This document shows, one piece after another, positions 1 to 64,000 of a DNA stretch of 64,000 nt (positions are counted from its first letter, which is position 1; every line of letters starts with the position of its first letter). This stretch comes from Halorussus limi (GTDB taxonomy: Archaea; Halobacteriota; Halobacteria; Halobacteriales; Haladaptataceae), in assembly GCF_023238205.1 (NCBI RefSeq), contig NZ_CP096659.1, positions 434,001 through 498,000 of the forward strand. The letters run 5' to 3'. The notes under the pieces are model-generated. The model had not been told where the DNA came from. It was given only the letters and a program-made list of their open reading frames with translations, and made no database searches. The translations under genes were made by a program, and so were the position numbers.

Positions 1-532
1 AACCTACACCGGTCGGTGGTTCCAGTACTGCGGCGTCCAGAACGCGGAGGGGTTGATCCCGGACGCCGATCAGGACAACTACTTTCGGTCCAAGCCCGGT
101 CTCTACGACTGGCAGTCCGACCACGACCGAGGGCAGAAGCTCCACGTGGACGACTTCGACGACTACAAGACGTGGAGCAACGGCATCGGGTCTGCCGGCG
201 CCGGGAAGCCAGCCCAGACGACGTGGCGCTCGCAGTCCGACGGCGGCGACGTGACCGAGCTTCCGGTACAGGTGCTGCGCTCGCCGAAGGTTGCGGACCT
301 CCCCGCCGAGAGCGAGAACCCCGAGTTCCTCCGAGCGGCCACCGAGTCGAACTTCATCGCGTGGCTCGACAAGTGCACCCACTTCTGTTGCACGCCCGGA
401 TTCAACGCCTCGCAGGACGCCTCGAAGTTCGACGCGACCGACGCGGTGTACTGCCAATGTCACCAGTCAGTTTACGACCCGTTCGCGCCGGTCGAACTGT
501 CGTTCAACGCCTTCCCGCGGCCGGACGACTGA
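1..532 (+). CDS. Rieske 2Fe-2S protein, 3' part (5' end outside window)
   Basis: The reading frame is open from base 2 and runs to TGA at 530-532, giving 176 visible residues. Two Rieske boxes are seen: CTHFCC at visible residues 125-130 and CQCHQS at 151-156. They hold all four cluster ligands (C125, H127, C151, H154) and the two disulfide cysteines (C130, C153). The family transfers electrons from quinol in cytochrome bc-type complexes or acts in Rieske oxygenases. The canonical disulfide pair favours the respiratory type. The ORF ends soon after the cluster domain. The partner cytochrome b gene would lie upstream and is not visible. Confidence 0.85.
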   Translation, partial: TYTGRWFQYCGVQNAEGLIPDADQDNYFRSKPGLYDWQSDHDRGQKLHVDDFDDYKTWSNGIGSAGAGKPAQTTWRSQSDGGDVTELPVQVLRSPKVADLPAESENPEFLRAATESNFIAWLDKCTHFCCTPGFNASQDASKFDATDAVYCQCHQSVYDPFAPVELSFNAFPRPDD

Positions 533-702
533 CGCAGGGACGCGAGAACCCCGTCAACGAACGGTGGACCACGGCGTGACCCCTGTTTCCTTCATCAGAC
601 TCTGTCCACGCGACTGATGCCGAGAAGACGGTGAGGCTTATCGACGACTCACTACTGCTAATATGTAGGAAACGGTGGGAACGTGTCCCCGTAAAATTGG
701 AG

Positions 703-776
703 TGGGTTTGGGCAGATTTGAACTGCCGGCCTCCTCCATGTCAAGGAGGTGTCATAACCAACTAGACCACAAACCC
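703..776 (-). tRNA. tRNA-Val (GAC anticodon)
   Basis: On the minus strand a complete cloverleaf can be folded. The acceptor stem is GGGTTTG paired with CAAACCC (770-776 and 704-710) with discriminator A at 703. The anticodon stem CCTCC/GGAGG encloses the loop TTGACAT, giving anticodon GAC. The T-arm GGCAG TTCAAAT CTGCC is intact. No intron is present. CCA is not encoded. A TATA-like TTTATC (plus-strand view, about 812-817) lies roughly 40 bases upstream of the 5' end. Confidence 0.95.
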
Positions 777-981
777 ATTTCGGTGCGGTCTTCGTCGGAC
801 GCATTTCTTCGTTTATCGGGGATACAATTGAACCTTTCGGATTCGGTCGCAGTCACGCGGTTTCTCAAGCGGAGTCGGCCGAACGGTCTCCAGAAGCCAC
901 CAGCGAGACGGAGTCACGCGGAGGAAGCGACTGCTGACGGCCTGTGTCGCTCTCGTGGAAGAAAGATAGTACACTGCAGGA

Positions 982-1020
982 GGTGCCGTCGCCGACCCGG
1001 CACCCCGACACCTTTAAGTT
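982..1020 (+). promoter_or_regulatory. Putative trp operon promoter with upstream hairpin
   Basis: A TATA-like TTTAAG lies at 1013-1018, about 55 bases before the trpD ATG. Just upstream is a dyad, GGTGCCG (982-988) and CGGCACC (998-1004) with a 9-base loop. The dyad could bind a regulator or end transcription from upstream. Assignment is by pattern only. Confidence 0.4.
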
Positions 1021-1071
1021 GATGTACGATTGTGTTCATTGTAAGACGAAGAAGTACATTGGTGATTCCAA

Positions 1072-2076
1072 ATGCAGGACTACATCGAACGCGTCACCGA
1101 GGGCGAGAATCTGACGCTCGACGAAGCGCGAGAGGCGGCCACGGCCGTCTTCGAGGGGGCGACCGAGGCGCAAATCGGCGCGCTGCTCACGGCACTCCGG
1201 GCGAAGGGCGAGACCGAGACCGAAATCGCCGGGTTCGCGCAGGGGATGCGCGAGGCCGCGCGGACCATCGACCCCGACCGGTCGCCGCTCGTGGACACCT
1301 GCGGGACCGGCGGCGACGACTACGACACCATCAACGTCTCGACCACCAGCGCCATCGTCGCCAGCGGTGCGGGGGTCCCGGTCGCCAAGCACGGTAACTA
1401 CTCGGTCTCCTCGTCGTCGGGAAGCGCGGACGTGCTGGAGGTCGCGGGCGTCGAAATCGACGCCGAACCCCCGGCCGTCGAGCAGGCCATCGAGGACGAC
1501 GGTATCGGGTTCATGCTCGCGCCCGTCTTCCACCCCGCGATGAAGGCCGTCATCGGCCCCCGGAAGGAACTCGGCATGCGGACCGTGTTCAACGTCCTCG
1601 GTCCGCTGACGAACCCCGCCGGGGCCGACGCGCAGGTCGTCGGCGTCTACGACCCCGACCTCGTGCCGGTCCTCGCGCGCTCGCTCGCCAAGATGGATGT
1701 CGAGCGCGCGCTCGTCGTCCACGGCGCCGGCATGGACGAGATTGCAGTCCACGACGAGACCACCGCCGCGGAAGTCCGCGGCGACGAAATCGAGGAGTAC
1801 ACCGTCGCGCCCGACGACCTCGGTCTCGCACGCCACGACGTGAGCGCGGTCGCGGGCGGCACCCCCGAGGAGAACGCCGAAGACATGCGCGCCATCGTGG
1901 AGGGCGAGGTGACCGGCGCGAAGCGCGACATCATCCTCGCCAACGCCGGGGCCGCCCTCTACGTCGCGGGCGAGGCCGACTCGCTCGAAGACGGCGCCGA
2001 ACTCGCCGCGAAGGCCATCGACGACGGCGGGGCCGCAGACCGGTTCGAGCAACTACGGACCACCGTGAGAGCATGA
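1072..2076 (+). CDS. trpD: Anthranilate phosphoribosyltransferase
   Basis: The 334-residue protein transfers phosphoribose from PRPP to anthranilate, the second step of tryptophan synthesis. The family signatures are visible: CGTGGD around residues 77-82 (PRPP/Mg binding) and KHGNYSVSS at 106-114 (substrate binding). Length is normal for the family. It is the first gene of a four-gene run (trpD, trpF, trpE, trpG) in which every junction is an ATGA overlap, so the genes are almost certainly cotranscribed and translationally coupled. The start ATG is the only one that keeps the N-terminal helix typical of the family. Confidence 0.97.
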   Translation: MQDYIERVTEGENLTLDEAREAATAVFEGATEAQIGALLTALRAKGETETEIAGFAQGMREAARTIDPDRSPLVDTCGTGGDDYDTINVSTTSAIVASGAGVPVAKHGNYSVSSSSGSADVLEVAGVEIDAEPPAVEQAIEDDGIGFMLAPVFHPAMKAVIGPRKELGMRTVFNVLGPLTNPAGADAQVVGVYDPDLVPVLARSLAKMDVERALVVHGAGMDEIAVHDETTAAEVRGDEIEEYTVAPDDLGLARHDVSAVAGGTPEENAEDMRAIVEGEVTGAKRDIILANAGAALYVAGEADSLEDGAELAAKAIDDGGAADRFEQLRTTVRA

Positions 2077-2780
2077 CACGCGTGAAAATCTGCGGACTCA
2101 CGTCGACCGACGACCTCCGGGTCGCCGTCGAGGCGGGTGCCGACGCGGTCGGCCTGCTGGTGGACGTGCCCGTCGACTCCCCCCGGGAAATCGACCCGCA
2201 GCGCGCGGTCGAAATCGCCGAGGCCGCTCCGCCGTTCGTCACGACCGTCCTCGTCACGATGCCGGAGTCGCCCGACCGCGCGGTCGAACTCGCCCGCGCG
2301 GTCGAACCCGACGCGGTCCAAGTTCACGGCGAGATGGGCGTCGGCGACCTCGCGTATCTCACCGCCAGCGTCGAGGCGAAGGTCATCAAGGTGGTCGACG
2401 CCGGCGACCCCGACGAGGCGCGCCGCTACGACGAAGTCGCCGACGCGCTGCTGGTGGATTCGGTGGACGACGACGGCGCGGGCGGCACCGGCCAGACTCA
2501 CGACTGGGACCGGACCGCCGAGGTCGTCTCGACGCTCGACTCGCCGGTCGTCCTCGCCGGGGGACTCACCCCGACGAACGTCGCCGACGCGGTGCGGACG
2601 GTCGAACCGTTCGCCGTCGACGTGGCCAGCGGCGTCGACCGCGACGGAGTGGGCGACGAGACCGCCAGTGGCGAAACCGTCAGTGACGAGACGCCATCGG
2701 CCGACGGTCGGAAGGACCCGGACGCGGTCGCCGACTTCGTGGCGAACGCGAAACGAACCCACTCGGCACCGACGCCATGA
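2073..2780 (+). CDS. trpF: Phosphoribosylanthranilate isomerase
   Basis: This TIM-barrel enzyme converts phosphoribosylanthranilate to CdRP, the third step of tryptophan synthesis. The N-terminal VKICGLT (residues 4-10) holds the catalytic cysteine, and LAGGLTP near residue 165 is the phosphate loop. At 235 residues it is a little longer than usual. The extra length is an acidic, Ser/Thr-rich insert at about 190-213 before the last helix, which I take as a surface loop typical of halophiles. It overlaps trpD upstream and trpE downstream by four bases each. Confidence 0.96.
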   Translation: MTRVKICGLTSTDDLRVAVEAGADAVGLLVDVPVDSPREIDPQRAVEIAEAAPPFVTTVLVTMPESPDRAVELARAVEPDAVQVHGEMGVGDLAYLTASVEAKVIKVVDAGDPDEARRYDEVADALLVDSVDDDGAGGTGQTHDWDRTAEVVSTLDSPVVLAGGLTPTNVADAVRTVEPFAVDVASGVDRDGVGDETASGETVSDETPSADGRKDPDAVADFVANAKRTHSAPTP

Positions 2781-4423
2781 CGCTCGGGTCCGACGCCGCG
2801 ATGCCGGAACGGGAGCAGTTCGTGGCCCTCGCGGACCGCGACGACCCGACCGTGGTTCGCGCCGCCGTCGAACTCGGCGTTGATACCACACCGCTGTCTG
2901 CCTACGCGGCGCTGACCGGGCGCTCGACCGAGACCGACCCCTCGGAGTACGCCTTCCTGTTGGAGAGCGCCGAGAAGACCGCTTCCAGCGACCCCGACGG
3001 CGCGTTCTCGCCCGACACGTCGGGCGACCGCCACGCTCGCTACTCCTACGTCGGCTACGACCCCGACGCGGTCGTGACGGTCGACCCCGACGAAGTGGCG
3101 GTCGAGTCGCTCGGCGGCCGGGCCGCGAAGTACGTCTCGGCCGACCGCGAGGGCGACACGCTCGACGCCCTCCGAGACGCCATGCCCGACGTCGAACAGC
3201 GCGGGTTCCCGGACGAGGACCGCCAGCACTTCGAGGGCGGACTGGTCGGGTTTCTGGCCTACGACGCGGTGTACGACCTCTGGTTGGACGAGGTGGGAGT
3301 CGAGCGTCCCGACTCTCGGTTCCCCGACGCCCAGTTCGTCCTCAACACCAAGACCGTCGCGTTCGACCACCGCGCCGGGACGGTCTCGCTCGTGTTCACG
3401 CCGGTCGTCGGACCGGACGACGACGCCGGGGCGGTCTACGACGACCTCAAGGAGGAGGCCACCCGCGTGGCCGACCTGCTCGGCCGGGCCGTGTCCCCCG
3501 AGACCGGCGGTTTCGTCCGCGAGTCGGCGACGGCCGGGCCGCGCGACGAGTACGAGGAGGCGGTCCGAACCGCCAAGGAACACGTCCTCGACGGCGACAT
3601 CTATCAGGGCGTCATCTCCCGGACGCGCGAACTCCGGGGCGACGTGGACCCGCTGGGCTTCTACGCGGCGCTCCGGGACGTGAACCCGTCGCCGTACATG
3701 TATCTCCTCGGCTACGACGACCTGACCGTGGTCGGCGCGAGTCCCGAGACGCTGGTCTCGGTCCGCGGCCGCGAGGTGATGGCCAACCCCATCGCCGGGA
3801 CCTGCTCGCGGGGGTCGAGTCCGGTCGAGGACCGCCGCCTCGCGGGCGAGATGCTCGCCGACGGCAAGGAGCGGGCCGAACACACCATGCTGGTGGACCT
3901 CGCGCGCAACGACGTGCGCCGGGTCAGCGACCCCGGGAGCGTGCAGGTCGAGGAGTTCATGAACGTCCTCAAGTACAGCCACGTTCAGCACATCGAGAGC
4001 ACCGTGACCGGTCGACTCGCGGCGGACGCAGACCCCTTCGACGCGACCCGCGCGTCGTTCCCCGCCGGAACACTCTCGGGAGCGCCGAAGATTCGCGCGA
4101 TGGAGATAATCGACGACCTCGAACTCACGGCTCGCGGCCTCTACGGCGGCGGCGTCGGCTACTACTCGTGGTCGGGCGACGCGGACTTCGCCATCGTCAT
4201 CCGGACCGCGACGGTCGAATCCGGATCCGACGCCGGCGACGCGTCCGACCGAATCACGGTGCAGGCGGGCGCGGGCATCGTCGCGGACAGCGACCCCGCC
4301 GCCGAGTACGAGGAGACCGAGCAGAAGATGGACGGGGTGCTGACCGCGCTCGAACGCATCGAGTCGTCGGACGCGCCCGAGACCGATGACGCGGAGTCGA
4401 ACGCGCCGGAGGCGAGACGATGA
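2777..4423 (+). CDS. trpE: Anthranilate synthase component I
   Basis: This chorismate-utilising enzyme of 548 residues makes anthranilate with ammonia from the TrpG subunit. The C-terminal catalytic domain shows NPIAGT, LVDLARND, GTLSGAPKIRAMEI and GAGIVADSDP. The N-terminal domain contains LLES at residues 61-64, the tetrapeptide that in known TrpE proteins forms part of the tryptophan feedback site, so feedback inhibition is likely (inference). It overlaps trpF by four bases at its start and trpG by four bases at its end. An acidic tail follows the catalytic domain. Confidence 0.97.
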   Translation: MTLGSDAAMPEREQFVALADRDDPTVVRAAVELGVDTTPLSAYAALTGRSTETDPSEYAFLLESAEKTASSDPDGAFSPDTSGDRHARYSYVGYDPDAVVTVDPDEVAVESLGGRAAKYVSADREGDTLDALRDAMPDVEQRGFPDEDRQHFEGGLVGFLAYDAVYDLWLDEVGVERPDSRFPDAQFVLNTKTVAFDHRAGTVSLVFTPVVGPDDDAGAVYDDLKEEATRVADLLGRAVSPETGGFVRESATAGPRDEYEEAVRTAKEHVLDGDIYQGVISRTRELRGDVDPLGFYAALRDVNPSPYMYLLGYDDLTVVGASPETLVSVRGREVMANPIAGTCSRGSSPVEDRRLAGEMLADGKERAEHTMLVDLARNDVRRVSDPGSVQVEEFMNVLKYSHVQHIESTVTGRLAADADPFDATRASFPAGTLSGAPKIRAMEIIDDLELTARGLYGGGVGYYSWSGDADFAIVIRTATVESGSDAGDASDRITVQAGAGIVADSDPAAEYEETEQKMDGVLTALERIESSDAPETDDAESNAPEARR

Positions 4424-5040
4424 CAGCGAGCGCCGGGCCCGACCGCACGGCGACCCGCGACCTGCAGGTCCTCTTCGTGGACAACTTCGACTCGTTCACG
4501 TACAATCTCGTGGAGTACACGAGCCAGCACGCAGACACGGAGGTCGTCCGGAACACGGCCTCGCTCGCGGACGTGCGCGAGGCCGACCCCGACGCCGTCG
4601 TCGTCTCGCCGGGGCCGGGGCATCCGAAGAACGAGCGCGACGTGGGCGTCACGCTCGACGTGTTCCGCGAGGTCAGTCCCGCGGTGCCGACGCTCGGGGT
4701 CTGTCTCGGACTGGAAGCCGCAGTGTACGCCTACGGCGGGTCGGTCGGTCGCGCTCCCGAACCGATTCACGGGAAGGCGTTCCCGGTCTCTCACGACGAG
4801 CGCGGGGTGTACGCGGGGTTGGAGCAGGAGTTCCGCGCCGGGCGCTACCACTCGCTGGTGGCGACCGAGGTACCCGACTGCTTCGAGGTGACCGCGACCA
4901 CTGACCACGACGGGACGGAACTGGTGATGGGGGTGCGCCATCGGGAGCATCCCATCGAATGCGTCCAGTTCCACCCCGAGAGCGTGCTGACGGCGGTCGG
5001 CCACGACGTGATTCGGAACTTCCTCGACGGCGTCGCGTAG
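4420..5040 (+). CDS. trpG: Anthranilate synthase component II (glutamine amidotransferase)
   Basis: A class I glutamine amidotransferase of 206 residues that supplies ammonia to TrpE. The nucleophile is Cys95 in GVCLGLEA, and the His/Glu pair is in FHPES near residue 185. SPGPGHP at about 63-69 forms the oxyanion region. The residues after the nucleophile read LE where most TrpG and PabA proteins have HQ. The catalytic triad itself is intact. It is the last gene of the trp operon. The T-rich stretch at about 5209-5219, between this gene and the convergent small gene, may end transcription. Confidence 0.95.
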   Translation: MTASAGPDRTATRDLQVLFVDNFDSFTYNLVEYTSQHADTEVVRNTASLADVREADPDAVVVSPGPGHPKNERDVGVTLDVFREVSPAVPTLGVCLGLEAAVYAYGGSVGRAPEPIHGKAFPVSHDERGVYAGLEQEFRAGRYHSLVATEVPDCFEVTATTDHDGTELVMGVRHREHPIECVQFHPESVLTAVGHDVIRNFLDGVA

Positions 5041-5224
5041 CGCCGTCGCTGGCGGTTGGTCGCAGGCAGTTCGTCCTGGCGATTCGGCACAGCCTTCTCA
5101 GGGTAGTCGGACTGGCGGTCGTACGGTCATCGACACTGTTGACTGACTCGCCAACTCCCTCGATACGACCGCGCGGAGCGTCCGAGCGACCTTCGTCCCG
5201 GCTTCGGATTTAAGTTTTAGTGAG

Positions 5225-5407
5225 TTACAATAGGACCCCTGCTGTATAGAGTCCGCCGACGACCACGATGGCCACCAGCAGGAGTTTCCACGCGACGCTC
5301 AACAGGACGCGCCCGACGAGTACGATAGCGGCAAGCGCGACGAGGCCGACGAGTAGTTGTCCGAGCGGCGTCCCGAGCAGTCCGGCGGCGAGGAGTCCAG
5401 CGTCCAT
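5225..5407 (-). CDS. Small hydrophobic membrane protein, unknown function
   Basis: Sixty residues, nearly all hydrophobic, forming two predicted membrane segments (about residues 3-32 and 38-58) with few charges. No family recognised. A TATA-like element, GTTTAC on the minus strand near 5432-5437, sits about 28 bases before the ATG, which fits a leaderless haloarchaeal transcript and supports this as a real gene. It faces trpG convergently. Confidence 0.6.
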   Translation of the reverse strand: MDAGLLAAGLLGTPLGQLLVGLVALAAIVLVGRVLLSVAWKLLLVAIVVVGGLYTAGVLL

Positions 5408-5674
5408 GGTAAAATCAACGAGCGCACTTCACCGTAAACGTATCGCTCACTTAACACCCGACCATCCGCCGGAATCGCGTGATACCGGCGGTGTAAGGCG
5501 CAGTTACTCAAGTACTAGTTCGGTTCGCTGACTACTTTCACCGCGGTCTGCATACTCTTATTAGGGTCCGGACGCTACCATTGAGCGACCAGCCGAGAGC
5601 CGCGATTCCGTCTCGCTTGCGTCGGCGGGAAGACCCCTCGCGGCATCGTACAATTTGGAACAGAGGCATCGCAG
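5408..5674. other. Intergenic region between small membrane gene and nrdJ leader
   Basis: It holds the promoter of the minus-strand small gene at its left end. I find no convincing ORF or RNA in the rest. A short dyad, CGCCGG near 5468 and CCGGCG near 5485, is the only other structure seen. Confidence 0.5.
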
Positions 5675-5718
5675 TCCAAATAAACTTGAGTTAGTTAAAG
5701 AAATGCTTATTTGGGAGG
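5675..5718 (+). promoter_or_regulatory. Inverted repeat, TATA and Shine-Dalgarno upstream of nrdJ leader
   Basis: A perfect 8-base dyad, CCAAATAA (5676-5683) and TTATTTGG (5707-5714), is separated by 23 bases. The left arm can serve as a TATA-like box, which would put the start of transcription near 5705. The right arm runs into a strong Shine-Dalgarno, GGAGG at 5714-5718, seven bases before the leader ATG. It looks like an operator or RNA control site. No protein is known to me for it. Confidence 0.45.
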
Positions 5719-5725
5719 CCTCAGA

Positions 5726-5812
5726 ATGAAAGCGCCGTCACGAATGATACGAACTACGCCACTCGCAGGAGCGGGAATCGCCGGACAGAAGCCCGAGGTG
5801 ACCGACGCATGA
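5726..5812 (+). CDS. Putative 28-residue leader peptide before nrdJ
   Basis: This short ORF starts at ATG 5726, has a perfect GGAGG seven bases upstream, and ends with TGA that overlaps the nrdJ ATG (ATGA at 5809-5812). The product is basic at its start (MKAPSRMIRT) and has no known family. The nrdJ gene has its own good Shine-Dalgarno, GAGGTGA at 5795-5801, inside this ORF. The arrangement suggests translational coupling or a regulatory leader for the reductase. Real translation is inferred from the signals only. Confidence 0.45.
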   Translation: MKAPSRMIRTTPLAGAGIAGQKPEVTDA

Positions 5813-8800
5813 GCGGTGCGGGCGAACTGACGGCCGACGAACTCACGCTCCCCATCAAGCGAACCGAGGGCGAGACCCTCGAAGACCGACTCACTGACAA
5901 CGCATACCACAACATCCTCCCGGCGCGCTACCTCCGGAAGAACGCCGACGGGGACCTCATCGAGGAACAGGAGGACCTGTTCCCGCGCGTCGCCGAGAAC
6001 ATCGCGCTCGCCGAGGCCGTCTACGAGGCCGAGAAGCGCGACGAGGACGTGACGGTCACGCCCGACCAACTCAAGCCCGACCACCCCCGCCGCGACGAAC
6101 TCGCCGAGGAGGTCTTCGGTAAGGGCACCGCGGCCGACGACGACGCGGAGACGACCCTCTCGGTCTACAACGTCAACAAGTTCTCCTACGAGACGGTCGT
6201 CCCGGAACTCCCCGACGAAATCCGCGAACACGTCGAGGACGTTCGCGAGGAGTTCGAGACGCTGATGGAGGACCTCTCCTTTATGCCGAACTCGCCCACC
6301 CTGATGAACGCGGGCGACGAACTCCAGCAGCTCTCGGCCTGCTTCGTCGACTCTCCCGACGACGACATCACCAACATCCACCAGACCGCCAAGGAGGCCG
6401 CGGAGGTCTTCCAGAGCGGCGGCGGCATGGGCTACGCCTTCTGGCGGCTTCGCCCCTACGGCGACGCGGTGGGCAGCACGGGCGGCATCGCCTCCGGCCC
6501 CATCACGTTCATGCGGACCTACGACCAGATGTGCGAGACCATCGCGCAGGGCGGGGCCCGGCGCGGTGCCCAGATGGGCGTCATGCGCGTCTCCCACCCC
6601 GACGTCATCCAGTTCATTCACGCGAAGAACAAGGACGTGAGTCTCGCGCACAGCCTCCGACTGAACGACCCCGACGACTACACCCACAACTCGTTCAAGG
6701 ACGCCCTCGAGGAGGCCCGCGAACTCATCGACGACGAGGGACGCGTCCCGAAGCACCTCCGGAACGCCGCCGAGGGCCACCTCTCGAACTTCAACATCTC
6801 GGTGGGCATCACCGACGACTTCATGGAGGCGGTCCAGAACGGCGAGGAGTTCACCTTCACGAACCCCCGGACTGAGGAGCCCCACATCGCCACCGAACAC
6901 ACGAAGGAACTCTACGAGATGTTCGGTCTCGGCGAACACGTCGAGGTCGGCGAGGAACTCTCGGTTCCGGCCGAACTCGTCTGGGACCGCATCGTTGACG
7001 GCGCCCACGAGAACGGCGAACCCGGCGTCATCTACCTCGAACGAGTCAACAAGGAACACTCCTTCGACGTGGAGGAGCATCCCGACCACCGCATCCTCGC
7101 GACCAACCCGTGCGGCGAACAGCCGCTCGAAGAGTACGAGGCCTGTAACCTCGGTCACATCAACCTCTCGACGCTGGCCGACACCGACGCGCCCGACTGG
7201 CGGGTCTGGTACGACGACCACGGCGACGAGTACGACGACTTCGAGGAGGCCGTCGACGCCTTCCTCGCCGACGCGATGGCGTGGGACGAGTTCGACCACC
7301 GCATCGAGTACGGCACCCGCTTCCTCGAGAACGTCGTCACGATGTCGGACTTCCCGGTCGACAAGATAGAGCAGAAGGTCCGAGAGATGCGCAAAATCGG
7401 TCTCGGCGTCATGGGACTGGCCCAACTCTACATCCAGTTGGGCGTCGAGTACGGCAGCGAGGCCGGCAACGAAATCGCACGCCAGTTGATGCGGTACATC
7501 AACCACGAGAGCAAGTGGACCTCCCACGAACTCGCCGAGGAGCGAGGCTCCTTCGAGGAGTGGGACAACAGCAAGTACGCGAACCCGACCGAGTACCGCG
7601 AGTGGTTCGAGAAGCAGACCGGTCTCGACGCCGACGACTGGGAGGACGGCTTCGCGGTCCGGAACCACAACACGACCACCATCGCGCCGACCGGCACCAC
7701 CTCGATGGTCGGCAACACCACGGGCGGTTGCGAACCCATCTACAACGTCGCCTACTACAAGAACGTCTCCGACGACGTGCAGGGCGACGAGATGCTCGTG
7801 GAGTTCGACGACTACTTCCTCCGCATGCTGGAGGACAACGACATCGACGTGGACGCCGTCAAGCAGGAGGCCCAAGAGCAGATGGCCGAAAACGAGTTCG
7901 ACGGCGTCGAGGGTCTGGAGACGGTCCCGGACGCCATCGGCGAACTGTTCGTCGTGACCTCCGACCTCTCGGGCAAGGAACACGCCGCGGTCCAGTGCGC
8001 CTGTCAGGAGGGCGTCGACTCCGCCATCTCGAAGACCTGCAACTTCCCCAACGACGCCAGCAAGGAGGACATGCAGGAAGTCTACGAGTACATCTACGAG
8101 AACGGCGGTAAGGGCGTGACCGTCTACCGCGACGGCACCCGCTCGAAGCAGGTCCTCACGACCCGCGCGGACAACAAGGAGTTCGCCGACGAGAGCGAGG
8201 CCGCCGAGCAGTTGGTCGAACAGATTCAGGAGGTCTTCGGCGGCATCGACGGCTTCCTCGACAACGGGGACGTGCAGGCCGCGCTCGACCGCGAAGTCGA
8301 GTCCATCCTCGAAGTCGCCGACGGCGAGGACGCCGAGGGGCCGTACGCCAGCAAGCGACCCCGACCCGACGTGCTCCACGGCATCACCCAGCGCATCGAC
8401 ACCGGGTACGGTAAGCTCTACGTCAACATCAACGAGGACGACGAAGGCCGACCCTTCGAGTTGTTCGCCAACATCGGCAACTCCGGCGGCTTCACCGCCT
8501 CCTTCACCGAGGCGCTGGCCAAGACCATCTCGACCGCGCTCCGCTCGGGCGTGGACCCCGAGGAAATCGCCGACGAACTGCGGGGCATCCGGAGTCCGAA
8601 GGTCGCGTGGGACAAGGGCGAGCAGATAAACTCCATCCCGGACGCCATCGGGACTGCGCTGCGCCGGTATCTCGACGGCGAAGTCGAGAAGGCCTACCCC
8701 CAGCAGAAGAACCTCACCGAGGTCGAGGACGAGGTCGGCGGGACCGAAGCCAGCACGCAGACCGACGCCGGCACCGAGACCGACGGCGGTTCGCGGGCGT

Positions 8801-8970
8801 CGTCGGACCTGGCGTCCAGTGGGAACGGACCCGCCTCAGACAAGGAGGCCGACCAGCAGGACATCATCGCCTCGGGCGAGAGCCCCGAGTGTCCTGACTG
8901 CGGGTCGCTCTCGCTGTACTACTCTGAAGGCTGCAAGACCTGCGAGTCCTGTGGCTGGAGCGAGTGCTGA
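5809..8970 (+). CDS. nrdJ: Adenosylcobalamin-dependent (class II) ribonucleoside-diphosphate reductase
   Basis: A 1053-residue enzyme that reduces ribonucleotides to deoxyribonucleotides using coenzyme B12. Active-site residues are visible: NPCGEQ at 433-438 (N433, C435, E437) and the first redox cysteine C178 in LSACF. GTTSMVGNTTGG near 630 is the phosphate loop region. An acidic linker at about 975-1020 leads to a C-terminal cysteine cluster (CPDCG, CKTCESCG and final C1053) that re-reduces the active site or binds zinc. Length and layout match haloarchaeal class II enzymes. The start is fixed by the Shine-Dalgarno GAGGTGA seven bases before ATG. Confidence 0.95.
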   Translation: MSGAGELTADELTLPIKRTEGETLEDRLTDNAYHNILPARYLRKNADGDLIEEQEDLFPRVAENIALAEAVYEAEKRDEDVTVTPDQLKPDHPRRDELAEEVFGKGTAADDDAETTLSVYNVNKFSYETVVPELPDEIREHVEDVREEFETLMEDLSFMPNSPTLMNAGDELQQLSACFVDSPDDDITNIHQTAKEAAEVFQSGGGMGYAFWRLRPYGDAVGSTGGIASGPITFMRTYDQMCETIAQGGARRGAQMGVMRVSHPDVIQFIHAKNKDVSLAHSLRLNDPDDYTHNSFKDALEEARELIDDEGRVPKHLRNAAEGHLSNFNISVGITDDFMEAVQNGEEFTFTNPRTEEPHIATEHTKELYEMFGLGEHVEVGEELSVPAELVWDRIVDGAHENGEPGVIYLERVNKEHSFDVEEHPDHRILATNPCGEQPLEEYEACNLGHINLSTLADTDAPDWRVWYDDHGDEYDDFEEAVDAFLADAMAWDEFDHRIEYGTRFLENVVTMSDFPVDKIEQKVREMRKIGLGVMGLAQLYIQLGVEYGSEAGNEIARQLMRYINHESKWTSHELAEERGSFEEWDNSKYANPTEYREWFEKQTGLDADDWEDGFAVRNHNTTTIAPTGTTSMVGNTTGGCEPIYNVAYYKNVSDDVQGDEMLVEFDDYFLRMLEDNDIDVDAVKQEAQEQMAENEFDGVEGLETVPDAIGELFVVTSDLSGKEHAAVQCACQEGVDSAISKTCNFPNDASKEDMQEVYEYIYENGGKGVTVYRDGTRSKQVLTTRADNKEFADESEAAEQLVEQIQEVFGGIDGFLDNGDVQAALDREVESILEVADGEDAEGPYASKRPRPDVLHGITQRIDTGYGKLYVNINEDDEGRPFELFANIGNSGGFTASFTEALAKTISTALRSGVDPEEIADELRGIRSPKVAWDKGEQINSIPDAIGTALRRYLDGEVEKAYPQQKNLTEVEDEVGGTEASTQTDAGTETDGGSRASSDLASSGNGPASDKEADQQDIIASGESPECPDCGSLSLYYSEGCKTCESCGWSEC

Positions 8971-8990
8971 CTCCGACGTAGTTCGGCACT

Positions 8991-9006
8991 GACGGCTTCT
9001 TTTTTC
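8991..9006 (+). terminator. T-run after nrdJ
   Basis: A run of six T (9000-9005) begins about 30 bases after the nrdJ stop, following GACGGCTTC. Haloarchaeal transcripts often end at such T tracts. No strong hairpin precedes it. Confidence 0.45.
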
Positions 9007-9139
9007 GACCGGTAGCCAGAGAGGTTACGTGAATCGATAGCATACCCTTCCCGGCCATGGGTTCGATTCACTCGGTCGGGAGGAACGGCGCGACGGTTCG
9101 CGAGAGAACGGCCGAGCGAGTCGTCTGGGAGGGACACCG

Positions 9140-10396
9140 ATGCCGGACCTGAGTGACCCGTCCGTCCGCGGCCTCGCGTTCGTCCTCGCCGGACTGGTCC
9201 TCCTCGTCGGTGCGTTCGGCGCGAGTTGGGCGCTCGCCCCGGACACCGACGCCGTCTCGGACCGAATCAGTGCCAGCGACACGCTGTTGGTGGGCGTGCA
9301 GGGGCCGGGACCGAACGGGAACGTGACCGCGCTCGACGGCCGCGGCGACGTGCGCTGGAGCCTCGGCGACATCATCAGCTACCAGAGCGTCGAGAAACTC
9401 GACAACGGGTCCGTGCTGGCGTCGTTCGCGGCGGGGGGTTACCGGAACTGCGGGCCGTACGACCCGCCGTGCAAGCGCACCGGGGTCCGCATCGTCGACC
9501 CCGGACCCGAACCGCGCGTCGTCTGGCAGTGGAGCTATCCGGTCCGGACCCGGGAGGACAGCGAGGTCCACGACGCCGAGATGCTCCCGTCGGGGAACGT
9601 CCTCGTCGCCGACATGGAGTTCGAGAGCATCTTCGTGCTGAATCCGAAGACCGGCGAGCGCGTCTGGACGTGGAACGCCAGCCAGCACTACGACGGTCCC
9701 GCGGACCCGACGACGACCGATTGGCTCCACCTCAACGACGTGGACCGCATCGGCGACGGTCGCTACCTCGTCTCGATTCGGAACATGAACCAACTCCTCG
9801 TCGTCGAGCGGGGACGGGGCGTGGTCGAGGTCGTGAACCGGGATGGCGACGCCGACGTGCTGAACAAACAGCACAACCCCCATTGGCTCGGCGACGGGGC
9901 GCTCGTCGTCGCCGACTCCGAGAACCACCGCGTGGTCGAACTCCACCGGAACGACACGACCGGCGAGTGGGAAGTAGCGTGGTCGGTGGCGAAGGTCGGC
10001 GGCATTTCGCTCGACTGGCCGCGGGACGCCGACCGACTCCCCAACGGCAACACGCTGATAACCGATAGCCGGAACAACCGCGTGGTCGAGGTGCGCGAGA
10101 ACGGGAGCCTCGCGGCGAGTTACTCGGTCCCGTCGCTCCCTTACGAGGCCGACCGCCTGCCCCACGGCGAATCGGCGGCGAAGTCGGTGTCGCCTTACGG
10201 CGTCGGTCACACGGCCGACACCGGGCTACTCGACCGCAGGATTCCGGTCCTCTCGACGCTCCTCGCGGGCGCTCGTCACGTCGTCGCGCTTCCCTACTGG
10301 GTGTCGGAGGGCCACCTGCTGGCGGTCGGCGTCGCGCTCGCGCTCTGGATTCGGGGCGGACACCTGCTGGTCCGCGGGCGACGGTCGGGCGAGTAG
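9140..10396 (+). CDS. Arylsulfotransferase-like membrane-anchored beta-propeller protein
   Basis: The 418-residue protein has an N-terminal membrane segment (about 11-33), then repeated blades with N-G-N and E-x-N-x-R motifs such as LPSGNVLVAD, LPNGNTLITDSRNNR and LVVADSENHRVVE, and a second hydrophobic segment near 375-400. The repeats match the ASST/arylsulfotransferase-like propeller group, many members of which are not proven sulfotransferases. The large domain probably lies outside the cell between the two anchors. A GGGAGG Shine-Dalgarno precedes the ATG. Substrate unknown. Confidence 0.7.
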   Translation: MPDLSDPSVRGLAFVLAGLVLLVGAFGASWALAPDTDAVSDRISASDTLLVGVQGPGPNGNVTALDGRGDVRWSLGDIISYQSVEKLDNGSVLASFAAGGYRNCGPYDPPCKRTGVRIVDPGPEPRVVWQWSYPVRTREDSEVHDAEMLPSGNVLVADMEFESIFVLNPKTGERVWTWNASQHYDGPADPTTTDWLHLNDVDRIGDGRYLVSIRNMNQLLVVERGRGVVEVVNRDGDADVLNKQHNPHWLGDGALVVADSENHRVVELHRNDTTGEWEVAWSVAKVGGISLDWPRDADRLPNGNTLITDSRNNRVVEVRENGSLAASYSVPSLPYEADRLPHGESAAKSVSPYGVGHTADTGLLDRRIPVLSTLLAGARHVVALPYWVSEGHLLAVGVALALWIRGGHLLVRGRRSGE

Positions 10397-10438
10397 CCCA
10401 GCGAAACAGTCTTGGCGCTCGCTCTCGGTCGTTCGGAC

Positions 10439-10591
10439 ATGAGCGACTCGGCGGAACCGGGCGACGCCGGCGGGGACGAACGGGGCGGCCGGCCGTGTCC
10501 CATCTGTGAGCAACCGATGTACCACCGCCACTGCAAGTACGTCTGTCCGCAGCACGGCGTCATCATGGACTGCGCCGACACCTTCTACTGA
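10439..10591 (+). CDS. Micro zinc-finger protein (50 residues)
   Basis: This short gene has an acidic Gly-rich N-terminus (about 1-17) and then CPICEQPMYHRHCKYVCPQH followed by a Cys near residue 45. The two cysteine pairs plus histidines form a probable zinc site. It resembles the conserved haloarchaeal micro zinc-finger proteins (HVO_2523-type as I recall the name). Its stop abuts the convergent downstream gene, with one base between neither. No function can be read from the sequence beyond metal binding, though such proteins have been linked to regulation and stress in Haloferax. Confidence 0.75.
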   Translation: MSDSAEPGDAGGDERGGRPCPICEQPMYHRHCKYVCPQHGVIMDCADTFY

Positions 10592-10879
10592 CTACTTCAT
10601 CGTCACCCACGTCAGGAACGCGATGGCGACCAACTGGAGGCCGCGAAGCACCAGCACGGCCTGCTGGACGGTCGGGTCGCCCGAGTAGAGCATCTTCATG
10701 CTGAAGAAGAAGTAGATTGCGACCACGTTCTCGGCGAGCATGACGCTCCCGAACGCGACCAGTCCGAGGAGGAGCGAACTGCGGAACGTCCGGTAGTTGC
10801 GGACCCAGACGGTCGTGAGCAGACCGAGCAGGAGGATGTTCACGACCGCGATTCCGCTGGCGAACTGTATCGTACTCAT
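10592..10879 (-). CDS. Three-TM membrane protein paired with wHTH regulator
   Basis: A 95-residue hydrophobic protein with three predicted membrane helices (about 5-25, 35-58, 74-93). It lies 12 bases downstream of the wHTH gene at 10892-11167 on the same strand and is almost certainly cotranscribed. Similar regulator/small-membrane-protein pairs recur in haloarchaea (the membrane family is, I think, DUF7521). The membrane protein may signal to, or be controlled by, the regulator. That is inference. Confidence 0.7.
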   Translation of the reverse strand: MSTIQFASGIAVVNILLLGLLTTVWVRNYRTFRSSLLLGLVAFGSVMLAENVVAIYFFFSMKMLYSGDPTVQQAVLVLRGLQLVAIAFLTWVTMK

Positions 10880-10891
10880 GTCATGTCCCTC

Positions 10892-11167
10892 TCAGTCGAT
10901 GTGTTCCGTGATTTCCTCGAATGCCTCGCGGTGCTGTTCGAACTGGTCGGTGAGGAAGTAGAGCTTCCCATAGTCGTTGTCGCCCGGTTCGACCACGCCG
11001 TGGTCTTCGAGCATGTCGAGGTGGTGGCGCACCGTCTTGTACTCCACGTCGAGCGCGTCGGCGAGTTGGTTGGCGTTTCGGGGGCGCTCGGAGAGTTCGC
11101 GGATGAGCCGCGCGCGGTTCTCACCGCCGCGGGTCGCCGTGAGCAGGTACCAGAGCGCCTTGTCCAT
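10892..11167 (-). CDS. ArsR-type winged helix-turn-helix regulator
   Basis: A 91-residue single-domain DNA-binding protein. The helix-turn-helix is seen at about 30-57 (NANQLADALDVEYKTVRHHL) followed by the wing GVVEPGDNDYGKLYFLT. This is the typical dimeric ArsR/wHTH layout. There are no cysteines, so metal sensing of the ArsR kind is unlikely. It leads a two-gene operon with a three-helix membrane protein, which suggests control of, or by, a membrane signal. Confidence 0.85.
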   Translation of the reverse strand: MDKALWYLLTATRGGENRARLIRELSERPRNANQLADALDVEYKTVRHHLDMLEDHGVVEPGDNDYGKLYFLTDQFEQHREAFEEITEHID

Positions 11168-11204
11168 CGCGCTGTCCCTCGGTTCTCAGCCACGACCCTT
11201 ATAG

Positions 11205-12743
11205 CTACGGCTCGACGCGCTTCGAGACCCACCCCGTCGCACCGCTCGGGAAGGGCTCGGCGTCTTCTTTCGGTTGGAGCGTCCCCTCGCCGTCCGTCGC
11301 GCGGACGACCACCTCGTGGGGAGCGGTCGCCTCGTAGGTGTACTGCCACTGGCGCCACGCGTCCTCGGCCGGGAGCGGGTCCGAGAGTTCGGCGTCCGTC
11401 CACGAGTCGCCGCCGTCGGTCGAGACTTCGACCCGCTCGATTCCTCGCGTGCCCGCGTAGGCGTGACCGCCGACCTGCATCTCGGTGGTCCCGCCGGACG
11501 AGTCGCCGAGGCGATTCACGGCGTGGAGTTTCGCCACGGTGTTCACCGGGCCGGTTCCGTGCCACCCGCGCTTCTCCCAGTAGCCTTTCGCCTCCTCCTC
11601 CAACACCTCGATTTCGGTGAGCCACTTCACGTTTATCTCGCCCCAGTGGCCGGGAATCAGCGCGCGGACGGGGTGGCCGTGGGCGCGGGGGAGCGGGTCG
11701 CCGTTCATCTCGAAGGCGAGGAAGCCGTCGCGGAGGGCCGACAGCGGGAACTCCTCGAAGTAGTCGTCGGCGGCCCGGAGCATGACACAGCAGTTCCCGC
11801 CCGCGTCGATGCCCGCCTCGTCGAGCAGGTCCATCACGGGAACCCCGGTCCAGAGCGCCGTGTCCATCTTCTTACCGTTCAGACCCTCGCCGACGCACCG
11901 CAGGGTGACGAACCGGTGTTCGACCGAGTCCGTCATCGCCGTTACGTCGTCGTAGTCGAACTCGGCTTCCTCCTCGACAGCACCCGTCACGCTCAGCGTC
12001 CAGTCTTCGCGCTTCGGGGTCGGGTCCACGTTGTTGATGTCCACCTGATAGAACTGCTCGCTGACCAGCGGTTCGATGCCGTCCACGTCGAGGGACTTCT
12101 CCGCTGCCTCGTCGAGCAGCGACCCGACGTCCGCCGATACCTCGCCGTCCGGGTCGGGCACGTCGCCGCCCTCGTCGGACCCGAGGACCGCGCCGACGCC
12201 GCCGACAGCGAACGCGCCAGCGACCGCTCGGAGGACGCGCCGCCGGGCCGACGACGTGGCGGCGCCCGACACGTCCGAATCGGTCCGTTCGCCACCGCCG
12301 ACCGAAGCGAGCGCGACCGTGAGGCCCGCCCCCGCACCGGCCGCGAGCGTGGAAGCGGCCGACCCGGTGAGCGCCAGCGCGACGGCGACGCAGGCCACGG
12401 GCGCGACCGCGAGCGCCGGGACCGCGAACCGGTCGGCGAGCAGGCTTCCGGCCGCGACCGTCGCGGCGAACAGGGCGACGGTCAGCGCGAGCGCCAACAG
12501 GAATCCGAGTTGGCTTCCGAGGTCCCCGAGCGTCTGGATGGACCACGCGACGACCGCGTCGGGCGTCGAGGCGACGACGACCTCGCTTATCGGCGCGGCG
12601 ACGAACGCGGGCGTCCGGCCGACCGCGGCGTACGACCCCGCGACCGCCGCGACGCCCGCCGCGACTGCGGCCGCGGTCGAAGCGAGGCGATTACCGGCGT
12701 CGGGGCGACCGAGCGCGACCCGAGGGTCGCGGCGGTCGGTCAC
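11205..12743 (-). CDS. Membrane-anchored molybdopterin-dependent oxidoreductase (sulfite oxidase/MsrP family)
   Basis: The 512-residue protein has three or four N-terminal membrane helices (about 21-42, 78-100, 105-128, 129-148), then an internal twin-arginine-like segment (ARRRVLRA at 167-173 followed by hydrophobic 174-187), then a sulfite-oxidase-fold domain. The Mo-ligand cysteine is C283 in TLRCVGEGLNG. A C-terminal Mo-co dimerisation-like domain with VEVSTDGGDSW follows. The catalytic domain is probably exported. The start overlaps the stop of the methionine-rich protein gene upstream by four bases, so the two are one operon. Substrate could be sulfite, methionine sulfoxide or another oxyanion. 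Confidence 0.8.
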   Translation of the reverse strand: MTDRRDPRVALGRPDAGNRLASTAAAVAAGVAAVAGSYAAVGRTPAFVAAPISEVVVASTPDAVVAWSIQTLGDLGSQLGFLLALALTVALFAATVAAGSLLADRFAVPALAVAPVACVAVALALTGSAASTLAAGAGAGLTVALASVGGGERTDSDVSGAATSSARRRVLRAVAGAFAVGGVGAVLGSDEGGDVPDPDGEVSADVGSLLDEAAEKSLDVDGIEPLVSEQFYQVDINNVDPTPKREDWTLSVTGAVEEEAEFDYDDVTAMTDSVEHRFVTLRCVGEGLNGKKMDTALWTGVPVMDLLDEAGIDAGGNCCVMLRAADDYFEEFPLSALRDGFLAFEMNGDPLPRAHGHPVRALIPGHWGEINVKWLTEIEVLEEEAKGYWEKRGWHGTGPVNTVAKLHAVNRLGDSSGGTTEMQVGGHAYAGTRGIERVEVSTDGGDSWTDAELSDPLPAEDAWRQWQYTYEATAPHEVVVRATDGEGTLQPKEDAEPFPSGATGWVSKRVEP

Positions 12744-13273
12744 GGTCGCCTCCGCGCGACGTAGAGCGCGCCAATTAGCGCGACAAGTGCCGCGCTGACG
12801 CCGAACCCGGGCGCGAACGCGCTCGACTCGCTGTCGGCGGCGTCGGTGGTGTCGGTCATCGAGTCGCCGCTGGTGCGCTCGCCGGTCGTCTCGGCCATCG
12901 AACCGTCGGCCGCGGAGTCCATCGAGTCGTCACCCATCGACTCGTCCGCGCAGGTCGTCCCCGAGGCCATCGCGTCGGTGGTGGTCTCGCCCATCGTCCC
13001 GTTCATCGATTCGTTGCCCATCGCCGCCGTCGTTTCACTCATCGACTCGTCGTCCATCGTCTCCGTCTCGTTCGCCATTCCCTCCATCGACTCGTTGCCC
13101 ATCGTCTCGCTGGTCGTTTCCCCCATCATCCCCGTCGTCTCGTTCATCGACTCGTCGCCCATCGTCTCGGTAGTCGTCGGGCCGCACTCGGTCGTCGTCT
13201 GCTGTGCCGTAATCGGCGCGACGCAGACCGTGAACACGAGTACCGCCACCGTAATCGGCGTTGCAAAACGCAT
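12740..13273 (-). CDS. Methionine-rich PGF-CTERM-type surface protein
   Basis: Start taken at MRFATPITVAV, which gives a clean signal peptide (1-23) over 177 residues. The mature part is built of short repeats such as GNESM, ETM and DDESM. It holds 17 methionines in about 110 residues, with Thr, Ser, Glu and Asp and almost no basic residues. The C-terminus, APGFGVSAALVALIGALYVA followed by RRR, is a PGF-CTERM/archaeosortase-type anchor. The gene overlaps the molybdoenzyme gene by four bases. Methionine-rich exported proteins bind copper or act as oxidant sinks, and the neighbour could reduce its methionine sulfoxide (inference). Confidence 0.75.
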   Translation of the reverse strand: MRFATPITVAVLVFTVCVAPITAQQTTTECGPTTTETMGDESMNETTGMMGETTSETMGNESMEGMANETETMDDESMSETTAAMGNESMNGTMGETTTDAMASGTTCADESMGDDSMDSAADGSMAETTGERTSGDSMTDTTDAADSESSAFAPGFGVSAALVALIGALYVARRRP

Positions 13274-13435
13274 GGTTCTACCGGCGAGAGCCACCCCAAA
13301 AGGGATTTTTCGAACTCCAGCCCACTTCGCTCCCGGTTCGCTCCAACTCCGTACCAATTTCGTTCCAGATTCGGGCGTGACCGCGATCGGTCCGCGCCGT
13401 CGCGGCCGGGGTTCGAGCGTGCCTTCGCGGCGGGA

Positions 13436-14083
13436 CTACCGCCGGACGCTCACGGCGCGGTAGGCCGGTCCGGCGAGGAGCGCGACCGCCACCGCGCCGC
13501 CCGCGGCGAGGAGTTCCCAGCTAATCGCGGTCAGTCCCGCGGTCGAGAGGCGGTCTACCGACCCGCCGGCCAGCACGGCCGCGGCGGTCCACGGCACCTC
13601 GCCGACCGCGGTCCCGACGACGAACGCGCCGGTCGAGACGCCCGAGAGGCCCGCCGCGGCCGAGACGGGGTCGGAGGGCGCGGGCGCGAGGCGCGAGGCG
13701 ACCATCCCCCGCAGGTCGCCCGTCGCCGCGAAGAACCGCTCGCCGGAGTCGCCGAGACGCGCGACCAGCCCCGACCCCGCGCCGACGTAGCGCGCCGCGA
13801 GGAAGGGCAGGAGCGCGCTCGCGGTCGTGCCCGCCAGCGCGACCGGGAAGCCGACGACGGGTCCGTAGGCGTAGCCGACGAGAACCGCGACGAGCGTGGT
13901 CGGCCACGCGAACAGCGGCCGGACGAGGTAGACGCCCACGAGGAGCGCTCCGAAGACCGCCGGGCGGTCCGTGAGGTCCCGTGCGACTTCGAGGAGGCGG
14001 TCGGGTCCGGCGAGCAGGCTTCCAGCCGCGACGACCGCGAGGAGGGCGAATCCGGCGACCTGACGGCGGGCGAAGTCGGCCAT
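13436..14083 (-). CDS. VTT/TVP38 (DedA-like) membrane protein
   Basis: With the start at MADFARRQVAG the product is 215 residues with five to six membrane helices. The core shows the VTT-type pattern with FAWPTTLVAVLVGYAYGPVVGF (shown here in part; residues about 58-79), a long loop with a RLGDSGERFF segment, and SAAAGLSGVSTGAFVVGT. The family includes lipid scramblases and DedA proteins with roles in membrane homeostasis. A longer reading from 14203 adds a basic tail without membrane character and I reject it. Confidence 0.75.
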   Translation of the reverse strand: MADFARRQVAGFALLAVVAAGSLLAGPDRLLEVARDLTDRPAVFGALLVGVYLVRPLFAWPTTLVAVLVGYAYGPVVGFPVALAGTTASALLPFLAARYVGAGSGLVARLGDSGERFFAATGDLRGMVASRLAPAPSDPVSAAAGLSGVSTGAFVVGTAVGEVPWTAAAVLAGGSVDRLSTAGLTAISWELLAAGGAVAVALLAGPAYRAVSVRR

Positions 14084-14221
14084 CGCCCCGTTGGTTTCCG
14101 TTCGGTCGGTATCCTCTTTTCGGGTCGGTCTCGTCGGGCCGAACCGACCACGGACTACCGCAGAGTGCGCTCTCCGACCGGTCTCGCGCCGGGTCGAAAA
14201 CATCGCGCCACTTACCCGGCG

Positions 14222-14229
14222 GATTTAAG
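14222..14229 (+). promoter_or_regulatory. TATA-like box for leaderless gene at 14254
   Basis: GATTTAAG centred about 28 bases before the ATG of the downstream gene, the spacing expected for a haloarchaeal leaderless transcript. Confidence 0.55.
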
Positions 14230-14253
14230 CCGGGGGGCTAATCATACCTGAGC

Positions 14254-15543
14254 ATGAGCGTTCCCGGAATCGTACAGTCCCGGCTCGACGGCGAACAGGT
14301 CGCGGCGCAGGTCTCCCTCGGCGGCGAGGACGGTCTCTACGTGACTCGAACGCGGACCCTCATCTACCGCGCGGACGGACTCCTGAGCGACGAGTCCGTC
14401 GAGGAGTACCCGCACGACGCCGAACGCATCGAAATCTCCGAAGGACGGCGCAAGTCGGCCATCAGCCTCGACTACGGCATCGACGGCGAGGAGAAGTTCA
14501 AGATACCGAGCAACCGCCTCTACGAGGCGCTCCACCCCGTACTGGCGGGCGTGCTGAACGCCGCGGACGTGACGGGTCCCGACGAGACGGTCAAGCAGAC
14601 CTACCAGTTCAGCGAACTCACGCTGGTCATCACCAGCGAGCGCGTCGTCAAGCACGTCGGCGCGGCGGTCTGGGACGAAGACTACGAGGAGTTCCACTTC
14701 GACGACGTGACCGCCCTCGACGTGGAGGAGGGAAGCGTCTCCTCCCAGATTATCATCGAGAGCGAGGGCCGACCCCAGAGAATCAAGACGCCGAGCGACC
14801 AGACCCGCGAGGTCCGCGAGCGCATCGAGCGCGCGCTACTCTCTCATCACGGCGCGAGTTCCTACGACGAGTTCGCCCGCGCACACGCAGACCCCGAGGA
14901 GCAGGCCGAGGCCGAGGGCGCGGCCGCCGCGGACGACGACGAGGCCGAGCAGGAGGCCGACCCGCTCGCCAGCGGCGGCGTGGACCCCATCGACGCCAAC
15001 CCGCCGGAACTCGACGACGACGGTGCCATCATCGAAGACGAGGCGAGCGTGACGACCGGCGACCGACGCGACGACGAGGTCACCGCGGACGAAGCCAGCG
15101 AGGCCGCCGCTCGCGCCGCGAAGGCGAGTACGTCGGACCAGTCCGCCGCGGGCGCGGACGCCGGTCCCGAGGTAGCGGAGTCGTCCGAGTCGGCCTCGGC
15201 GGACGGCGACGTGGGACAAGGTTTCGAAGAGACGACCGAGAGCGCACAATCGGCGGAACGAACGACCGGCCCCGCCGCTACCGGCACCGCTACGACCGAC
15301 AGCGCCGCAACAGCCGACACCGCCGACGGGAGCGCCGAAACCGCAGACGCGGAGGCCGAAGTCGGCGAATCGAGCGGGTTCGCCGACTCGGGGTTCGAGC
15401 CGGCGAGTTCGGAACTGGAGCGAGACACCACCGAGGAGCAACTGGCGGCGCTGACCGAGGCGGTCCAGCGACAGAACGAACTGCTGGCCGAGCAACAGCA
15501 CACGCTCCAGCAACTCATCGAAGAACTCAGCCGCGGTCGGTAG
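14254..15543 (+). CDS. Haloarchaeal PH-like/coiled-coil protein (DUF7115 type)
   Basis: The 429-residue protein has three parts. Residues 1-195 contain two similar beta-rich stretches with short-PH-like patterns (LYVTRTRTLIYRADG and LTLVITSERVVKHV, each followed by a D-D-V-x-x-L/I-type strand). Residues 200-390 are an acidic Ala/Glu/Asp/Thr-rich linker, probably disordered. Residues 395-427 are a coiled coil rich in Gln, Leu and Glu. I recall this as a haloarchaea-specific family. It may recognise a surface or partner through the PH-like part and oligomerise by the tail. Function unknown. Confidence 0.7.
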   Translation: MSVPGIVQSRLDGEQVAAQVSLGGEDGLYVTRTRTLIYRADGLLSDESVEEYPHDAERIEISEGRRKSAISLDYGIDGEEKFKIPSNRLYEALHPVLAGVLNAADVTGPDETVKQTYQFSELTLVITSERVVKHVGAAVWDEDYEEFHFDDVTALDVEEGSVSSQIIIESEGRPQRIKTPSDQTREVRERIERALLSHHGASSYDEFARAHADPEEQAEAEGAAAADDDEAEQEADPLASGGVDPIDANPPELDDDGAIIEDEASVTTGDRRDDEVTADEASEAAARAAKASTSDQSAAGADAGPEVAESSESASADGDVGQGFEETTESAQSAERTTGPAATGTATTDSAATADTADGSAETADAEAEVGESSGFADSGFEPASSELERDTTEEQLAALTEAVQRQNELLAEQQHTLQQLIEELSRGR

Positions 15544-15589
15544 TCGACTCCTCTCGCCGACTGATTCGACGCGTCGCCGTCAGACCGGG

Positions 15590-15985
15590 TCAGTCTCGTC
15601 CGGTGACTTTTCGGATGCACTCCGGGCCGAACGCGCCGTGTTCCCCCGCGTCGAGTTTTATGAAGTGGCCCGTAGAGATGCCCGCGCCGCACCGCCGACA
15701 GGAGAAATCGCCCTCCTTCGTGACGACTTCACTCTGGAAGCTGACGTAGCCGCCGCCAGTCGTCTGGACGATGCCGTCCTCGCGTTCGATGACGCCGCGC
15801 TTCTCGGCCTCGTCCAGAATCTTCCGGGTCGTGGCGGGGTGAGTGGTGACGGTCTCGATGCGGTCCACGGCCTCCGCGACCGAGAGTTCGGGGTCCTCGA
15901 GTTTCGAGAGGAGTTCCACGCCGACCTCCACGGGGTCGGCGTCGTCCGCGGGACCGTCGCTCGCCGGTTCCTCGTCGTCGGCCAT
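15590..15985 (-). CDS. Small wHTH-like protein with C-terminal zinc motif (DUF5830 type)
   Basis: A 131-residue protein with an acidic start, a helical winged-helix-like core (about 20-80) and a C-terminal zinc site CRRCG about 98-102 with FGPECIRKV near 122-130. The ATG at 15985 is preferred over an in-frame GTG three bases upstream, because a TATA-like element (minus strand, near 16007-16014) sits about 26 bases before it. The mix of DNA-binding fold and zinc site suggests a regulator. The family name is from memory. Confidence 0.65.
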   Translation of the reverse strand: MADDEEPASDGPADDADPVEVGVELLSKLEDPELSVAEAVDRIETVTTHPATTRKILDEAEKRGVIEREDGIVQTTGGGYVSFQSEVVTKEGDFSCRRCGAGISTGHFIKLDAGEHGAFGPECIRKVTGRD

Positions 15986-16304
15986 CACTCCGGATTCTCC
16001 CGCGAATCGGATTAAAGCTTGCGCGAGACCCGGCGACTCGCGCGCTTCGCCTGTACTCGGAGTGAGTTCGACTCCGATGCGTACGAGCGTCTGCGAGAGC
16101 AGAGGCTCGAAAGTCGCGGTTTGTCTTCTGGCGTCTGCGCGAGGGGAAGTAACTACAGGTCGATTCGCTGCCGCCGAACCGGAACAGTTCCACGCGAAAC
16201 AGTAAGCACGTCAACTTCTCCGCCCCGAAATCACCGTGCCTCGGAGTCCCGAACCGAGAGAAGATGAGAACTTTAAAGAGTAGCACCCCCCTACGGAGAA
16301 CTGA
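15986..16304. other. Intergenic region before tRNA-Met
   Basis: It holds the TATA-like box of the minus-strand gene near 16007-16014 and the tRNA-Met promoter near 16271. The middle has several stop-broken frames and no convincing gene or stable RNA that I can see. Confidence 0.5.
16271..16278 (+). promoter_or_regulatory. TATA box of tRNA-Met
   Basis: CTTTAAAG, a near-ideal archaeal TATA element, is centred about 30 bases before the first base of the tRNA, consistent with transcription starting close to the mature 5' end. Confidence 0.65.
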
Positions 16305-16454
16305 GCCCGGGTGGCTTAGCTGGACATAGCGCCGCACTCATAGGGTTACTGAGATTCGGTGCTCAGGCCTTGGAAGCCTCCCATGCCCGAGAGGCCCGCC
16401 GAGCCTCGTACCTGGGTCATGCGGAGATCGAGGGTTCGGAGCCCTCCCCGGGCA
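16305..16454 (+). tRNA. Elongator tRNA-Met (CAT) with a 76-base intron
   Basis: Exon 1 is 16305-16342 and exon 2 is 16419-16454. Joined, they give acceptor GCCCGGG/CCCGGGC with discriminator A, anticodon stem CCGCA/TGCGG and loop CTCATAA, so anticodon CAT. The 76-base intron (16343-16418) lies between positions 37 and 38, the usual archaeal site. Splicing by the bulge-helix-bulge endonuclease is expected. Elongator tRNA-Met of haloarchaea is known to carry an intron of about this size. The intron itself can form a stem from CTTGGAAGCC and nearby bases. Confidence 0.93.
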
Positions 16455-16751
16455 TCTCCCGAAGCTTTTGATGGCGGAGTAATCTGGTGACAGAGCAACG
16501 CGACCATTCTCCACGCCCCGACGACACCCCCTCAGTAGCCGAAAGCGTCCTGCGTTAACTGGCAGTCGTCGGCTACTTGACCTCGAGATATTCCGGATGA
16601 CACTCCTGGGTGACGAGAAGTACACAGAGAACCGTTCTTTGTAGGTATCTCATTATGTTCTACTGATAAACGCGGTATATTTCTTGTGGGTATTCTTACA
16701 CTCCTGCAATGCCCCCATCCGTTCACATTCGCCCCCGCCAGAAGCTGTAAT

Positions 16752-17009
16752 ATGGCTGACGAGTTTATCAAAGGACTCGGTGTTGCCACCGTCGGTGGTC
16801 TCGGTTCGATGGTTATCGCAGGCTGGTACAACACGCCAACGTTCGCAGCGAGACAGGAACCACAGCTGCTCGCTCCGGATCCAACGAACGTTGGAGCCTA
16901 TGGACAGTTTGCGCTCGTACTGAAAGACGCGCTTTTTTGGTTTGCTCTAGTCGGTGTGCTCGTGTTTTGGGTTATCGTCCCGGCAGTTCATCAACTTCGG
17001 AGTTCGTAG
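16752..17009 (+). CDS. Small membrane protein, unknown function
   Basis: From MADEFIKG the product is 85 residues with a first hydrophobic stretch (about 8-26) and a second strong helix (about 58-78). No family recognised. A TATA-like GTATATTT at about 16674-16681 lies upstream. Base composition here is poorer in GC than in the housekeeping genes, and the gene follows tRNA-Met directly, so it may belong to an accessory insertion. A GTG at 16686 would add 22 residues. Confidence 0.55.
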   Translation: MADEFIKGLGVATVGGLGSMVIAGWYNTPTFAARQEPQLLAPDPTNVGAYGQFALVLKDALFWFALVGVLVFWVIVPAVHQLRSS

Positions 17010-17439
17010 GGAAATCCGTGGGTACCGAAGGTGGGGAAACGGAGGTAATCCCGTCTCTAACTAACTCTGCAGAAAGAAACAGACCCTTCTACGTAACATC
17101 TCATTCTTTTAGGTGAAAGACGACCGATAACTGCGAAAGCTCTAGACCCCCCGTGCGAGGTTCGACTTGGCGCACGTTCTCTATAACTACGAATAAGGAC
17201 CGGCAGCGTTGCGAAAAGTGTGGTGTCCTTCCTCCGGTCGAACTCGGAAACGAGAGGATGTCGAACCTGTCACCGCCGACAGCAACGAAGGTCATCGACG
17301 ACCTCCAATCGCGGTTGGGTTCGGTGAGCGATTCCGCTTATTTCGCTCGACTCGGGTAGCACTTCGCCACTGGTCTACTTTCTATCTAGAACCTTTCGAG
17401 ACCAATATGCTTTTCCGAATCACGGAAATCCTGGCTGTT
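17010..17439. other. 430-base region without a clear gene
   Basis: Short ORFs occur on both strands here, including one with a CxxC pair near 17210-17225, but none has a recognisable family, a good ribosome site or good codon use. It may be decayed coding sequence. Nothing stronger can be said. Confidence 0.4.
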
Positions 17440-18021
17440 ATGGAGAAAACACGACGGCAGTGCCTTACCGGTATTGGCTTACTCGGAATTGCGGGCCTCT
17501 CAGGCTGTTCCGGTAACAGTGGTCCATCCGACAGTGACGGAGACGGGATGATTGATTCGGAGGATTACGCGCCTAAGGACCCAAACGTCCAAGAAAAAAG
17601 CGATGTCAGCGGTGGGAGCGGAGATCAATCTAGCTCGGGTAGTTCTAACGAGCAATCGAACCCGGACAGTTCTGAGACTCAATCGATGGAAACCGAGAGT
17701 AGTTCGAGCAGTGTCGACCCTCGTATAAGTCAAATCGACGTGGACGTCCAATCGGATATCGGAACGAACAACATCGGGTTCGATGTCGAGACGTACTTCG
17801 AGGATACTGCTCGGCTCACCGTTCAGATTACGGATGGAGAACGCTCGGACCAGCGTACGTTCGAGGGGACGTCCACGAGCGGTACGATGCAGGAGTTCAA
17901 CGACGATATCAACCCGCCTGAATCCTTCAAAGACGGTGAACCGTTCGAGCTTCGAGTTATCCTCTCCGTAGATGGTGAAGAAGTCGACCGGAAGACCGTC
18001 AGGAACACGTACGACGAGTAA
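17440..18021 (+). CDS. Haloarchaeal lipoprotein with calcium-binding-like repeat
   Basis: Starting at MEKTRRQCL, the 193-residue protein has a twin-arginine-like start (TRRQCLTGIG), a hydrophobic stretch and the lipobox LSGC, so it is an exported lipoprotein. Next comes DSDGDGMIDSEDYAP, a thrombospondin type-3-like Asp-rich loop that usually binds calcium. A Ser/Gln/Glu-rich linker leads to a beta-sandwich-like domain of about 85 residues at the C-terminus. Ligand unknown. An in-frame ATG 11 codons upstream is possible, but it puts extra sequence before the signal. Confidence 0.65.
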   Translation: MEKTRRQCLTGIGLLGIAGLSGCSGNSGPSDSDGDGMIDSEDYAPKDPNVQEKSDVSGGSGDQSSSGSSNEQSNPDSSETQSMETESSSSSVDPRISQIDVDVQSDIGTNNIGFDVETYFEDTARLTVQITDGERSDQRTFEGTSTSGTMQEFNDDINPPESFKDGEPFELRVILSVDGEEVDRKTVRNTYDE

Positions 18022-18220
18022 CCCCTTCTCCGCCAAGTACTGGGTCCCCGAGGCCGGCAAGCAGTATGTCGATAGCGTCACTCGGATTATCGCTCATCTA
18101 AATGGAGTCACTCACGTCGGGCACGGGAAATCGGGTGCGGAACCCTCCCGGCCGTTTTTCGAGACGCTACCGAACGAGTCTCCACTCCGTCACGAGAAGA
18201 GTGAACCGGCGGGCCGCGAC

Positions 18221-18367
18221 TCAGTCGCTCCGCACTGCGGCCAAGCGTTCGTACGACCGAGAACCGCAATCCGGACATCGCTTCTGGACCGGTTCGACGC
18301 CGCGGCGAGTGTCGCGCCCGACGCGAGTCTGCTCGCACTCGGTGCACTGAAGGGCGTGAACGACCAT
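18221..18367 (-). CDS. Micro zinc-ribbon protein (48 residues)
   Basis: Reading on the minus strand from ATG 18365-18367 gives a 48-residue protein with two cysteine pairs: CTEC at about 8-11 and CPDCGSRSY at about 34-42. They are 26 residues apart, a minimal zinc ribbon, with a basic linker between them. The next gene upstream on this strand ends five bases before this start, so the pair may be cotranscribed. A role in nucleic-acid binding is likely for the fold but not shown. Confidence 0.65.
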   Translation of the reverse strand: MVVHALQCTECEQTRVGRDTRRGVEPVQKRCPDCGSRSYERLAAVRSD

Positions 18368-18372
18368 CCGAG

Positions 18373-18714
18373 TTAGGACCGAACGAGCGTTCGCTCGCTC
18401 TCGTCGAACCGCGTAATCTCACTGGCGACAGCGTCCAGGCGGCTGGTTCCCGTCACCGTCTCGTCGTCGTAAACGACGAGACCGGCCTCGGCGAGTCGCG
18501 GGAGGTGGTTGTGGTGGAGCGCGATGCGCACTTGACGACGCGCGCGTTCGTCGGCAGGGCCGTCAGCCTCGACGCTCGCCACCCTCTCGGTGAGGTCGTC
18601 TCGGGTGACGGTTCCCGACTCGTCGAGGACGCGGACGAGGGTCCGGCGTACGGCACTACCGAGCAGGTCGAAGGTCGTTTCCAAGCTGACGTGTTCGGGG
18701 TTTGTTGCGGCCAT
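18373..18714 (-). CDS. wHTH regulator (DUF7344 type)
   Basis: The 113-residue protein begins at MAATNPEHVS. The pattern ETTFDLLGSAVRRTLVRVL, then a helix-turn-helix, then IALHHNHLPRLAEAGLVVYD is typical of the large DUF7344 group of haloarchaeal single-domain winged-helix regulators. It differs from its paralogue at 30605-31006 in lacking a long N-terminal tail. It leads the micro zinc-ribbon gene. Targets unknown. Confidence 0.75.
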   Translation of the reverse strand: MAATNPEHVSLETTFDLLGSAVRRTLVRVLDESGTVTRDDLTERVASVEADGPADERARRQVRIALHHNHLPRLAEAGLVVYDDETVTGTSRLDAVASEITRFDESERTLVRS

Positions 18715-18898
18715 GGTTGGTCGTTCGTCGCGGGGGGTGCCCGCGTCTACTGCTCCCAACTCAGCGGGGTATCGTAAACGCCACCGTCACTCCCGGCGAT
18801 TCCCGACCGTTGTGTCCGTTGCAGTTCGGTCTACAAGCAAGGGTTCCGTCCCGCTGTCGTTCCGAGCGACGGGAGCGGCGACCGGAACGCGCCGACGA

Positions 18899-19168
18899 CT
18901 ACTCGTCCTCGTGCTCCGTGACTCGGAGTTCGGCCGGCCCGACCTCACCGTCGAGATACCGCTCTCCGAGCGGACTGATGGTGTAGATGTCGCTTCCGAG
19001 GTGTTCGACGAGTCCGTGGGCGGCCAGCGTCCGACAACGCTCCGCGACCCGCTCTCGGGGCAGCGGTAACTGGGCCGCGATGGCGGTGAACGTGTCCTTG
19101 CGCTCGGTCCGGAGCAGGGCGAGCAGGTGTTCGTCCTCGGGGTGCATCCAGTCCGCTCGCTCGCTCAT
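18899..19168 (-). CDS. PhiH1-repressor-like wHTH protein
   Basis: An 89-residue protein from MSERADWMHP. The motif ERADWMHPEDEHLL followed by a winged helix (LPLPRERVAERCRTLAAHGL, then GSDIYTISPLGERYLDGEV) matches the haloarchaeal group related to the PhiH1 phage repressor. These proteins are often encoded near mobile DNA, but this one stands alone. Role inferred as a repressor. A TATA-like TTTTAT lies near 19199-19204. Confidence 0.75.
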   Translation of the reverse strand: MSERADWMHPEDEHLLALLRTERKDTFTAIAAQLPLPRERVAERCRTLAAHGLVEHLGSDIYTISPLGERYLDGEVGPAELRVTEHEDE

Positions 19169-19567
19169 ACGAACCCGTTTCTCGCGCTCTCCCTTCACGT
19201 TTTATCGGCGACGCCGACAGGTCGGCGTTTTCGGCGCTGTCGGTACAGCGGTAGAAGCCGACTCCTTACCGACTCTCTAACGGGTGCGATGGCGACGCCC
19301 TACTCCGACCGAAACAGCCGTCGGCACCGCCTGTTCCGACACAGGCAACGCCTGATTACCCCGCTTTCCCCCGCAGTATGGACACATTTCTAAACAGAGA
19401 TTATCTGAGAGAAAAACCCTCAGAAACGGCTTTAAATTTTACGAAGGCGTTAGAGGCGGTTTTGAAAGGTACTATTTTTGCGCGTTCGCCGATGAACTAT
19501 TCTGAAATCGCGCTAACGCTCGCCCCGTTATATGGCCCTCCCGGTTCAACGAGTTATTGAGGTCGAG
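19169..19567. other. Low-GC intergenic region
   Basis: About 400 bases with a promoter for the minus-strand repressor at the left. A TTTAAATTTT box at 19431-19440 and TTATAT near 19528 could drive the plus-strand gene. A 60-codon ORF at 19378-19560 has poor codon use and no family, so I do not call it. Confidence 0.4.
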
Positions 19568-19873
19568 ATGGCCCCCATGACCGAATCCACCCTCCAAAAC
19601 GAAAGCAACTCCGCGATCGGCTCCCCGGCAGAGGCCGGTGAAGCGACCGCAGGGCGCACCAAGCTCGCATCGCTGTACGACCAGTATCGGGAACACACCC
19701 TCACGACGCCGTTCGAAGTCCTCGGCTTCTGGTCGGCTATCGCGCTCCCGTTCCTCTACGTCCCGCTCCTGTTCAACGGTATCTCCTCGACGGGGGAATC
19801 GCTGACCTTCGTCGGCCTGCTGGCGCTGAACTTCGCTGCCCTCCTCGCCGGGCACGGTCACAAGCGCGAGTGA
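19568..19873 (+). CDS. Small two-TM membrane protein
   Basis: From MAPMTESTL the product is 101 residues: a polar N-terminal half (about 1-45) and two hydrophobic segments (about 51-71 and 78-95). No family recognised. GAGGTCG just before the ATG resembles a ribosome site. An in-frame ATG at 19532 is possible. Function unknown. Confidence 0.55.
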   Translation: MAPMTESTLQNESNSAIGSPAEAGEATAGRTKLASLYDQYREHTLTTPFEVLGFWSAIALPFLYVPLLFNGISSTGESLTFVGLLALNFAALLAGHGHKRE

Positions 19874-20101
19874 CGACCGCTTCGGCCCTCCCTCCGTCTC
19901 GCCGCTGCCTCCCCAACGTTTCCACCGCCCTCCCTTCGCCCGCTTCCGTCTCGTTTCAGCGTCTCTGTCCTGTTCGCTACGGTCTTTACTATTCTCGACC
20001 CCTCCTCGGCTCGCCGTTCGCGCTCGTTTCCGCGAGTGTCCGACCGGTGGTCGCTCGACCGAAAGGACGAGTTTAACCGGTCGCTCGGGAAACGTCGGAA
20101 C

Positions 20102-21070
20102 ATGGAACTCGACACGGTCTCGCTCGGTCCGACCGGGACGAAAGTCAGCGAAATGGCGTTCGGAACGTGGCGCTTCGGTCGGGAGGACGACGAGGGCGAG
20201 GTCGAAATCGGCGAGAAGCGCGCCCACGAACTCCTCGACGCCTACGCCGACGCGGGCGGGAACTTCATCGACACCGCGGACATGTACGGCGACGGGCGGG
20301 CCGAGGAGTACATCGGCGACTGGCTCTCCGAGCGCGAGCGCGAGGACTTCGTCGTCGCTTCGAAGATTTACTGGCCGACCCGCGACGACCCGAACGGTCA
20401 GGGCCTCTCGCGCAAGCACCTCCGGAACAACGTCGACGAGATTCTGGAGCGTCTCGGGACCGACTACGTGGACCTGCTCTACATCCACCGCTGGGACGAC
20501 GAGACGCCCGCCGAGGAGTTCGTGCGCACGTTAGACGAGTTCGTCCGCGACGGCAAAGTCAACTACCTCGGTGCCTCGACGCTCGAACCGAACGCGTGGA
20601 AGGTCGCCAAGGCCAACGAACTGGCCGACAGGCGCGGCTACGAACCGTTCAAACTCGCACAGCCCCGTTACAACCTCGCCAATCGCGAAATCGAAGGGAA
20701 CTACCTCGAGATGTGCGCCGACTACGACATCGGCGTCGTCCCGTGGAGTCCACTCGCGGGCGGATTCCTCACGGGCAAGTACAGTCGTGGAGAGGAACCG
20801 CCGGAGGGGACCCGGGGCGCGACCGACCAGCAATTCCGCGATTCGTACCTCACCGACGAGAACTTCGACGCGCTAGAGGCCGTCGAGGCAGTCGCCGAGG
20901 AGGTCGGTGCCAGTCCCGCGCAGGTCAGTCTCGCGTGGCTGACCGAACACGGGCAGGTCACGGCCCCCATCGTCGGCGCGCGGACGGTCGAACAGTTGAG
21001 CGAGAACCTCGCGGCCACCGACATCGACCTCTCGGCCGAGCAGTTCCAGCGACTCGCCGAGGCGAAGTAG
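20102..21070 (+). CDS. Aldo/keto reductase
   Basis: The 322-residue protein has the family's NADPH-dependent TIM-barrel signatures: DTADMYGDG with the catalytic tyrosine near residue 62, the lysine in VASKIYWP near 84, and YIHRWD with the histidine near 127. VPWSPLAGGFLTGKY and GARTVEQLSENL (the NADP-binding end) are also clear. It resembles the YajO/potassium-channel-beta type group. A TATA-like GTTTAACC at about 20070-20077 sits 28 bases before ATG, so the mRNA is probably leaderless. Substrate unknown. The longer reading from 20036 is not supported. Confidence 0.92.
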   Translation: MELDTVSLGPTGTKVSEMAFGTWRFGREDDEGEVEIGEKRAHELLDAYADAGGNFIDTADMYGDGRAEEYIGDWLSEREREDFVVASKIYWPTRDDPNGQGLSRKHLRNNVDEILERLGTDYVDLLYIHRWDDETPAEEFVRTLDEFVRDGKVNYLGASTLEPNAWKVAKANELADRRGYEPFKLAQPRYNLANREIEGNYLEMCADYDIGVVPWSPLAGGFLTGKYSRGEEPPEGTRGATDQQFRDSYLTDENFDALEAVEAVAEEVGASPAQVSLAWLTEHGQVTAPIVGARTVEQLSENLAATDIDLSAEQFQRLAEAK

Positions 21071-21129
21071 ATTCGCTCCGCCGCGATTGATCTCCGCGGC
21101 TCTCTCGTCTCGCGGTCTCTCGCGGTTTC

Positions 21130-21363
21130 CTACCGTTCACGCAGATACAGCGGCAGTAACAGCGCGAGTCCGAGGACCGAGACTGCCGGGTGTGACAGCA
21201 ATTGCACGTCGAAGAAGTACAGCGCGCTGTTCGCGGCGACGACCACCAGTCCGACGACGAAGAGAACTTTCGCGGCCCGCGACCGGACCCGCTCCGCCCG
21301 ACCCCGGTCGGTTTCGGTACGCTCGGGCGCGAACCCGGTGAACTCGTTTCCCCGTTCGGTCAT
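21130..21363 (-). CDS. Small membrane protein
   Basis: Seventy-seven residues. The first 30 are polar and arginine-rich, followed by two hydrophobic helices (about 32-50 and 57-72). No family recognised. It sits convergent to the aldo/keto reductase gene and upstream on its own strand there is only a 168-base gap without features. Confidence 0.55.
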   Translation of the reverse strand: MTERGNEFTGFAPERTETDRGRAERVRSRAAKVLFVVGLVVVAANSALYFFDVQLLSHPAVSVLGLALLLPLYLRER

Positions 21364-21531
21364 TTGTCGGTGGTGTTCGGCGGGCCGTCAAAGTCCTTCT
21401 GGTCCGGGTAGCGCTCTCGCCGAGTTGCCCCGGGCCGTCACCAGCGAACCGCGCCGAACGTCACCGCGCGACAGTCGAGTGCCGCCTCGAAACCATACCG
21501 GGCGTCACCGCCACGCCACGGCCGAGCGCCA

Positions 21532-22455
21532 CTACCGACTCACGACCGCGCGGAGTTTGGGGAGTTCGCGGGCCAGCGCCTCGCGTTTCACCAGACAGAA
21601 CCCCGCGAAGATGACGAGAAAGCCCGCGACCGTAGTGAGGTCGATGACCTCGCCGAGGAACCACCAACCGGAGATAGCCGCGAAGACGGGCGCGACGTAC
21701 GAGACGAGGTTGATTTCGATCGGACCGAGTCGGTCCAGCAGGTCGAAGTAGACGAGGAAACCGAGCGCGCTCGCCGCGACGGAGAGGTACGCCATCGCCC
21801 AAATCGCCTCGGGCGTCCACCGGACCGCGGCCAGCGACTCGCTCGGCCGGGCGAAACTGATGGCGTGCATCAATAGCGCGCCCAGAACCATCGACCACGC
21901 CTCCATCGTCTCGATGGGGAGTTCGGCCTTGATGCGCCGAGTCAGGACGCTCCCGAGCGCGAACGACCCGGCCGCGGCGAACACCAGCGCCTGACCGACC
22001 ACGTCCGAGGTCACGAGGTTGTTCGGGTTCGGGTCGCTCAGGACGACGACGCCGACGAGTCCGAGCAGGAGACCCGCGATGCCCGCCGGGGTCAGTCGCT
22101 CGCTCGGGAGTAAGAGCCGCGCGCACCCGGTCGTTAGCACGGGGTTCAGGCTGATGATGACCGCCGCGACGGCGCTGGTCGTGTACTGTTCGCCGACGAA
22201 CAGGAAGGCGTGGTACCCCGCGATTAGCAGGGTCGCCCCCACTGCGACCAGTCGCCACTCGCCGCGGGTTCTGGGCCGCCAGCGGTCGGTCGCGTACACC
22301 GCGTAGGCCAGCATCAGCACGCCCGCGATGTCGTAGCGTATGGCGGCGAAGAGTACGGGCGGAAAGTAGTCGAGTCCGGCCTTGATGGCCATGAACGCCG
22401 ACCCCCAGACCGCGGCCAGCGCGACGAACAGCGCGACGTTCCGATATCTGCTCAC
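21532..22455 (-). CDS. EamA/DMT-family transporter
   Basis: A 307-residue protein with ten predicted membrane helices in two repeated halves, the DMT layout. Each half has the family pattern, with WGSAFMAIKAGLDYFPP early in the first repeat and VAPVFAAISGWWFLGE in the second. Members export amino acids, metabolites or drugs by proton coupling. No neighbour hints at the substrate. Confidence 0.9.
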   Translation of the reverse strand: MSRYRNVALFVALAAVWGSAFMAIKAGLDYFPPVLFAAIRYDIAGVLMLAYAVYATDRWRPRTRGEWRLVAVGATLLIAGYHAFLFVGEQYTTSAVAAVIISLNPVLTTGCARLLLPSERLTPAGIAGLLLGLVGVVVLSDPNPNNLVTSDVVGQALVFAAAGSFALGSVLTRRIKAELPIETMEAWSMVLGALLMHAISFARPSESLAAVRWTPEAIWAMAYLSVAASALGFLVYFDLLDRLGPIEINLVSYVAPVFAAISGWWFLGEVIDLTTVAGFLVIFAGFCLVKREALARELPKLRAVVSR

Positions 22456-22512
22456 GCTCTCACTGGCGTCTCTCGGGGCCTGAACGTTTCGATGGGCCTC
22501 GGCGCTTGCCGG

Positions 22513-23025
22513 TTATTCCGCCGACGCCTCGGCCGCGCGTCGCTCGTCGCGGACCGCCCGAAGCACGTCCTGTCGGGCCACGATTCCGAGGAGTCCGCCG
22601 CGCTCGTCCACGACCGGCAGGCGGTTGATGTCCCGTTCGTCGTCGGCCAGCAGGTCGAGGATGCGGTCGAAGTCGGTGTCGGGGTCGACCGTCACCACGT
22701 CCTCGGTCATGACCGTCCGGACGGGCTTGTTCGAGTGTTTCAGCAGGTCGAGTTCCGTGTCGAGTTCGTCCCACGAGAGGTCGATGGCGTACTCCAGCGT
22801 TTCGAGGAACGGCGGGAAGCCGACCGGAATCCAGAGCGTCCGGTCGCTCGGCTGAAAGATGTGGACGAGGTCGTGTTGCGTGACGATGCCGACCACGCGC
22901 TCGTCGTCGTCCACGACAGGGAAGCCGTTGAAGTCCGCTCGGGCCAGACGGGTCAGCACGTCGCTGATTTCGTCGTCCTCGTGGACCGTCTTCACGTCGG
23001 TGGTCATCAGGTCGCGGGCGTTCAT
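22513..23025 (-). CDS. CBS-domain pair protein
   Basis: From MNARDLMTTDVKTV, the 170-residue protein has two CBS motifs (about 4-62 and 95-160), with FPVVDDDERVVGIVTQHDL and LPVVDERGGLLGIVARQDVL closing each. Between them is an insert with PSDRTLWIP and a helical stretch. CBS pairs bind adenosyl ligands such as AMP, ATP or SAM and regulate a partner. No enzyme domain is fused here and the partner is not evident. The longer reading from 23169 lacks support. Confidence 0.88.
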   Translation of the reverse strand: MNARDLMTTDVKTVHEDDEISDVLTRLARADFNGFPVVDDDERVVGIVTQHDLVHIFQPSDRTLWIPVGFPPFLETLEYAIDLSWDELDTELDLLKHSNKPVRTVMTEDVVTVDPDTDFDRILDLLADDERDINRLPVVDERGGLLGIVARQDVLRAVRDERRAAEASAE

Positions 23026-23327
23026 ACTCGAACCTGCGGGGCGGCGGGCCGTATCGTTTCCGGTCGCGCGACAGGTTCGACGCCGGACCTCACCTCGAAC
23101 GCTGACCGCTTCTTGCTCGATACCATCTTCATCCGCGAGGGTGGTGTGCGAAGCCGTACCGAGTCCCACGAACGCTTAAACCCGAAAGCGAGACCAACTC
23201 GGCGCGTGTCCGGTCGTCGCCTCGCTCGCACCGTTTCGCCGACGTACCCGCCAGTCGCGGCGCTACTCGTGCGCGTTATCCGACGCTTCGAGCAACGTTT
23301 ACCCCGCTCCCGGGCGTCCGCACTGAC
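23026..23327. other. Intergenic region upstream of the CBS and zinc-finger genes
   Basis: Divergent spacer of about 300 bases. It has a TATA-like CGTTTACC near 23296-23303 about 28 bases before the zinc-finger ATG. I see no other gene or repeat. Confidence 0.45.
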
Positions 23328-23429
23328 ATGGGGGAGCAGAGGAAGTACGTCTGCGAGGCGTGCGGGGAGTCGTTCGACTCCGAGGAGGAACTCCGCAGGC
23401 ACGTGTACGCCGTGGGGATGGTCGAGTAG
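23328..23429 (+). CDS. C2H2-type micro zinc-finger protein (33 residues)
   Basis: The tiny ORF begins at ATG 23328, has a TATA-like box 28 bases upstream, and encodes YVCEACGESFDSEEELRRHV, a C2H2 pattern with CxxC, Phe, Leu and the first His in place. The second His is not in its usual site (VYAVGMVE follows). A similar small protein is common in haloarchaea. DNA or protein binding is likely but unproven. Confidence 0.7.
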   Translation: MGEQRKYVCEACGESFDSEEELRRHVYAVGMVE

Positions 23430-23613
23430 GCCGCCGCACGCTCGGGGAAAACCGCCGCCCAACGACGACCGGACGCGGCGTTCGACCGCCCTCCGCGAGT
23501 CCCGATAGCGGCGGCCACGTCGTTTGCGACCGACTGTCGAACGCGGCGCATCTTCGGACGGCGGGTTCGGTCCGCCGAACGCGAAACGGCGGTGCTCGCC
23601 CGCCGCGGTTCCG

Positions 23614-24249
23614 TCAGTCGCTGGCTTTCCGGTCGGCCCGCGAGGGCGGCGGAATCTGGGCCTCGCTGGAGGCGGGTCGCTCGGGCAGGAGACAGCGGTC
23701 GGGTTCGCGGTTGACGTGGGCGAACTCCTCGGGCGCGTTCGCCAGCGCGTGGGCCGGGTTCTGACCGCTCTCGAGGACCGCGGCCCGGAGTTCGCCGAAC
23801 TGACAGACCCGCGCTCGAATCCCGCGCCAGTGGTGTTTGCCGGCGGGCGGAACCGAGAGTTCCCGCGGGGGCGTGTGGTCCGTCCGACGGGTCGCCAACG
23901 CCGCGCTGTTGACGTTGGCCGCGAGGTCGTCGTGGTCCACGAGGACGCCGACCCGCGCCCCGGTCGGCGCGCGCGCCGCGAGTACGTCGAGTCCGAGGTG
24001 GAGCGCCCGATACTCGGCCACGTTGTTGTCCGTGACCGATTCGTCGGGGACCGAGAGGCGAGCGACCCGCTCACCGTCTCGCGTTTCGATGATAGCGCCC
24101 AACCCGCCGTCGCCGCTCTGAAGGCTGTAGGAACCGTCGGTGGCGACGTAGAAATCGCGGTGGTGCGTCCGCGGCGGGTGTGCGATGTGCGGCGTGGGCG
24201 ATTCGTCGAACAGTGCCCGCAGTGGGGAGGAACGGCCGTGAACGGCCAT
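23614..24249 (-). CDS. RNase H-fold protein (RNase HI-like) with altered active site
   Basis: A 211-residue protein from MAVHGRSS. The RNase H core is seen: D38 in VATDGSY, E79 in NNVAEYRAL and D105 in VLVDHDD. The fourth catalytic Asp of RNase HI appears replaced by His (H167 in GQNPAHALA), a change that still permits activity in studied enzymes. There is an N-terminal extension of about 30 residues and a Pro-rich polar tail after 175. It likely degrades RNA in RNA-DNA hybrids. The start is taken where the frame leaves the basic, non-conserved upstream reading. Confidence 0.75.
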   Translation of the reverse strand: MAVHGRSSPLRALFDESPTPHIAHPPRTHHRDFYVATDGSYSLQSGDGGLGAIIETRDGERVARLSVPDESVTDNNVAEYRALHLGLDVLAARAPTGARVGVLVDHDDLAANVNSAALATRRTDHTPPRELSVPPAGKHHWRGIRARVCQFGELRAAVLESGQNPAHALANAPEEFAHVNREPDRCLLPERPASSEAQIPPPSRADRKASD

Positions 24250-24347
24250 ATACGACGTATCGGTCCGGTGTAACTTAAACTTACGGCCGCGAACCACCGG
24301 ACGGCCGAGTGAACCGCGAGAGCGGCGAATGGTGTGTGTCACCACAG

Positions 24348-24356
24348 CATATTTAT
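24348..24356 (+). promoter_or_regulatory. TATA box of the dpp-type operon
   Basis: CATATTTAT is centred about 29 bases before the first gene's ATG at 24381, the spacing expected for a leaderless operon mRNA. Confidence 0.6.
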
Positions 24357-24380
24357 GCCATAGTAGCTGTTGTACTGGAT

Positions 24381-26027
24381 ATGGCACACGACGAAGGCAC
24401 ATCTCGACGGAAGTTTCTGACGGCCGCGGGTGCCGCGGCCGCGACCGCCTCGGTGGCAGGTTGTACCGGCGGCGGCGGTGGACAGGGGACGACGACCGCG
24501 ACGGACACGACGACGGCGGAGACGACCGCCGAATCGACCGAGACGACCGAGGAGAGCGGCGGTGGCGGTGGGGAGTTCGCCGTCACCATCACGCAGGGTC
24601 AGATGCCGACCACGCTGGACCCCCAGAACCACCGCTCGACGCCGACCGACAACGTGGTCCTCCACGCCTACGAGGGACTGCTCGGCCGGGACCGGAAGGG
24701 GAAAATCGTCCAGAAGCTCGCGACGAAGTACGAGCGCCAAGAGCCGGGTCGCGTCCGGTTCACCATCCGGGAAGGCGTCACCTTCCACAACGGCGACCAA
24801 CTGACGCCGGAGGACGTGGCGTTCAGCATCAACCGCATCGTCAAGGAGAACGTCGGTATCGCGAGCCCTCAGTCCGACCAACTCGCCGGCGTCACGGGCG
24901 CGAAGGTCGTCGACGGCCAGCGCGCGGTCGACGTGATGTCCGATGGCGTCAACCCCGTCGTGTTCTCGCTGTTCGCGACGTACTGCGACGTGATGCAGAA
25001 GTCGTGGGTGCAGGAGCGCTCGAAGTCCGAAATCGCCAAGCAGATGAACGGTACCGGTCCGTTCAAGCTCGAAGAGTACCAGTCCGACGTGAAGGTCGAG
25101 TTCTCTAACTACCAGGACTACTGGCGGGAACCGGCCGCGGTCACGTCGCTGACGTTCCGTGCGGCCAAGGAGTCGAGCACTCGGGTGAATCAACTGCTGG
25201 AGGGCGAGACGGACGTCATCGTCAACGTGCCGCCACAGGACATCTCGCGGGTCAAGAGTACGGGAAGCACCCGACTCAGCGCGGCACCGAGTACGCGCAT
25301 CATCTACAACGCGATGAAGTACAACGTCGAACCGTTCTCCAGTCCGAAGTTCCGCCGCGCGATGAACCACGCGGTGGACCTCCAGAGCATCATCAAGAAC
25401 GTCCTCTCGAACTTCGCCGACCCGACCGGTCAGCCCACGCTCGAGGGCTTCTTCGGCTACAACTCCGACGTGAACCCGTTCCCTCACGACAAGTCGAAGG
25501 CCGAGAAACTGGTCGAGGAGAGCGGCCACGCCGGGGCGTCTATCACGCTCCACACCCCGGTCGGTCGCTACCTCAAGGACGTGGAAATCGCCCAAGCGGT
25601 CGCCAACCAGATCGACCAGCTCTCGAACGTCTCGTGTTCGGTCAAGCAGCGCGAGTTCGCGACGCTGGCGGGCGAACTCACCGACGGAAAGCTGGAGACG
25701 GCGCCGAACTTCTACCTCATCGGTTGGGGCAACGCGACGTTCGACGCGAGCCAGACCATCATCCCGCTGCTGACCACCGACGGCGCGCTCACGTCCTACA
25801 GCAACGACAAGGTCGACAGCATGATGGAGCAGGCCCAGAACCAGGGCAACAAGAGCAAGCGCGATAAGACGCTGCAGGAGGTCAACAAGATTCTCCACGA
25901 CCAAGCGCCGTGGATATTCCTGAATCGCCAGTACAGCGTCTACGGCGTCCAAAATCGCGTTCAGTGGAAGGCTCGCCGCGACGAGCGCATCGACGCCTAC
26001 GCGATGGCACCGGCCGACGGTCAGTAA
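24381..26027 (+). CDS. ABC transporter substrate-binding lipoprotein (peptide/nickel family 5)
   Basis: The 548-residue extracellular binding protein starts with a Tat lipoprotein signal (TSRRKFLTAAG... then SVAGC lipobox at about 31). A Thr/Glu-rich linker follows to residue 70. The family 5 core shows GLLGRDRKGKIVQKLATKY and FHNGDQLTPEDVAFS. It delivers oligopeptides, nickel or related ligands to the two permeases encoded directly downstream. The ligand cannot be read from the sequence. It is the first gene of a five-gene operon. Confidence 0.95.
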   Translation: MAHDEGTSRRKFLTAAGAAAATASVAGCTGGGGGQGTTTATDTTTAETTAESTETTEESGGGGGEFAVTITQGQMPTTLDPQNHRSTPTDNVVLHAYEGLLGRDRKGKIVQKLATKYERQEPGRVRFTIREGVTFHNGDQLTPEDVAFSINRIVKENVGIASPQSDQLAGVTGAKVVDGQRAVDVMSDGVNPVVFSLFATYCDVMQKSWVQERSKSEIAKQMNGTGPFKLEEYQSDVKVEFSNYQDYWREPAAVTSLTFRAAKESSTRVNQLLEGETDVIVNVPPQDISRVKSTGSTRLSAAPSTRIIYNAMKYNVEPFSSPKFRRAMNHAVDLQSIIKNVLSNFADPTGQPTLEGFFGYNSDVNPFPHDKSKAEKLVEESGHAGASITLHTPVGRYLKDVEIAQAVANQIDQLSNVSCSVKQREFATLAGELTDGKLETAPNFYLIGWGNATFDASQTIIPLLTTDGALTSYSNDKVDSMMEQAQNQGNKSKRDKTLQEVNKILHDQAPWIFLNRQYSVYGVQNRVQWKARRDERIDAYAMAPADGQ

Positions 26028-26066
26028 GCCTCGACTCATGTTTCGTTTTCGACGGAGTGATGCCTG

Positions 26067-27053
26067 ATGTCGATGGGACGATTCCTGCTCAAGCGTAGCG
26101 CACAGGGCGTACTGGTCGTGTGGGGCGTCGTGACCGTGGTGTTCGGACTCCGGTACATCACGCCCGGCAACCCCGTTACGTTCGTGGCTCCGCTGGACGC
26201 GAGCCAGGAGTTGCGCCGGCAGATAGCCACGGAGTTGGGTCTCAACAGACCGTTCTACGTCCAGTACTTCGACTACCTCTGGAACCTGTTGCAGGGCGAC
26301 ATGGGCTACTCCTACATTCGAGGCGTCGAGGCGAGCGGACTCATCTTCGCTCGACTCCCGGCCACCCTCGAACTCGCCGTCGCCGCGAGTATCGTCGCGG
26401 TCGTCATCTCGATTCCGCTGGGCGTAATCTCCGCGACGCGGCGACACGAACCGGCCGACTACGCCGCGACCAGTTTCTCGCTGGTCGGCATCTCGACGCC
26501 GAACTTCTGGCTCGGCATCATGCTCGTGCTGATTCTGTCGGTCCAGTTCGGCCTGTTCCCGACGAGTCGGCGCGGCATCGGGTTCCTCCCGGCGGTGGCG
26601 ATGCTGTTCACCGAGTTCGAGTTCTCCGGACTCGTCACGTGGCTCGCCCACATCACGCTCCCGGCGATTACGCTCGGAACCTACTTCACCGCGCTCATCA
26701 CGCGGCTCACGCGAAGCGGCATGTTGGACGAACTCGGCAAGCCATACGTCCGGTCGTCGCGCGCGAAGGGCCTTCCCGAGACGCTGGTCCGATACAAGCA
26801 CGCGCTCCGGAACACGCTGATACCGGTCATCACGGTGCTGGGCCTCCAACTCGGCACGCTCATCGGCGGCGCGGTCATCACCGAGGCCGTCTTCGCGTGG
26901 CCCGGACTGGGAACCCTGCTCATCAACGCCATCAACGCCCGCGACTGGCCGCTGATTCAGGGGTCGCTCATCGTCATCGGAACCGGATTCGTCGTCATCA
27001 ACATCTTCGTGGACGCGCTGTACGCCTACATCAACCCGCAGGTGGTTCACTAA
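26067..27053 (+). CDS. ABC transporter permease, DppB type
   Basis: A 328-residue membrane protein with six helices. The N-terminus LLKRSAQGVLVVWGVVTVVF and the cytoplasmic coupling motif ARSSRAKGLPE-like segment (VRSSRAKGLPETLVRYKHAL; about 224-243) are typical of DppB/OppB. It pairs with the next gene to form the pore. The stop TAA shares one base with the next ATG (TAATG). Confidence 0.95.
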   Translation: MSMGRFLLKRSAQGVLVVWGVVTVVFGLRYITPGNPVTFVAPLDASQELRRQIATELGLNRPFYVQYFDYLWNLLQGDMGYSYIRGVEASGLIFARLPATLELAVAASIVAVVISIPLGVISATRRHEPADYAATSFSLVGISTPNFWLGIMLVLILSVQFGLFPTSRRGIGFLPAVAMLFTEFEFSGLVTWLAHITLPAITLGTYFTALITRLTRSGMLDELGKPYVRSSRAKGLPETLVRYKHALRNTLIPVITVLGLQLGTLIGGAVITEAVFAWPGLGTLLINAINARDWPLIQGSLIVIGTGFVVINIFVDALYAYINPQVVH

Positions 27054-28123
27054 TGGCCGGACCGATAGAGAGACTCGTAGACCTGTTCTGGAACGGACTC
27101 AAGCGGGGCGTCTCCCCGCGGACCGTCCGGAACCTCCGGAAGGAACTTCGCCAGAGCGCGCTGGCGAAGGTCGGTATCGTCGTCGTGGTCGCAATCGTGC
27201 TGGTGGCGCTGTTCGCGCCCCTGTTCGCGCCCCACAATCCCACGAACCAGAACCTCGACCGGTCGCAACTGCCGCCGCTCGGGTTCAGCAAGACGACGAC
27301 CCAGACCAGTTCCCAGATGGTCAACGGTTCGATAGAGGTCGTCAACGAGACGGTCACGGTGTCGGCGACGCCGAAGTACCCCCTCGGTACCGACTCGCTC
27401 GGCAGAGACATGCTCTCGCGGGTCATCTACGGCGCGCGGACCTCTCTGCTGGTCGGTCTCTTGGGCACGGCCATCGCCGCCACCGTCGGTGTGACCGTGG
27501 GTCTGGTCGCCGGCTACTACGGCGGGAAGGTAGACGACGCGCTGATGCGGAGCGCCGACGTCATGCTCGCGTTCCCCTCGCTCGTCTTGGCGGTCGCGCT
27601 GGTCGGCCTGTTCGGCCGGGCGGTCGTCAGAGTGCCCGACCCGCTGGTGCAGGCCGGCATCGCGCCGAACATGCCCGAGACCTTCGCGCTTCCGGGGACG
27701 GTCATCCTCGTCGTCGGACTGGTCAACTGGGTGTGGTTCGCGCGCGTCGCCCGGGGTGAGGCGCTCTCCATCGAGGGCCAAGAGTACGTCAAGGCCGCCC
27801 GCTCGGTGGGCGCCGGCGACGGCTTCATCCTTCGCAAGCACATCCTGCCCAACAGCGTGACGCCCATCCTCGTGCTGGCGACCATCCAAATCGCGGCCAT
27901 CATCCTGCTCGAATCCGCGCTGTCGTTCCTCGGCTTCTCGGGAACCAGCCTCTCGTGGGGCTTCGACATCGCGCAGGGCCGGGACTATCTGGCCTCCTCG
28001 TGGTGGATTTCGACGGTTCCCGGCGTCGCCATCGTGCTGACGGTCATCGGCATCAACCTCGTGGGCGACTGGCTTCGCGACGCGCTCGACCCCGGTATCG
28101 AGGGCGAGGGAGGTGGCGTCTGA
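27053..28123 (+). CDS. ABC transporter permease, DppC type
   Basis: The 356-residue second pore subunit. It has an N-terminal helix (about 38-60), a periplasm-side loop of about 60 residues, LGTDSLGRDMLSRVIYGARTSL (residues about 112-131), five further helices and the coupling EYVKAARSVGAGDGFI. This is the classic DppC/OppC layout. Its stop overlaps the next start (TGATG). Confidence 0.95.
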   Translation: MAGPIERLVDLFWNGLKRGVSPRTVRNLRKELRQSALAKVGIVVVVAIVLVALFAPLFAPHNPTNQNLDRSQLPPLGFSKTTTQTSSQMVNGSIEVVNETVTVSATPKYPLGTDSLGRDMLSRVIYGARTSLLVGLLGTAIAATVGVTVGLVAGYYGGKVDDALMRSADVMLAFPSLVLAVALVGLFGRAVVRVPDPLVQAGIAPNMPETFALPGTVILVVGLVNWVWFARVARGEALSIEGQEYVKAARSVGAGDGFILRKHILPNSVTPILVLATIQIAAIILLESALSFLGFSGTSLSWGFDIAQGRDYLASSWWISTVPGVAIVLTVIGINLVGDWLRDALDPGIEGEGGGV

Positions 28124-29362
28124 TGGCCGACGACCTCCTCCGCGTCCGGGACCTCTCGACTCGGTTCTTCACCGAGGACGGACAGGTCAACGCGGTCGAG
28201 TCCGTGGACTTCGACGTGCGAGACGGCGAGGTCTTCGGCATCGTCGGCGAGTCGGGGTCGGGCAAGAGCGTGACCGCGCTCTCGGTCATCGACCTCGTGG
28301 AGTCGCCGGGCCGCATCACCAGCGGCGAGGTCTGGTATCGGAACGCCGACCTCGCCGACGAGGTCCGGGACGACGCCCCAGAGGCCGTGGACGGCGAGTT
28401 CGTGGACGTGCGCCGGGTGCCCGAGAACGTCCGGCGGGCGCTCCGCGGGCCGTCGTTCAGCACCATCTTCCAAGACCCGATGAGCAGTCTGAACCCCTCG
28501 CTGACCGTCGGCGAGCAGATTGCCGAAGCGGTCGAGGTCCAGCGCCGCGCGCGCTCGAACCCGCGGACGACTCGGTCGCGAACGCAGGGGTTCGGACTCG
28601 CCGACCTGCTCACGAGCACGGTCCTCCCGTCTCGGAGCTACGTCAGCGAGGAGAGTCGGGCCGAGGCCATCGACCTGCTCGAACAGGTCGGCATTCCCGA
28701 CCCGGCCGAACGGGCCGACGAGTACCCCCACGAGTTCTCGGGCGGGATGCTCCAGCGCGCGATGATAGCCCAGGCGCTGGCGGGCGAACCCGACCTGCTC
28801 ATCGCCGACGAACCGACCACCGCGCTCGACGTGACGATTCAGGCCCAGATTCTCGACCTCCTGCGTGACCTGCAGGAGGACACCGGGATGAGCATCATGA
28901 TGATTACCCACAACCTCGGGGTTATCGCCCGGATGTGCGACCGAGTCGGCGTGATGTACGCCGGCGAAGTCGTCGAGCGCGGCACGCTCGAAGACGTGTT
29001 CGACGACCCGGTTCACCCCTACACGCAGGGCCTGCTCGGGTCGATTCCGGACTTGGACGACCCAGCGCCGCGACTCCAACCCATCGAGGGCAACGTGCCG
29101 GACCTCTACGACGAGGAGATGGAAGACAGATGTTACTTCGCCGACCGCTGTCCGAAAGCCATGGAGGAGTGTCTGAACCACCCGCCGGAGTTCGACGTGG
29201 AGACGGGAGAGCCCCGAGGCGGGCGGACCGAGGCCGGCGAACACGGCGCGCGGTGCGTCCTCGCCCAACAGGAGTACGACCCGACGCGGGCGCTTCCGGA
29301 CGACTACTTCGAGAGCGACGCGCGTCGGGAGCAGGACTCGGAACCCGAGGAGGTGAGCGCGG

Positions 29363-29370
<8 letters not shown>
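28123..29370 (+). CDS. ABC transporter ATP-binding protein, DppD type
   Basis: A 415-residue ATPase. The Walker A GESGSGKS is near 42-49, the signature FSGGM is near 206-210, and Walker [10 protein letters not shown] is near 225-233. The C-terminal oligopeptide-transporter cysteine region ([14 protein letters not shown]; about 346-359) can bind an iron-sulfur cluster in this family. A haloarchaeal insert of about 60 residues lies between Walker A and signature (130-185). It overlaps the next gene by eight bases. Confidence 0.95.
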
Positions 29371-30415
<1,045 letters not shown>

Positions 30416-30604
30416 CGGCCGCTTCTTATCCTTTTCGGGCGTTTAACCGGGCCGGCTTGAATAGTCGGGCATCACCCTTATTTCCGTCAGCGTAGTGGTC
30501 GAACTACGGAACGACACCTCGCGCGGCCCTCGGACATCGACCGCGGAGAACCGAACCGAGGGTCGCGGAAAGCGGCGACGCGCCGCGTCCGTTCCAGATT
30601 AGCT

Positions 30605-31006
30605 ATGAGCCAAGACCAGAACGGGGAGTCCGTCTCCCCACCGAACGTCTCCGAAAAGGACGTGCTGCCGATAGACAGCGATAGCGAATCGCTCGACGCG
30701 ATATTTCGGGCGCTCTCCGACCACCGACGCCGGTGTATCTGTCACTACCTCGCACAGGAGGGCGGGCCGATGCCGGTGGACGAACTCGCGGAACTGCTGG
30801 CCGCGTCGATGACCGAGAAGACCCGCGCGGTCCTCACGTCGGCCGAAATCGAGAAGACCCGGACCGAACTCCACCGCATGCACCTGCCGAAACTGACCGA
30901 GGTCGGCGTCGTGGTCCACGACGCCGACGCGGACACCGTTCGACTCGCCGACTCGCCGGGCGTCGCGGAGTGCCTGCGAGCGGCCGCAGACGTGGACTTG
31001 CGGTAA
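30605..31006 (+). CDS. DUF7344-type wHTH regulator
   Basis: A 133-residue regulator with a polar N-terminal tail (1-25) and the DUF7344 pattern LDAIFRALSDHRRRCICHYL, a helix-turn-helix, then ELHRMHLPKLTEVGVVVHD. The family is expanded in haloarchaea. It lies after the transport operon with its own TATA-like CTTATTT near 30477-30483, so it is probably expressed separately. Targets unknown. Confidence 0.75.
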   Translation: MSQDQNGESVSPPNVSEKDVLPIDSDSESLDAIFRALSDHRRRCICHYLAQEGGPMPVDELAELLAASMTEKTRAVLTSAEIEKTRTELHRMHLPKLTEVGVVVHDADADTVRLADSPGVAECLRAAADVDLR

Positions 31007-31112
31007 TCCCACCTCTCGGCGCGGGGACCACTCGGCGCGGAGCACCCGCTACGCGCGGTGGACCCGGTTCGCGTTCGGCACCGTTATCCGTCCAGCGTTC
31101 CTTCTCGAAGGC

Positions 31113-31661
31113 ATGGCAGACGACCTGACTGCGACGCTGCACACGAGTCACGGCGACATCGAAGTCCGACTGTTCGACGAGCGCGCCCCGAGGACCGTCG
31201 AGAACTTCGTCAACTTGGCGGAACACGACCCCGCCGCGAGCGAGGACCCCGCGCCCGACACGACGACGTGGGAGGACCCCGAGTCGGGCGAAGTCCGAGG
31301 CGACGCGCTCTACAACGACGTGCCGTTCCACCGAATCATCGAGGACTTCATGATTCAGGGAGGCGACCCGACCGGCACCGGCCGCGGCGGCCCCGGCTAC
31401 GAGTTCGAAGACGAGTTCCACGACGAACTCCGCCACGACGACGCGGGCATCCTCTCGATGGCCAACAGCGGTCCCGACACCAACGGCTCGCAGTTCTTCA
31501 TCACCCTCGACGCCCAACCGCATCTGGACGACCGCCACGCGGTCTTCGGCGAGGTCATCGACGGGATGGACGTGGTCGAGGAAATCGGTTCGGTCCCGAC
31601 CGACCACAACGACAGCCCCAACGAGGACGTGACGCTCGAACGCGTCGAGATTCACGACTGA
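31113..31661 (+). CDS. Cyclophilin-type peptidyl-prolyl isomerase
   Basis: The 182-residue protein speeds cis-trans isomerisation at proline bonds. The active-site signature FHRIIEDFMIQGGDPTGTG (about 71-89) holds the catalytic Arg, and LSMANSGPDTNGSQFFIT (about 113-130) forms the binding pocket. A short loop at about 45-66 is longer than in minimal cyclophilins. No export signal, so it is cytoplasmic. Confidence 0.96.
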   Translation: MADDLTATLHTSHGDIEVRLFDERAPRTVENFVNLAEHDPAASEDPAPDTTTWEDPESGEVRGDALYNDVPFHRIIEDFMIQGGDPTGTGRGGPGYEFEDEFHDELRHDDAGILSMANSGPDTNGSQFFITLDAQPHLDDRHAVFGEVIDGMDVVEEIGSVPTDHNDSPNEDVTLERVEIHD

Positions 31662-31848
31662 GCAGTCCGTTTCGAGCGGTTTTTCGAGGGAGTCCGTCCC
31701 GCGTTCGGACTCGAATCCCGGGCGAGACCGGCATGATTAACCACCGCCGACGGTCCGCCCCGAATTTTCGCCGACCGGGGGAAAAATCACCGGGGCCGGA
31801 CTTCCGTACCGAAACCCACTTCGGTACGAACGGTCAATCCTCTCCTGC

Positions 31849-31931
31849 GCGAGGGTTGCCGAGCGGCCAAAGGCGGCGGGCTTAAGACCCGCTCTCGTAG
31901 GAGTCCATGGGTTCGAATCCCATCCCTCGCA
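31849..31931 (+). tRNA. tRNA-Leu (TAA anticodon)
   Basis: An 83-base class II tRNA with acceptor GCGAGGG/CCCTCGC, discriminator A at 31931, anticodon stem GCGGG/CCCGC and loop CTTAAGA (anticodon TAA). A long variable arm (CTCTCGTAGGAG) and the T-loop TTCGAAT are present. There is no intron. Confidence 0.95.
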
Positions 31932-32102
31932 TTTCTCTCGGCGCGCTACGCCGCGAGCGCCTCGTGCGCTCGCACGTTCAGTGCGCCGCGGAAATCGGTC
32001 AGGACGGATTCGAAAGCGTTGGCCGTGCGCCTACGGCGAAGTCTACCGACAGTCAGAACGAGGTCGAAACCCCCATTTTCCCGAATCCACTACTCGGATA
32101 CA

Positions 32103-32657
32103 ATGACCGACGAACGAGTCCAGCGCGCGTTCCGAGAGCACCCCGACTTCGAGGAAGCCGACGATGGTCGGTTCGAGACGCCCGAGAAACCGTTCCCCGG
32201 CGTCGTCTCCGTGACCGACGCGGAGGACGACGGTGAGGGGACGAGCGACGCGTACAGCGTCGAAGTCCGAACGCCGATGCTCGACGCCGTGGTCGAGGGC
32301 GAGGAGGTCGCCGAGGTCGTCGAAGATGGCTGGTTCGAGACGCTGGAACTCCGACTGGAGGACGCTCACACCGTCACCAACGCCGACGCCGCGCCGCCGG
32401 ACGTCGAGCGCGAGGGCGACGAGGTGGTCGTGACCGTCGAGTTCGCGTCGTCGGACCCCGAGCAGGCCGTCGAGGACGCGCTGGCGGTAGTCGAGTACGT
32501 CGAGGGGACGTGGGTACAGGGAATCATCCCCGGCTACGACTACCGGGAACCGGCCGCGGGGTTACGTGAACGCGCGAGACAGAATTACGACGAGGACGGT
32601 TCCGGCGGGCCGGGTGGGTCCGACGGCCCCGCCGAGTCGGGCGGCGCGCCCCTCTGA
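32103..32657 (+). CDS. Haloarchaeal conserved protein (DUF5813 type)
   Basis: A 184-residue acidic protein starting at MTDERVQRAFREHPDF. The first 150 residues alternate strands and helices (for example VSVTDAEDDGEG and VVVTVEFASSDPEQAVEDAL), then a Gly/Pro/Ser-rich tail. It matches my memory of a haloarchaea-specific DUF family. No catalytic motif is seen. The tail ends a few bases before the convergent RAM-domain gene. Confidence 0.6.
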   Translation: MTDERVQRAFREHPDFEEADDGRFETPEKPFPGVVSVTDAEDDGEGTSDAYSVEVRTPMLDAVVEGEEVAEVVEDGWFETLELRLEDAHTVTNADAAPPDVEREGDEVVVTVEFASSDPEQAVEDALAVVEYVEGTWVQGIIPGYDYREPAAGLRERARQNYDEDGSGGPGGSDGPAESGGAPL

Positions 32658-32663
32658 GACCGC

Positions 32664-32894
32664 TCAGTCCATCGCGATGTAGGTCTGGGTGCCCTCGACG
32701 CCCTCGATGCCCTGAATCCCGTCGGCCGCGATTTCCTTGACCTCCGGGGTGGAGTCCACGTCGAGTTTCGCGACGAGGTCCACGTCGCCCGCGACGATGT
32801 GGGCGTCCACCACGCCGTCGATGTCGAGAATCGAACTCTTGAGCCTGTCCGCCTCGCCCGTGTTCGCCTTGACCATGACGTAGGCTGTGACCAT
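32664..32894 (-). CDS. Stand-alone Lrp/AsnC ligand-binding (RAM) domain protein
   Basis: A 76-residue protein consisting only of the RAM/ACT-like effector domain of Lrp/AsnC regulators: MVTAYVMVKANTGEADRL at the start, DVDLVAKLDVDS in the middle and GVEGTQTYIAMD at the end. It has no DNA-binding domain. It starts one base after the trkA-type gene stops, so the two are cotranscribed. It may sense an amino acid and modulate the K+ protein or another partner (inference). Confidence 0.9.
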   Translation of the reverse strand: MVTAYVMVKANTGEADRLKSSILDIDGVVDAHIVAGDVDLVAKLDVDSTPEVKEIAADGIQGIEGVEGTQTYIAMD

Positions 32895-32895
32895 C

Positions 32896-33591
32896 TCAGT
32901 TCCCTCCCGTCATCGCTTGCGCGCTCGCTCTGCTGGCGTCCCCGACCAGAATCTGTCGCACGTCCTCCAGCACTTCGAAGTCCGCGAGGACCGCGAGACG
33001 GTCGCCGACTTCGAGCGAGTCGTCGGACAGCGGGATGTCCATCGGTTCGTCGGCCTTGCCGAACGCCAGAATGCGGGAGTCGGCCGGGAGCGAGAGTTCG
33101 CTGATGGAGTAGCCCTTCACCGGCGATTCGTCGGTGATGGTGAGTTCCACGACCTGTAGGCTCTGGGCGATGTCGGCGATAGCTCGGATGTTGCCCCCGA
33201 GAAGGGCGTTCTTCGCGCCGATGGCTCCGAGGCGCTCGGGGTAGACCACCTCGTCCACGTCGCTGGCGAACTTCCGGTAGATGTCCTCGCGGTAGTCCTC
33301 GTCGATGCGCAGCACCGTCCGGCAGTCGTAGTGCTTGCCGACCATGCACGCCGCGAGGTTGACGTTGAGGTTGCCCGTCAGCGCGCCGAGAGCGTCGGCC
33401 GATTCGAGGTCGGCCCGGTTCAGAATCTCCTCGCGGCCGCCGTCGCCCTCGACGACCTCGAAGTCGTCGTTCCGGGCGCGCTCGACCTTGTTGGCGTCTC
33501 GCTCGACCAGCGTGACCTCGTGGCCCTCCTCCCGAAGGACGCGGGCCGTCCGAAGCCCCACCCGACCCGAGCCTATGATAACGAATCGCAT
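32896..33591 (-). CDS. TrkA-type K+ transport regulatory protein (RCK domain)
   Basis: A 231-residue protein with an N-terminal Rossmann fold (GSGRVG at about 7-12) and a C-terminal TrkA-C domain (about 140-220). These domains bind NAD(H) or nucleotides and gate Trk/Ktr K+ uptake. The membrane subunit is not encoded beside it. The start at MRFVIIGSG is taken because the glycine motif must be near the N-terminus. It leads a two-gene unit with a RAM-domain gene. Confidence 0.92.
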   Translation of the reverse strand: MRFVIIGSGRVGLRTARVLREEGHEVTLVERDANKVERARNDDFEVVEGDGGREEILNRADLESADALGALTGNLNVNLAACMVGKHYDCRTVLRIDEDYREDIYRKFASDVDEVVYPERLGAIGAKNALLGGNIRAIADIAQSLQVVELTITDESPVKGYSISELSLPADSRILAFGKADEPMDIPLSDDSLEVGDRLAVLADFEVLEDVRQILVGDASRASAQAMTGGN

Positions 33592-33671
33592 GGTAGTGCT
33601 TACGCGACACTGCCTGAATAACTTTTCTCCCCCAAAGGTTTTTCTCGTATGGTACTGAACCACACAGTGCG

Positions 33672-33902
33672 ATGGTTCACGCTTTTATCATGGTGAAAAC
33701 CGCCGCCGGGCGCTCCGAGGACGTGCTGGCGGCGGTCCGCGAACTGGACCGCATCTCCGAGGCCCACGTCGTGGCCGGCGAGTTCGACGTCATCGTGGAG
33801 GCCGACGCCGACGAGGTGTACGACGTACTGCAGGCCGCCTCGTCGGACATCTCGGGGATAGACGGGGTCGCGGACACCAAGACGTACATGGCCCTCGACT
33901 GA
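33672..33902 (+). CDS. Stand-alone Lrp/AsnC ligand-binding (RAM) domain protein
   Basis: A 76-residue protein paralogous to the product of 32664-32894: MVHAFIMVKTAAGRSED, VVAGEFDVIVEADADEVYDV, GVADTKTYMALD. Like it, this is the RAM effector domain only, with no helix-turn-helix. It is divergent from the trkA-type gene, sharing an 80-base promoter region. The two RAM proteins flanking trkA suggest a K+-related amino-acid or nucleotide sensor (inference). Confidence 0.9.
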   Translation: MVHAFIMVKTAAGRSEDVLAAVRELDRISEAHVVAGEFDVIVEADADEVYDVLQAASSDISGIDGVADTKTYMALD

Positions 33903-33926
33903 GAGGTCCGGTCTTCTCCCGGCGCG

Positions 33927-35048
33927 TCAGTGGTCTATCTCTTTCACGTCGTGGTCGGCGAGGAACGAGTCGAGCCACGCCTTCTGCTCGCGGAGGTTCG
34001 GCGGCAGGTTCTCGTACACCCGGTCGAACACGTCGTGGGGGTCGCCGGGGTCGGCCGACTCGGCGCGCTCTACCGCCTCGTCGAGTTCCGCGTCGGCCTC
34101 GTCCTCGACTTCGGCGACGAACTCGTCGTCTATCACGCCCTGCTCGCGGAGGTACTCCTCGTAGCGTTCGACCGGGTCGGCGGTCCTCCAGTCGGGCAGT
34201 TCCTTCGCGGCGTCCTCGTACTGACTCGGGTCGTCGCTGGTGGTGTGAGCGCCCTGCCGGTAGGTCAGACTCTCGACCAGCACGGGGTCGCCGTCGCGGG
34301 CCGAGTCGAGCGCGTCGGCCACCGTCTCTCGGACCGCGAGCGGGTCGTTGCCGTCGACCTGCACGCCCTCGAAGCCGTAGGCGTTGGCCTTCTGGGCGAT
34401 GGTGTCGCTGGCGGTCTGGCGGTGGCGCGGCAGGCTAATCGCCCACTCGTTGTTCTCGCAGAAGAAGACGGTGGGCGCGTCGAAGACGCCCGCGAAGTTC
34501 ATCCCTTCGTGGAAGTCGCCCTCGCTGGTCGCGCCGTCGCCGAAGTAACAGAGGACCGCGGGGTTCGCCGGTCCGTCGCCGCCGTCGGCTTCCACGCCCT
34601 CGGCTTCCGTTCGCTCGCCGTCCGCGTCGTCGCCCTTGACCGCGCGCTCGTAGTTCATCGCCATGCCGACGCCCGCGGCGTGGGGAATCTGAGTCGCAAT
34701 GGGGACCGCCTGCGGGAAGTTCGGCACCTCGTGGCCAGAGTGGTACTCGGGCATCCCGCGCCGGAAGAGGAGGACGTCGCTGATGGGCACGTCGCGGGCG
34801 AGTTGCATCGCGTTCGACCGGTAGGTCGGGAAGAGCCAGTCGTCGTCGGCCATCGCCATCGCGGCCCCGACCTGCGAACCCTCCTGTCCGCGGTAGGGCG
34901 GCCAGCTACTCATCCAACCCCGGCGCTGGAGCGCCAGCGCTCGCTCGTCGAACGCCCGCGCCCGGACCAGTTCCCGGTAGGTCTCCCGCGCCTGCTCGGG
35001 CGAGAACGGCGTCTCCGAGAGGTCGCGTTCGCCGATGATGCGGTTCAT
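33927..35048 (-). CDS. Thiamine pyrophosphate-dependent 2-oxoacid dehydrogenase E1 alpha
   Basis: A 373-residue protein from MNRIIGERD. The TPP motif GDGATSEGDFHEGMNF (about 170-185) ends in VFFCENN. The substrate/activation segment RGWMSSWPPYRGQEG and YRQGAHTTSDDP are typical of pyruvate or branched-chain E1 alpha. An acidic insert lies at about 138-160. The partner E1 beta, E2 and E3 genes are not adjacent. The substrate is undecided. The ORF could extend upstream but the extra part has no family character. Confidence 0.9.
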   Translation of the reverse strand: MNRIIGERDLSETPFSPEQARETYRELVRARAFDERALALQRRGWMSSWPPYRGQEGSQVGAAMAMADDDWLFPTYRSNAMQLARDVPISDVLLFRRGMPEYHSGHEVPNFPQAVPIATQIPHAAGVGMAMNYERAVKGDDADGERTEAEGVEADGGDGPANPAVLCYFGDGATSEGDFHEGMNFAGVFDAPTVFFCENNEWAISLPRHRQTASDTIAQKANAYGFEGVQVDGNDPLAVRETVADALDSARDGDPVLVESLTYRQGAHTTSDDPSQYEDAAKELPDWRTADPVERYEEYLREQGVIDDEFVAEVEDEADAELDEAVERAESADPGDPHDVFDRVYENLPPNLREQKAWLDSFLADHDVKEIDH

Positions 35049-35181
35049 GCGCCGCGGTTCGGCCGCCCTTCGCATAGTGGTTCCGGAAGCGGGCGACCCC
35101 GACTCCGGGTCGGTACCCTGCCGGACACCGCGTTCCAGTCTCACCGCAACGGCCTTACCCCGCGCCGGTAAAGTACGACTA

Positions 35182-35826
35182 ATGAGCGTCATCGCGGAAC
35201 TGTCCGTCCCGGTCGAGGACTTTCCGCTGGGTCGCGCGCTAGCGGCCACGCCGGACATGCAGGTCGAGTTAGAGCGCATCGTCCCGACGGACACCGGTGC
35301 GCTCCCGTTCTTCTGGGTGTGGGGCGACGACGTGGAGACGTTCGTGGCCGAACTGGAGGACCAGACCGACATCGACGCGGTCACCGTGCTGGACCGAGTC
35401 GAGGACGGTGCGCTCATCCGAGCGACGTGGACTTCGACGCCGGGTCTCGTGGAGGGCATCCTCCAGTCGGCGGCCACCCTGCTGGAGGTGAACCGCTACG
35501 AGAACGTCTGGCGGTTCCGGCTCAGGTCGCCCGACCGCGAGGCGGTCGCCAGCCTCCAGCGGTACTGCGCCGACAACGACATCGACCTCCGTCTCGACCG
35601 CATCAACAGCCTCACAGAGGTCGAGACCGGCGAGCAGTACGGCCTGACCGACGACCAGCGCCAGACCATCGTGACCGCCTTCGAGGCGGGCTACTTCGAC
35701 GACCCCCGGCAGACGACCCTCGAAGAACTCGGGGACGAGTTCGACATCTCCTCACGGGCGGTCTCGAAGCGACTCCGGGGAGGACTCCGGAACCTCGTCA
35801 CGGCGACGCTGACAACTCACGAGTAG
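35182..35826 (+). CDS. HTH-10 (bacterio-opsin activator-like) regulator
   Basis: A 214-residue regulator. Residues 1-150 form a sensing domain of the Bat-associated type (VIAELSVPVEDFPLG, then WTSTPGLVEGILQSAATLLE). The C-terminal 55 residues are the HTH-10 DNA-binding domain (LTDDQRQTIVTAFEAGYF and LGDEFDISSRAVSKRLRGGL). Such proteins are expanded in haloarchaea. Signal and targets unknown. Confidence 0.88.
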   Translation: MSVIAELSVPVEDFPLGRALAATPDMQVELERIVPTDTGALPFFWVWGDDVETFVAELEDQTDIDAVTVLDRVEDGALIRATWTSTPGLVEGILQSAATLLEVNRYENVWRFRLRSPDREAVASLQRYCADNDIDLRLDRINSLTEVETGEQYGLTDDQRQTIVTAFEAGYFDDPRQTTLEELGDEFDISSRAVSKRLRGGLRNLVTATLTTHE

Positions 35827-35828
35827 CC

Positions 35829-35838
35829 CCTTATAAAC
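35829..35838 (+). promoter_or_regulatory. TATA-like box upstream of HalOD1 gene
   Basis: CCTTATAAAC, a strong haloarchaeal-type box, lies about 100 bases before the ATG at 35937. The intervening bases contain an imperfect dyad (CCGGACCGGGTACCC). Transcript start is inferred only. Confidence 0.4.
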
Positions 35839-35936
35839 CCGTTCAGCATCGAACCGGACCGGGTACCCTTCCGGAACCCGAATTGGGTGACAGCGACTTC
35901 GGGGAGACGCGTGCGCTCCGCAAGTTCGAATACACA

Positions 35937-36227
35937 ATGAGCGAGAAGCAATCAGCAGTACGTCGAAAAACGTTATTGACCCACGAACTCGAAGCCGACC
36001 AGACTCCCAGCGAGGGCGTCGTAGCGGCCGTATCCTCTGCTTCGGGGACCGACCCGGGCGCGATGGAACCGCTCGCGACCAGCATCGACCCGGACGCGGT
36101 GGACGCGCTGTTCGCGGACCACTACGACGGCACGGCCCGCGGGACCGGACTAGTTCAGTTCTCCTACGCGGGCTACGAAGTCGTCGTGAACGGCGACGGT
36201 CTCGTCTCCGTGCTGGACGACTCCTGA
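35937..36227 (+). CDS. HalOD1 output-domain protein
   Basis: A 96-residue protein of the haloarchaeal HalOD1 output family: VVAAVSSASGTDPGAMEPLA, DPDAVDALFADH and VQFSYAGYEVVVNGDGLVSV. Such domains are fused to response regulators or stand alone and are thought to relay signals. Target unknown. Confidence 0.85.
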   Translation: MSEKQSAVRRKTLLTHELEADQTPSEGVVAAVSSASGTDPGAMEPLATSIDPDAVDALFADHYDGTARGTGLVQFSYAGYEVVVNGDGLVSVLDDS

Positions 36228-36301
36228 TTTACGGCGGCTCTTCGTCCGGTCGGTTCTCCGATTCCCCAACGATTATCGCCTCTCCGACGCACGTCACTGG
36301 C

Positions 36302-37861
36302 ATGACAGCGGCCGCAGACTGCATCTTCACGAACGCGAACGTCCACACGCTCGACGACGCCGACAGCACCGCAACGGCGGTCGCGGTGCGCGACGGGGAG
36401 GTCGTCCGGGTCGGTGACGCCTACGAACTCGACTTCCTGAACGGCGTCGAGACGACGGAGATAGACCTCGGGGGTCGCGTGTTGCTCCCGGGCTTCATTG
36501 ACGCCCACACGCACCTCTCGCACCTCGGGCGCTCGCTGGTCTACGCCGACCTCGCCGAGGCCGACTCGCCCGACGACAGCGTGGCTCTGCTGGCCGAGTC
36601 GGCCGAAGAGGGCGAGCGGACCTCCGACGAGTGGATTCTGGGGTTCGGCTACGACGAGAGCACGTGGGCGGAGTCCCGGTATCTCACTCGCGAGGACTTG
36701 GACCGCGTCTCCGAGGAGCGACCGGTCGCGGCGTTCCGCGAGGACATGCACATCGCGGCGGTCAACTCGGCGGCGCTGGACCGCTACGCCGACGAGATGC
36801 CCGACGACGACGTGCGAACCGAGGGCGGCGACCCGACGGGCGTCGTCGTGGAGGAGGCGGTGGACGTAATCTACGAGGCCATCGAACCCGACGCCGACGA
36901 GATGCGCGAACTGCTGGAGGCGGCACAGCGCGAAGCCCACCGGAAGGGCGTCACGGGCGTCCACGACATGGTCCGCCAGTCGCGCGCCCCCGCGGTCTAC
37001 CGACGGATGGACCTCGACGGCGACCTCGCGCTCCGGGTCCGAATCAACTACTGGTCGGACCACCTCGACGCGCTCGTGGAGACCGGTCTCGCGACCGACC
37101 ACGGGAGCGAGTTCGTCCGGACCGGCGGCGTCAAGACCTTCACCGACGGAAGCCTCGGCGGCCGGACCGCGAAACTCTCGGAACCCTACGCCGACGCGGG
37201 CGACGGTCCGGACGACGCCACCGGCCAGTGGGTCGTCTCGCCCGAGGAGTTGCGGGACCTCGTGGCCGAGGCCGACGGCGAGGGATTCCAGTTGACCGCC
37301 CACGCCATCGGCGACGAGGCGGTCGAGGAAGTCCTCTCGGCCTACGAGGCGACCGGCGACCCCGGACGTGCGCGCCACCGAGTCGAACACGCCGAACTGA
37401 CCGACGACGAGAGCGTCGAGCGGTTCGCCGAGACCGGAGTCGTGGCGTCGGTTCAGCCGAACTTCCTCAAGTGGGCACGGGAGGGCGGACTCTACGACGA
37501 CCGACTCGGGTCGGAGCGCCGGAAGCGCTCGAACCGCTACGCCGACCTGCTGGACGCCGGCGCGCACCTCGCGTTCGGGAGCGACTGCATGCCGCTGGAC
37601 CCGCTGTTCGGCGTCCACCAGACCGTCAACGCGCCCGAGGAGCGCCAGCGCCTCCCGGTCACGGACGCGCTCCGGGCCTACACTCGGGGCGCGGCCTACG
37701 CCGGGTTCGACGAGGACCGACTGGGAACTATCGAGGCGGGCAAGAAGGCGGACTTCGTGGCGTTGGAGCGGTCGCCGTGGGAGCATCCCGAGGACATCGA
37801 GAACATCGACGTGGCGATGACCGTCGTGGACGGCGACGTGGTGTACGACGGACGAGACTGA
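36302..37861 (+). CDS. Amidohydrolase (YtcJ-like, imidazolonepropionase-related)
   Basis: A 519-residue metal-dependent hydrolase. The first metal motif is GFIDAHTHLSHLG (about 64-76). Further metal residues are in KTFTDGSLGGRT (about 279-290), LTAHAIGDEAV (about 326-336) and HRVEHAE (about 360-366), with GSDCMP near 424. The layout matches the amidohydrolase family 3 (YtcJ), whose members act on N-substituted formamides or related amides. The exact substrate is unknown. It stands as a single gene. Confidence 0.88.
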   Translation: MTAAADCIFTNANVHTLDDADSTATAVAVRDGEVVRVGDAYELDFLNGVETTEIDLGGRVLLPGFIDAHTHLSHLGRSLVYADLAEADSPDDSVALLAESAEEGERTSDEWILGFGYDESTWAESRYLTREDLDRVSEERPVAAFREDMHIAAVNSAALDRYADEMPDDDVRTEGGDPTGVVVEEAVDVIYEAIEPDADEMRELLEAAQREAHRKGVTGVHDMVRQSRAPAVYRRMDLDGDLALRVRINYWSDHLDALVETGLATDHGSEFVRTGGVKTFTDGSLGGRTAKLSEPYADAGDGPDDATGQWVVSPEELRDLVAEADGEGFQLTAHAIGDEAVEEVLSAYEATGDPGRARHRVEHAELTDDESVERFAETGVVASVQPNFLKWAREGGLYDDRLGSERRKRSNRYADLLDAGAHLAFGSDCMPLDPLFGVHQTVNAPEERQRLPVTDALRAYTRGAAYAGFDEDRLGTIEAGKKADFVALERSPWEHPEDIENIDVAMTVVDGDVVYDGRD

Positions 37862-37903
37862 GTTCGGTCTCCGCCCGGAGACGAGGCGATACGGTGCGCT
37901 CGG

Positions 37904-38236
37904 TCACCGGTCTACGAGAGTGCATTCGCGCTCGTCCCGGTTGTCGTACATCGTCCGGTACTCGTCGATTATCTCGTCGACTTCTCCTTCCATCCTGTCG
38001 CCGAGTCGCTGCATGATGAGGTCGGACGGCGCTTCGTCGCCGAGTTCGTCGAGGGCGCGGAGGGCGTTGATGGCGATGTCCGCCATCTCCTCGACGCATT
38101 CGTCCTCGTCCCAGTCGTCTGCGGCCATGTCTCGGATGTCGTTCTCGATGACGAACGTGACGTACTCGAAGCCGCCCTCCTGAAAGTCGTCTTCGTCACC
38201 CCACAGTTCGCGGATACGCGGGAGAACCTCGTTCAT
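37904..38236 (-). CDS. Small helical acidic protein, possibly MazG-like
   Basis: A 110-residue, strongly acidic protein with long helices. The pattern DECVEEMADIAINALRALDELG recalls the EE-x(n)-D metal-binding helices of MazG-like or all-alpha dNTP pyrophosphatases, and the segment EGGFEYVTFVIENDIRDMA precedes it. The rest of the MazG signature is not complete, so this is a weak assignment. It is a single gene between the amidohydrolase and nadA. Confidence 0.5.
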   Translation of the reverse strand: MNEVLPRIRELWGDEDDFQEGGFEYVTFVIENDIRDMAADDWDEDECVEEMADIAINALRALDELGDEAPSDLIMQRLGDRMEGEVDEIIDEYRTMYDNRDERECTLVDR

Positions 38237-38543
38237 GTCTCCGGGGTTTCGTAGCAGTTCAGTTACTGTTTTTGCTCCCGGGCGGCGTGGTGGTACGCGA
38301 CGCTCGGAACTGCTCTCGATGCGCTCTCGTTTTCGATTCCGTGACTTTCGCGCTCGATTGTTTGCACTTCCTTTCCACTACCCGGTGATAAACGAAGGTA
38401 ATTTAAGTTCAGTTACGTCTTTCGTCGTCATTATTCCGTACGGGGGACATCAGAGAACCAAATCGGGTTCACAGGAGGAATATGAAGAGGAAATATTTTC
38501 AACAGTGGCTACCGAAGCCTATCATAATCGTAGGTGGTCAACT
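38237..38543. other. nadA upstream region with TATA and short overlapping ORF
   Basis: A TATA-like ATTTAAG at about 38401-38407 lies roughly 140 bases before the likely nadA start, so a leader of about 110 bases is possible. Within it, ATG 38482 follows an AGGAGG (38473-38478) and opens a 33-codon ORF (to TGA 38581-38583) out of frame with nadA and overlapping its start. Function is unknown. Base composition is lower in GC than in nadA. Confidence 0.4.
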
Positions 38544-39677
38544 GTGCCAAAAATGGAAACGGCGGACATCGAGACCGACCTGAGTCTCTTCAAATACGAC
38601 AACCTCGAACAGTTGCCCGAAGCGTACCGGGAACTGGACGAGGACGAACGGACCGAGCGCATCGAGGCGGCAAAGCGGGAGTTGGGCGACGACCTCGTAA
38701 TCTTAGGCCACAACTATCAGCGCCGGGAAATCGTCGAACACGCCGACTTCGTCGGCGACTCCTACCAGTTGAGCGTCGAGGCGGCCGAGGCCGACGCCGA
38801 GTACGTGGTGTTCGGCGGGGTGACGTTCATGGCCGAGTCGGCCGACATCATCACCGACGACGACCAGACCGTGATTCTGCCGTCGATGGAGGCCTCCTGT
38901 CCGATGGCCGGGATGGCCGAGGCCCTGCAGGTGGACGCGGCGTGGGCCGAGATAACCGCGGCCGCGCCCGACGCCGACATCGTGCCCGTCACGTACATGA
39001 ACTCCTACGCCGACCTGAAGGCCTTCTGCGCCGAGCAGGGCGGCGCGGTCTGCACCTCCTCGAACGCCCACGAGGTGTTCGAGTGGGCGTTCGACCGAGG
39101 CGACAAAGTCCTCTTCCTCCCCGACAAGCACCTCGGGGAGAACACCGCCCACCGCCTCGGCATGGCGGACTCCGTCGCCGAGTGGGACCCGTGGGACCCC
39201 GAGGGCAAGTCGGCCGCGGAGGTCGCCGAGAGCGACATCGTTCTGTGGGACGGCTACTGTCAGGTCCACGAGCGGTTCCGCGTGGACCACGTCGAGCGGA
39301 TTCGAGACGAGTATCCCGACGCCAAGGTCGTCGTCCACCCCGAGTGTCGGCGAGAAGTCGTGGAGGCCGCCGACAGGGCCGGTTCGACCGCGACCATCAC
39401 GCGGACTATCGAGGAGGCCGACCCCGGCGAGACGTGGGCCATCGGCACCGAGATTCACCTCACGAACCACCTCCAGCGGTGGCACCCCGAGGTGAACGTC
39501 GTGCCGCTCTGCGGCGAGGCGTGCATGGACTGCAACGCGATGCGCCAGATAGACCCCAACTACCTGACGTGGGTGCTGGAGGAACTGGTCGCGGGCCGCG
39601 AGCGCAACGTCATCGAGGTCGCGCCGCGGGAGGCCGAACTGGCGAACGTGGCGATGGAGCGCATGCTCGAAATATGA
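38544..39677 (+). CDS. nadA: Quinolinate synthase
   Basis: An iron-sulfur enzyme that condenses iminoaspartate with dihydroxyacetone phosphate in NAD synthesis. Of about 377 residues, the motif LGHNYQRREIVEHADFVGDS (about 53-72) is clear, and three conserved cysteines in ASCPMAG, HPECRR and CGEACMDCNAM ligate the 4Fe-4S cluster. The GTG at 38544 has a GGTGG ribosome site; the ATG at 38553 (three codons on) is the alternative. The TGA overlaps the nadB ATG by four bases. Confidence 0.95.
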   Translation: MPKMETADIETDLSLFKYDNLEQLPEAYRELDEDERTERIEAAKRELGDDLVILGHNYQRREIVEHADFVGDSYQLSVEAAEADAEYVVFGGVTFMAESADIITDDDQTVILPSMEASCPMAGMAEALQVDAAWAEITAAAPDADIVPVTYMNSYADLKAFCAEQGGAVCTSSNAHEVFEWAFDRGDKVLFLPDKHLGENTAHRLGMADSVAEWDPWDPEGKSAAEVAESDIVLWDGYCQVHERFRVDHVERIRDEYPDAKVVVHPECRREVVEAADRAGSTATITRTIEEADPGETWAIGTEIHLTNHLQRWHPEVNVVPLCGEACMDCNAMRQIDPNYLTWVLEELVAGRERNVIEVAPREAELANVAMERMLEI

Positions 39678-41266
39678 CCGGGGAAATCTCGACCGAGACC
39701 GACGTTCTCGTCGTGGGGAGCGGCGTCGCGGGGTGTGCGACCGCGCTCTCGGCCGCACGCGAGGGCGCGGAGGTGCTGGTCGTCACGAAGGCGTCCCGGC
39801 CCGAGCAGACCACATCCCACTGGGCGCAGGGCGGGGTCGCCACGACGCGCTCGGACCCCGACGCCTTCGAGCGAGACATCCTCGACGCCAGCGCCGGGAC
39901 CGCCGACCCCGAAGCGGTCGAGGTACTCGTCGAGGAGGCGCGCCACGCCGTCGAGGACGTGTTGGTCGAGACGCTGGACGTGCCGTTCGACCGCGCGGAC
40001 GTAGCGGAGGAGGCGGACGAGGCGGATGGGGCGGACGCGAGCGCGGGGGGACCCGACTTCGACTACGGCCGGGAGGCCGCCCACTCTGAGTCGCGCATCC
40101 TCCACGTCGACGCCAGCACGGGCAAGCACGTCCTCGGGCCGTTCCTGAACTACCTTGACGACCACGAGCGCGTGACGATTTGGGAAGACACCGCCGCGCT
40201 CGACCTGATTACCCGCGAGGGCCGAGTACACGGGGCAATCGTGGACGGGGGCCGAGACGACGCGACCGACCCCGAACCCGTCTTCGCGGGCGCGACGGTC
40301 CTCGCCACGGGCGGCATCGGCGCGCTCTACGGAACGTCCACCAACCCCGAGACCGCGACCGGGGACGGCATCGCCATGGCCGCGCTCGCGGGTGTGACGG
40401 TCGAGGACATGGCCTACGTGCAGTTCCACCCGACCGCGTACTCGGGCGAGGACCCCTTCCTCGTCAGCGAGGCGGTCCGCGGAGAGGGCGCGGTCCTCCG
40501 GAACGGAGAGGGCGAGCGGTTCATGCCGGACTACCACGAGGACGCCGAACTCGCACCCCGCGACGTGGTCGCTCGCGCCGTCGCCGACGAACGCGAGGCG
40601 ACCGGCGAGGTCCGACTGGACGTGAGTCCGCTCGACTTCGCCGAGGCGTTCCCGGACCTCGCGGCGAAGTGCGAGGAGCGCGGCGTGGACTGGCGCGAGG
40701 GGATTCCGGTCGAACCGAGCGAACACTTCCTCTGTGGCGGTATCGCGGTTGACGACCGCAGCCGGACCGACCTCGACCGCCTGTTCGCGGTCGGCGAGTG
40801 CGCCCGGACCGGCGTCCACGGCGCGAACCGCCTCGCCTCCACGAGTCTGCTGGAGGGTCTGGTCTGGGGCCTGCGCGCCGGCGAGACCGCGGCAGGATTC
40901 TCGCCCGAGCGCGTCGAAGCGCCCGACCTGCGCGACAGCGACCCGGACCTCCCCGCGGGGTTCGCCCGCGAGAAGTTCGCCCGCCTGCGCCGGGTGATGG
41001 ACGAGTACGTCGGCCTGCGCCGGACGCCCGAGGGGCTGCGGCGAGCGACCGCGGTCCTCCGGCGACTCAAGGGCGAGGTGGACGCCTACACTCGGACCCG
41101 GACGAGTCGGAGCCTCTACGAGTTACGGAACGCCAGCGTGGTCGCCCTGCTGGTCGCCCGCGAGGCGACGGAGGCCGAACCGGTGGGCTGTCACGCGCTG
41201 GCGGACGAAGCGCCGGAGACGGACGACGCCGACCCCGAGGAGGTCGATGCCCGTGCGACCGACTGA
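39674..41266 (+). CDS. nadB: L-aspartate oxidase
   Basis: A 530-residue FAD enzyme that makes iminoaspartate for NadA. The FAD-binding GSGVAGCATALSAAREGAEV is at about 16-35. TTSHWAQGGVA, the family's substrate region, and GARLASTSLLEGLVWG-like residues (GANRLASTSLLEGLVWG, about 389-405) are seen. A poorly conserved acidic insert lies at about 112-130. It overlaps nadA by four bases and nadC by 20 bases. Confidence 0.95.
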   Translation: MTGEISTETDVLVVGSGVAGCATALSAAREGAEVLVVTKASRPEQTTSHWAQGGVATTRSDPDAFERDILDASAGTADPEAVEVLVEEARHAVEDVLVETLDVPFDRADVAEEADEADGADASAGGPDFDYGREAAHSESRILHVDASTGKHVLGPFLNYLDDHERVTIWEDTAALDLITREGRVHGAIVDGGRDDATDPEPVFAGATVLATGGIGALYGTSTNPETATGDGIAMAALAGVTVEDMAYVQFHPTAYSGEDPFLVSEAVRGEGAVLRNGEGERFMPDYHEDAELAPRDVVARAVADEREATGEVRLDVSPLDFAEAFPDLAAKCEERGVDWREGIPVEPSEHFLCGGIAVDDRSRTDLDRLFAVGECARTGVHGANRLASTSLLEGLVWGLRAGETAAGFSPERVEAPDLRDSDPDLPAGFAREKFARLRRVMDEYVGLRRTPEGLRRATAVLRRLKGEVDAYTRTRTSRSLYELRNASVVALLVAREATEAEPVGCHALADEAPETDDADPEEVDARATD

Positions 41267-42065
41267 CCGGAAAGTCGAGGACTGGCTTCGTGAAGACGTG
41301 GGACACCGTGACGTGACCAACCACGTTCCCGGCGAGACGACGGGGCGACTCGTCGCAAAGCAGTCGGGCGTCGCCGCCGGACTCGACGCCGCCAGCGCGG
41401 TCTTCGACTACCTCGACGCGGAGTGCGAGACGACGGTCGAGGCGGGCGACCGGATTTCGCCCGGCGACGTCCTCCTCGAAGTCGAGGGGCCGGCCGAGGC
41501 GGTCCTCCGGGGGGAGCGCGTGGCGGTCAACGTCGCGGGCCACGCGTCGGGCGTCGCCACCGCGACCCGGCGAGCGGTCGAGGCGGCCCGCGAGGTCAGC
41601 GACGACGTGGCGATTGCCGGGACGCGGAAGACCACGCCCGGTCTGCGCGGCGTCGAGAAGCGCGCCATCGCGGCGGGCGGCGGCGACACCCACCGCCTCA
41701 CCCTCTCGGGGATGGTGATGGTCAAGGACAACCACGTCGCCGAGATGGGACTGGAGCGCGCGGTCCGCCGCTTCCGCGAGGAGAAGTCGTTCGCGACCAA
41801 AATCGAGGTGGAGGTCGAGCGACCGAGGGACGCGGTTCGTGCCGCCGAGGCCGGGGCCGACGTCGTCCTGCTCGACAACATGACCCCCGACGAAGTCCGG
41901 GAGGGAGTCGAGACGCTCCCCGACGGCGTGCTGGCCGAGGCGAGCGGCGGTATCGACCGTTCGGATATCCCGGAGTACGCGGCCACCGGAGTAGACGTGA
42001 TTTCGATGGGGTCGCTGACCCACTCGGCCGACTCGCTGGACCTGTCGTTCCGGACCGGGGAGTGA
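41247..42065 (+). CDS. nadC: Nicotinate-nucleotide pyrophosphorylase (carboxylating)
   Basis: A 272-residue enzyme that converts quinolinate and PRPP to nicotinate mononucleotide. ETTGRLVAKQSGVAAGLD at the start, TRKTTPGLRGVEKRAIAAGGG (first part about 134-146), DNHVAE and IEVEVERP, and LLDNMTPDEVRE with EASGGI near the end are all NadC signatures. It completes the nadA-nadB-nadC operon. NAD kinase is encoded separately at 53255. Confidence 0.96.
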   Translation: MPVRPTDRKVEDWLREDVGHRDVTNHVPGETTGRLVAKQSGVAAGLDAASAVFDYLDAECETTVEAGDRISPGDVLLEVEGPAEAVLRGERVAVNVAGHASGVATATRRAVEAAREVSDDVAIAGTRKTTPGLRGVEKRAIAAGGGDTHRLTLSGMVMVKDNHVAEMGLERAVRRFREEKSFATKIEVEVERPRDAVRAAEAGADVVLLDNMTPDEVREGVETLPDGVLAEASGGIDRSDIPEYAATGVDVISMGSLTHSADSLDLSFRTGE

Positions 42066-42068
42066 GAG

Positions 42069-42230
42069 TTACTCGGGGTCCTCGTCCGGACCGCGCAACT
42101 CGGCGTCGGGCGCGTCGTCCGGCGAGCGGTACAGGTTGACGACGAGACCGACGACGAACGCCAGCAGACCAGTCGCGGCTATCCAGAGCACGTTCGGATG
42201 CTCGAAACCGAGGTGAAGCGGCGGGAACAT
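42069..42230 (-). CDS. Small membrane protein (53 residues)
   Basis: A short minus-strand gene starting at ATG 42228-42230. The product has a short polar start, one membrane helix (about 14-33, NVLWIAATGLLAFVVGLVV) and an acidic tail. Similar single-pass proteins with acidic tails are common in haloarchaea. Convergent with nadC, with three bases between stop codons. Function unknown. Confidence 0.55.
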   Translation of the reverse strand: MFPPLHLGFEHPNVLWIAATGLLAFVVGLVVNLYRSPDDAPDAELRGPDEDPE

Positions 42231-42393
42231 ACCGTGTTCTTCGGACTCGCCGAACCAAATGCGTTCGGACTTGGACCGAAGGCTGCTAGCTGGATTACCG
42301 TTTAGAGAGTCGGAGCTTATAACCCCGGACTTACTAACTCTATTAATGAGGGAGAAAATAATAAAGCGGGGTGAACAGACTGTTCGTACTATT

Positions 42394-43221
42394 CTACTGT
42401 TGCCACGGATTGTTGTGGGCTAGACTATTACTGATTTCGTGTTCTCCGCCCATGTGAACGTCCGGAATGAACGCAACGTCCGTGGTTGACGACGCGGAGG
42501 CGTTGTAGCTGTTGGCGACGACGCCGTTGATCTGCGGCGAGTAGCCCGCGTCCCAGTCGATGTATCCGTCTTTAGCACAGACCGTGTAGTTTCGACCGGT
42601 GTACAGTGAAAGGATAGCTGTCGCCGCGATGGCCGCCAGCGAACTGAGAATACCGCCGACGATGCCGGTTCCGAGGTAGTACACAACGAGGGCACCGATA
42701 GCCTCCGTAATAGTTGCTTTCCCGAGAACGTCGGCAGTCGCGCTCAGAGTGAAGGTGACACCGTTGTACTGGTGATTGTAGCCGTTGTCAGTCTTGCAAT
42801 CGCCGATAGTACGGTCGATTTCCTTCGACTGTTCGACGACCGATACGCCTGCACCTTGGGTCGTCACGTCCTGCATTCCGACGTTCTGGGTCTGGACGCC
42901 CGACCACTCGACATCGACGGTCTTCGTGTCCGAGGCGGAAATCGACTCTATGTCAGCGGCACTACCAAGGGGAGTCTTGGTAACTTGGCCACCCTTCGAT
43001 TCGTCGACTCGGTAGAGGCTGATTTTGTTCCTGCTCTCGACTGCGTAGAGACCGGACTGGTTGTCCTCGGCGAGTACCGAAAACTCAGGCACGTTCGCGT
43101 TGACCTTCGTTCCTTCTTGTTTCGATTCCTTCGCAAAAGCCGTCCCGGTGAAACAAGTGCCACCGATAGCGAGCCCAGCTGTTTTTAACATTGTACGTCT
43201 AGTTGGATTATCCTCTATCAT
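42394..43221 (-). CDS. Tat-secreted protein with hydrophobic core segment (halocin-like layout)
   Basis: The 275-residue protein opens with a Tat signal (NPTRRTMLKTAGLAIGG, cleavage likely after TAFA at about 29). The mature part has a polar N-terminal domain (to about 160), a glycine-rich hydrophobic stretch of about 40 residues (IGALVVYYLGTGIVGGILSS onward) and a C-terminal part with YTVCAKDGYIDWDAGY. Two mature cysteines are present. The layout is reminiscent of halocin H4 (Tat signal, long hydrophobic segment), but no sequence identity is claimed. AT-rich surroundings and a divergent membrane gene suggest an accessory pair. Confidence 0.6.
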   Translation of the reverse strand: MIEDNPTRRTMLKTAGLAIGGTCFTGTAFAKESKQEGTKVNANVPEFSVLAEDNQSGLYAVESRNKISLYRVDESKGGQVTKTPLGSAADIESISASDTKTVDVEWSGVQTQNVGMQDVTTQGAGVSVVEQSKEIDRTIGDCKTDNGYNHQYNGVTFTLSATADVLGKATITEAIGALVVYYLGTGIVGGILSSLAAIAATAILSLYTGRNYTVCAKDGYIDWDAGYSPQINGVVANSYNASASSTTDVAFIPDVHMGGEHEISNSLAHNNPWQQ

Positions 43222-43317
43222 GAAAGATTACTATCAAATAGAGAGGTAATAAATGTTCCTATAATATGTATTATATATGGGGGAAGAAATTTATTCCCTC
43301 AATCCGTATATGGCGAT

Positions 43318-43641
43318 ATGGCAGACCGAGATGTCGTCCTGTCGTTTCTCCTGAGCATCGGACTGATACTGTTCGGGAATTACTACGTATGGAGTACTTC
43401 TCAATCCCTCTCAGTACGTTACTTATTTGTAACGGCGGGCGTTCTCCTCGTCTCCATAGCCATCTGCTATCGACTAGGGTTTTACACGAAGCGCCCACAG
43501 TTTGCACCCATTACGCCAATCCCAGTACTCCTGATAATAGTGTTCGCAGACCTTGAAAGCGGTAACGAAGCCGTCGCATCAATCGTCGTCGGAAGCGGAC
43601 TCGCCGGACTCCTCGCGCTATCGGTTCTGTATCTAAAGTGA
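43318..43641 (+). CDS. Small membrane protein divergent to the Tat-secreted protein gene
   Basis: A 107-residue protein with four hydrophobic helices (about 6-26, 33-52, 61-80, 85-105) and little else. No family recognised. It shares a 96-base AT-rich promoter region with the secreted-protein gene. It could be an immunity or accessory protein for that product (inference). Base composition differs from the flanking nadC and gpmI. Confidence 0.55.
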   Translation: MADRDVVLSFLLSIGLILFGNYYVWSTSQSLSVRYLFVTAGVLLVSIAICYRLGFYTKRPQFAPITPIPVLLIIVFADLESGNEAVASIVVGSGLAGLLALSVLYLK

Positions 43642-43650
43642 GCCCTCCCG

Positions 43651-45165
43651 TTACAGCAAACTCTCGCCCGTCATCGCCTCGGGTTGCTCTAGACCGACGA
43701 GCGAGAGCATCGTCGGCGCGATGTCGCAGAGCGACCCGCCCCCGCGGACCCGTTTACCCCCGCTGTCGGCCTCGGGGGACAGGTAGACGAACGGGACCAG
43801 ATTGTAGGTGTGGGCGGTGTGAGGGTCCTCCGGGGTGCCCATGTCGTCTGCGTTGCCGTGGTCGGCGGTCACGAGGACGTGGCCGCCCGCGGCCGTGACC
43901 GCCTCGCCCAGTCGGCCGAGTTGCGCGTCCACGGCCTCGACCGCTTCGACCGCGGCGTCGAAGTCCCCCGTGTGGCCCACCATGTCGGGGTTCGCGTAGT
44001 TGAGGACCAGCACGTCCGGGTCGTCGCTCTCGACGGTGTCGATGGCGGTGTCCGTGACCTCCGCGGCGCTCATCTCGGGTCGCTGGTCGTAGGTCGGCAC
44101 GTCGGGCGACTCCACGATTTTCCGGACCTCGCCGTCGAACTCGACTTCCCGGCCGCCGTTCAGGAAGTAGGTCACGTGGGCGTACTTCTCGGACTCTGCG
44201 ATGCGCAGTTGCGTGAGACCGTTCGCCGCGAGGACTTCGCCGAGCGTGTCCTCCGGTTGGTGAGGCGGGAAGGCGACCGGGAGGTCGAACTCCGCGTCGT
44301 ACTGGGTCATCGTCGCCAGCAGAACCTCGGGCGGCGAGGTGTCGAACTCCCAGACGGGGTCGATGTCGGCGACCATGCGGGTCAACTGGCGCGCGCGGTC
44401 CGACCGGAAGTTGAAGAAGACGGCGGCGTCGCCGTCTGCCATCGCGGGGCCGCCCTCCACGAGGGTCGGTTCCACGAACTCGTCGGTCGTGTCTCGCTCG
44501 TAGCTCTCCTCGACCGCCTCGACCGCCGACGCGGCCGAGTGCTCGGCTTCTCGGTTCACGATGGCGTCGTACGCGCGCCGGGTGCGCTCCCAGTTCTGGT
44601 CGCGGTCCATCGCGTAGTAGCGCCCGGAGACGGTCGCCACGTCGCCGGTCCCCTCCCGGTCGATTACCTCCTGCAGTTCGCCGAGGAACTCTGCCCCGCT
44701 CTCGGGCGGGGTGTCCCGGCCGTCGGTGAACGCGTGCGTGACCGCGTCGACTCCTCGCTCGGCGGCCAACTCGATGAGGGCGTAGAGGTGCTTCTGGTCG
44801 GAGTGGACGCCGCCCTCGCTCACGAGGCCCATGAAGTGGACCGTGCCGTCGTTGTCCCGCGCGTACTCGAACGCCGACGCGATGGCGTCGTTCTCGCCCA
44901 GTTCGCCGTTCTCGATTGCGTCGGAGATGCGGGTGTACTCCTGTTTTACCACCCGGCCCGCGCCGATGTTGAGGTGGCCGACCTCGCTGTTGCCCATCTG
45001 GCCCTCGGGCAGGCCGACCCGTCGCCCGGTCACGTCGAGGGTGCCGTACGCGCCCGACTCGGCGTACCGGTCGAAGTTCGGCGTGTCGGCGGCTTCGATG
45101 GCGTTCCGTCCACCGTCTTCGCTTCCGAGTCCCCACCCGTCGAGAACGATGAGCGCGGCTTTCAT
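43651..45165 (-). CDS. gpmI: 2,3-bisphosphoglycerate-independent phosphoglycerate mutase
   Basis: A 504-residue glycolytic/gluconeogenic enzyme with two Mn ions. LIVLDGWGLGSEDGGRNAI (start) and GQMGNSEVGHLNIGAGR (about 54-70, with the catalytic Ser) are seen. HTHAFTDGRDTPP-like residues VTHAFTDGRDTPP and VTADHGNADDM and DPHTAHTYNLVP are metal and substrate ligands. It interconverts 3- and 2-phosphoglycerate. Confidence 0.96.
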   Translation of the reverse strand: MKAALIVLDGWGLGSEDGGRNAIEAADTPNFDRYAESGAYGTLDVTGRRVGLPEGQMGNSEVGHLNIGAGRVVKQEYTRISDAIENGELGENDAIASAFEYARDNDGTVHFMGLVSEGGVHSDQKHLYALIELAAERGVDAVTHAFTDGRDTPPESGAEFLGELQEVIDREGTGDVATVSGRYYAMDRDQNWERTRRAYDAIVNREAEHSAASAVEAVEESYERDTTDEFVEPTLVEGGPAMADGDAAVFFNFRSDRARQLTRMVADIDPVWEFDTSPPEVLLATMTQYDAEFDLPVAFPPHQPEDTLGEVLAANGLTQLRIAESEKYAHVTYFLNGGREVEFDGEVRKIVESPDVPTYDQRPEMSAAEVTDTAIDTVESDDPDVLVLNYANPDMVGHTGDFDAAVEAVEAVDAQLGRLGEAVTAAGGHVLVTADHGNADDMGTPEDPHTAHTYNLVPFVYLSPEADSGGKRVRGGGSLCDIAPTMLSLVGLEQPEAMTGESLL

Positions 45166-45319
45166 GCGCGAAGGCAGGGCGTCGCGTCCTAACTACTCTT
45201 CGGCTTCGGCGGACGCCGAACCGAGTCGGGGTTCCCCGGACCGCCGGCGAATCGATGCCGCGAACGAAGCGGGTGGTCGAACCCAATCCTTTTCGTGAGG
45301 AGGCGAGAACCAACGCCCC

Positions 45320-46579
45320 ATGACCCTCGACCCGGTGCACTTCGACGGCATCGCGGGGTTGGCCGACCGCATCGACTACGACGCCGAGGACCAGGACCAC
45401 CGGGACTCCGCCGAGGCGGTCTGGGAGAACTTCCTCGACCCGCTCCGCGGCGAGAACGCCGAACCGATTCTCGAACCGCTCGACGAGCAGACGCGCCGCC
45501 GGGCGAACTGCGAGGACATCGCGCTCGAAGACCCGCCGTTCCCGACGACCCACGGACTCGACGCCGGGACGCTCAACCCGCGACCGTTCAAGAACGGACT
45601 GGTCCTCGACGTGGCCCACGCCGCGATGAGCGCCACACCGTCGGACCTCGACCTCCACGACTGCCGGACCGTGGTGAAGGCGCTCCACTCCAACGACACC
45701 TCGAAGAAGTTCGGCACCGAGTGGGAGGAGTACGACGACGGGAGCAAGCGCAGAATCGTCCACACTCACCTCCCGCAGAACCAGTACGAGGAGGACGTGG
45801 TCCACGCGCTGGCGCTCTACCTCGCCGAGAGCAGTCACGCGCTCGAACACGCCGAGCGCGTCACCGACTTCCTCCTGCTCGACGGTCCGATATACCCGAA
45901 GGGCGTCCTCCGGTGGTACTCCCGGAGTTCGGTCCTGACCGACCTGTTCGAGGACTCGGACCACGTCGCCCGAATCCTCGACAACTACGTCGAACTGGTC
46001 GAGACGTTCACCGAGCGCGGGGTCCCGTTCGCGGGGTTCGTCAAGAACGTCTCGGCGAAGTCGGTCGTCCGGACGCTCAAGCGCGAGACCGACTTCGGAC
46101 CCGTGCCGTGGGCCCACGACGCGGGCCTGTTCGCCCAGATTCTCGAACGCAGGGAACTCGTAGACGGCGAGTTCGAGCGCCTGACCGACGACCTGACCCT
46201 GACGAACTGGTTCGAGTCGCGCGCTGGCCTCGACGGTTTCTTCGACGACGAACCCAACCGCCACCTCGACCGGAGCCTCGACCCCGAGCAGTACAAGGTC
46301 ACGTTCTGTCTCGTCTACGACCCGCGCCGCGACCTCGTGTTCAAAATCGAGGCTCCGAAGGCGTTCACCGAGGACGCCGACGCACGCGGGCGAATCGAGC
46401 GGCAGATTCTTCAGGAGGTCGCGCTCCAGCGCGGCCCGCCGCGGGCCATCTCGAAGGCCGACGACCTCGCGGCCATCGACCGCGGCAGCGTCGGGTCGCT
46501 CGTCAAGTCGTTCGAGAACTCGCTCGACACCGAACTCGACGAGAACTACAACGCGGTCCGGTGGGGACGCGATTACTAA
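45320..46579 (+). CDS. nurA: NurA-domain 5'-3' nuclease
   Basis: A 419-residue nuclease of the NurA family, which works with HerA in DNA end resection. The NurA first Asp is in the N-terminal strand NGLVLDVAHAAMS (about 92-104). The RNase H-like core shows FLLLDGPIYPKG (about 190-201) and FAGFVKNVSAKSVVRTL (about 236-252) and the C-terminal VTFCLVYDPRRDLVFKIEAP. HerA is encoded about 0.8 kb downstream on the same strand, across a minus-strand gene. Confidence 0.85.
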   Translation: MTLDPVHFDGIAGLADRIDYDAEDQDHRDSAEAVWENFLDPLRGENAEPILEPLDEQTRRRANCEDIALEDPPFPTTHGLDAGTLNPRPFKNGLVLDVAHAAMSATPSDLDLHDCRTVVKALHSNDTSKKFGTEWEEYDDGSKRRIVHTHLPQNQYEEDVVHALALYLAESSHALEHAERVTDFLLLDGPIYPKGVLRWYSRSSVLTDLFEDSDHVARILDNYVELVETFTERGVPFAGFVKNVSAKSVVRTLKRETDFGPVPWAHDAGLFAQILERRELVDGEFERLTDDLTLTNWFESRAGLDGFFDDEPNRHLDRSLDPEQYKVTFCLVYDPRRDLVFKIEAPKAFTEDADARGRIERQILQEVALQRGPPRAISKADDLAAIDRGSVGSLVKSFENSLDTELDENYNAVRWGRDY

Positions 46580-46862
46580 CCGCGACCCTTTTCGTAGAGG
46601 GGTTTCCTCGCGCCTGTGGCGCTTCGGGAACCCCTCTCTGCTCACGGCTCCGCCGTTCGCACGGTACGAGGGACTCTTTCCCTCGCTACTCCAAAAACGT
46701 CGATGAAAAAGGCCGACTGCGAGGCTGGAAGCCGAGCAGTCGGGGAAACGCCTCGCTTCGCTCGGCGTAGAGGGCGATAGCGTAATCTACGGGCAGCGAC
46801 ACACCGCGCTGTTCCATGAAGCGAAGATAGCCGGAAAGAGGTAACCAGCCGCGGAAATCAGA
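46580..46862. other. Intergenic region with strong inverted repeats
   Basis: AGGGGTTTCC (about 46597-46606) and GGGAACCCCT (about 46628-46637) form a stem of nearly ten bases. A second dyad, GAGGG-CCCTC, lies near 46661-46676. A frame open from about 46704 to TAA at 46842 could be a C-terminal remnant, but it has no start codon. The first stem may end nurA transcription. Confidence 0.4.
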
Positions 46863-47213
46863 TTACTGCGGTTCGGCCGTCTCGACGTCCTGCTTCTCGA
46901 TAGTGACCTCTACGTCGTCGGCCTCGATGCCGATGCGCGCGAACTGCGTCCGGATGTGGTCCTCGGCGGCCGCTGTCGCCTGGTCGCGGGTGTCGAACCC
47001 GCGGGGCATCGGCGACTCGAACGCGACGTTGACCTCCTCGCCGTCGACCTTCTGGACCGTCCCGCCGCTCTCGACCTGATAGAACTCGTCGCAGACCCAG
47101 ACGTAGGGCGCGTCCTCGTCGGGCGCGCCCTTGAACCGCGGCGCGCGCTCCCCCCGCTCGTACAGCGTACCGGTCAGGGTGGTTCCCCCCGCTTCGCCAC
47201 GGATGAGTAGCAT
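46863..47213 (-). CDS. Haloarchaeal conserved protein (DUF7113 type)
   Basis: A 116-residue protein from MLLIRGEAGGTTLTG. It is a mixed strand/helix small protein (GERAPRFKGAPDEDAPYVWV; RDQATAAAEDHIRTQFARIG) with no catalytic motif seen. The family name is from memory. It is divergent from herA and sits between nurA and herA. Confidence 0.6.
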   Translation of the reverse strand: MLLIRGEAGGTTLTGTLYERGERAPRFKGAPDEDAPYVWVCDEFYQVESGGTVQKVDGEEVNVAFESPMPRGFDTRDQATAAAEDHIRTQFARIGIEADDVEVTIEKQDVETAEPQ

Positions 47214-47392
47214 GACTCCGAGTACGTCTCGTGGAGGTAAAAGCGACCCGTTCGCGGGAAGTATTCTCACTCACGGCGGTCGAGCGCCGCCCGGCGCGGC
47301 GCGACGACCGTTCGACCGCCGGCGTCGCGAGCGAGTCCGGTTGCGCGCCGGAGGGAAACCGGTTTGTCTCATGCGCTCATTGCCGAGGAACG

Positions 47393-49354
47393 ATGACCGA
47401 CCTCGGCGACTTCAGCAGGTCCAGCGGAGACGACGACGCGGACGCCTCCGAGTCGAACCCCTCCGAGACCGGCGAGTTCGACGCAGACGCTCCCGAACCC
47501 GGGAGCGCGGGGACCGGCGCGTCCGACGACCCCGGCCCCGACGGTGCGGGCGACCTCGACAGCGCGGGCGACCCCGACGTGGGCGACTTCGAGACCGCGT
47601 CGAGTTCCGCCGCGCGCGACGACGACCGGTTCGACCCCATGACTACCGACCCGCAGGGCACCGACACGGGCATCGGGACCCTCTCGGCGGCGGAAGGACT
47701 GCGCATCGGCGAGGACGAGGACGAGACCCACCTGCAGGCGTACGTCACCGCCGACAACCGCGAGGACGTGCGGGTCGGCAAGTACCTGCTCGTCCCCTAT
47801 CCCGACGGCGAGAAACTGTTCGCGCGGGTCGCCGCGCTGGAGTACCGACAGGAGTACCGGGTGGACGACGCGACCGAGATTCACTCGAAGCGCGCGATGC
47901 GCCGCGAGGACATCGAGGAGACCGACTACAAACTGATGGCGGACTTAGAGCCGGTCGCAGTTCTCTACGAGGACGGAGAGGGCGAGGCGGACGGGGCCGA
48001 ACTCAAGCGCCGCATGACCGACCGGGTGCCCAAGCCCAAGTCGGTCGTCCGCGAGGCCAGCGACAAGCCCGAAATCAAGACCGGCCTCAAGATGCCCGAG
48101 GACGGCGTGTTCCTCGGTCACCTCTCGGTCGGCGGCGAGAAGGTCCGGACCGCCGCGGAACCGCCGACCATCGACTACCGACTCAAGGACGACTACGACG
48201 GCGGCGACCCGCTGGTCTTCCGGCACACGCTGGTCGCGGGCGGCACCGGGTCCGGGAAGACCCACGGCGCGAAGAACGTCCTCCGGCAGTTCCTCGCCGA
48301 CGAGCGCCGCTACGAGATGGAGGACGGCGCGTCCCGGCGGGCCGCGGTCGTCCAGTTCGACCCGCAGGACGAGTACGCCCAGATGCACGACGACAACCCC
48401 GACGTGACCGCCGCGGACCGCCGCCGGTGGGAGGCCGAGAACGTCGCCCACGGCGGTCACGACGACACCGTCGCCTTCGTGCCGAAGGTCGGCGACAGCA
48501 CCTACGCCGCCGACCACCACCGGGCCGAGCAGGTCGAGTTCACCATCCCGTTCTCGATGGTTCGCTCGCGGCCGTGGCTGGTCGCGGGCGCGAGCCTCAA
48601 CGACAACCAGTACAACGCGCTCAGAATGCTCATCAAGCGGTTCTTCGACCAGTTCGGCGACTCGGGGACCTACCGCGAGTTCGTGGACTACATCGACGAC
48701 CCCGCGCTCCGCGAGGAACTGGACGAGTCCGGTCGGGTCCACGAGGCCACCTACGACGCGGTCAAGCGCCGCGTCATCGGGTCGGCGTTCGCCGACGTCT
48801 TCGACCAAGACGCCCGGCCCATCACCGACCAGATACAGTCGTTCGTCAAGCCCGGCCAACTGACCGTGGTGCCGACCTACCACGTCAACGACTCGCGGGC
48901 GACGGAGGTCGTCGTGCTGGCGCTCGCCAGCCTGCTCGTGGACGAGAAACTGTCGAACGCGCCCCAGTACCGGCGCGTGAAGGAGACGCCGCTCGTCGTC
49001 GGGATGGACGAGGCCCACAACTTCCTGACCGACGCCGACAGCGTGCAGGCCCGGAAGGTCATCGGGAAGTTCACCGAGGCCGCGAAGCAGGGCCGCAAGG
49101 AGCGACTCGGCCTGTTCCTCATCACGCAGGACCCCCAAGACATCCACGAGGCCGTCTTCAAGCAGATAAACACCACCGTCGTCCTGAATCTGGGCGACGA
49201 GGACGCCATCAAGAGCGTCAACATCCCCTCGAAACTGGAGGGGAAGGTGCCCTACATGGAGAAGGGTCAGATGGTCGTCTACTCGCCGGACAACTCCGAA
49301 CCGGTCGAGATTATCGGCCTCTCGAAGTGCGTGACCAAGCACGGCCGGGACTGA
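47393..49354 (+). CDS. herA: HerA-type ATPase (DNA translocase)
   Basis: A 653-residue hexameric-type ATPase. After an acidic N-terminal tail (1-85) comes a HAS-barrel-like domain (about 100-200). Walker A is GGTGSGKTH (about 284-292), Walker B is VVGMDEAHN (about 534-542) and the arginine finger region LFLITQDPQDI is near 577. It moves DNA for NurA during break repair. The acidic tail may keep the protein soluble in high salt. Confidence 0.92.
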   Translation: MTDLGDFSRSSGDDDADASESNPSETGEFDADAPEPGSAGTGASDDPGPDGAGDLDSAGDPDVGDFETASSSAARDDDRFDPMTTDPQGTDTGIGTLSAAEGLRIGEDEDETHLQAYVTADNREDVRVGKYLLVPYPDGEKLFARVAALEYRQEYRVDDATEIHSKRAMRREDIEETDYKLMADLEPVAVLYEDGEGEADGAELKRRMTDRVPKPKSVVREASDKPEIKTGLKMPEDGVFLGHLSVGGEKVRTAAEPPTIDYRLKDDYDGGDPLVFRHTLVAGGTGSGKTHGAKNVLRQFLADERRYEMEDGASRRAAVVQFDPQDEYAQMHDDNPDVTAADRRRWEAENVAHGGHDDTVAFVPKVGDSTYAADHHRAEQVEFTIPFSMVRSRPWLVAGASLNDNQYNALRMLIKRFFDQFGDSGTYREFVDYIDDPALREELDESGRVHEATYDAVKRRVIGSAFADVFDQDARPITDQIQSFVKPGQLTVVPTYHVNDSRATEVVVLALASLLVDEKLSNAPQYRRVKETPLVVGMDEAHNFLTDADSVQARKVIGKFTEAAKQGRKERLGLFLITQDPQDIHEAVFKQINTTVVLNLGDEDAIKSVNIPSKLEGKVPYMEKGQMVVYSPDNSEPVEIIGLSKCVTKHGRD

Positions 49355-49446
49355 ATCCCGCCGCCCCGTGCGAACCGGTCGTCGCGGCCGCGAGGCGGCG
49401 CGTTCGGCGTACCTTTTTACCGGTCGGCTCTCACGTACCGACCGAG

Positions 49447-51171
49447 ATGGACGTCTCCCCGACGTGGCTGGCGCTCGGTCCGCTCGCGGCGTTCGCCATG
49501 TCGCTGTACTTCCTGCGGCACCTCTGGCGCTATCGGGACGAACCCGGCGGCTGGCTGTTCATCGCCACTATCGTCTGCGAGGCCGTCTGGACCGGTTGCT
49601 ACGGACTCGCGCTGATGGTCTTCGACCCGACGCTCCGGTGGCTGCTCGAGATACCCATCTGGTTCGCGAAGAGCTTCATCCTGGTCTTTTTCCTCGGGTT
49701 CGTCCTCCAGTACACCGGGCGGGGCGAACTCGTCCGGTCGAAGTGGATGGGTCTGGTCGCGGCGATTCAGGCCGTGTCGGTCCTGCTGGTCGCGACGAAC
49801 CCGCTCCACCACGTCGCGTGGAGCAACTACCACATCGACCCGGTGTTCGGCGCGGCCACGGTCAGTTACACCCACCAGCCGTGGCTGTTCGTGACCATGC
49901 TCGTCTTCTACTTCCTCGGCGGGGGCGCGATGGTCCTGCTCGTCGAGGCGTTCGTCAGTTACGGCGAACTCTACCGGGGCCAGACCGTCGCCGTCGCGCT
50001 GTCGCTCGTCGCGCCGTTCGTGGCGAATCTGGCGTGGCTGTTCGAGTTGGGTCCCGCGCAAGGCCTGAATCTCACGACGACGGCGCTGGCGATACACCTC
50101 GGGTTCGACTACTACGCGTTCTTCCGTCGGAACATGTTCGAGCAGACGCCCGCGGCCCGCCGAATCGGCGAGCGCGCCGCCATCTCCGACCTCGGCGCGC
50201 CGGTCGTCATCGTCGACAGCAGGCGCCGACTCCTCGACGCCAACGGGGAGGCCGAGCGCGTGTTCGCCGTCGACGCGACCGCCAACGCGGGCGACCCCCT
50301 CCACGGCCTCGTGGACGCGGACGTCGACGTGTCGGCGAGCGAGCAGTCCACGACCGTCCGCATCGAGGGCGAACGCCGCGAGTACAGCGTCACCAGTTCG
50401 GCGGTGTCGGACTCCAGCGGAACCCACGTCGGCCACACGCTCGTCTTTCAGGACGTGACCGCCGACAGGCGCCGCGAACAGCGACTCCAAGTTCTCAACC
50501 GCGTCCTGCGGCACAACCTCCGCAACGACCTGACCACGGTGACGGGCTACGCCGAGTTGATCGGCGAGCGCACCGACGACCCCGCCGTCGAGCGCCACGC
50601 CGAGACCGTGCGGCGGAACGGCCGCAAACTGGCCGAACTCGGCGAGAAGGCCCGCGAGTTCGAGCAGGTGATGGACGGCGACCGGGACTCCCGACGGGCC
50701 GAACTGGCAGCGCTCGTCGCCGACGTCGCCGACGACGTGCGGGAGCGCTCTTCCGCGGGGCGATTCGAGGTGGCGGTCCCCGACGGACTCGAACTGGAGA
50801 CGGACCCGGCTATCGTCCGACTCCTGCTCTCGAACCTCGTGGAGAACGCGCTCGAACACGGGTCCGACGACCCCCGCGTCGAAGTCGCGCTAGTCGACGG
50901 GAGCGCGGCGGCCGACGGGACGGGCGGCGACACGCGGTCGGCGGTCCTCGAAGTGCGCGACGACGGGCCGGGAATCCCCGACCACGAAATCGCGGTCCTG
51001 ACCGAGGGCGGCGAGAACGCGCTCGAACACGGGAGTGGACTCGGCCTCTGGGTGGTGCAGTGGTGTGCGAGCGCGCTCGGCGGCGACGTCTCCTTCGAGC
51101 GCGACGACGGCACCACGGTCTCGGTCCGACTGCCGGGAGTGGTAGACGAAGAGACATCTCTACCGACCTGA
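49447..51171 (+). CDS. 7TM-sensor histidine kinase
   Basis: A 574-residue sensor. Seven N-terminal helices (about 5-220) form the histidine-kinase N-terminal 7TM domain. A PAS-like domain follows (about 240-335). The H-box NRVLRHNLRNDLTTVTGYAE (phosphorylated His about 348) and the N, G1 and G2 boxes (LVENALEHGS, VRDDGPGI, HGSGLGLW) complete the kinase. No response regulator is adjacent. An acidic linker lies before the G1 box. Confidence 0.93.
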   Translation: MDVSPTWLALGPLAAFAMSLYFLRHLWRYRDEPGGWLFIATIVCEAVWTGCYGLALMVFDPTLRWLLEIPIWFAKSFILVFFLGFVLQYTGRGELVRSKWMGLVAAIQAVSVLLVATNPLHHVAWSNYHIDPVFGAATVSYTHQPWLFVTMLVFYFLGGGAMVLLVEAFVSYGELYRGQTVAVALSLVAPFVANLAWLFELGPAQGLNLTTTALAIHLGFDYYAFFRRNMFEQTPAARRIGERAAISDLGAPVVIVDSRRRLLDANGEAERVFAVDATANAGDPLHGLVDADVDVSASEQSTTVRIEGERREYSVTSSAVSDSSGTHVGHTLVFQDVTADRRREQRLQVLNRVLRHNLRNDLTTVTGYAELIGERTDDPAVERHAETVRRNGRKLAELGEKAREFEQVMDGDRDSRRAELAALVADVADDVRERSSAGRFEVAVPDGLELETDPAIVRLLLSNLVENALEHGSDDPRVEVALVDGSAAADGTGGDTRSAVLEVRDDGPGIPDHEIAVLTEGGENALEHGSGLGLWVVQWCASALGGDVSFERDDGTTVSVRLPGVVDEETSLPT

Positions 51172-51204
51172 AAGCTTAACCCCGTTCCCCGCCAACGGTC
51201 TGTC

Positions 51205-51633
51205 ATGACCAAGCGGATTCTCGTCCCCGTCGACGGGTCGTCCCAGTCCGACGACGCGCTCGAATACGCGCTCGAAGAGTTCGCCGACGACGACATCACG
51301 CTGCTGCACGTCATCGACCCCATCGACGCGGGGTACAGCGCGCCGGTCGGCATCCCCGGCGGGTCCGAGGAGTGGTACGAGGAGGCCAAGGCGGACAGCG
51401 AGGCGATGTTCGATGAGGCCCGAGCGGTCGCCGACGAGTACGGCGTCACCCTCGACTCGGCCACCGAGATGGGCCGTCCGTCCCAGACCATCGTGGAGTA
51501 CGCCGAAGACGAGGGCTTCGACCAAATCGTGATGGGGAGCCACGGCCGGTCGGGCGTCTCGCGAATCCTGCTCGGGAGCGTCGCCGAGACGGTGGTCCGG
51601 CGCGCCTCGATGCCGGTGACGGTGGTGCGCTGA
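51205..51633 (+). CDS. Universal stress protein (UspA family)
   Basis: A 142-residue protein with the Usp fold: ILVPVDGSSQSDDALEYA at the start and MGSHGRSGVSRILLGSVAE with VVRRASMPV at the end. The glycine motif G-x2-G-x9-G(S/T) is present, which in the family predicts ATP binding. A TATA-like GCTTAAC about 27 bases before ATG fits a leaderless gene. Confidence 0.95.
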   Translation: MTKRILVPVDGSSQSDDALEYALEEFADDDITLLHVIDPIDAGYSAPVGIPGGSEEWYEEAKADSEAMFDEARAVADEYGVTLDSATEMGRPSQTIVEYAEDEGFDQIVMGSHGRSGVSRILLGSVAETVVRRASMPVTVVR

Positions 51634-51689
51634 GTCGGCGAACAGTCGAGCGCGGGCTCGTCTTTCCACGTCGAGTTTCAGCAGTCGTA

Positions 51690-51790
51690 CCGCGAGCGAA
51701 CGCAGTGAGCGAGCGGCCTTTTTTGGTGCAGATTTTTTCGAGGAGCGGTGCCCACAGCGAGCGACCGGAGGGAGCGAGCGAGGACACCCG
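51690..51790 (+). repeat. Intergenic repeat with GAGCGAGCG-type palindromes and poly-T
   Basis: The segment CCGCGAGCGAACGCAGTGAG (51690-51709) continues with CGAGCGG and then a T6-T7 tract and TGCAGATTTTTT, followed by another CAGCGAGCGACCGGAGGGAG copy. This is typical of dispersed haloarchaeal intergenic repeats near convergent gene ends. The T-tracts may terminate both flanking genes. Confidence 0.45.
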
Positions 51791-51805
51791 ACGAGGAAAA
51801 AAGTG

Positions 51806-53134
51806 CTAGAAGATGTTCGCCTGCCGGTAGACGCTAATACCCTCGTTCGTGATGGAGTAGGGCTTGATTTCCCGGGAGTGGTTCGCGTCCCGAATCTTCT
51901 GAATCTCGACCGCGAGTCGGGTCTCGCGGAAGTCGTCGGAACTCCGGATGTACCGCAGGACGAACACCGCGTCCACGAGGTACTCGATGATGCCGTGTCG
52001 GGAGGCGTAGGCGGTGTCCTCGCTGGCCTCGCTGGTGAGCATCGTCGTGACCCCGGCCTCCTTCAGGCTCTTGGTGAAGTCGTAGATTTCGTTGCGGCGG
52101 GTGGCCTGCTCGTCGTACATCATCTCCAGTAGAGAGACCGAGTCCAGCACGAGGCGGGTCGCGCCGAAGTCCTCTATCAGTCGCGGCAGGTCGTTGCGGA
52201 TGGAGGTGAGACTGTTCGCCATCTCGATGGGGTCCAAGTCGATGACCGCGAGGCTCCCCTCTCGCTCGTACTCGTCGAAGTCCCACCCTTTCTCGGTCGC
52301 GGTGTTGACGATGCGGTCGTGGCTCTCTTCGAGCGTGATGAACACCGCGTTCTCGCCGCGTTCGAGCGCCTCGTGGAGGAACTGGAGTCCGAACGTCGTC
52401 TTCCCGGTCCCGGCGGACCCGATGGTCGTGACGAGCGAGCGCTCGGGGACTCCGCCCTGAATCATGTTGTCGAGGCCCTCGATTCCGAGGTCGATTCGGG
52501 GGATGTCGGACTCGAACTCCTCGTCGTCGAACGCCTCGTCCTCGAAGGGTTCGCCCCCGCCGAACCCGCCGTCGAAGTCGTCGCCGCCCATACCGAACTC
52601 GCCGCCCCCGCCGCCAAAGCCCCCGTCGTCGCTACCGGCCGCCTCGCCGCCGAAGCCACTGCCGAAGTCGTCGCCGTCTGGGCCGCCTCCGGCGCCGGGC
52701 GCGCTCTCGAACGCGCTGGCGAAGTCCTCCTCGAAGAGGTCCTCGTCGTCCCCGCCGTCGTAGGGGTCGGCGTCCGCGAATCCGCCGGCGGCGGACTCGC
52801 TCGCGGACGACTCCGGTTCGGAAGACTCGCCCGCCGACGAGTGTGAGTCGGAAGATTCGCTCACGGACGACAGGTCCTCGGACGGTTCCGCGAGCGACCC
52901 GGCCGCGTCGGCGTCGGCCGCATCCGCGTCGGTCTCGGTGGCGTCGTCCGCGTCGGCGTCGAAGTCCGGCGCGTCCGCGAACCCGCCGGTGGAGGCGTTC
53001 TCGGCGTCGTCGGTTACGGAGTCGCCGTCCGCCGAGTCGTCGGTTTCGCCATCGCGGACTCCGCGCTCGTCGGCGTCTTCCTCGGTCTCCTCCTCGCGGA
53101 GCGCGCGCTCGAACCAGTCGTCGTCTTCGGTCAC
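51806..53134 (-). CDS. KaiC-like ATPase with long acidic N-terminal region
   Basis: A RecA/KaiC-type ATPase of 442 residues. Residues 1-190 are acidic, rich in Ser, Glu, Asp and Gly, probably disordered. The C-terminal domain has [18 protein letters not shown], Walker [10 protein letters not shown] (about 245-253) and Walker [11 protein letters not shown]. The GTG start at 53134 is chosen because GGAGG lies seven bases upstream and the frame has haloarchaeal acidic character from there; an ATG at 53194 is less likely. KaiC-type ATPases of haloarchaea may act in signalling or taxis. Confidence 0.82.
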
Positions 53135-53254
53135 GGGAGCCACCTCCTCGTCGGTCGAGCGCGATGCACGTCCGGCACCTCGGACCGACCGCATTTCAAT
53201 GTTTCTCGCCGACGCGTCGGCGGACTTTTCAGGACCGGGCGAGAACTACCGACG

Positions 53255-54076
53255 ATGAGAGTCGGCATCGTCGCGCAGAAGGGCAACTCGCGGGCCGCCG
53301 TGCTGGCCGACCAGATACGCGAAACCCTGCCGGACGAGGTGTCGGTCCGATTGGACGACGCGACCGCAGAGCGGTTGGACCTCGAGGGCCGCCCCGTCGA
53401 CGAGATGGACGACTGCGACCTCGTGGTGTCCATCGGCGGCGACGGCACCTTCCTCTTCGCGGCCCGCGGCGCGGGACCGACGCCGATTCTGGGCGTCAAC
53501 CTCGGCGAGGTCGGGTTCCTGAACGGCGTCGCGCCCGACGACGCGGTCGAGACGGTCGAGGCGGTCGTCGCCGGATACCGCGAGACCGACACGATTCCTT
53601 CGCGGGACGTGCCCCGCCTCCGGGCCGAGGGCGACGGCGAGTGGTCGGTTCACCCCGCGCTGAACGAAATCGTCGTGCAGGGACCACAGCGGGGCCACGG
53701 CGAGGGCCTCGACTACGAGGTCCGGGTGGACGACCGCACCTTCACCGCCGGCCGCGGCGACGGCGTGCTGGTCTCGACCCCGACCGGAAGCACCGCGTAC
53801 AACCTGAGCGAGGGCGGTCCGCTCGTCCACCCCGACGCCGACGCGCTCGTCGTCACGGAGATGTGCGCCGCCGAGTCGATGCCGCCGCTGGTCGTGCCGG
53901 GCGACGCTGCGGTCGAGATTCGGGCGACGGGCGCGGAGTTCGGCTACGTGAGTTCCGACAGCACCCGCAAGCGGTTCGAGATGCCCGAGTCGGTCCGGGT
54001 CCGCGCCGACCCGGAACCGACCCGCATCGCCGAACCCTCCAGCGACTTCTTCGAGGCCCTCGGGAAACTCGACTGA
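53255..54076 (+). CDS. nadK: NAD kinase
   Basis: A 273-residue enzyme that phosphorylates NAD to NADP. The GGDGT motif is in [16 protein letters not shown] (about 58-73), then NLGEVGFL and a second glycine-rich region [20 protein letters not shown] (about 169-188). The haloarchaeal enzyme is shorter at the N-terminus than bacterial ones. It complements the nadABC genes encoded earlier in the window. Confidence 0.95.
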
Positions 54077-54152
54077 GAGGGTCGGACGACCGACCCGCCG
54101 AGCCTTTCCGGAAAGGAAAGCCCTAATCCGTCGGATTGGCTACGATGCGATA

Positions 54153-55079
54153 ATGGACGAACAACTGCCGGACGTTCAGGCCTCGGAACCCGACGTGACC
54201 GTGGGACTGAACCGCGTCGGCGTGACTGGCGTCAAGAAGTTGGTCGAACTCGCTCGTCCCGAGAAGCGACCCATCGTGCTGACCGCGGAGTTCGAAGTAC
54301 TGGTCGACCTGCCGAGTTGGCGGAAGGGCGCGGACATGAGTCGCAACATGGAGGTCGTCGACGAGATTCTGGAGGACGCGGTGAGCGAACCCACCTACCG
54401 CGTCGAGGACGTCTGCGGCGAGGCCGCCGAGCGACTCCTCGACAAGCACGACTACACCTCGAAGGCCGAGGTCAAGATGGAGGCCGAGTACATGATAAAG
54501 GACCGGACGCCCGAGAGCGACCGGCCGACGCAGGCGACCGCCGACATCCTCGCCAGCGCGACGGCGACCGACGAGGGAACCCGCGAGGAAATCGGCGCGC
54601 GCGTCACGGGCATGACGGTCTGTCCCTGCTCGCAGGGCATGATGGGTCAGACCGCCCGTGAGAAACTCGAATCGCTCGGCGTCGGCGAGGAGGAGGTCCG
54701 GGAGTTCCTTCAGGAGGTCCCGCAGGCGGGCCACTCCCAGCGCGGCCACGCGACCCTGACCGTCGAGAGCGAGGGCGCGCCCGAGGTCGACCTGATGGAC
54801 CTCATCGAGGTCGCGCGCGACTCGATGAGCGCCCGCATCTACAACCTCGCCAAGCGCCCCGACGAGGACCACATGACCTTCGAGGCCCACGCGAACGCCA
54901 AGTTCGTCGAGGACTGCGTGCGCGACATGGCCGAGGGCGTGGTCTCGGAGTTCCCCGACCTGCCGGACGACGCCGTGGTGACGATGAAACAGAGCAACGA
55001 CGAGTCCATCCACCAGCACAACGCCCACGCCGAGCGCGTGGCCGAGGTCGGGTCGCTTCGCGAGGAACTCGACGGCTAA
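54153..55079 (+). CDS. mptA: GTP cyclohydrolase MptA (FolE2 type)
   Basis: A 308-residue Fe(II)-dependent cyclohydrolase that starts archaeal pterin (methanopterin/folate-like) synthesis. CPCSQ at 157-161 supplies the metal cysteine, with SQRGHATL near 196-203 and [10 protein letters not shown] near 250. The last 22 codons (from about 55012) are repeated 1.4 kb downstream, and the final 22 bases of the gene come from the inserted element. The C-terminal residue is G308 in place of K in the repeated copy. Confidence 0.93.
55012..55057 (+). repeat. Left copy of 46-base perfect direct repeat (mptA 3' end)
   Basis: Identical to 56414-56459 and lying inside mptA. With the following bases, 62 of 68 positions match to the stop codon. 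It behaves as an attachment-site-like duplication left by insertion of the intervening DNA. Confidence 0.9.
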
Positions 55080-55089
55080 AGCCGTCGAG
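55068..55089 (+). terminator. Perfect hairpin containing the mptA stop codon
   Basis: CTCGACGGCT (55068-55077) and AGCCGTCGAG (55080-55089) are exact complements with a two-base loop. TTTCTTCT follows. The stop TAA lies at 55077-55079. It should end mptA transcription. The downstream repeat copy lacks it, so it came with the insert. Confidence 0.6.
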
Positions 55090-55528
55090 AGGGTTTCTTC
55101 TCCTGAATCCGATCCACTGATAGCGCCGACTCAGACGCTTACATTCTGTTACGTCATGTGGGCGTGGTCTCTGCCGTATAGCGATTACATCTAATTTATA
55201 AGAAATTAAATACATAAACCTTCGGAAGTGCATTCGACCTCCCTTTAAGTCAATTATCTCTGAGGAGACCCATCTCCGCTCGTGCAGTGTCCCCTTCTGT
55301 GTCGTGCGATATTTCTTTAATTATTTTGCCAGATAAATACTTTTCCGCCCGACAGATTCTGGTTTGGGTTGTCTGGGAACATCACGTCAAATGTAGATTG
55401 AGGTGGCCCTGATTGTGAATACGCTGAGGAGAAGAGAAGGCTCCTTTTGATAAATAAGTGGTGCGAATGTATCCCGCGGTTCTTGTCAATTATGAGTAAC
55501 TTGGCTGGTGGAACGGCATATCAACCCC
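55080..55528. other. AT-rich spacer inside the inserted element
   Basis: About 450 bases with no ORF of note on either strand. Several TATA-like boxes (TAATTTATAAG, TAATTATTTT) are present. It could contain decayed coding sequence or a small RNA, but I cannot support a call. Confidence 0.4.
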
Positions 55529-56242
55529 TCACTCATCGCCGGTCGTAAATATGTGACAGTAGGAGTGGTCGTAGCCGTAGCCAAAGGATTCCTCCCCGTC
55601 GTTGGCGGTACTCTTCCAGGTGATTACCGTTTCTCCTTCGAAGTGAAAGACGTTCGAGACACGTTTGGCGACATCCCACGCCAAGGGAGTCACCCGTCCT
55701 TCAAATTTCATATTTGTAACATCAACGATGACGGTCGCATTGGACGTTAGTACTGATTCGAGACGAGTGAACGCAGTTTCGAGGTCGTCGAGGTACTCCT
55801 TGTACGTACTTTCTCCGCTGTAATTCTGCAAGGGATTGCGGTGATCTGACTGCACCATAAATGGCGGTGAGGTGTAACAACAGTCGCAGGCCGGGAACCA
55901 CGAAGGGTCTAATTCGAGAACGTCTCCTTGACGAACGTTGTCAGAATGTTGGATTTGTTCCTTAATATAGGAGGCGCGTTCGGGTTCGTACTCAAGACCA
56001 TACGGAATTCGGTCTAATTGCTCTGCAACCGTGAGAGTCGTTCCGTATCCGGCGAAAATATCGAGGACTCGATCTCCGGGGCTGGAATACTCCGTTAAAA
56101 ACTCCTCAACAAGAGCCTCTGGAGCACGAATCTCGTTAGTGTGACCCGTCGGTAACTCCTTCTCATGTGTGTATTCAAACGAGCGAAAAGTTTTCATACT
56201 CTGTCCAATTCGTTGATCAATCGTTAAAGTTCCGGATCTCAT
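55529..56242 (-). CDS. Orphan DNA methyltransferase (TSPPF type)
   Basis: A 237-residue SAM-dependent methylase. Motif X/I is VLDIFAGYGTTL (59-70) with YGLEYEPE (81-88), followed by motif IV CYTSPPF (122-128). The order X-I-IV with no space for a target-recognition domain between I and IV suggests the gamma-like order. TSPPF-type motif IV is common in N4-cytosine or N6-adenine methylases, so target base is undecided. No restriction partner is present. The first ATG at 56242 has a TATA-like box near 56271-56278; ATG 56197 is an alternative. Confidence 0.78.
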   Translation of the reverse strand: MRSGTLTIDQRIGQSMKTFRSFEYTHEKELPTGHTNEIRAPEALVEEFLTEYSSPGDRVLDIFAGYGTTLTVAEQLDRIPYGLEYEPERASYIKEQIQHSDNVRQGDVLELDPSWFPACDCCYTSPPFMVQSDHRNPLQNYSGESTYKEYLDDLETAFTRLESVLTSNATVIVDVTNMKFEGRVTPLAWDVAKRVSNVFHFEGETVITWKSTANDGEESFGYGYDHSYCHIFTTGDE

Positions 56243-56389
56243 TCTACTCTGCTGACCAATAATCGGTCTGGACTAAATCCGATTCCAGAACTCAGAGTAA
56301 TTGTGGACTATGTACCATCTATTCAGTACGTGCTCAAGGCAGATGTTTGTCAGTTTTGGTGGCGGGCCTGAGAAGTATTTAGCGGTGTC

Positions 56390-56409
56390 GACGAGCGAAA
56401 GCGCTCGTC
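56390..56409 (+). repeat. Perfect hairpin at the right end of the element
   Basis: GACGAGCG (56390-56397) and CGCTCGTC (56402-56409) pair exactly around a four-base loop, four bases before the repeated mptA end. It may be an end structure or a terminator. Confidence 0.5.
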
Positions 56410-56413
56410 TTCT

Positions 56414-56481
56414 ACCAGCACAACGCCCACGCCGAGCGCGTGGCCGAGGTCGGGTCGCTCCGCGAAGAGCTCGACAAGTAA
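56414..56481 (+). pseudogene. Stranded ancestral 3' end of mptA
   Basis: It matches the last 68 bases of mptA (55012-55079) at 62 positions, 46 of them in a perfect block, and keeps the stop codon. Three of the six differences are synonymous and the other three change one codon (Gly to Lys). It has no start and no upstream mptA sequence, so it cannot be a gene by itself. It is best read as the displaced native end of mptA. Confidence 0.75.
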
Positions 56482-56563
56482 CGCCTCTCTGAAGACGTTC
56501 TCCGCTGACTCCGCCCGCACGGAGAATTTCGAGCGCACTGCGGGACGTCGTTCGTCGCTCTCC

Positions 56564-57208
56564 CTACGCGACGCTCCCAAGTATCGCGAGGACGACCACG
56601 AGACCGCCCCAGAAGATGAGCAGTCCGACGACGGCTAGATACGCCTTCTCGAGCACGCCGTCCGCCGCCCGCCACCGCCGGACGACGAGGTTGCCGCTCT
56701 CACCAGTGCCGTCGGCGACTCGCGCTGGTTCGGGTCCGGGCGAGTTATCGGATTTCGACTCCACGTCCACGCTCGGGTCGCCCGCTACGTCGTATCCTTC
56801 ACTGCGGCATCGCGACTCGAACCGTCTCGTCGCCGCGTCGACGCTGTCCGTGTGAACCGGGAGCGCCAGCGTCGTGGTCTCGCCGGTGTCTCGGTCCACT
56901 ACCTCGCCACTGACCCGCAGGACGGTGTCGCTCCGGTCGTCCGACCTTCCGCCGCTGCGTCCGGCGCTGTAACTCATCGCGCCGCCGACGAGGACGAGCA
57001 GGAACCCGAATCCGATGGTCGGCGCTTTCGCCGGGTTCGGCGTAGTGACTTCCGCCGACGACTCTATCCCCGAACAGTATCCGTCCCCCGAGACCGCTCG
57101 CTCGCCCTCCACGCACCCCTCGACGGTGTTCGTCTGAGTCGATGGCATGGCGAGTCCGGCGAGAACGACGACCAGACCCACGAGAACCACGACCGATGTG
57201 CCTTTCAT
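56564..57208 (-). CDS. Membrane protein with three hydrophobic segments, unknown function
   Basis: From MKGTSVVVL, a 214-residue protein with an N-terminal helix (about 5-22), a region with two cysteines (CVEGE, YCSG), a second helix (about 64-80), a soluble part of about 100 residues and a C-terminal helix (about 190-212). No family recognised. It lies next to the remnant mptA end on the other strand. Confidence 0.6.
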   Translation of the reverse strand: MKGTSVVVLVGLVVVLAGLAMPSTQTNTVEGCVEGERAVSGDGYCSGIESSAEVTTPNPAKAPTIGFGFLLVLVGGAMSYSAGRSGGRSDDRSDTVLRVSGEVVDRDTGETTTLALPVHTDSVDAATRRFESRCRSEGYDVAGDPSVDVESKSDNSPGPEPARVADGTGESGNLVVRRWRAADGVLEKAYLAVVGLLIFWGGLVVVLAILGSVA

Positions 57209-57382
57209 GGTTCGTCTTCCCCGAACATCGCACACCCGGTACATATCCGTTTCTGATGCGGAGAATCGCTACCTCCCCATACTCACGTTTTCTCCGCTCC
57301 CGCCCCGTCTCGCCGCTACCGTGCCCAGTACTCCCACACACTCATACGCCTCGACGCCCTATCGAAGGCGAGTGAGACGCCA

Positions 57383-57589
57383 ATGAGTGTCACAGGTCTC
57401 TGTCAAATCTGCGAGCAGAACGAAGCCGAACACTCCTGCCCCAACTGCGGGACCCTCGCGTGTGAGGACCACTGGGACGAGACGCGGGGTCTCTGCGCGC
57501 AGTGCGCCGCGACCGTCGAACGGGGCGGCCCCGACGAGGGCGCGGTAAGCCCCGACGACCTCGACGACGACGAAGTGATGCGGTTCTGA
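57383..57589 (+). CDS. HIT-like zinc-finger micro-protein
   Basis: A 68-residue protein with CQICEQNEAEHSCPNCGTLA, then CEDHWDETRGLCAQC and an acidic tail. Eight cysteine/histidine ligands suggest two zinc sites of the HIT or B-box type. Such proteins usually mediate protein contacts. It ends 18 bases before pyrF on the opposite strand. Confidence 0.8.
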   Translation: MSVTGLCQICEQNEAEHSCPNCGTLACEDHWDETRGLCAQCAATVERGGPDEGAVSPDDLDDDEVMRF

Positions 57590-57607
57590 GTCGCGCGACG
57601 GCCGCCG

Positions 57608-58525
57608 TCACTCCCGGTGGCGGTTCAGTTGACGGGCGAGTCGGCGGGCCGACTGGCCCGCCGCCGCGGCGTGGTCGTCCCGCCCGGGCGTCCGACTGCG
57701 ACCGGCGGTCTCGCCCGCGTAGAGGACTTCTCGGGTGGCTTCGACCAGTCCGACGGCTTCGTTCGCGCCGCCGTCGGGCGCGACGTGCGCCGCGACTTCG
57801 GGGTCGTTGCGAGCGCCGCCGACCGCGAGGAACGGCAGGTCGGGCGCGCGCTCCCGGAGTCGCTGGAGGTCGTCGCTCGACCCGCCGACCAGCAGGCCCA
57901 CGTCGGCACGCGCGTCGGCGGCCCACGACGCCGCGAGGTCTGCGACGCCGTCGGCCAGCGTCGGCTCTTCGGCGTCAGATTCCCCGTCGCTCTCGTCGTC
58001 GCCCTCGTCTCCGGCGTCGCCGAAGTCTTTCTCACCGGTGGCGCAGGCTTGCCCCTCGTTTTCCCCGGTCGCAATCCGCTGGTCCTGCAGGTCCGCCGCG
58101 CCCGGGTTTGGCGTCCGGCAGGTCACGAAGACCCCGAGGTCCGAGTCGAACGCGGGCCGGAGGGCGGCGCGGCCGAGATACGGCGAGACCGTCACGGCGT
58201 CCACCCGGTCGAGGAGGTCGGCGCTCGGGTCGGGCAGGTCGGCGTACTTGCCGTCGAGGACGACCGGGACGCCCCGGCCCCGAGCGTAGGCGACGGTCTC
58301 GGCCAGCGCGGTCCACCCCTCCGCGTCGGCGTAGTACGCCGGGTTGACGGTGTAGGCGGCGACACTGTCGTGGGTCGCGTCCACGATTCGGCGCGTGAAC
58401 GCCCGCCGGGGGTAGTCGTACTCCCGGCAGTCGTCGGGAAGCCGCGAGCGGTCGGGGTTCAGGCCCACCGCCAGCAGGCCCTCCGTCCGCCGGGTTCGCT
58501 CGCGGAGGCGGTCGAAGACGGTCAT
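57608..58525 (-). CDS. pyrF: Orotidine 5'-phosphate decarboxylase
   Basis: A 305-residue enzyme for the last step of UMP synthesis. The catalytic array is D91, K93 and D96 in VVLDGKYADLP. GLNPDRSRLP near 21-30 and AVGGARNDPEVAAHV near 242-256 are the phosphate sites. An acidic, poorly conserved insert lies at about 155-195. The sequence layout is of the longer (type 2) family. It is divergent from the HAD gene. Confidence 0.93.
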   Translation of the reverse strand: MTVFDRLRERTRRTEGLLAVGLNPDRSRLPDDCREYDYPRRAFTRRIVDATHDSVAAYTVNPAYYADAEGWTALAETVAYARGRGVPVVLDGKYADLPDPSADLLDRVDAVTVSPYLGRAALRPAFDSDLGVFVTCRTPNPGAADLQDQRIATGENEGQACATGEKDFGDAGDEGDDESDGESDAEEPTLADGVADLAASWAADARADVGLLVGGSSDDLQRLRERAPDLPFLAVGGARNDPEVAAHVAPDGGANEAVGLVEATREVLYAGETAGRSRTPGRDDHAAAAGQSARRLARQLNRHRE

Positions 58526-58662
58526 ACCGGGGGTTGCCGCGGGTCCGACAAGGCTCTTGCCTTCGGCAGGTTCCGGGTCGTCGGGCGCGTCGGCGTCGCG
58601 GAACGGCGGTAGATTCGGTCGCTCCCGTAGCTCTCAAGGGGGAGTCCCGAGTAGGCCACGCC

Positions 58663-59319
58663 ATGACTCTCTCCGCCGTCGTCTTCGACTTCGACTACAC
58701 GCTGACGGTACCCGACCGGCCCCGACAGGCCGTGCTGGACGACGCCACTGAGGAGGTCAGCGCCCCCGACCTATCCCGCGAGGAATATCTCGAAGCTCAC
58801 TCCCGGCACCTCGATAGCCCCGACCGAGTGCCCATCTTCGCCGACATCCTCCCCGAGGGCGACGACACCGACCCCGAGGAGTTGGCCGCGGCCTACCGCG
58901 AGAAGGTCGCCGACTCGCTGGTGTCGGTCGACGGCGTGGCGGGTCTGCTCGCGGACCTCCGGGAGGAGTACGCGCTCGGCTTGCTCACGAACGGGCCGAC
59001 CGACGCCCAGCAGAGCAAACTCGACCGCTTCGACTGGGTGGACAACTTCGACGCGGTCGTCATCACGGGCGACCTCGACGCCGGAAAGCCCGACGAGCGC
59101 GCCTTCGAGGCCGTCCTCGCGGACCTCGGCGTCGAATCCGAGGACGCGGTCTACGTCGGCGACGACCCCGAGGCCGACGTAGAGGGCGCGAAAAACGCCG
59201 GCATGTACGCGGTGCAAGTCGTCTTCGACGACGGTCCCGACCCGCATCCCGACGCCGACGCCCACGTCTCGCGCGACGCGCTGGCGACCGAGTTGCCGGA
59301 GGTACTGAAGACCCTATAA
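58663..59319 (+). CDS. HAD-family hydrolase
   Basis: A 218-residue phosphatase-like protein from MTLSAVVFDFDYTLT. The catalytic Asp pair is FDFDYTL (8-14), the second motif is LLTNGPTD (about 106-113), Lys is in DAGKPDERAF and the metal Asp pair in YVGDDPEADVEGAKNAGM. The helical cap lies between 15 and 95. Substrate unknown, with phosphoglycolate-like substrates possible. Its end overlaps the downstream convergent gene by six bases. Confidence 0.92.
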   Translation: MTLSAVVFDFDYTLTVPDRPRQAVLDDATEEVSAPDLSREEYLEAHSRHLDSPDRVPIFADILPEGDDTDPEELAAAYREKVADSLVSVDGVAGLLADLREEYALGLLTNGPTDAQQSKLDRFDWVDNFDAVVITGDLDAGKPDERAFEAVLADLGVESEDAVYVGDDPEADVEGAKNAGMYAVQVVFDDGPDPHPDADAHVSRDALATELPEVLKTL

Positions 59320-59697
59320 CACCGAAACGAACACGTCGGTCGCGCGCTTGACCGCCGCGCCGTCCTCCACGAAGACGAGCGTTCGCGGCGGTCGAACCGC
59401 CTTCGGACGGACCCGGAGGTCGGCCTCCTCGGCGGCCTCGGCCGCGGCGTCCACGCGCTCGCGGAACTCGACGCGGACCCGGTCCTCTTGGACGTAGACT
59501 GCCGCGAGGATGGAGTCGTCGGCCGCGCCATCCCCGACGGCGACTTCGTACGCCAGTTCGCCGTCGGCCGACGGTTCCACGTCGGGTTCGGCGTTGACGA
59601 CTTCGAGGGCGTCGAGTCCGGAGTCCTCGCGACTCGACACCTCGGAGGAGAGCAGTTGCGCGATGCGTTTGCCGTCGGTGGTTCGGTCCTCGACCAT
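59314..59697 (-). CDS. Haloarchaeal conserved protein (DUF7993 type)
   Basis: A 127-residue acidic protein with strands and helices (ALEVVNAEPDVEPSADGELA; ILAAVYVQEDRVRVEFRERV; TLVFVEDGAAVKRATDVFVS). No motif is recognised beyond a general alpha/beta fold. Family name from memory. It overlaps the HAD gene end by six bases on the other strand. Confidence 0.55.
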   Translation of the reverse strand: MVEDRTTDGKRIAQLLSSEVSSREDSGLDALEVVNAEPDVEPSADGELAYEVAVGDGAADDSILAAVYVQEDRVRVEFRERVDAAAEAAEEADLRVRPKAVRPPRTLVFVEDGAAVKRATDVFVSVL

Positions 59698-59851
59698 GCC
59701 CGGAGAGTCGGACCGCGGGCGAATCAGCCTTCGGCTTTCGGTCGCGTCGGCGCGGCGACGGCCCGGACGGGGCGCGCTCGATGCGACGGACCACCCGGTG
59801 AGATGAAGTGGCGGAGCGAACGGGCCGAACTTCGAAATCGGACTCGCGCGC

Positions 59852-60301
59852 CTACTCGCCTTTCAGTTCCTCGCGGGCCTCGGCGGCCTCCGCGCTGGCG
59901 TCCACGCCGCGCCGCCGGGCGTAGACCACCGCGGCGGCCTCGATGGTCACGCCGAGGCGACCCTGCAGGTCGTTGATTTCGGCCACCGCGGTCTGCTTGT
60001 CGGTCCCGGCCGAGACCACCTTGTCGAGCAGTTTCTCGAAGGTGGACTGCTCCTGCAGGATGGACTCGTCGGGGACGAACTCCTCGGGAATCTCGGCCTC
60101 GCTCGGGTCGAACTCGGCGACGACTTCGCCGTCCTCCCGGGCGAGCAGGCCCTGTCCGGTCGCTACGTCCACGAGTCGCTCGGCTTGGTCGGGCGAGAAC
60201 CAGTCGCGGTCCAGCGACAGCGCGACGACGAACTCGCTCTCGGGCATCGACTCGCGGCCCTTCTGCTGGAACGGAGCGGCGACTGCACTTCGGAGGCTCA
60301 T
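59852..60301 (-). CDS. DUF2240-family protein
   Basis: A 149-residue protein that begins MSLRSAVAAPFQQKGRES. The sequence matches what I know of the archaeal DUF2240 family: VVALSLDRDWFSPDQAERLV, LREDGEVVAEFDPSE-like residues (ARED GEVVAEF), then LLDKVVSAGTDKQTAVAEIN and a helical end. A helix-turn-helix-like character is seen in the middle. Function unknown. Confidence 0.75.
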   Translation of the reverse strand: MSLRSAVAAPFQQKGRESMPESEFVVALSLDRDWFSPDQAERLVDVATGQGLLAREDGEVVAEFDPSEAEIPEEFVPDESILQEQSTFEKLLDKVVSAGTDKQTAVAEINDLQGRLGVTIEAAAVVYARRRGVDASAEAAEAREELKGE

Positions 60302-60530
60302 CGGTCTGAATCGGGGCGGTAATCTGGGTAAAGGTGGCGGTTCTGCGGCGGAGAAGTGTCGGGAAAATTATAGACGAATTGGAGTATCTCGAGGTCGTGC
60401 CGTTTCAGAAAGCCCCGGTCGGCCGCAGTCGCTGGTCGACAGTACCGCATTTACTCTGGAGTATTCGACGCATCATGATTTCTAACTGGCCAATATTTTA
60501 ATGAGGTATTGATATCCATTGTTGGATACG

Positions 60531-60758
60531 ATGTCAGAATCAAATGAAACAGAATCTGTCAGTGAGCTTAAGCCGACCCATTCCGCCATTAGCCGAGTCC
60601 TTAACTTGTCCATCTTCTTCATCGGTATTGGAGTCTACTCGGTGGTAGGATTCGGGTTAGAACGGGTTGCGTTGTTCGCACCGCTTCAGATAACGTATTT
60701 TGTCGTCGGTGCTGTTGTCGGTGTTGTCGGTCTCCTACTGTGGCTTTTGACGCGATAA
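60531..60758 (+). CDS. Small two-TM membrane protein
   Basis: From MSESNETESV, a 75-residue protein: a polar N-terminus (1-22) and two strong helices (about 27-47 and 54-74). No family recognised. It sits in an AT-rich stretch upstream of the CARF-like gene and may be accessory DNA. Confidence 0.55.
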   Translation: MSESNETESVSELKPTHSAISRVLNLSIFFIGIGVYSVVGFGLERVALFAPLQITYFVVGAVVGVVGLLLWLLTR

Positions 60759-61112
60759 CCTAAATCTGTATCCCGACCGCCCTCTATCCATTCCTACCCG
60801 ACATGTTTCATATGATAGATTACAGCTCTCAATAGATAGCTACCGACTTCGAGACCTGAACTCAAATCTCCCTTTGATTTTGACACTACGATATAATACG
60901 TCTGAAATACGGCATATTACCCCGCTTCTCAACTTTGGTTAGCACCGGAATGACGCTTGTGCCCGAGAGTCCTTGTCTGTCAAACGATTAAGCCGATAGC
61001 CTTTATCGGTTCTTGTGAAGTCCATGACGGCGAAGGGGCAAGCAAGAACGATGTGTAATTGAACCGTACGCCACTTGAGGGGATTAATAAACGTCCCTGC
61101 TAAGTACAGCAT
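60759..61112. other. AT-rich intergenic region upstream of CARF-like gene
   Basis: It holds TATTAATAAAC-type promoter bases (about 61083-61090, ATTAATAA) 28 bases before the next ATG, so that gene is probably leaderless. A dyad, CCGATA (about 60990-60995) and TATCGG (about 61002-61007), forms a small hairpin. No ORF is supported. Confidence 0.45.
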
Positions 61113-62000
61113 ATGCAGACCCACATCGTCCCGGTCGGATTCGACTACGACCGGCTCATCGCGCCGCTCGTGCGCGACCAGTTGGACGTGGACCGCGTCA
61201 TCCTGCTGGAGGGCGCGGTCGGGAGCGAGGCCAACGTCGAGTACTCCCGGAACCTCTCCCAGAGGTTGGAGCAGGACTTCCGGAACCTGCTCGGGGCGAC
61301 CACCGAGCGCGTCGTGGTCGCGGACGTGTACGACTACGACGCCGCCTTCGAGCAGGCCTACGACCTCATCAACGCCGAACTGGACGAAGGCCGGGAAGTC
61401 TGGGTCAACATCTCCGCGATGCCCCGGACCGTCAGCTTCGCGTTCGCCACCGCGGCCCACTCCGTGATGGTCGAACGCGAGGAGGACCGCGAGAAGATTC
61501 ACACCTACTACACCGCCCCGGAGAAGTACCTCGAAACCGAACTCGCCGAGGAGCTTCGCCGTCAGATGGACCTGCTCGAGGACCTCTCCGGAGAGGTCGA
61601 GGACGACCGCATCGAGGAGCGACTCGGGAGCGCCCGCGACCTGCTCTCGGAGTTCGACGAGCGCGGCACCACCATCGGCGCGAAGGAAATCGACGGCGAC
61701 CACATCGTGGAACTCCCCGTCGCGCTGTTCTCGAACGTCAAGCCCTTCGAGGAGGTCATCCTGTTCAAACTCGGCGAGGAGGGCGAGTTCGAGTCGGTCT
61801 CGGAACTCGCGGAAGCCCTCGCTCGCGAACTGAACGAGGAGTACACCGACAGCTTCCGGTCGAAGGTCATCTACAACGTCGATAGGTTGGGACCGGGCGG
61901 CAAGGGGTACATCGAGCAGGAGGAACACGGGAAGTCCTACCGAACGCGCCTGTCGAGAATCGGAGAGCTGTGGGTCCGAGCGCACGCAAACGGCGATTGA
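61113..62000 (+). CDS. CARF-like sensor with C-terminal HTH (DUF6293/HFX_2341 type)
   Basis: A 295-residue protein. The N-terminal 130 residues form a Rossmann-like CARF-type domain: MQTHIVPVGFDYDRLIAPLV, then VWVNISAMPRTVSFAFATAA, which corresponds to the conserved CARF N-x-T/S-G-G-T-K/R strand-helix. A helical part (140-200) leads to a winged helix (about 215-290; PVALFSNVKPFEEVILF). CARF proteins sense nucleotide second messengers. This family is a stand-alone regulator, and no CRISPR locus is seen in the window. Confidence 0.75.
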   Translation: MQTHIVPVGFDYDRLIAPLVRDQLDVDRVILLEGAVGSEANVEYSRNLSQRLEQDFRNLLGATTERVVVADVYDYDAAFEQAYDLINAELDEGREVWVNISAMPRTVSFAFATAAHSVMVEREEDREKIHTYYTAPEKYLETELAEELRRQMDLLEDLSGEVEDDRIEERLGSARDLLSEFDERGTTIGAKEIDGDHIVELPVALFSNVKPFEEVILFKLGEEGEFESVSELAEALARELNEEYTDSFRSKVIYNVDRLGPGGKGYIEQEEHGKSYRTRLSRIGELWVRAHANGD

Positions 62001-62019
62001 TTGGTGACTCCGCTTGTCT

Positions 62020-63012
62020 TCATTCGTCCGGCGTCAATGATTCCCACTTGTGTTTCGGCGTATAGTACCGTTTGAGCCAGTCCGCAAGTCCGTCAAGTCC
62101 GGGGAACAGAACTCGCTCAGTGATGTTTGCTTGGTCTAAATAATCCCGGATCTGTGGTTTCAAATCAGCTGGGATGATTATTTTGTCCCCGACTCCGGGA
62201 TTGTCCTCAAGCCACTCATCTAACTTCGCGTTCGGACTTGGCATCACTGAGAAGAGTGCAGATTGATTAATTATTCGTTCGTCAAGGGACGGCGGTTCGA
62301 AAAAGAGAGCGAAGTGCCCCAGTTCATCGAATTCTCTAAGTGAATCCTGAACGCTCGGGAAGGAGATTGACTCCGGATCGACCGTAAATTGTTTTTCCCA
62401 CTCCCTCCGCTTCTCCTCCATCGATTTAGACTTCCGAATCTCGGGTTCCATCTCTCGTCTAATATCACGGACTCTTTCTTTCTCCTCAACGATTGACGGG
62501 ACTGCCCCGTCCAACATATCTACCGTGAAGATGCTCGATTGCTCCTCTTTGAGAACGTGAGACAGCACGTCCGGAAGTTGCTCGTGAGCCTTTCTCTGAT
62601 TTACTCGCCAGATGACTCCTTCTGAATCGAATTTCTCTGTATTCTCCGTTGTGAAGTGTGCAGCGACGAGAGGCGAGAACGTCCAATCGAGTAACCGTGT
62701 TGGAAGCCCGTGGTGTTGTGCTACCGAAAGGAGGTGCCATACAGACTGAGTTGGAACATCCTGATACGCGTACTTGCTGAAATTCCGGAGCAGGTGGCTT
62801 TCGATATTCTCGTACTTCTCGACTGGAGGAGTGTCCGCATCCTCGTCCTGTTCCTCGATGAGTCGAATCAGCGAGGTCCGGAGGTCGTACTCGACGTCCG
62901 ACTGGCCTCGGAAGACGTACGGCGAACGATACCGCCCGAGGTCCTCGTTCTGCTCGTCTTCGAAGAGGAGCGACTGGAGGTGCTCCCAGCTTCTGACCCG
63001 AATCTCGTTCAT
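62020..63012 (-). CDS. FRG-domain protein
   Basis: A 330-residue protein with an FRG domain near its start: YVFRGQSDVEYDLRTSLIRL (about 31-50), then QHHGLPTRLLDWTFSPLVAA (about 97-116). The rest (about 130-330) is helical without a known family. FRG (PF08867) domains occur in toxin-like and defence-associated proteins. It is convergent with the CARF-like gene, 20 bases between stops. Base composition is lower in GC than the neighbours. Confidence 0.8.
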   Translation of the reverse strand: MNEIRVRSWEHLQSLLFEDEQNEDLGRYRSPYVFRGQSDVEYDLRTSLIRLIEEQDEDADTPPVEKYENIESHLLRNFSKYAYQDVPTQSVWHLLSVAQHHGLPTRLLDWTFSPLVAAHFTTENTEKFDSEGVIWRVNQRKAHEQLPDVLSHVLKEEQSSIFTVDMLDGAVPSIVEEKERVRDIRREMEPEIRKSKSMEEKRREWEKQFTVDPESISFPSVQDSLREFDELGHFALFFEPPSLDERIINQSALFSVMPSPNAKLDEWLEDNPGVGDKIIIPADLKPQIRDYLDQANITERVLFPGLDGLADWLKRYYTPKHKWESLTPDE

Positions 63013-63052
63013 ACCGCTTCCCTCTCAGGTCTGCCACTTCAGCGTTCCGCGC

Positions 63053-63760
63053 CTACGTTCTCGCTTCCAACTTCTTCACCCGCGTCGCCAGCGCGAGAAA
63101 CGTCGCTGCGACGGTTATCACGACCGCTCCGGCCGCCGCGATTTCGTGGGTCGGCGAGGGGTGGGAGAACCCCTCGACCAGCGCCTCCTGACCGGGCAGC
63201 GCGGTGTGGTGGGGTGTACCGACGACGGGGAGGAAGTAGTCCACCACGTCGTTGAACCCGTACCAGACCACCGCGACCAGCACCGCGCCGACCGGGAAGT
63301 CGCTGTACCGATGAATCAGGAACGCCTCGGCGACCATGCCGAGGTGGCTCCAGAACAGGAAGTTGTACATCAGCACCGAGTTGTACGAGAAGCCCTCCAT
63401 GAACGCCAACAGGGTGAACGGCGTCCAGAGACCGAGTTTGAGACAGCCGAAGAAGGCCAAGGCGTTGACGACCTCGGAGTTGCGACCGAGTTTCCAGAGC
63501 GCGAGACTGGCCGCGATGAATAGCGTGGCAATCGGGCTGTCGGGGACGAACGGCCACATCACCGGCGGTTCGACCGCGAACTGCCACGTTATCAGCGGGT
63601 CCGAGAGCGGGAGCGGATGGAAGCCGTAGTACCAGAAGCCGAACGCGGTCCCGGCGAGATTGACTGCGACGATGACCCACGCGAACCGAAGCGCGAAGTC
63701 CTCCAGCGACTCCGGGAGGGGCGCGAGATACCGCGGCAGGTCGGCGCGGTCCGGAAGCAT
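63053..63760 (-). CDS. DUF1405-family membrane protein
   Basis: A 235-residue integral membrane protein with about six helices. The pattern FRG-free, with FWYYGFHPLPLSDPLITWQF, LWTPFTLLAFMEGFSYN and LMYNFLFWSHLGMVAEAFLI, matches the archaeal/bacillar DUF1405 family. No function is known. It is divergent from pdxS. Confidence 0.85.
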   Translation of the reverse strand: MLPDRADLPRYLAPLPESLEDFALRFAWVIVAVNLAGTAFGFWYYGFHPLPLSDPLITWQFAVEPPVMWPFVPDSPIATLFIAASLALWKLGRNSEVVNALAFFGCLKLGLWTPFTLLAFMEGFSYNSVLMYNFLFWSHLGMVAEAFLIHRYSDFPVGAVLVAVVWYGFNDVVDYFLPVVGTPHHTALPGQEALVEGFSHPSPTHEIAAAGAVVITVAATFLALATRVKKLEART

Positions 63761-63875
63761 ACCCGAGTCGTCTCACGTCCGGCGCAAAGCTTTGGCGGTC
63801 TCGGGCGCTCTGAAGTCCCGGCAGGCGACAGTGGCAATCGGTAGCCATTAACCGTTCGCGTCGCAACCAACCCGC

Positions 63876-64000
63876 ATGGCCGAACAGACAGACATCGAGG
63901 AGCTAAAGCGAGGCAGCGAACTCGTCAAGCGCGGGTTCGCGCAGATGCAGAAGGGCGGAGTCATCATGGACGTGGTGAACCGCGAGCAGGCCCGCATCGC
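63876..64000 (+). CDS. pdxS: Pyridoxal 5'-phosphate synthase lyase subunit, 5' part
   Basis: The first 41 codons are visible. [20 protein letters not shown] (about 18-37) matches the highly conserved PdxS start. PdxS with PdxT makes PLP from ribose 5-phosphate, glyceraldehyde 3-phosphate and glutamine. The gene continues past the window end. Confidence 0.92.

Follow-up and report, generated by a model that had tools for sequence, protein, structure and literature searches.

A methionine-rich surface protein encoded beside a membrane-tethered sulfite-oxidase-family enzyme in Halorussus limi: a candidate oxidant-scavenging module of the haloarchaeal envelope

In the Halorussus limi genome, a gene for a small exported protein crowded with methionines overlaps a gene for a molybdoenzyme of the sulfite oxidase superfamily, raising the question of whether the two products work together and, if so, on what. 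Both genes lie on the minus strand of the stretch of DNA analyzed here, 64,000 nucleotides in length and referred to as the window. The initial annotation had proposed an oxidant-repair pair analogous to the bacterial MrpX/MsrP system, with a copper site as an alternative use of the methionines.

The first gene (12740..13273, minus strand), delimited by its open reading frame, family matches, and orthologous pairs, encodes a protein of 177 residues. It begins with a predicted signal peptide at residues 1-23 (MRFATPITVAVLVFTVCVAPITA; 13205..13273, minus strand), a hydrophobic segment judged by eye, followed by a methionine-rich core at residues 38-139 (12857..13162, minus strand), composed of units such as MGNES and MDDES and holding 17 of the 18 methionines counted with the start. 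The C-terminal PGF-CTERM anchor, residues 151-177 (12743..12823, minus strand), scores above the cut-offs of both TIGR04126 (34.2 against 24.5 bits) and PF18204 (24.9 against 18.8 bits). The coordinates given in the initial annotation are exact, and its four-base overlap is confirmed, with the GTG start codon of the enzyme gene and the TGA of the methionine-rich gene sharing positions 12740-12743 as GTGA. Five N-X-S/T sequons are found in the core, at residues 44, 60, 68, 87, and 91, such that the surface protein may be N-glycosylated.

In 40 partner proteins, the cores consist of 21% Met and 34% Asp plus Glu, with 0.1% His, 0.3% Cys, and 0.0% Lys, and their methionines are periodic, Met-Met spacings of 5, 10, and 15 being enriched 2.7-, 2.0-, and 1.9-fold, while distances of 1-3 are strongly depleted. 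Over the 464 kb of the H. limi genome on which the background rate of methionine-rich exported ORFs was measured, no second acidic, low-complexity, methionine-rich exported ORF was found. The same genome encodes a Gln/Met-rich, Gly-rich protein (L136:4927-5661; MSEKYQQSTGSTGQQ...), which is rich in methionine but neither acidic nor exported-looking.

One explanation of these cores is drift, in which acidic haloarchaeal linkers grow by slippage, ATG falls into the repeated unit by chance, and the methionines have no function. The cores do differ in length and turn over quickly from species to species, and some consist of highly repetitive units (L146, L151). However, the few Thr/Asp/Glu-rich linkers found to precede other PGF-CTERM anchors in the H. 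limi genome contain only 1 Met in 240 residues (0.4%), and the adjacency to the enzyme recurs. Moreover, no DNA tandem array spans the methionine region and the codons of the window core vary, indicating that this region is not a recent slippage product. Drift is the least probable of the explanations weighed here. Copper handling, in which the protein would buffer surface Cu(I) through thioether ligands, whether linked to the molybdoenzyme or not, would make use of many methionines in an acidic, flexible sequence, and Cu(I) motifs built from Met alone are found in other proteins. Nevertheless, His and Cys are almost absent from the cores, the short Met-Met distances that characterize Mets motifs are precisely those depleted, and no copper gene was recognized among the ORFs listed near the window module or among the neighbors that were scanned. 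The copper site of the initial annotation, weakened on these grounds, was dropped as lead reading, and we consider copper handling very improbable.

The second gene (11205..12743, minus strand) encodes a membrane-tethered enzyme of 512 residues, assigned to the sulfite oxidase family by its Pfam domains, AlphaFold model, and fold match. The Oxidored_molyb (E 4e-37) and Mo-co_dimer (E 9e-10) domains, together with the fold, place it within the superfamily in the broad sense. In the AlphaFold model (mean pLDDT 85.8), five long helices and a short hairpin precede the catalytic fold. Four of these helices and the hairpin form the N-terminal membrane domain, residues 16-147 (12303..12698, minus strand; model and alignment columns), while an internal Tat-like segment, residues 165-190 (12174..12251, minus strand; model and alignment), carries twin arginines at 167-168, located before the fifth long helix. 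R167 is kept in 41/43 and R168 in 43/43 homologues, and export through this internal twin-arginine signal is predicted; the membrane anchor and Tat-like segment described in the initial annotation are thus borne out. The catalytic and dimerization domains, residues 231-512 (11208..12053, minus strand; PF00174, PF03404, and fold match), are predicted to be extracellular and contain the putative molybdenum ligand, Cys283 (11895..11897, minus strand), which is invariant in 43/43 sequences, aligns with Cys185 of chicken sulfite oxidase, and sits in the RCV motif of Escherichia coli MsrP. His is absent from residues 1-200 of the window enzyme, and a heme in the membrane domain is not supported, as no heme-ligand His is conserved there among 43 sequences, the only His column (position 77) being occupied in 13/43.

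If the enzyme were a sulfite oxidase or dehydrogenase acting outside the cell and passing electrons to halocyanin or a cytochrome, its methionine-rich neighbor would be incidental. In the whole-fold ranking, SorA, SoxC, and chicken sulfite oxidase stand above MsrP, and the Mo-co dimerization domain, absent from MsrP, is kept, so that the fold as a whole lies nearer to sulfite dehydrogenases. The active site argues otherwise. Residue numbers of the chicken enzyme were taken from the PDB sequence, and its alignment from hhalign, which gave a consistent placement where HMMER had displaced the Cys region relative to SorA. R138 then lines up with V234 or D235, R190 with L288 (39/43 sequences), and R450 with the S500/G501 region; the loop is 14 residues shorter and has lost W204, and Y322 is replaced by W394. 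As R138, R190, R450, the W204 loop, and Y322 are all without counterpart, the sulfite anion-binding site is gone. In addition, the enzyme falls far below the NCBIfam cut-offs for SorA (105.8 against 600 bits), SoxC (98.2 against 420), and SorT (96.8 against 570), and the recurrence of the methionine-rich gene is not that of an incidental neighbor. An ordinary sulfite oxidase was rejected on the active-site residues, and this reading is improbable.

The N-terminal half of the enzyme, on the other hand, shares 30% identity with E. coli MsrP over 154 aligned columns, with FY...DP and RCV motifs in common, and it presents the MsrP-type molybdenum-ligand Cys in the RCV motif and a short loop. MsrP itself does not act as a sulfite oxidase (PMC4228395). 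Orthology with MsrP was nevertheless rejected, given that the enzyme scores 48.5 bits against the MsrP model NF003767, whose cut-off is 207, and that no MsrQ-type protein (PF01794) matched in its own genome, while control genomes were positive. The enzyme, which lies below the MsrP, SorA, SoxC, and SorT family cut-offs, is best treated as an unassigned subfamily.

The pairing of the two genes recurs well beyond the genus. Among 28 genomes of the same family, the enzyme has 20 orthologous loci, in Halorussus, Haladaptatus, and Halomicrococcus; a methionine-rich PGF-CTERM ORF lies directly upstream in 16 of them, and the remaining four (L012, L024, L025, L027) have a VTT/DedA-type gene in this position. 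In Halorussus salinisoli (L012/L038), the methionine-rich gene is missing, the enzyme, winged-helix, and membrane-protein genes are retained, and the translated leader that elsewhere stands ahead of the methionine-rich gene (LEQSWKRLGAKWARVRKTPF) persists, now before the enzyme. Across Halobacteria, the level at which the initial annotation had left co-occurrence to be checked, the enzyme is present in 173/292 genomes, and an acidic, methionine-rich exported ORF is found directly upstream in 33 of 91 full-length loci. A gene fragment with three in-frame stops, apparently a decayed copy of the enzyme gene located on a 270,724-base replicon, was noted for L028 (G003:C7) and the Haladaptatus halobius plasmid NZ_CP085341.1.

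The 33 partners were scored as 20 of PGF-CTERM type, 11 Tat lipoproteins, and 2 others, their anchors ranging over PGF-CTERM, other C-terminal transmembrane tails, Tat lipoproteins, and methionine-rich leaders on Spondin or DUF7482 domains. Among the lipoprotein partners, a Spondin_N-like domain is found in L045 (above the Pfam cut-off) and in L049 and L051 (both just below), and DUF7482 in L083, L092, and L096. Mapped on the enzyme tree, partner presence is scattered and requires a minimum of 16 changes, of which well-supported branches enforce 12, indicating repeated gain and loss of the association. Most enzymes have no such partner (58/91 loci, about two thirds); a second sample, drawn outside the family and comprising 40 loci, had a true partner in about 8 and none in about 32, two automatic calls (L202, ThyX-like, and L215) having been dropped as false positives on reading the sequences. 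Conversely, methionine-rich lipoproteins without the enzyme also exist (L140, L142, L146, L147).

A reverse test, in which the enzyme was not used, searched 292 haloarchaeal genomes with a DNA pattern encoding a tandem pair of Met pentapeptides. The pattern matched 31 genomes (3 for a reversed control), and the enzyme was found directly downstream on the same strand at 10 of the 30 loci fetched, where about 0.006 would be expected from position alone. The remaining matches include chance hits, very acidic proteins, and methionine-rich lipoproteins without the enzyme. Proteins with methionine-containing acidic repeats further include lipoproteins of DUF4397-like type (L158, L160), one protein that resembles cupredoxins (L153), and exported proteins that are long and rich in Asp (L154, L155, L161-L165). 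A literature search for archaeal methionine-rich partners returned nothing relevant. We consider it very probable that the methionine-rich protein and the enzyme form a real functional module.

Two downstream genes, absent from the initial annotation, complete this module. The third encodes a 91-residue ArsR-like winged-helix (wHTH) regulator (10892..11167, minus strand; PF12840, PF01022), followed by the fourth, for a 95-residue small membrane protein (10592..10879, minus strand) with no Pfam match above cut-off and with relatives in 198/292 haloarchaeal genomes. Convergent with the module, positions 9140-10396 of the window (plus strand) encode a membrane protein with an arylsulfotransferase/NHL-type propeller. 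The wHTH/membrane pair lies downstream of the enzyme at 29/33 loci with a methionine-rich partner and at 20/57 others (Fisher p ~1e-6), an association that keeps its direction but is not significant after phylogenetic pairing (median p 0.22). At two further methionine-rich loci (L078, L079), the pair is placed divergently upstream; at L146 and L147, it follows a methionine-rich lipoprotein and the enzyme is absent; and at L169-L178, L181, and L182, it adjoins a Tat spondin-type lipoprotein with neither the enzyme nor a methionine-rich gene beside it. The simplest reading is that the pair would act as a shared sensor and regulator with interchangeable exported outputs.

These loci also bear on the possibility that the enzyme and the methionine-rich protein merely belong to one envelope-stress regulon under wHTH/membrane control, the enzyme acting on another sulfoxide, an N-oxide, or a small molecule, and the methionine-rich protein being passive, sacrificial, or structural rather than its substrate. 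Such a regulon would accommodate the distribution of the pair after the enzyme, its presence at loci that lack the enzyme, next to a methionine-rich lipoprotein (L146, L147) or, where that is missing as well, a spondin-type one (L169-L178, L182), and the many partnerless enzymes. However, direct adjacency and frequent overlap, repeated with non-homologous anchors, exceed what co-regulation requires, and we regard this explanation as doubtful.

The nearest bacterial relatives found are proteins of Actinobacteria and Thermus named “molybdopterin-dependent oxidoreductase,” with 35-40% identity over the catalytic part. Relatives from Rhodococcus, Arthrobacter, Streptomyces, Mycobacteroides, and Thermus share the membrane plan and, in several cases, an exported lipoprotein neighbor with sigma/anti-sigma genes nearby; in contrast to the haloarchaeal partners, this lipoprotein has a fasciclin domain and no more than a short methionine-containing leader, as carried by the Arthrobacter protein. 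Loci with fasciclin-domain lipoproteins and/or sigma/anti-sigma genes beside the enzyme relative (L189-L191, L194-L196) are plasmids of these five genera. A literature search for fasciclin proteins with anti-sigma factors and a molybdoenzyme returned nothing relevant. Because bacterial relatives adjoin fasciclin lipoproteins and sigma/anti-sigma genes, the module may extend beyond archaea. In its broadest form, which we put forward tentatively and below an even chance, there would be a cross-domain envelope redox module around a heme-less, membrane-tethered enzyme, to which haloarchaea repeatedly added methionine-rich partners with varied anchors under a wHTH/membrane regulator, while actinobacterial relatives work with fasciclin lipoproteins and sigma/anti-sigma factors, the methionines of the lipoproteins being the substrate.

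For the haloarchaeal pair itself, the preferred reading is an envelope oxidant-scavenging module, a functional analogue of MrpX/MsrP (BcrX/BcrPQ), a proposition we judge evenly balanced. The anatomy of the genes, their recurrent linkage, the composition and period of the cores, the loss of the sulfite-site arginines, and the genes of the module are observed here; the rest of the scheme is inferred, from export and molybdenum content to the substrate, the direction in which the enzyme works, its source of electrons, and regulation. The PGF-CTERM-anchored protein would present many methionines at the cell surface, where hypochlorite, peroxide, or similar oxidants would turn them into methionine sulfoxide. 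The enzyme, its four helices placed in the membrane by Sec and the fifth afterwards by Tat, so that its molybdenum domain would face outside, would reduce the sulfoxides back with electrons from a donor other than MsrQ, for which halocyanin and membrane cytochromes are candidates, making the methionine-rich protein a renewable sink, and the wHTH regulator and small membrane protein would probably sense stress and control expression. 

The MrpX/MsrP analogy of the initial annotation is upheld in part. The recurrent linkage, the reverse test, the five-residue Met period, the loss of the sulfite-site arginines, and the MsrP-like N-terminal half speak for it, as does a match of the L047 partner to the MXKDX model TIGR02953 (47.7 bits, cut-off 41), which in such low-complexity sequence is suggestive but not proof of homology; L143 (39 bits) and L073 (14.9 bits) score below the cut-off, and the window protein, L078, and L146 give no match. 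Against it stand the partnerless majority of enzymes, the methionine-rich lipoproteins without the enzyme, the lack of MsrP orthology, of an MsrQ-type protein, and of a conserved heme His, and the ranking of sulfite dehydrogenases and oxidase above MsrP. According to a 2018 review, no archaeal enzyme of the sulfite oxidase family is known to use methionine sulfoxide as a substrate (PMC6211008). If the reading is true, the MrpX/MsrP oxidant sink would have its first counterpart in archaea, and a widespread uncharacterized molybdoenzyme would gain a substrate. Methionine-rich sinks would then have been recruited repeatedly next to a single enzyme family, and the locus would also offer a candidate pair of regulators and a link to the fasciclin/sigma-factor loci of Actinobacteria.

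Several known systems resemble parts of this locus. Like the sulfite oxidases and dehydrogenases (SO, SorA, SorT, SoxC), the enzyme has a two-domain fold and a conserved molybdenum-ligand Cys, and its His355 and Arg360 align with the chicken His and Arg in RDHGFPVRVVVPG; unlike them, it lacks the three substrate-binding arginines, W204, and Y322. With MsrP (YedY), it shares the FYxxxxxxxDP and RCV motifs, the short Cys loop, and the absence of sulfite-site arginines, but it has an additional Mo-co dimerization domain and an internal rather than N-terminal Tat signal, and MsrQ is absent. The five-TMD molybdenum proteins of the Sco3746 type, which use dual Sec/Tat targeting and have reported euryarchaeal members (Tooke et al. 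2017, PMC5449189), are similar in their membrane domain, the RR before the fifth helix, and the C-terminal exported molybdenum domain, although they carry conserved heme-ligand His in TMD2-4 (PMC5449189), none of which is conserved in the haloarchaeal enzyme. The window protein matches both traits of PGF-CTERM (ArtA-dependent) surface proteins, namely the anchor and, as judged by eye, the signal peptide.

The closest functional parallels are bacterial. In Brucella, BcrX is an MXKDX protein homologous to the Azospira methionine-rich sink, co-transcribed with BcrPQ, homologues of MsrPQ, in an operon that is induced by HOCl and contributes to HOCl resistance (PMC8315932). In both Brucella BcrX-BcrQP (PMC8315932) and, as described in PMC5748585 and PMC8315932, Azospira suillum MrpX/YedY1(MsrP)-YedZ1, an exported methionine-rich protein with a five-residue Met period, a trait recovered in the haloarchaeal partners, is encoded beside a sulfite-oxidase-family enzyme with dedicated regulator genes nearby. 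In contrast to these systems, the haloarchaeal repeat unit uses D/N/E and has no Lys, a replacement by acidic residues that would fit a halophilic proteome, and the protein is anchored by PGF-CTERM, a transmembrane tail, or lipid. Likewise, the enzyme is a membrane-tethered fusion with a Mo-co dimerization domain rather than MsrP with MsrQ, and the wHTH regulator and small membrane protein take the place of the ECF sigma/anti-sigma pair.
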